Below are positions 1 to 10,279 of a stretch of DNA of 10,279 bases, one piece after another. The stretch is taken from contig JAFKFE010000524.1 in assembly GCA_017308345.1 (NCBI GenBank), forward strand, positions 1 to 10,279. The letters run 5' to 3'. The position numbers and the translations under genes were made by a program. Each line of letters opens with the position of its first letter. The stretch's first letter is position 1. The notes under the pieces were generated by a model. That model made no database searches. It had not been told where the DNA came from and was given only the letters and a program-made list of their open reading frames with translations. Origin of the DNA: Alphaproteobacteria bacterium. Its GTDB lineage: Bacteria > Pseudomonadota > Alphaproteobacteria > Rhizobiales > Rhizobiaceae.

Positions 1-217
1 ATTGCTGCTCGACCTGCAACGGCGGGAACGGATCGCCTATCTGTTCATCTCCCACGACCTCGGCGTCATCCGCGCCGTGGCGCATCGCGTCATCATCCTC
101 GATGCCGGCAGGATCGCCGAAAGCGGCGATGCCCGCGCCGTCGTCGCCAATCCGCGATCGGCGATCGGCAGGGCTCTTGTCGAGGCGGCGCCGAGACTGG
201 ACAGGAACCAGCCATGA
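1..217 (+). CDS. Oligopeptide/dipeptide-type ABC transporter ATP-binding protein, C-terminal fragment
   Basis: Only the last 71 codons are in the window; the gene begins to the left, and base 1 is the third base of a split codon. The visible part holds the H-loop (switch) segment FISHDLGVI, then the conserved HRVIILDAGRIAESGD strand-turn and a short tail ending in EAAPRLDRNQP. In the DppD/DppF/OppD/OppF group this region follows Walker B, and the H-loop His contacts the ATP gamma-phosphate. The VVANP...ALVEAAP ending resembles the P-x-HPYT-x-x-L-L-x-A-x-P ending of that group, although the HPYT core reads SAIG here. The protein would be a cytoplasmic subunit energising a peptide, nickel or similar importer. 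Its substrate cannot be told from this piece. It belongs to a different transporter from the polyamine-type one at the right of the window. Confidence 0.85.
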   Translation, partial: LLLDLQRRERIAYLFISHDLGVIRAVAHRVIILDAGRIAESGDARAVVANPRSAIGRALVEAAPRLDRNQP

Positions 218-258
218 TCCTGTAGAGCGGGGACCCGGTTCGCCGAGAGGATCATGGC
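211..258 (+). terminator. Inverted repeat over the stop codon of the ABC ATPase gene (possible terminator or mRNA 3' stabiliser)
   Basis: GCCATGATCCT at 211-221 is the exact reverse complement of AGGATCATGGC at 248-258, giving a perfect 11-bp stem with a 26-nt loop. The TGA stop (215-217) lies inside the left arm. There is no T-run after the right arm, so it is not a textbook intrinsic terminator. It could protect the 3' end or assist termination. It could also be a by-product of local rearrangement, since the right arm begins the coding-like remnant next to it. The repeat is seen directly; the role is inferred. Confidence 0.45.
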
Positions 259-474
259 CGAACAACCGGCCTGCTCGAGGCGACCGGCGTGCGCTTCGAC
301 CCGGCGTGCTTCGACAATGCCGCCTGGATGCCGGGCCAAGGCTCCTGTTGCTGCTACATAGCGCTGCACAACCGCTTGGCCGACTGTCCGTTCAGCCTGC
401 GGAAAACACGTGCAGTTCGCCGCCCGCTTCGTCGATCGCAGCGCGCAGCCCGGCTTCCGGCTCGCTGTCGGTGA
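226..474 (+). pseudogene. Coding-like remnant of unknown family (Cys-rich)
   Basis: The frame is open from just after a TAG at 223-225 to a stop at 472-474. Between about 256 and 400 it has the strong third-position G/C preference of the real genes in this window. The peptide there includes LLEATGVRFDPACFDNAAW followed by MPGQGSCCCYIALHNRLADC, with a Cys cluster that does not look like random translation. There is no convincing start: only a GTG at 289 with no Shine-Dalgarno sequence. From 392 onward the frame lies antisense to the end of the DeoR gene and turns Arg-rich, as shadow frames do. The best reading is the tail end of a decayed or rearranged gene between two convergent genes. A short functional protein is less likely. 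I do not recognise the family. Confidence 0.3.
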
Positions 475-1180
475 CGACGTCGGAGATTTCGTTGAGCGCG
501 CAGACGCGCTCCAGGCCGCTGCGGCCGAACTTGTCGTTGGTGACGACCAGCATCGTCGACAGCGACCGCCTCATCATCGCCCGCTTCACCGCCGCCGCGC
601 CCGAGATCATGTCGCTCGGCCCCTCGGCGTTCAGCGCCGTGGCGCCGATGATGGCGACGTCGGCGTTGTAGCGGCGCACGAATTCGACCGTATCCTCGCC
701 GAGCACCGCGGCCTCGCGGCTGTCATAGGTGCCGGGGCAAAGGATGACGCGGAAGCCGGGATTGGCGCCGGCCACCGAGGCGACGCCGATGGAGTTGGTG
801 ATGATCGTCAGGTCCCGGCCGTGCTGCGAGAGGCTGCGCGCCACCTCATAGGTGGTCGACCCGCCGTCGATCATCACGATGCTGCCTTTCTCGATAAGCC
901 CGGCCGCGCCACGCCCGATGCGGGCCCGCTCCTCGACCATGGTGAGGCCGCGTTCGGTAATCACCGGTTCCGACGTCACCAGCGAAATGGTGGCGCCGCC
1001 ATAGGTGCGGTTGATGAGCCCCGCTTCGCCAAGCTCGATGAGGTCGCGGCGGATGGTCTCGCCGGCGACCCCGATGCGCCGGGCAAGCTTCGAGATGCGG
1101 ATCGAGGCCGAGCGCCGGACCTCAGACAGGATCAGCTCATGTCGCTCCTTCTTCGTCAGTCGACCCGTCTCGATATTCAT
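392..1180 (-). CDS. DeoR-family transcriptional regulator
   Basis: This 262-residue protein has a DeoR-type N-terminal winged helix-turn-helix (about 9-62, recognition part GVAGETIRRDLIEL and wing INRTYGGA) and a C-terminal DeoRC effector domain. That domain shows the phosphosugar-binding landmarks DGGSTT (105-110), TNS (128-130), GATALNAEG (179-187) and VTNDKFGRSG (213-222). Members usually repress sugar or polyol catabolic genes and are released by a phosphorylated sugar. The effector here is unknown. I chose the ATG at 1180 because AAGGAAG lies about 6 nt upstream and it gives the family's usual length of about 250-260 residues. An open frame continues upstream to 1309, but only through intergenic repeat sequence. 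The gene follows the PuuB-like gene on the same strand after 164 bp, and converges on the ABC fragment. It may control that left-hand transporter or genes outside the window. Confidence 0.9.
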   Translation of the reverse strand: MNIETGRLTKKERHELILSEVRRSASIRISKLARRIGVAGETIRRDLIELGEAGLINRTYGGATISLVTSEPVITERGLTMVEERARIGRGAAGLIEKGSIVMIDGGSTTYEVARSLSQHGRDLTIITNSIGVASVAGANPGFRVILCPGTYDSREAAVLGEDTVEFVRRYNADVAIIGATALNAEGPSDMISGAAAVKRAMMRRSLSTMLVVTNDKFGRSGLERVCALNEISDVVTDSEPEAGLRAAIDEAGGELHVFSAG

Positions 1181-1192
1181 CGGTCTTCCTTC

Positions 1193-1210
1193 TCGGGACT
1201 TCGTTCCCGA
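1193..1210 (-). promoter_or_regulatory. Perfect 6-bp dyad in the leader of the DeoR-family gene (possible autoregulatory operator)
   Basis: TCGGGA (1193-1198) and TCCCGA (1205-1210) form an inverted repeat with a 6-nt spacer. It lies directly upstream of the Shine-Dalgarno sequence of the DeoR gene. A weaker outer pair, CGGTCTT (1181-1187) with AAGACCG (1231-1237), encloses it. It could be an operator for autoregulation or an RNA hairpin affecting translation. A TAATGT (-10-like) on the minus strand at 1221-1216 is the only promoter hint, without a clear -35. Confidence 0.3.
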
Positions 1211-1250
1211 CATGGACATTAGACGCTCCAAAGACCGTAAAGCCAGCCTG

Positions 1251-1344
1251 GGGTCTGTTGAGATTCGTACTTGAAGTACGTGGGCACCGGAAGCGCACGA
1301 AGCCGGCATTTGCAGGCCGGCCTCACCTGAACATCAACAGACCC
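1251..1344. repeat. 94-bp palindromic intergenic element with 11-bp terminal inverted repeats (MITE/REP-like)
   Basis: GGGTCTGTTGA at 1251-1261 and TCAACAGACCC at 1334-1344 are perfect reverse complements; similarity continues imperfectly inward (a TTC/GAA follows after two mismatches). Inside lie two smaller palindromes. CGTACTT-G-AAGTACG is at 1266-1280. GCCGGC (1302-1307) and GCCGGC (1316-1321) flank an 8-nt loop. As RNA or single-stranded DNA it could fold into an outer stem carrying two hairpins. It encodes no protein and its right end abuts the TGA stop (1347-1345) of the PuuB-like gene. The layout is that of a small non-autonomous or REP/RIME-like dispersed repeat, which are common in rhizobial intergenic regions. 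I see no clear target-site duplication. Only one copy is in this window, so dispersal is inferred. Confidence 0.6.
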
Positions 1345-2646
1345 TCAGTGTCCGAGGCGGTCTCGCATCGCGTACCACAGCATGCCGAGCACATAGAGCG
1401 GCCCGCGCAGCGCCGTGCCGCCGGGGAAGGGCAGCGGCGTCAGCGTCGAGAACAGGTCGAGCCGCGAGGCATCGCCCGTGATCGCTTCCGCGAGCAGCTT
1501 GCCCGACAGCGTCGACAGGATGACGCCCTTGCCGGAATAGCCATGCGCGAAATAGACCTCGCCATAGTGCCCGACATGCGGCAGGCGCGAGGTCGTCACC
1601 GACACCAGCCCGCCCCACGCGTGATCGATGCGGCAGCCCTTGAGCTGCGGAAAGGTCTTTTCCATATGCGGCCGCACGAAGCCGGCGATGTCGGCCGGCG
1701 GCGACGGCGTGTAGCGCTCGCCGCCGCCGAACAGCAGACGCCCGTCCGCCGACATGCGGTAGTAGTTGACGACGAACAGCGTGTCCGAGACCGCGACATT
1801 GGCCGGAATGACATTGCGCGCGCCCTCGAGCGGTTCGGTGGCGACGATGTAATTGCCGACCGGCATGATGCGGCTGTTGACGCGCGGCTCCAACCCCTTG
1901 AGCAGCGCATCGCCGGCCAGCACGACATGCCTGGCGCGGACCGAGCCCTTGTCGGTGAACACCCGGATGGACGGCTCCCGTTCCAGGCGGACCGCCACCG
2001 AATTCTCGTGGATGACGACGCCGGCGCCAACCGCCGCGCGGGCAAGCCCCAGCGTGTAGTTGAGCGGGTGCATATGGCCGCCGAGCCTTTCGTAGACCGC
2101 CCCCTGATAGGATGTATCGACCATCTGCCGCGCCTGCGAAGCCGAGAGTATCTCGACATCGGTGAACTTCATCACCTTGGCGAGGCACTCGGCCTCTTCC
2201 TCGAAGTCGCGCACATCCGACCTGCCGACCGCGCCGACCAGATGGCCGGTCAGGCGCAAGTCGCACGAGATGCCGTGGCGCTCGATGATGTCGAGCACCA
2301 GCTCCCGCGCCTCGAAGGCCAGGTCGAAAAGCGCCTTTGCCCGTTCCGGCCCGAACGTCTTGACCAGGCCCCTGGAGCCCTTGCGCAGGCCGGGGATCAT
2401 CTGGCCGCCATTGCGACCCGAGGCCCCCCAGCCGATCTTGCCGCCCTCGAGCAGCACCACCTTCAGGCCGCGCTCGGCGGCATGAAGCGCCGCCGAAAGC
2501 CCCGTGCAGCCGCCGCCGACGACAACCAGATCGGCCTCGACGTCGCCCGCAAGCGCCGGATGGTCCGGCGCCGGATTGGCGGTGGCCACATAATAGGATT
2601 TGCCGATATCGAGACCGGAATTGAAACCTGTCGAGTGCGAAGCCAT
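1345..2646 (-). CDS. FAD-dependent oxidoreductase, gamma-glutamylputrescine oxidoreductase (PuuB)-like
   Basis: This 433-residue D-amino-acid-oxidase-fold protein is close to the 426 residues of E. coli PuuB. The N-terminal dinucleotide-binding motif GGGCTG (44-49) follows a short beta strand, with the ribose-binding Glu at E67. The signature GWGASGRNGGQ (72-82) is typical of PuuB-type amine oxidases. GGHMHPLNY (189-197) and the C-terminal flavin-contact segment GYSGKGV (369-375) are also present. In the Puu pathway the enzyme oxidises gamma-glutamylputrescine to the aldehyde, releasing ammonia and hydrogen peroxide. The start ATG at 2646 lies 2 nt after the stop of the ligase gene and has AAGGTG 5 nt upstream, within the end of that gene, which points to translational coupling. 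The frame is open further upstream to 3027 but overlaps the ligase. Other glycine/sarcosine/D-amino-acid oxidase activities are possible; the ligase neighbour favours a gamma-glutamylamine substrate. Confidence 0.85.
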   Translation of the reverse strand: MASHSTGFNSGLDIGKSYYVATANPAPDHPALAGDVEADLVVVGGGCTGLSAALHAAERGLKVVLLEGGKIGWGASGRNGGQMIPGLRKGSRGLVKTFGPERAKALFDLAFEARELVLDIIERHGISCDLRLTGHLVGAVGRSDVRDFEEEAECLAKVMKFTDVEILSASQARQMVDTSYQGAVYERLGGHMHPLNYTLGLARAAVGAGVVIHENSVAVRLEREPSIRVFTDKGSVRARHVVLAGDALLKGLEPRVNSRIMPVGNYIVATEPLEGARNVIPANVAVSDTLFVVNYYRMSADGRLLFGGGERYTPSPPADIAGFVRPHMEKTFPQLKGCRIDHAWGGLVSVTTSRLPHVGHYGEVYFAHGYSGKGVILSTLSGKLLAEAITGDASRLDLFSTLTPLPFPGGTALRGPLYVLGMLWYAMRDRLGH

Positions 2647-2648
2647 GG

Positions 2649-4031
2649 TCACACCTTGAGCAGCAGATGGTCGCGTTCCCAGGACGTCACGACGCTCTGG
2701 AACAGGTCGAGCTCGACGCTCTTCACGCGCAGATAGGTCTGGAAGAAATCCTCGCCGAGCAATGTTCGCACGGGCTCGCAGGCGGCGAAGCGGTCCAGCG
2801 CCTCCTCCATGGTTTTCGGCAGCGTGCTCTGGCTGCGATAGGCATTGCCAAAGGCTTCCGGCGAGCGGCTGAGCCTCTCCTCGATGCCGAGATAGCCGGC
2901 GATCAGCGAGCCGGCCATGGCCAGATAGGGGTTGGCGTCGGCGCCGGGCAGCCGGTTCTCGATACGGCGCGCGGCGCGCCCGCCCATCGGCACCCGGAGC
3001 CCGCAGGAGCGGTTGTCGTGCGACCATTCGACATTGGCCGGCGCACTGTGGTTCGGCCGGATGCGCCGGTAGGAGTTCACGTTGGGCGCGAACAGCGGCA
3101 TGATTTCAGGGATGTATTTCTGCAGACCGCCGATGAACTGCGCGAACATCTCGGTGTCCTCGCCGTCCTTGCCGGCGAAAAGGGGATCGCCGCTCTCATC
3201 GACAATCGACATATGCAGGTGCATCGAGCTGCCGGCCTGCGCGGCGATCGGCTTGGCCATGAAGGTGGCGTGCATGCCATTGGCCTGCGCCGCCTCGCGC
3301 GCAAGGCGCTTGAACAACAGCACCTTGTCGGCCAGCGCCAGCGGATCGCCATGCAGGAGATTGATCTCGAGCTGCGCCGTGCCGGATTCGTGGATCAGCG
3401 TGTCGAGCGGCAGGCCGGCGGCGGCCGAATGCGCATAGATGCGCTGGATGACCGGTTCGAATTCTTCCAGCGCCTGCATGTCATATGGGTGCTGCACGCT
3501 TTCAGGCCGGCCGTTGCGCCCGACAGGCGCGGTCAGCGGCCGGTCCGGATCGGGGTTGGGCGCGGTCAGATAGAATTCCATCTCCGGCGCCATGACCGCG
3601 CGCCAGCCTCGCTTGCGGTAAAGGTCGAGCACCGCCCGCAGCACATGGCGCGGTGAAGCCATCCAGGGCCGGTCGTCCATGTGGAAGGTGTCGGCGAAGA
3701 CATAGGCCTTGCCGGAGCCGCCGGGCGCCACGCACAGCGTGGAAGTATCCGGCACCATGCGCATGTCGGGATCCTGATAGGCAAAGCCTTCGTCGATGGA
3801 GCCGGAATAGCGGCCGTCTATGGCAACAAGGAAAGCGCTGCTCGGCAGATAGAGCGCCCGGTCTTCGAGCGACTTCAGCAATTTGGCCGCCGGCAAAGCC
3901 TTGCCGCGCAGCACGCCGTTGACGTCCGGCACAAGGCACTCGACCTCTTTGATCGCGTGCCGGGCCAGCCAGTTCTTCGGGTCGTCGAGGCCGCTCATCG
4001 GCGGCATGGTCGTCGTATGATTTTCAGGCAT
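2649..4031 (-). CDS. Glutamine synthetase family protein, gamma-glutamylamine ligase (PuuA-like)
   Basis: This 460-residue protein (E. coli PuuA is 472) has the full glutamine-synthetase catalytic domain. Metal/glutamate ligands are APEMEFY (E150, E152) and ESGTAQLE (E215, E222). The ATP segment is FMAKP...GSSMHLHMS (257-274, H271 and H273). Substrate and phosphate contacts are NSYRR (319-323), W336 with NR (340-341), RIENR (356-360) and ANPYL (366-370). The N-terminal VPDVNGVLRGK (34-44) is typical of PuuA-type members rather than GlnA, and the adenylylation-type tail of GlnA is not evident. Family members join glutamate to putrescine, isopropylamine, ethanolamine, methylamine or anilines using ATP. 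The neighbouring PuuB-like oxidase and polyamine-type importer favour a polyamine or related amine. I chose ATG 4031, 4 nt after the stop of the preceding gene; the Shine-Dalgarno sequence is weak. ATGs at 4007 and 3998 remain possible. Confidence 0.88.
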   Translation of the reverse strand: MPENHTTTMPPMSGLDDPKNWLARHAIKEVECLVPDVNGVLRGKALPAAKLLKSLEDRALYLPSSAFLVAIDGRYSGSIDEGFAYQDPDMRMVPDTSTLCVAPGGSGKAYVFADTFHMDDRPWMASPRHVLRAVLDLYRKRGWRAVMAPEMEFYLTAPNPDPDRPLTAPVGRNGRPESVQHPYDMQALEEFEPVIQRIYAHSAAAGLPLDTLIHESGTAQLEINLLHGDPLALADKVLLFKRLAREAAQANGMHATFMAKPIAAQAGSSMHLHMSIVDESGDPLFAGKDGEDTEMFAQFIGGLQKYIPEIMPLFAPNVNSYRRIRPNHSAPANVEWSHDNRSCGLRVPMGGRAARRIENRLPGADANPYLAMAGSLIAGYLGIEERLSRSPEAFGNAYRSQSTLPKTMEEALDRFAACEPVRTLLGEDFFQTYLRVKSVELDLFQSVVTSWERDHLLLKV

Positions 4032-4035
4032 TCGT

Positions 4036-5319
4036 TCATGTCCGTAAGAGAGAGAGGATCGCTTCGGCGGCCACATTCGTTCCGGGCTTCAGCGCCATCT
4101 GCGCTGCATTGTCCTTCAGGCGGGCGCGCATCGCATCGTCGGCCAGCAGGCCGAGGATCGCTCTCTCCAACACTCCTTCGGTCCAGCCGTCGCGGCCGAT
4201 ATGGCCGCCGACGCCGGTCTCCACCGCGCGTCGCGCATTGTCGTGCCCGTCCCAGCAATAGGGCATGATCAGCGACGGCACACCGAAACGCAGCGCCTCG
4301 CAAAAGCTGTTGTTGCCGCCGTGATGGATGAAGAGATCCGATTTGGCGACGACGGAAGGCTGGGGAAACCAGGCGTCGAGATAGACATTGTCGGGGACAG
4401 CGCGATAGGCGTCGCGCAAACCGCCGACATTGACGATGAAGCGGGCCGGCAGCCTGTCGAACACCGCCAGCATGCGCTGGATCAGGCCGACATCCATGGC
4501 GCCTAGGCTGCCGAAGCTGAGGTAGACCAGCGGCCCGCTGTCGCGCGGGAAGACCGGCACCTCGAACGGGCCTTCGGAGCGGACGCAGCCTTCGAGATAG
4601 ACGAAACGCGCCGGATCGAGCGGCTCGGCGCGCCGCCGCTTCACGATGGCCGGTGTCAGCAAAAGGTTGAGGTCCGGCGAAGCTTCCAGGAACAGGCCTT
4701 TCGGCAAGGGGGCAAGACCCGCCTCCGCGCGCAGACGGTTGAACCGCTCATGCGCCGGAGCGACCGCGGCCAGATAGCGGGCCTCGAAGGCGGCGCGGCC
4801 CGGATCCTCGGCGGCAAGGCCGGAAAGATAGGGCGGCACCTCGGCGTCGGGCAGTTCCGTCTCGGCGCAGGAGACGACGCGCACCCACGGGCAGCCGGCG
4901 CCGGCCAGCGCCGGGAACATGATGACGTTGTCGAGCACGACGGCGTCCGGCTTGAGCCGCGCCAGCAACTGCCTGAGCGGCGCCTCGGCATTGACCGCCG
5001 TGTCGACGATGGCCTGCCATGTCGGCGCGACATAGGTTTCGAGCTGGTCGACCGGGCTCAGCCGGAAGTGCGGCAGGTGGCGGCGCACGAAAGCCTGCCA
5101 GTAGCTCTGGCGCTCGCTGTCGCTCAGCGGATCGTCGGTCGGCAGCTGGTATTCCTGGAAGCCGTAATCGGCGAAGACGCCGGAAAAGCCGGCATGGCAG
5201 ATGAAGACCGGACGGGCGCCGCGCGCCCGCAGCGCCTGCGCGATGCCGACGCAATTGAGCGCAGCGCCGAAACTCGCTTCGGGAAACAGCGCGATGGTCG
5301 GGCTGGCTTTGCGCGTCAA
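4036..5319 (-). CDS. GT1-type glycosyltransferase-like protein (MGT/UGT fold) with altered active-site residues
   Basis: This 427-residue protein has a two-domain GT-B layout. The N-terminal acceptor domain ends near residue 255. The C-terminal donor domain carries VYLSFGS (265-271), WFPQPSVVAKSDLFIHHGG (317-335), EAL (341-343), FGVPSLIMP (345-353) and DGHDNA (357-362). GT1 enzymes move sugars from nucleotide-sugars to small molecules in the cytoplasm. Two usual residues look replaced in an ungapped by-eye alignment. The N-terminal catalytic His (G-H) position reads G18-A19, and the D-Q pair of the donor motif reads D357-G358. The start is TTG (5319), with GAGGA 6 nt upstream, 12 nt after the stop of the regulator gene; no in-frame ATG is nearby. 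It sits inside the amine operon, so its acceptor may be the amine, a conjugate of it, or a sensor ligand. It could be a divergent or non-catalytic family member. Confidence 0.8.
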   Translation of the reverse strand: MTRKASPTIALFPEASFGAALNCVGIAQALRARGARPVFICHAGFSGVFADYGFQEYQLPTDDPLSDSERQSYWQAFVRRHLPHFRLSPVDQLETYVAPTWQAIVDTAVNAEAPLRQLLARLKPDAVVLDNVIMFPALAGAGCPWVRVVSCAETELPDAEVPPYLSGLAAEDPGRAAFEARYLAAVAPAHERFNRLRAEAGLAPLPKGLFLEASPDLNLLLTPAIVKRRRAEPLDPARFVYLEGCVRSEGPFEVPVFPRDSGPLVYLSFGSLGAMDVGLIQRMLAVFDRLPARFIVNVGGLRDAYRAVPDNVYLDAWFPQPSVVAKSDLFIHHGGNNSFCEALRFGVPSLIMPYCWDGHDNARRAVETGVGGHIGRDGWTEGVLERAILGLLADDAMRARLKDNAAQMALKPGTNVAAEAILSLLRT

Positions 5320-5325
5320 GATGGG

Positions 5326-5330
5326 TCCTC
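5326..5330 (-). promoter_or_regulatory. Shine-Dalgarno sequence that decides the TTG start of the glycosyltransferase-like gene
   Basis: On the minus strand GAGGA is followed by a 6-nt spacer and then TTG-ACG-CGC. It lies one base after the TGA of the upstream regulator gene, so ribosomes finishing that gene could re-initiate here. No ATG or GTG in this frame lies near a comparable site. Confidence 0.6.
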
Positions 5331-5331
5331 G

Positions 5332-6270
5332 TCAGTCCGGCCGGCTGATCATGCCGAACAGCGCGGGAGCGCCGCGGCTGGCCGCTTGCGGCCGCTGGCT
5401 GCGCGACAGCCTCAGATGCACGCGAAGCAGGTCGGCTGCAACCTCATACTGCCGGCTTTCCAGATGGTCGAGTATGGTGAGGTGCTCGCTGAGCGACTGC
5501 TTCAACCGGAACACGTTGACGCCGGCATAAATGCCGGGCAGCCGGCGCAGCCTCAAATGATCCGACAGCGCGTCCGCGACGAAGCGGTTGGCCGAGCCGT
5601 CCGCGATCATGCCGTGGAACTCGATGTCCAGCCGCTGGAACTCCCTGGTGTCGAAGCTCGCGTCGGGCAATGTCGAGAGCGCTTCCATGCCCTGGCGCAG
5701 CGCCGCCGCCCGCGCGCCGTCGAGCCGGAAGCCCGGGGCAAGGATGGCGGCAGGCTCCAGCAGCAGCCTGAACTCATAGCTTTCGCCTTGCGCCTCCGGA
5801 TCGTCGGGGGCACGGCGAAACAGCCAGGATTGACCCGGCGCGCGGTCGACGAGATTCTCTTCAACCAGTCTCTGAAGAGATTTTAGTACCGTCTTGCGCT
5901 CCGCATTGTATCGCCGCATCAAACCGACGACGGTCACCGTCTGATCCAGCCGCCGCGCCGAGCGGTCGCGCAGGATCGCCTCGGCCAGCTCATCCTCGGC
6001 GGTGACGGGCAATTCGGCGGCGCCGCCGGCCTGCGCCGTCAGGTCCGCCACGAGGCGATAGCCCGTGGCGGCCTCCCAGCGCACCACGCCCCGTTCCGTC
6101 AGCAGACGCAGCGCCGCCCGCACCGGAGTCCGCGAAACATTGCAAAGCGACGCGATCTGCTGCTCGGGGAGATGCGCGCCGGGCCCGAAACCGCGCTGCC
6201 TGGCCACATCCAGGATCCGCTGCGCGAGATCGAGATGATTGGTGCGAGGTCGCCTGGCTGCCGTTTGCAT
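5332..6270 (-). CDS. GntR/FCD-family transcriptional regulator with two tandem winged-helix domains
   Basis: At 312 residues this is longer than usual FadR/FCD regulators (about 220-250). Residues 14-76 form a typical GntR winged helix-turn-helix, with recognition segment NVSRTPVRAALRLL. Residues 94-153 look like a second winged helix aligned without gaps to the first: SRTPVRAALRLLTERGVV against ERKTVLKSLQRLVEENLV. An all-helical FCD ligand domain follows (about 166-290). D215, H219, H263 and H285 fit the D-H-H-H metal-binding set of that domain. FCD regulators respond to carboxylic or amino acid metabolites. The start ATG at 6270 has AGAGAAG upstream. It is the first gene of the minus-strand operon and lies back to back with the importer genes, so it most likely controls both arms and itself. 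Whether it represses or activates is not visible. Confidence 0.88.
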   Translation of the reverse strand: MQTAARRPRTNHLDLAQRILDVARQRGFGPGAHLPEQQIASLCNVSRTPVRAALRLLTERGVVRWEAATGYRLVADLTAQAGGAAELPVTAEDELAEAILRDRSARRLDQTVTVVGLMRRYNAERKTVLKSLQRLVEENLVDRAPGQSWLFRRAPDDPEAQGESYEFRLLLEPAAILAPGFRLDGARAAALRQGMEALSTLPDASFDTREFQRLDIEFHGMIADGSANRFVADALSDHLRLRRLPGIYAGVNVFRLKQSLSEHLTILDHLESRQYEVAADLLRVHLRLSRSQRPQAASRGAPALFGMISRPD

Positions 6271-6305
6271 GACACTTCTCTTGAACGGACATGACCGGAC
6301 CGGTT

Positions 6306-6337
6306 TGGCCGATCACCCTTGCCAACGCAATCGGCCA
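6306..6337. promoter_or_regulatory. Perfect 8-bp dyad in the divergent region (candidate operator or leader hairpin)
   Basis: TGGCCGAT (6306-6313) and ATCGGCCA (6330-6337) are exact reverse complements separated by 16 nt. It lies 35-70 bp upstream of the regulator start. A smaller palindrome, ACCGG-A-CCGGT, is at 6294-6304. The right arm is part of GCAATCGGC (6327-6335), which recurs in the same orientation at 6401-6409 beside the other dyad. The shared word suggests a common binding protein, possibly the FCD regulator. Confidence 0.35.
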
Positions 6338-6366
6338 GATTCCGGAGCCGGCTGTCAAATTATGGA

Positions 6367-6396
6367 TTGACGTACTTTTTTGTGCAATAGTACTGT
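6367..6396 (+). promoter_or_regulatory. Candidate sigma-70-type promoter for the ABC importer operon
   Basis: TTGACG at 6367-6372 is a good -35. An 18-nt spacer leads to TACTGT at 6391-6396, a poor -10; TAGTAC at 6388 with a 15-nt spacer is an alternative. This is the most AT-rich stretch of the region. It would leave a leader of roughly 100 nt before the ATG at 6506. Position and -35 quality support it; the -10 is weak, which suits an activated or tightly regulated promoter. Confidence 0.35.
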
Positions 6397-6403
6397 CATT
6401 GCA
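6383..6403. promoter_or_regulatory. 21-bp dyad TGCAAT-N9-ATTGCA, candidate operator for the GntR/FCD regulator
   Basis: TGCAAT (6383-6388) and ATTGCA (6398-6403) are perfect inverted repeats with a 9-nt spacer, centred on 6393. They overlap the candidate -10 elements of both divergent promoters. The spacer contains AGTACT, itself palindromic, although off-centre. The arm spacing of two helical half-turns and the position between divergent genes fit a dimeric repressor such as the adjacent regulator. No experiment-based GntR consensus is matched exactly. Confidence 0.4.
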
Positions 6404-6414
6404 ATCGGCAACAA
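6387..6414 (-). promoter_or_regulatory. Candidate promoter for the regulator-glycosyltransferase-ligase-oxidase operon
   Basis: Read on the minus strand, TTGTTG (6414-6409), a 16-nt spacer and TACTAT (6392-6387) form a plausible sigma-70 promoter overlapping the dyad. An alternative is a perfect TTGACA -35 (6358-6353) closer to the gene, but it lacks a good -10 at 16-18 nt. Either would be about 60-110 bp upstream of the ATG at 6270. Confidence 0.28.
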
Positions 6415-6505
6415 AAGACCGGGGAACCGGATCGGCGCCGCGGCGGGAACCGCGAATGCGATCCGAAAAACGAAATTCGACGATCAACCGGAATGGGAGT
6501 CCGTC

Positions 6506-7570
6506 ATGACCGCCACCGCTTCGCGGCACCGCTCGTTCACAATGTCTTCAATCGCGCTCGGCCTCGCCGTGGCGTTTTCGGCGCCGGCCTCCGCCGCCGA
6601 TCTCGTCATTTCCAACTGGGATGGCTACATGGCGCCCGACGCCATGGCCGCCTTCAAGACCGCAACCGGCGTGTCCGGCGAGGTCGTCGTCCACGCCACC
6701 AACGAGGAGATCATGGGCAAGCTCGTCGCCTCCGGCGGCAAGGGCTATGACGTGGTCTTCGTTTCCTCGCCTTTCGCCGAGGTGCTGAACAAGCTCGGCC
6801 TGACCGAGCCGATCGACCACGCCAAGGTTCCGAACCTCGCCAACCTTTATCCGGAAGCGACCAAGCTGCCGCACGATGTCGGCAACACATTCTCGGTGCC
6901 CTACACCTGGGGCACCACCGGCCTCTGCTACCGGTCGGACCTGGTGAAGGCAGCGCCCACCAGCTGGAGCGACCTGCTGGCTCCGTCCGACGAGCTGAAG
7001 GGCAAGACCACCATGCTGGCGACCGACCGCTGGCTGCTCGCCGCCGGCCAGCTCGACAAGGGCTTCTCCGTCAACGAGACCGATCCGGCCAAGATGGCCG
7101 AGGTCAAGGACCTGCTGATCTCGGCCAAGAAGACCTTGCTCGCCTATGACGACACCACCTTCTATTCGAAGCTGGTCTCCGGCGAGGCGCTGCTGGTTCA
7201 GGCCTGGGACGGCTGGTGCAACTACGGCATCGCCGAGAAGCCCGAGATCAAATACGTCATCCCGAAGGAAGGGTCGGACCTCTGGGTCGATACGATGGTG
7301 GTGATGAAGGCGTCGCAGAACAAGGCCGCCGCCTTCAAGTTCATCAACTTCATGCTCGACGCCAAGAACCACGCCTGGGCGGCGCAGAACATCGACTACA
7401 AGGTGCCGAACAAGCCGGCGATGGAGAGCCTGCCGGCCGACTTCCTGGCCAAGTTCCCCAACATGGCGATGCCGGTCGCCGACCTGGTCAAGTTCGAGCA
7501 ACTGCGCGACGTCGGCGACGCGCAGCGCGACTATTCCAAGATCGTCAGCGAGATCAAAGCCGCGCAATAG
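6506..7570 (+). CDS. ABC transporter substrate-binding protein, polyamine (PotD/PotF)-like
   Basis: This 354-residue periplasmic protein begins with a Sec signal peptide: basic RHR at 7-9, hydrophobic 14-24 and APASA before a likely cut after A30. The mature part follows PotD. SNWDGY (36-41) holds the aromatic pair that brackets the amine. FSVPYTWGTTGL (129-140) is a family hallmark. W234 in QAWDGW matches the PotD Trp, and DLWVD (258-262) keeps the Trp and Asp that contact the polyamine. The segment matching the PotD TDDARE reads TDRWLL, so its Asp is kept but the following Glu is lost. That may change ligand range. I chose ATG 6506 because GGGAG is 6 nt upstream and the signal peptide starts there; the open frame upstream from 6380 is leader DNA. 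It delivers substrate to the two permeases downstream. Putrescine, spermidine, GABA-like or other amines are all possible. Confidence 0.88.
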   Translation: MTATASRHRSFTMSSIALGLAVAFSAPASAADLVISNWDGYMAPDAMAAFKTATGVSGEVVVHATNEEIMGKLVASGGKGYDVVFVSSPFAEVLNKLGLTEPIDHAKVPNLANLYPEATKLPHDVGNTFSVPYTWGTTGLCYRSDLVKAAPTSWSDLLAPSDELKGKTTMLATDRWLLAAGQLDKGFSVNETDPAKMAEVKDLLISAKKTLLAYDDTTFYSKLVSGEALLVQAWDGWCNYGIAEKPEIKYVIPKEGSDLWVDTMVVMKASQNKAAAFKFINFMLDAKNHAWAAQNIDYKVPNKPAMESLPADFLAKFPNMAMPVADLVKFEQLRDVGDAQRDYSKIVSEIKAAQ

Positions 7571-7592
7571 ACGGCGCACAGACCAGAGACGA

Positions 7593-7621
7593 CGGCCGAT
7601 GGCGACTGCCGCCGTCGGCCG
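7593..7621 (+). terminator. Strong intercistronic hairpin between binding-protein and permease genes
   Basis: Bases 7593-7604 pair with 7610-7621 around a 5-nt loop (ACTGC), giving a 12-bp GC-rich stem with 11 Watson-Crick pairs and one G-U pair. No T-run follows, so it should not fully terminate. Its place, just after the binding-protein gene, is where importer operons often carry hairpins. Such hairpins protect the upstream message and lower read-through, giving more binding protein than permease. The structure is seen; the effect is inferred. Confidence 0.55.
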
Positions 7622-7638
7622 CTGAACGGTATCGCAAA

Positions 7639-8514
7639 TTGTCCCAGACCAGACTTCGCTCCAACCTGCTGATGGCGCCGGCATTGGCCTGGCTGACGGC
7701 GCTTATGGTGGTGCCGTGCGCGCTGGTGCTGGCGCTCGCCTTCTTCCGGCGCGGCATCTATGGCGGTATCGACTACACCTTCACGCTGGAGAATTTCCGG
7801 CTTGCCGTCGACCCGCTCTATGCCGGCATCTTCCTCAACTCGGCGCGCATCGCCGGCACGGCGACCCTGATCGCCGTCATCATCGGCTACGCGGCCGCCT
7901 ATGCGATCGCCGCGGCGCCGCGCCGGTGGCAGCCGGTCTTCCTGTTCTTCGCCGTGCTGCCGTTCTGGTCGAATTATCTGATCCGCACCTATGCCTGGAT
8001 CGTGCTGCTCAACCGCGAAGGCCTGGTCACCCAGCTGCTGCGCTGGCTGGGCTACACGGGCGAGCCGCCTTCGATGCTCTACACGGAAGGGGCGGTCATC
8101 GCCGGCCTGGTCTACAACTACCTGCCCTTCGTGATCCTGGCCTGCTACGCGCCGCTGTCGCGGCTCAACCCGGAGCTTGCCGAGGCCTCGCGCGACCTCG
8201 GCGCTTCGGCCCTGACCACCTTTCGCCGCGTCGTCCTGCCCTTGACCGTCCCCGGAATTGCCGCCGGCGCCGTCTTCGTCTTCGTGCTGTCGATCGGCAA
8301 TTTCGTCACCCCGGCCTTGCTTGGCGGCGGACGCTTCCAGATGATCGGCAACCTGGTCTACGACCAGTTCCTGACCGCCAATGACTGGCCGTTCGGCGCC
8401 GCCCTGGCGATGGCGCTGATCGCCATCATGCTATTGGTGCTGATGGCGCAGGCGATGCTGGCCGATCGTGCCGCCGGCCGCGCCACGGAAGCCAGCGGAG
8501 ACGCCGATGGCTGA
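7639..8514 (+). CDS. ABC transporter permease, PotB/PotH-like
   Basis: This inner-membrane protein is about 291 residues if it starts at TTG 7639 (PotB is 275, PotH 317). It has about six membrane segments: roughly 12-35, 70-92, 98-115, 152-172, 206-228 and 252-272. LIRTYAWIVLLN (114-125) is characteristic of PotB/PotH. The cytoplasmic EAA loop, EASRDLGA...VVLPLTVPGI (182-207), docks on the ATPase. The start is uncertain. There is no in-frame ATG before 7672, which would remove the cytoplasmic N-terminus. TTG 7639 keeps a basic TRLRSN lead and lies 68 nt after the binding-protein gene, but its Shine-Dalgarno sequence is weak. An ATG at 7599 is out of frame and hits TGA at once. The gene forms a channel heterodimer with the next permease, whose start it overlaps by 8 nt. 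Confidence 0.87.
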   Translation: MSQTRLRSNLLMAPALAWLTALMVVPCALVLALAFFRRGIYGGIDYTFTLENFRLAVDPLYAGIFLNSARIAGTATLIAVIIGYAAAYAIAAAPRRWQPVFLFFAVLPFWSNYLIRTYAWIVLLNREGLVTQLLRWLGYTGEPPSMLYTEGAVIAGLVYNYLPFVILACYAPLSRLNPELAEASRDLGASALTTFRRVVLPLTVPGIAAGAVFVFVLSIGNFVTPALLGGGRFQMIGNLVYDQFLTANDWPFGAALAMALIAIMLLVLMAQAMLADRAAGRATEASGDADG

Positions 8515-9301
8515 GCGCTCCTCCGGCACACGGCGCATGCTCCGGCTTGTGCTCGTCCTGGTCTTTGCCTTCCTCTACATCCCGATCGCCGTCCTGGTGG
8601 CGCTCTCCTTCAACGCGGGCGGACTGCCGACGGCGTGGTCCGGCTTCTCGCTGAAATGGTACGCCTCGCTCGCCGGCAACGCGGCGATCCTGTCGGCCGC
8701 CCTCAACACGCTGATCGTGGCGGTGATCTCGACCGCGATCGCCACGCTGCTCGGCACGTTGCTGGCGATCGGCATCGAGATGCGCCGGCGGTACGGCAAG
8801 GGCTTGGAGGCCCTGATCTTCGCGCCGATGATCATCCCGGACATCGTGCTGGCCATCGCCCTGCTTTCGTTCTTCTCGATGCTCGACGTCACCATGGGAC
8901 TGCACACGATCATCCTTGCCCATGTCGTCTTCAATCTCGCCTTCGTCTGTTCGGTGGTGCGGGCGCGGCTGAAGAGCTTCGATTGGTCGATCGTCGAGGC
9001 CTCCGCCGATCTCGGCGCTTCCGCGCCCGCGACGTTCCGGCGCGTGACGCTGCCGGTCATCCTGCCGGCGGTGATCGCCGGGGCGCTGCTTGCCTTTACG
9101 CTTTCGGTCGACGAGTTCATCATCGCCTTCTTCACCGCCGGCGCCGGTCGCGCATCGACCACCTTGCCGATGCAGATCTACGCCATGATCCGCTTCGGCA
9201 TAACGCCGGAGATCAACGCCCTGGCGACCATCGTGATGGCGGTCAGCATCACGGCGCTGACGCTCTCGCAACGGCTCAATCGAGGGGTCATCGGCCAATG
9301 A
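8507..9301 (+). CDS. ABC transporter permease, PotC/PotI-like
   Basis: At 264 residues it has the same length as E. coli PotC. Six membrane segments can be seen, near 13-35, 61-90, 102-124, 132-152, 186-206 and 235-255. The EAA loop EASADLGA...VTLPVILPAVIAG (164-192) contacts the ATPase. FTLSVDEFIIAFFTAG (197-212) is the conserved post-EAA segment of PotC/PotI proteins. ATG 8507 has GGAG about 7 nt upstream and overlaps the end of the previous gene (ATGGCTGA); its own TGA overlaps the next start (ATGA). Such overlaps imply coupled translation and one-to-one production with its partners. It is the second half of the inner-membrane translocation pore. Confidence 0.9.
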   Translation: MAERSSGTRRMLRLVLVLVFAFLYIPIAVLVALSFNAGGLPTAWSGFSLKWYASLAGNAAILSAALNTLIVAVISTAIATLLGTLLAIGIEMRRRYGKGLEALIFAPMIIPDIVLAIALLSFFSMLDVTMGLHTIILAHVVFNLAFVCSVVRARLKSFDWSIVEASADLGASAPATFRRVTLPVILPAVIAGALLAFTLSVDEFIIAFFTAGAGRASTTLPMQIYAMIRFGITPEINALATIVMAVSITALTLSQRLNRGVIGQ

Positions 9302-10279
9302 GCGAAGCGCGCACGCTGCTTTCGATCGACGGCGTCTCGAAGAGCTTCGGCCGAGTGACGGCGGTCGACCGCGTCTCGCTCGACATCCGCGAGAACGAGT
9401 TCTTCGCCCTGCTCGGGCCCTCTGGCTGCGGCAAGACCACGCTGTTGCGCATGCTGGCCGGTTTCGAGACGCCGAGCGGCGGCCGCATCCTGCTCGACGG
9501 CAACGACATCGCCCGCACGCCGCCCAACAAGCGCCCGGTCAACCTCATGTTCCAGTCCTATGCGCTGTTTCCGCATATGAGCGTCAGGGCCAATGTTTCC
9601 TACGGCCTGGAGATGGAGCGCTTGCCGGCAAGGGAAATCCGCTCCCGCGTCGACGCCATCCTGGCCACGACCGAGCTTGTGCCGTTCGCCGACCGCAAGC
9701 CGGAGCAGCTCTCCGGTGGACAAAAGCAGCGCGTGGCGCTCGCCCGCGCGCTGGTCAAGCGGCCGCGACTGCTTCTGCTCGACGAGCCGCTCGGCGCCCT
9801 CGACAAGAAATTGCGCGGCGCCATGCAGCTAGAATTGAAACGGCTGCAGCACGAGGTCGGCATCACCTTCGTCATCGTCACCCACGACCAGGAAGAATCG
9901 CTGGTCATGGCCGACCGCATGGCGGTGCTGAAGGACGGCAGGCTGCTGCAATGCGGCACGCCGCACACCGTCTACGAGCATCCTGCCGACCGTTTCGTCG
10001 CCGACTTCATCGGCGTGATGAATTTCATCCCCGGCCATGCCGACGCCGGCGGCGTTCGCGCCGCCGGCGGCGCGCGCATTTCGGGAAAGCTCCCCGCGTC
10101 ACTTCCGCCGGACGCCGCCGCTGTCGCGGCGGTGCGCCCGGAGCGCATCAGGCTGTTCCCCGAGCCCCAGACCGACAACCGCGTCGCCGGCACCGTCGCG
10201 GCGCTCGCCTATCAGGGGCTGGACCTGCAACTTCATGTCCGCACCGCATTGTCGGAGAAGCCGTTCCTGGTGCGCGTCA
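9298..10279 (+). CDS. ABC transporter ATP-binding protein, PotA/PotG-like (3' end outside window)
   Basis: The first 327 codons are present; members usually have 350-380 residues, so only the end is missing. Walker A is GPSGCGKTT (40-48), the Q-loop is LMFQSYALFPHM with Q86, the signature is LSGGQKQR (138-145), Walker B is LLLLDEP (158-164), the D-loop LGALD follows, and the H-loop His is H196 in VTHDQEE. From about residue 240 begins the C-terminal regulatory (TOBE-type) domain typical of PotA, with VRPERIRLF. All catalytic residues are intact. The protein would work as a cytoplasmic homodimer beneath the two permeases. The start ATG overlaps the permease stop by 4 nt (ATGA), a strong sign of co-translation. 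The sequence fits the spermidine/putrescine class; iron or sulfate transporters have similar ATPases, but the neighbouring permeases settle the assignment. Confidence 0.92.
   Translation, partial: MSEARTLLSIDGVSKSFGRVTAVDRVSLDIRENEFFALLGPSGCGKTTLLRMLAGFETPSGGRILLDGNDIARTPPNKRPVNLMFQSYALFPHMSVRANVSYGLEMERLPAREIRSRVDAILATTELVPFADRKPEQLSGGQKQRVALARALVKRPRLLLLDEPLGALDKKLRGAMQLELKRLQHEVGITFVIVTHDQEESLVMADRMAVLKDGRLLQCGTPHTVYEHPADRFVADFIGVMNFIPGHADAGGVRAAGGARISGKLPASLPPDAAAVAAVRPERIRLFPEPQTDNRVAGTVAALAYQGLDLQLHVRTALSEKPFLVRV

Follow-up and report, generated by a model that had tools for sequence, protein, structure and literature searches.

Bacterial use of polyamines has been reviewed as following five pathways, and the main text of that review contains no 'glycosyl-' word (PMC9397018). 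In peptidoglycan sugar salvage, the kinase AmgK is described as phosphorylating MurNAc/GlcNAc at C1 (PMC5371407). Here we analysed an amine cluster that travels with sugar-transferring enzymes, a combination that hints at an undescribed sugar tagging of a nutrient before its breakdown. No description of this module was found in the literature searched, which covered few subscription papers.

Architecture of the locus

The window, the whole stretch of DNA that was analysed, is one entire 10,279-base contig of Mesorhizobium type (genome G000), and the module on it is therefore truncated. Its reading frames form two divergent arms. The minus strand encodes a GntR/FCD transcriptional regulator (5332–6270, 312 aa; PF00392, PF07729), a glycosyltransferase with a TTG start and a GT-B fold (GT1; 4036–5319, 427 aa; UDPGT/EryCIII-like_C) and two accessory parts, a PuuA-like glutamine-synthetase-family ligase (GS; 2649–4031, 460 aa; PF00120 (Gln-synt_C), E 1e-104) and a PuuB-like FAD-dependent oxidoreductase (DAO; 1345–2646, 433 aa; PF01266, E 1.3e-73). 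The plus strand encodes a Pot-like ABC importer, consisting of a periplasmic binding protein (SBP; 6506–7570; PF13416 (SBP_bac_8)), a PotB/PotH-like permease with an uncertain start codon (7576–8514; PF00528 (BPD_transp_1)), a PotC/PotI-like permease whose ORF opens at 8468 and whose probable ATG lies at 8507 (8507–9301; PF00528 (BPD_transp_1)) and a PotA/PotG-like ATPase that is incomplete at the contig end (9298–10,279; PF00005 and PF08402 (ABC_tran and TOBE_2)). These frames bear out the originally predicted gene order, with gaps of 12 nt between GntR and GT1 (5320–5331) and 4 nt between GT1 and GS (4032–4035). A family scan of the nine window proteins recognised no aldehyde dehydrogenase or glutamine amidotransferase, in agreement with the predicted lack of PuuC- and PuuD-like genes. 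In G007, a relative with a 99% identical GT, the importer is followed by a second glycosyltransferase (GT2), two cupins (cupA, cupB) and an aldehyde dehydrogenase (locus L044). Being located beyond the window, the GT2, cupin, aldehyde dehydrogenase and UDP-sugar genes of relatives were not visible to the original prediction.

A conserved promoter/operator-like site on the importer arm (plus strand, 6367–6394) has the form TTGACGTACT-N12-AGTACT and contains a perfect inverted repeat, GTACT...AGTAC, at 6372–6393. It scored at least 18 of 24 in 73 of 86 intergenic regions vs 0 of 860 shuffles, where the consensus was drawn from the same, related loci that were then scored and the shuffles kept base composition only. 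The 13 lower-scoring regions belong to 12 Pseudomonas loci and L004. The window holds one match (0 in 200 shuffles), and one site per genome was present in 9 of the 11 genomes scanned, the reversed control pattern giving a single match, in G016. A sigma-70 promoter match on the minus strand (6386–6359) was discarded, as one was found vs 0.9 expected by chance.

The importer resembles polyamine transporters

In direct comparison the importer subunits share 29–52% identity with E. coli K-12 Pot proteins: the SBP 31% with PotF and 29% with a PotD fragment, the PotB/PotH-like permease 38% with both PotB and PotH, the PotC/PotI-like permease 41–42% with PotC/PotI, and the ATPase 52% with PotG. Even as an incomplete protein, the ATPase scores 362.6 bits in the polyamine ATPase subfamily TIGR01187 (cut-off 355.6). 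The SBP is nearest to Pot rather than sugar-binding proteins; the names PotD and PotF were rejected, as its scores lie under the curated equivalog cut-offs (NF007048, 132 bits vs 582; NF007962, 120 bits vs 636). Alignment to PDB structures shows that its pocket retains aromatic and Asp positions and has lost the equivalents of three PotD residues, which we take to be Glu36, Tyr85 and Glu171; W176, W237 and N239 are family-specific and invariant across the SBP family. The loss of several positions that contact spermidine in PotD leaves room for a ligand other than a polyamine. In our reading, the module's amine is probably a di- or polyamine, or else a related compound.

The glycosyltransferases accompany the importer

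With the SBP as anchor, 101 relatives yielded 31 positive genomes, each of which carried a GT of this family, and among 398 Pseudomonadota the eight SBP-positive genomes were the same eight that were GT-positive, the two genes lying 2.4–4.3 kb apart on the same contig; 'GT' in both counts means GT1 or GT2, the incomplete G000 showing GT1 only. Three of the relatives (G073, G096 and G097) and one of the Pseudomonadota (G134) have only the GT2 type, indicating that two GTs are not strictly needed. A GT1-anchored collection, the best 80 of 569 confirmed loci, has GT1 by construction, and the identity cut-offs for its other genes were our choice: SBP was present in 77, GT2 in 78, cupA in 71, cupB in 73, ALDHa in 73 and a GntR homologue in all 80, the last count being biased by the anchor. 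GT2 was found in each of the 74 of these loci with importer-side flank. Two loci, L131 and L143, keep both GTs without a Pot importer. The SBP-anchored counts contradict the GT being an incidental neighbour: the GT goes with the importer and is not an extra within a Puu pathway. The predicted tie of the GT to amine-type uptake, with very probable co-expression, thus holds. According to the same prediction, the association would be incidental if homologous loci usually lacked the GT; no importer-bearing genome of these sets lacked it, and genomes with GS–DAO often did.

Neighbourhoods in other lineages

Members of the GT family are likewise encoded in roseobacters, Halomonadaceae and haloarchaea, with relatives in actinobacteria, where the importer precedes the GT in two of three matches (L007–L009). 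It comprises at least 1,995 relatives at E ≤ 1e-30 among 8,000 scored candidates, and among the 120 matches listed the names are just 'glycosyltransferase', 'MGT family' or similar. The longest operons also contain a PuuC-like aldehyde dehydrogenase (42% identity to PuuC) and an FAD oxidase; ALDHa of the Mesorhizobium relatives is 32% identical to PuuC. On two haloarchaeal plasmids, genes for a ROK kinase and a phosphoglucomutase come after those for GT, cupin and aldehyde dehydrogenase (Pfam assignments of the Natrialba genes). Genes of polyamine type are found repeatedly close to the GT in lineages that are not related: GS and a class III aminotransferase lie near the GT in Natrialba magadii and on two Sinorhizobium plasmids, a GS, an aminotransferase and a Pot-type SBP follow the module in a beta-proteobacterium, and a distant beta-proteobacterial GS–DAO pair (about 41% each) adjoins GntR–GT1. 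The Natrialba amidotransferase was considered as PuuD-like and, having no BLAST match to E. coli PuuD at E 1e-3, is termed only a glutamine amidotransferase; used as a query, it matched nothing in the locus stretches.

Features of the GT1 and GT2 proteins

The GT-B fold and UDPGT family score of GT1 place it with the UDP-glycosyltransferases (GT1-type), and it scores 115 bits in the MGT subfamily TIGR01426 (cut-off 260). Among solved structures, the closest to it are UGTs of spider mites, of which one was determined with flavonoids. Among 49 aligned GTs, position 19, the His column of UGT203A2, is Ala in 27, Pro in 22 and never His; these GTs lack the canonical N-terminal catalytic His. The donor-site residues W317, Q320, H333, N337, S338, E341 and D357, together with D130, are invariant in all 49. 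Where the donor signature usually reads 'DQ', all 49 sequences and two haloarchaeal rows have 'DG', and two actinobacterial rows have DQ. In a tree for which the tool flagged long branches (e.g. L004_GT1), GT1 and GT2 fall into distinct clusters (support 100/99 and 82/91) whose internal branching agrees, Halomonadaceae for example being nested inside roseobacters in both; this pattern points to an old duplication that moved as one module.

The GS–DAO pair is separable

GS shares 35% identity with E. coli K-12 PuuA and DAO 41% with PuuB over 421 positions. As GS scores 200 bits in NF045547 (GGputSyn) vs a curated cut-off of 650, the name PuuA was rejected and 'PuuA-like' is right. The NCBIfam matches listed for DAO are to families other than PuuB, all below cut-off, and solved-structure sequence searches with GS and DAO resolved to family level only. 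Among the best 80 of 569 loci, GS at ≥60% identity is present in 28 of 31 from Mesorhizobium and 0 of 49 others; in L083, L086 and L093 the module lacks GS. GS orthologues (≥82% identity) occur in 50 of the 101 relatives, 23 of which have no importer or intact GT. Seventeen of these 23 were covered (all but G023, G034, G041, G047, G058 and G059), and in 15 of the 17 GT1 remnants adjoin GS–DAO, five clear and ten short (about 35–88 residues, 39–63% identity), with none in G027 and G043. Intact GS–DAO beside GT1 remnants indicates that the pair outlives the GT, and its persistence without the GT means that the two need not share one pathway. GT and GS as one indivisible unit is contradicted both by these genomes and by the loci without GS. 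GS–DAO is thus an optional, separable part of the module, its close form being confined to Mesorhizobium in the best 80 of 569 loci. The originally proposed frame, gamma-glutamylation with an inserted GT, is not supported, in view of the 0 of 49 loci and 23 of 50 GS-bearing relatives.

Sugar-activation genes in relatives

In several operons of Pseudomonas, Halomonadaceae and roseobacters there is also an AmgK-like sugar kinase together with a GlmU-like pyrophosphorylase; judged by their sequences, the two would form a route from free sugar to UDP-sugar. None of the 31 Mesorhizobium loci has the kinase, which is present in 27 of the 49 others (best 80 of 569), and a second AmgK-family gene lies elsewhere in eight of eight kinase-bearing genomes tested. 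Three module kinases score 223–245 bits in the AmgK equivalog NF045698 (cut-off 500). A stand-alone GlmU-N-like pyrophosphorylase lies inside the operon in nine of ten stretches fetched, all preselected for a prior match near the module; it was found in 0 of 31 Mesorhizobium loci (best 80 of 569) and was not seen near some kinase-bearing modules, e.g. that of Ciceribacter G102. Assignment of the Halomonas nucleotidyltransferase as a molybdenum-cofactor-type enzyme was rejected, as GlmU models score far higher.

Discussion

We tentatively favour, at somewhat less than an even chance, a module for amine catabolism under GntR control, in which the substrate or an intermediate is glycosylated for a time. 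The amine would be taken up by the importer, and GT1 in the window with GT2 in relatives would move a sugar from a UDP-sugar onto the amine or a derived intermediate. This sugar may act as a temporary protecting or recognition group, a role comparable to that of gamma-glutamyl in the Puu pathway, while the free end would be oxidised by the FAD oxidase and aldehyde dehydrogenases. The sugar would then be released and, in several lineages, re-activated by the AmgK-like kinase and GlmU-like pyrophosphorylase dedicated to this step; of the module genes identified, none was recognisable as encoding a glycosidase or another obvious deglycosylase. Further points that weigh against this reading are the 31 Mesorhizobium loci with neither sugar-activation gene (best 80 of 569), the four SBP-positive genomes showing no GT1, the two loci that keep both GTs and have no Pot importer, the lost PotD pocket positions and the persistence of GS–DAO where the GT is gone. 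In Mesorhizobium, the appended PuuA/PuuB-like pair probably gamma-glutamylates the same substrate pool. We infer catabolic glycosylation, its reversal, the amine as acceptor and the donor from what was computed, namely gene content, conservation, co-occurrence, the intergenic site, the GT fold and residues and the relatives' sugar-salvage genes. It is possible, if doubtful, that this amounts to 'glyco-protected' catabolism, in which His-less N-glycosyltransferases would tag an imported di- or polyamine, its free end would be oxidised and the sugar recycled to UDP-sugar (in several lineages within the same operon). It would add a route of bacterial amine catabolism to those by gamma-glutamylation, transamination, direct oxidation, dehydrogenation and acetylation. 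The tag may be a GlcNAc-type sugar; the AmgK- and GlmU-like partners would agree with this, as would the changed donor signature.

The imported substrate could instead be a glycosylated or sugar-like amine, as the original prediction had suggested, with the GTs acting in reverse with UDP or rearranging sugars and the kinase and pyrophosphorylase handling the freed sugar. Macrolide-type GTs are reversible, the AmgK-like kinase might act on a sugar set free in this way by phosphorylating it, and glycosylated spermidine is mentioned in papers on barley and goji material. However, GTs that yield UDP-sugar would make a pyrophosphorylase converting sugar-1-phosphate to UDP-sugar redundant, plant glycosides are less obvious food for the roseobacters, Halomonadaceae and haloarchaea that carry the GT family, and the SBP is closest to Pot, not sugar-binding, proteins; we retain this alternative as unlikely. 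The main reading of the original prediction had GT and GS working one after the other on the same molecule within one Mesorhizobium pathway, adding glycosyl and gamma-glutamyl groups. The 4-nt GT1–GS gap, GS in 28 of 31 Mesorhizobium loci (best 80 of 569) and the distant beta-proteobacterial pair beside GntR–GT1 are consistent with it, but we find it rather improbable in view of the 49 other loci without GS at ≥60% identity, the three loci with the module and no GS, and the 15 of 17 module-less genomes in which an intact GS–DAO pair adjoins GT remnants.

Glycosylation of the amine or aldehyde might also serve detoxification or give a product, such as a solute or conjugate, rather than a catabolic intermediate. 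Spider-mite UGTs as nearest structures, one with flavonoids, would suit this role, and UDP-sugar supply genes would suit a net sugar consumer. Import, an FAD oxidase and aldehyde dehydrogenases indicate breakdown, though, and none of the recurrent neighbours inspected by sequence, a set that leaves many single neighbours aside, was recognisable as an exporter; we regard this explanation as quite improbable. Finally, loss of the catalytic His (Ala or Pro at position 19 throughout the 49 sequences) could mean that these GT-B proteins do not transfer sugar and serve as UDP-sugar-responsive or other proteins. The invariance of the donor-site motifs and D130 in the same sequences and the UDP-sugar supply genes in the same operons argue against this, making it very improbable.

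If transient glycosylation within amine catabolism is correct, the GTs, inseparable from an amine-type importer in the Alpha- and Gammaproteobacteria genomes examined, would represent a catabolic use of sugar transfer, and a family of at least 1,995 relatives would gain a function. The operon lends itself to testing, having a single conserved intergenic site and a single regulator in Pseudomonas, Rhizobium and Mesorhizobium, and module-less Mesorhizobium genomes are natural deletion strains that part GS–DAO from the GT portion.

Comparison with known systems

The E. coli Puu pathway (puuPADRCBE) shares with the module a PuuA-like ligase, a PuuB-like oxidase, amine-type import and a dedicated regulator, and PuuC has a counterpart in the PuuC-like aldehyde dehydrogenase of some relatives. 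It differs in using PuuP and PuuR where the module has an ABC importer and a GntR/FCD regulator; the conserved core here is the GTs and cupins, and no PuuD was found among the nine window proteins scanned. The PotFGHI and PotABCD importers have the same four-gene make-up and share the aromatic and Asp pocket positions, whereas their gene order is different and the pocket here is unlike that of PotD. UGT/MGT-type enzymes such as UGT203A2, UGT202A2 and OleI (presumably structure 2iya) have a catalytic His that is Ala in GT1 and Pro in GT2, and their usual 'DQ' is 'DG' here; unlike them, GT1 is encoded beside an amine importer. As in AmgK–MurU peptidoglycan sugar salvage, an AmgK-like kinase in relatives of the module is joined in several operons by a nucleotidyltransferase expected to give a UDP-sugar. 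By contrast, the module kinase is one of two AmgK-family copies in the eight genomes tested, its partner pyrophosphorylase is GlmU-N-like, and both are encoded within an amine operon.

Organization of the locus and of its relatives

The window is one whole contig of 10,279 bases, from a draft genome that is 79.9% complete. Its leftward arm (minus strand) encodes a GntR/FCD regulator (6270-5332), the glycosyltransferase GT1 (5319-4036), the glutamine-synthetase-family ligase GS (4031-2649) and the FAD oxidoreductase DAO (2646-1345), and the reading frames bear out the 12 and 4 nt gaps of the original prediction. The rightward arm (plus strand) encodes a Pot-type importer: its binding protein (SBP, 6506-7570), two permeases (ending at 9301) and an ATPase whose gene runs off the end of the contig. 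Next after DAO lies a DeoR/GlpR-type regulator gene (392-1213, minus strand). The glycosyltransferase (GT) is 94-99% identical to its best matches within the same genus, identified as Mesorhizobium through named records.

Among relatives with longer contigs the closest is G007 (GT 99%). At its locus, L044, the importer genes precede genes for another glycosyltransferase (GT2), for two small EutQ-like cupins (cupA and cupB) and for an aldehyde dehydrogenase (ALDHa), with families assigned via Pfam of Pararhizobium homologues. Plasmids annotated in Pararhizobium, Shinella, Ruegeria and two Rhizobium carry the module in the identical order. A search of the window's own genome, which is incomplete, did not find GT2. 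The cupins number two or three in each module and almost match the GTs in constancy; in one pair (L002, 1866-2588) cupB has His where cupA has Ser. DeoR/GlpR-type genes adjoin GS-DAO in 11 of 14 module-less Mesorhizobium stretches with a GS of at least 82%, and among module-bearing relative stretches of one comparison set such a gene was seen only in G007.

GT1 and GT2 share ~48% identity. In a tree of 54 rows they form two separate groups (support 100/99 for GT1 and 82/91 for GT2, with a long-branch warning) that have parallel inner topologies, and so an old GT duplication seems to have moved along with the module.

The importer and the glycosyltransferases occur together

Gene presence was scored by tblastn with fixed cut-offs in the best 80 of 569 confirmed GT1-anchored candidates of a species collection. 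GntR was present in 80, SBP in 77, GT2 in 78, cupA in 71, cupB in 73 and ALDHa in 73. Among the 74 of these loci with a full importer-side flank, all have GT2 and 72 have SBP; the two exceptions, from a Halomonas (L131) and a beta-proteobacterium (L143), keep both GTs and lack the Pot importer. Because these loci had been picked by GT1, the question was asked again from SBP. An SBP orthologue (E ≤ 1e-90) is present in 31 of 101 relatives, all within the 35 GT-positive genomes; the remaining four (G012, G022, G035, G038) carry GT fragments only. In a second sample of 398 evenly drawn Pseudomonadota genomes, SBP (E ≤ 1e-80) and GT were found in the same 8, on one contig and 2.4-4.3 kb apart. Since three of the 31 SBP-positive relatives (G073, G096, G097) have a GT2-type match only, and one of the 8 Pseudomonadota (G134) has GT2 only, it is GT2, if the two GTs differ in constancy at all, that is more regularly present.

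Variants of the layout were also seen. In the beta-proteobacterial locus (L143, 1-9000; L173), which has both GTs, DUF1302, DUF1329, MMPL and YCF48-type genes replace the Pot importer; beyond the module come genes for a GS, for a class III aminotransferase and for a Pot-type binding protein. An actinobacterial version (L008, L009) has a Pot-type importer and then a GT (36%), with an aldehyde dehydrogenase added in L009; L008, like L007, retains DQ as its donor signature. Five Mesorhizobium loci (L044, L045, L048, L052, L059) carry a second, more distant Pot-type importer near the ALDHa end (permeases ~38-43% identical, binding protein ~29-31% where seen).

SBP can be aligned with PotD, and aromatic positions and two Asp residues are retained; PotD Glu36, Tyr85 and Glu171 are not. 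Some residues are specific to the family, among them W176, W237 and N239, and are identical in at least 97% of 53 sequences. The SBP ligand is likely an amine.

A putative operator between the two arms

A conserved motif, TTGACGTAyT-N12-ArTACT, lies between the two arms (6367-6394). It scores at least 18 of 24 in 73 of 86 intergenic regions, which include related and hence non-independent loci; none of 860 shuffles reaches that score. Among the 86 it is missing from 12 Pseudomonas loci and L004. The inverted-repeat arms are GTACT/AGTAC in most Mesorhizobium loci and GTATT/AATAC in most others, the two arms changing together. Scans of 11 genomes gave exactly one site in nine and none in two, and in the seven with SBP coordinates to hand the site is just upstream of the SBP gene. 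The motif is likely a dedicated operator of the module's GntR protein.

GS and DAO are an optional part of the module

GS (at least 60% identity) is present in 28 of 31 Mesorhizobium loci versus 0 of 49 others; L143 has a distant GS-DAO pair (41% each) convergent to GntR-GT1. In several Rhizobiaceae the place behind GT1 is occupied by a second aldehyde dehydrogenase, and in several Pseudomonas by a different FAD oxidase plus a cupin. GS and DAO are an optional part of the module.

GS orthologues (at least 82%) occur in 50 of the 101 relatives, 27 with the module and 23 without. In the 17 module-less genomes inspected, the GS and DAO frames are full length or nearly so, and in 15 of these GT1 remnants (5 clear, 10 short) lie directly upstream of GS-DAO. 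These remnants beside intact GS-DAO indicate that many Mesorhizobium genomes lost the GT/importer part and retained GS-DAO. In G021, adjoining remnants of GntR, GT1 and ALDHa mark the footprint of one deletion. Natural deletions of this kind, which leave a remnant of GT1 and at some loci also one of GntR or ALDHa, are found at L059, L060, L063, L154-L159, L161-L163, L165, L168 and L169, and provide ready-made comparison strains.

Sugar-supply genes in relatives

An AmgK-family kinase gene, usually flanked by cupB and ALDHa, is present in 27 of 49 non-Mesorhizobium loci versus 0 of 31 Mesorhizobium loci. AmgK is described as an anomeric MurNAc/GlcNAc kinase (PMC5371407). Three module kinases, all from relatives, score 223-245 bits against the AmgK cut-off of 500 and so are related to AmgK without being AmgK proper; all eight kinase-bearing genomes tested have a second AmgK-family gene elsewhere. 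Some operons of Pseudomonas, Halomonadaceae and roseobacters encode, past ALDHa, a stand-alone protein resembling the uridylyltransferase half of GlmU, confirmed in nine of ten stretches picked for a nearby search match. The tenth (L153) has a frame of GlmU length and no module gene within its 4 kb, and most remaining matches of the pyrophosphorylase search resemble ordinary GlmU. Together, the kinase and the GlmU-like protein would convert a free sugar to a UDP-sugar. On two haloarchaeal plasmids, the genes that come after GT-cupin-ALDH encode a ROK kinase-like protein and a phosphoglucomutase, which would achieve the same outcome by another route.

Proposed mechanism and relation to known pathways

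These data suggest a scheme in which an amine would be taken up by the importer, GT1 and GT2 would move a sugar from a UDP-sugar onto the amine or an intermediate, the FAD oxidase and aldehyde dehydrogenases would then oxidise it, and the sugar would be freed and re-activated. An amine substrate is supported because GS and class III aminotransferase neighbours recur in unrelated lineages. We infer every enzymatic step, and regard the scheme as a whole as tentative, its chances somewhat short of even. Among its weak points, no sugar-releasing enzyme was recognised in the module, and the salvage genes are missing in Mesorhizobium, the window's genus. In some Rhizobium-type loci and one beta-proteobacterial locus a saccharopine-dehydrogenase-like gene follows ALDHa (L128, 170-1450; L173, 8279-9475; L175, 18043-18996), with weak likeness to carboxynorspermidine synthase (28-33 bits for two).

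Neither the module nor any bacterial pathway with a polyamine glycosyltransferase turned up in the literature searches, and the main text of a review naming five polyamine pathways contains no word starting with "glycosyl" (PMC9397018). Like the E. coli Puu pathway of gamma-glutamylated putrescine, the proposed scheme combines a temporary group with oxidases; the module would work like Puu without belonging to that pathway.
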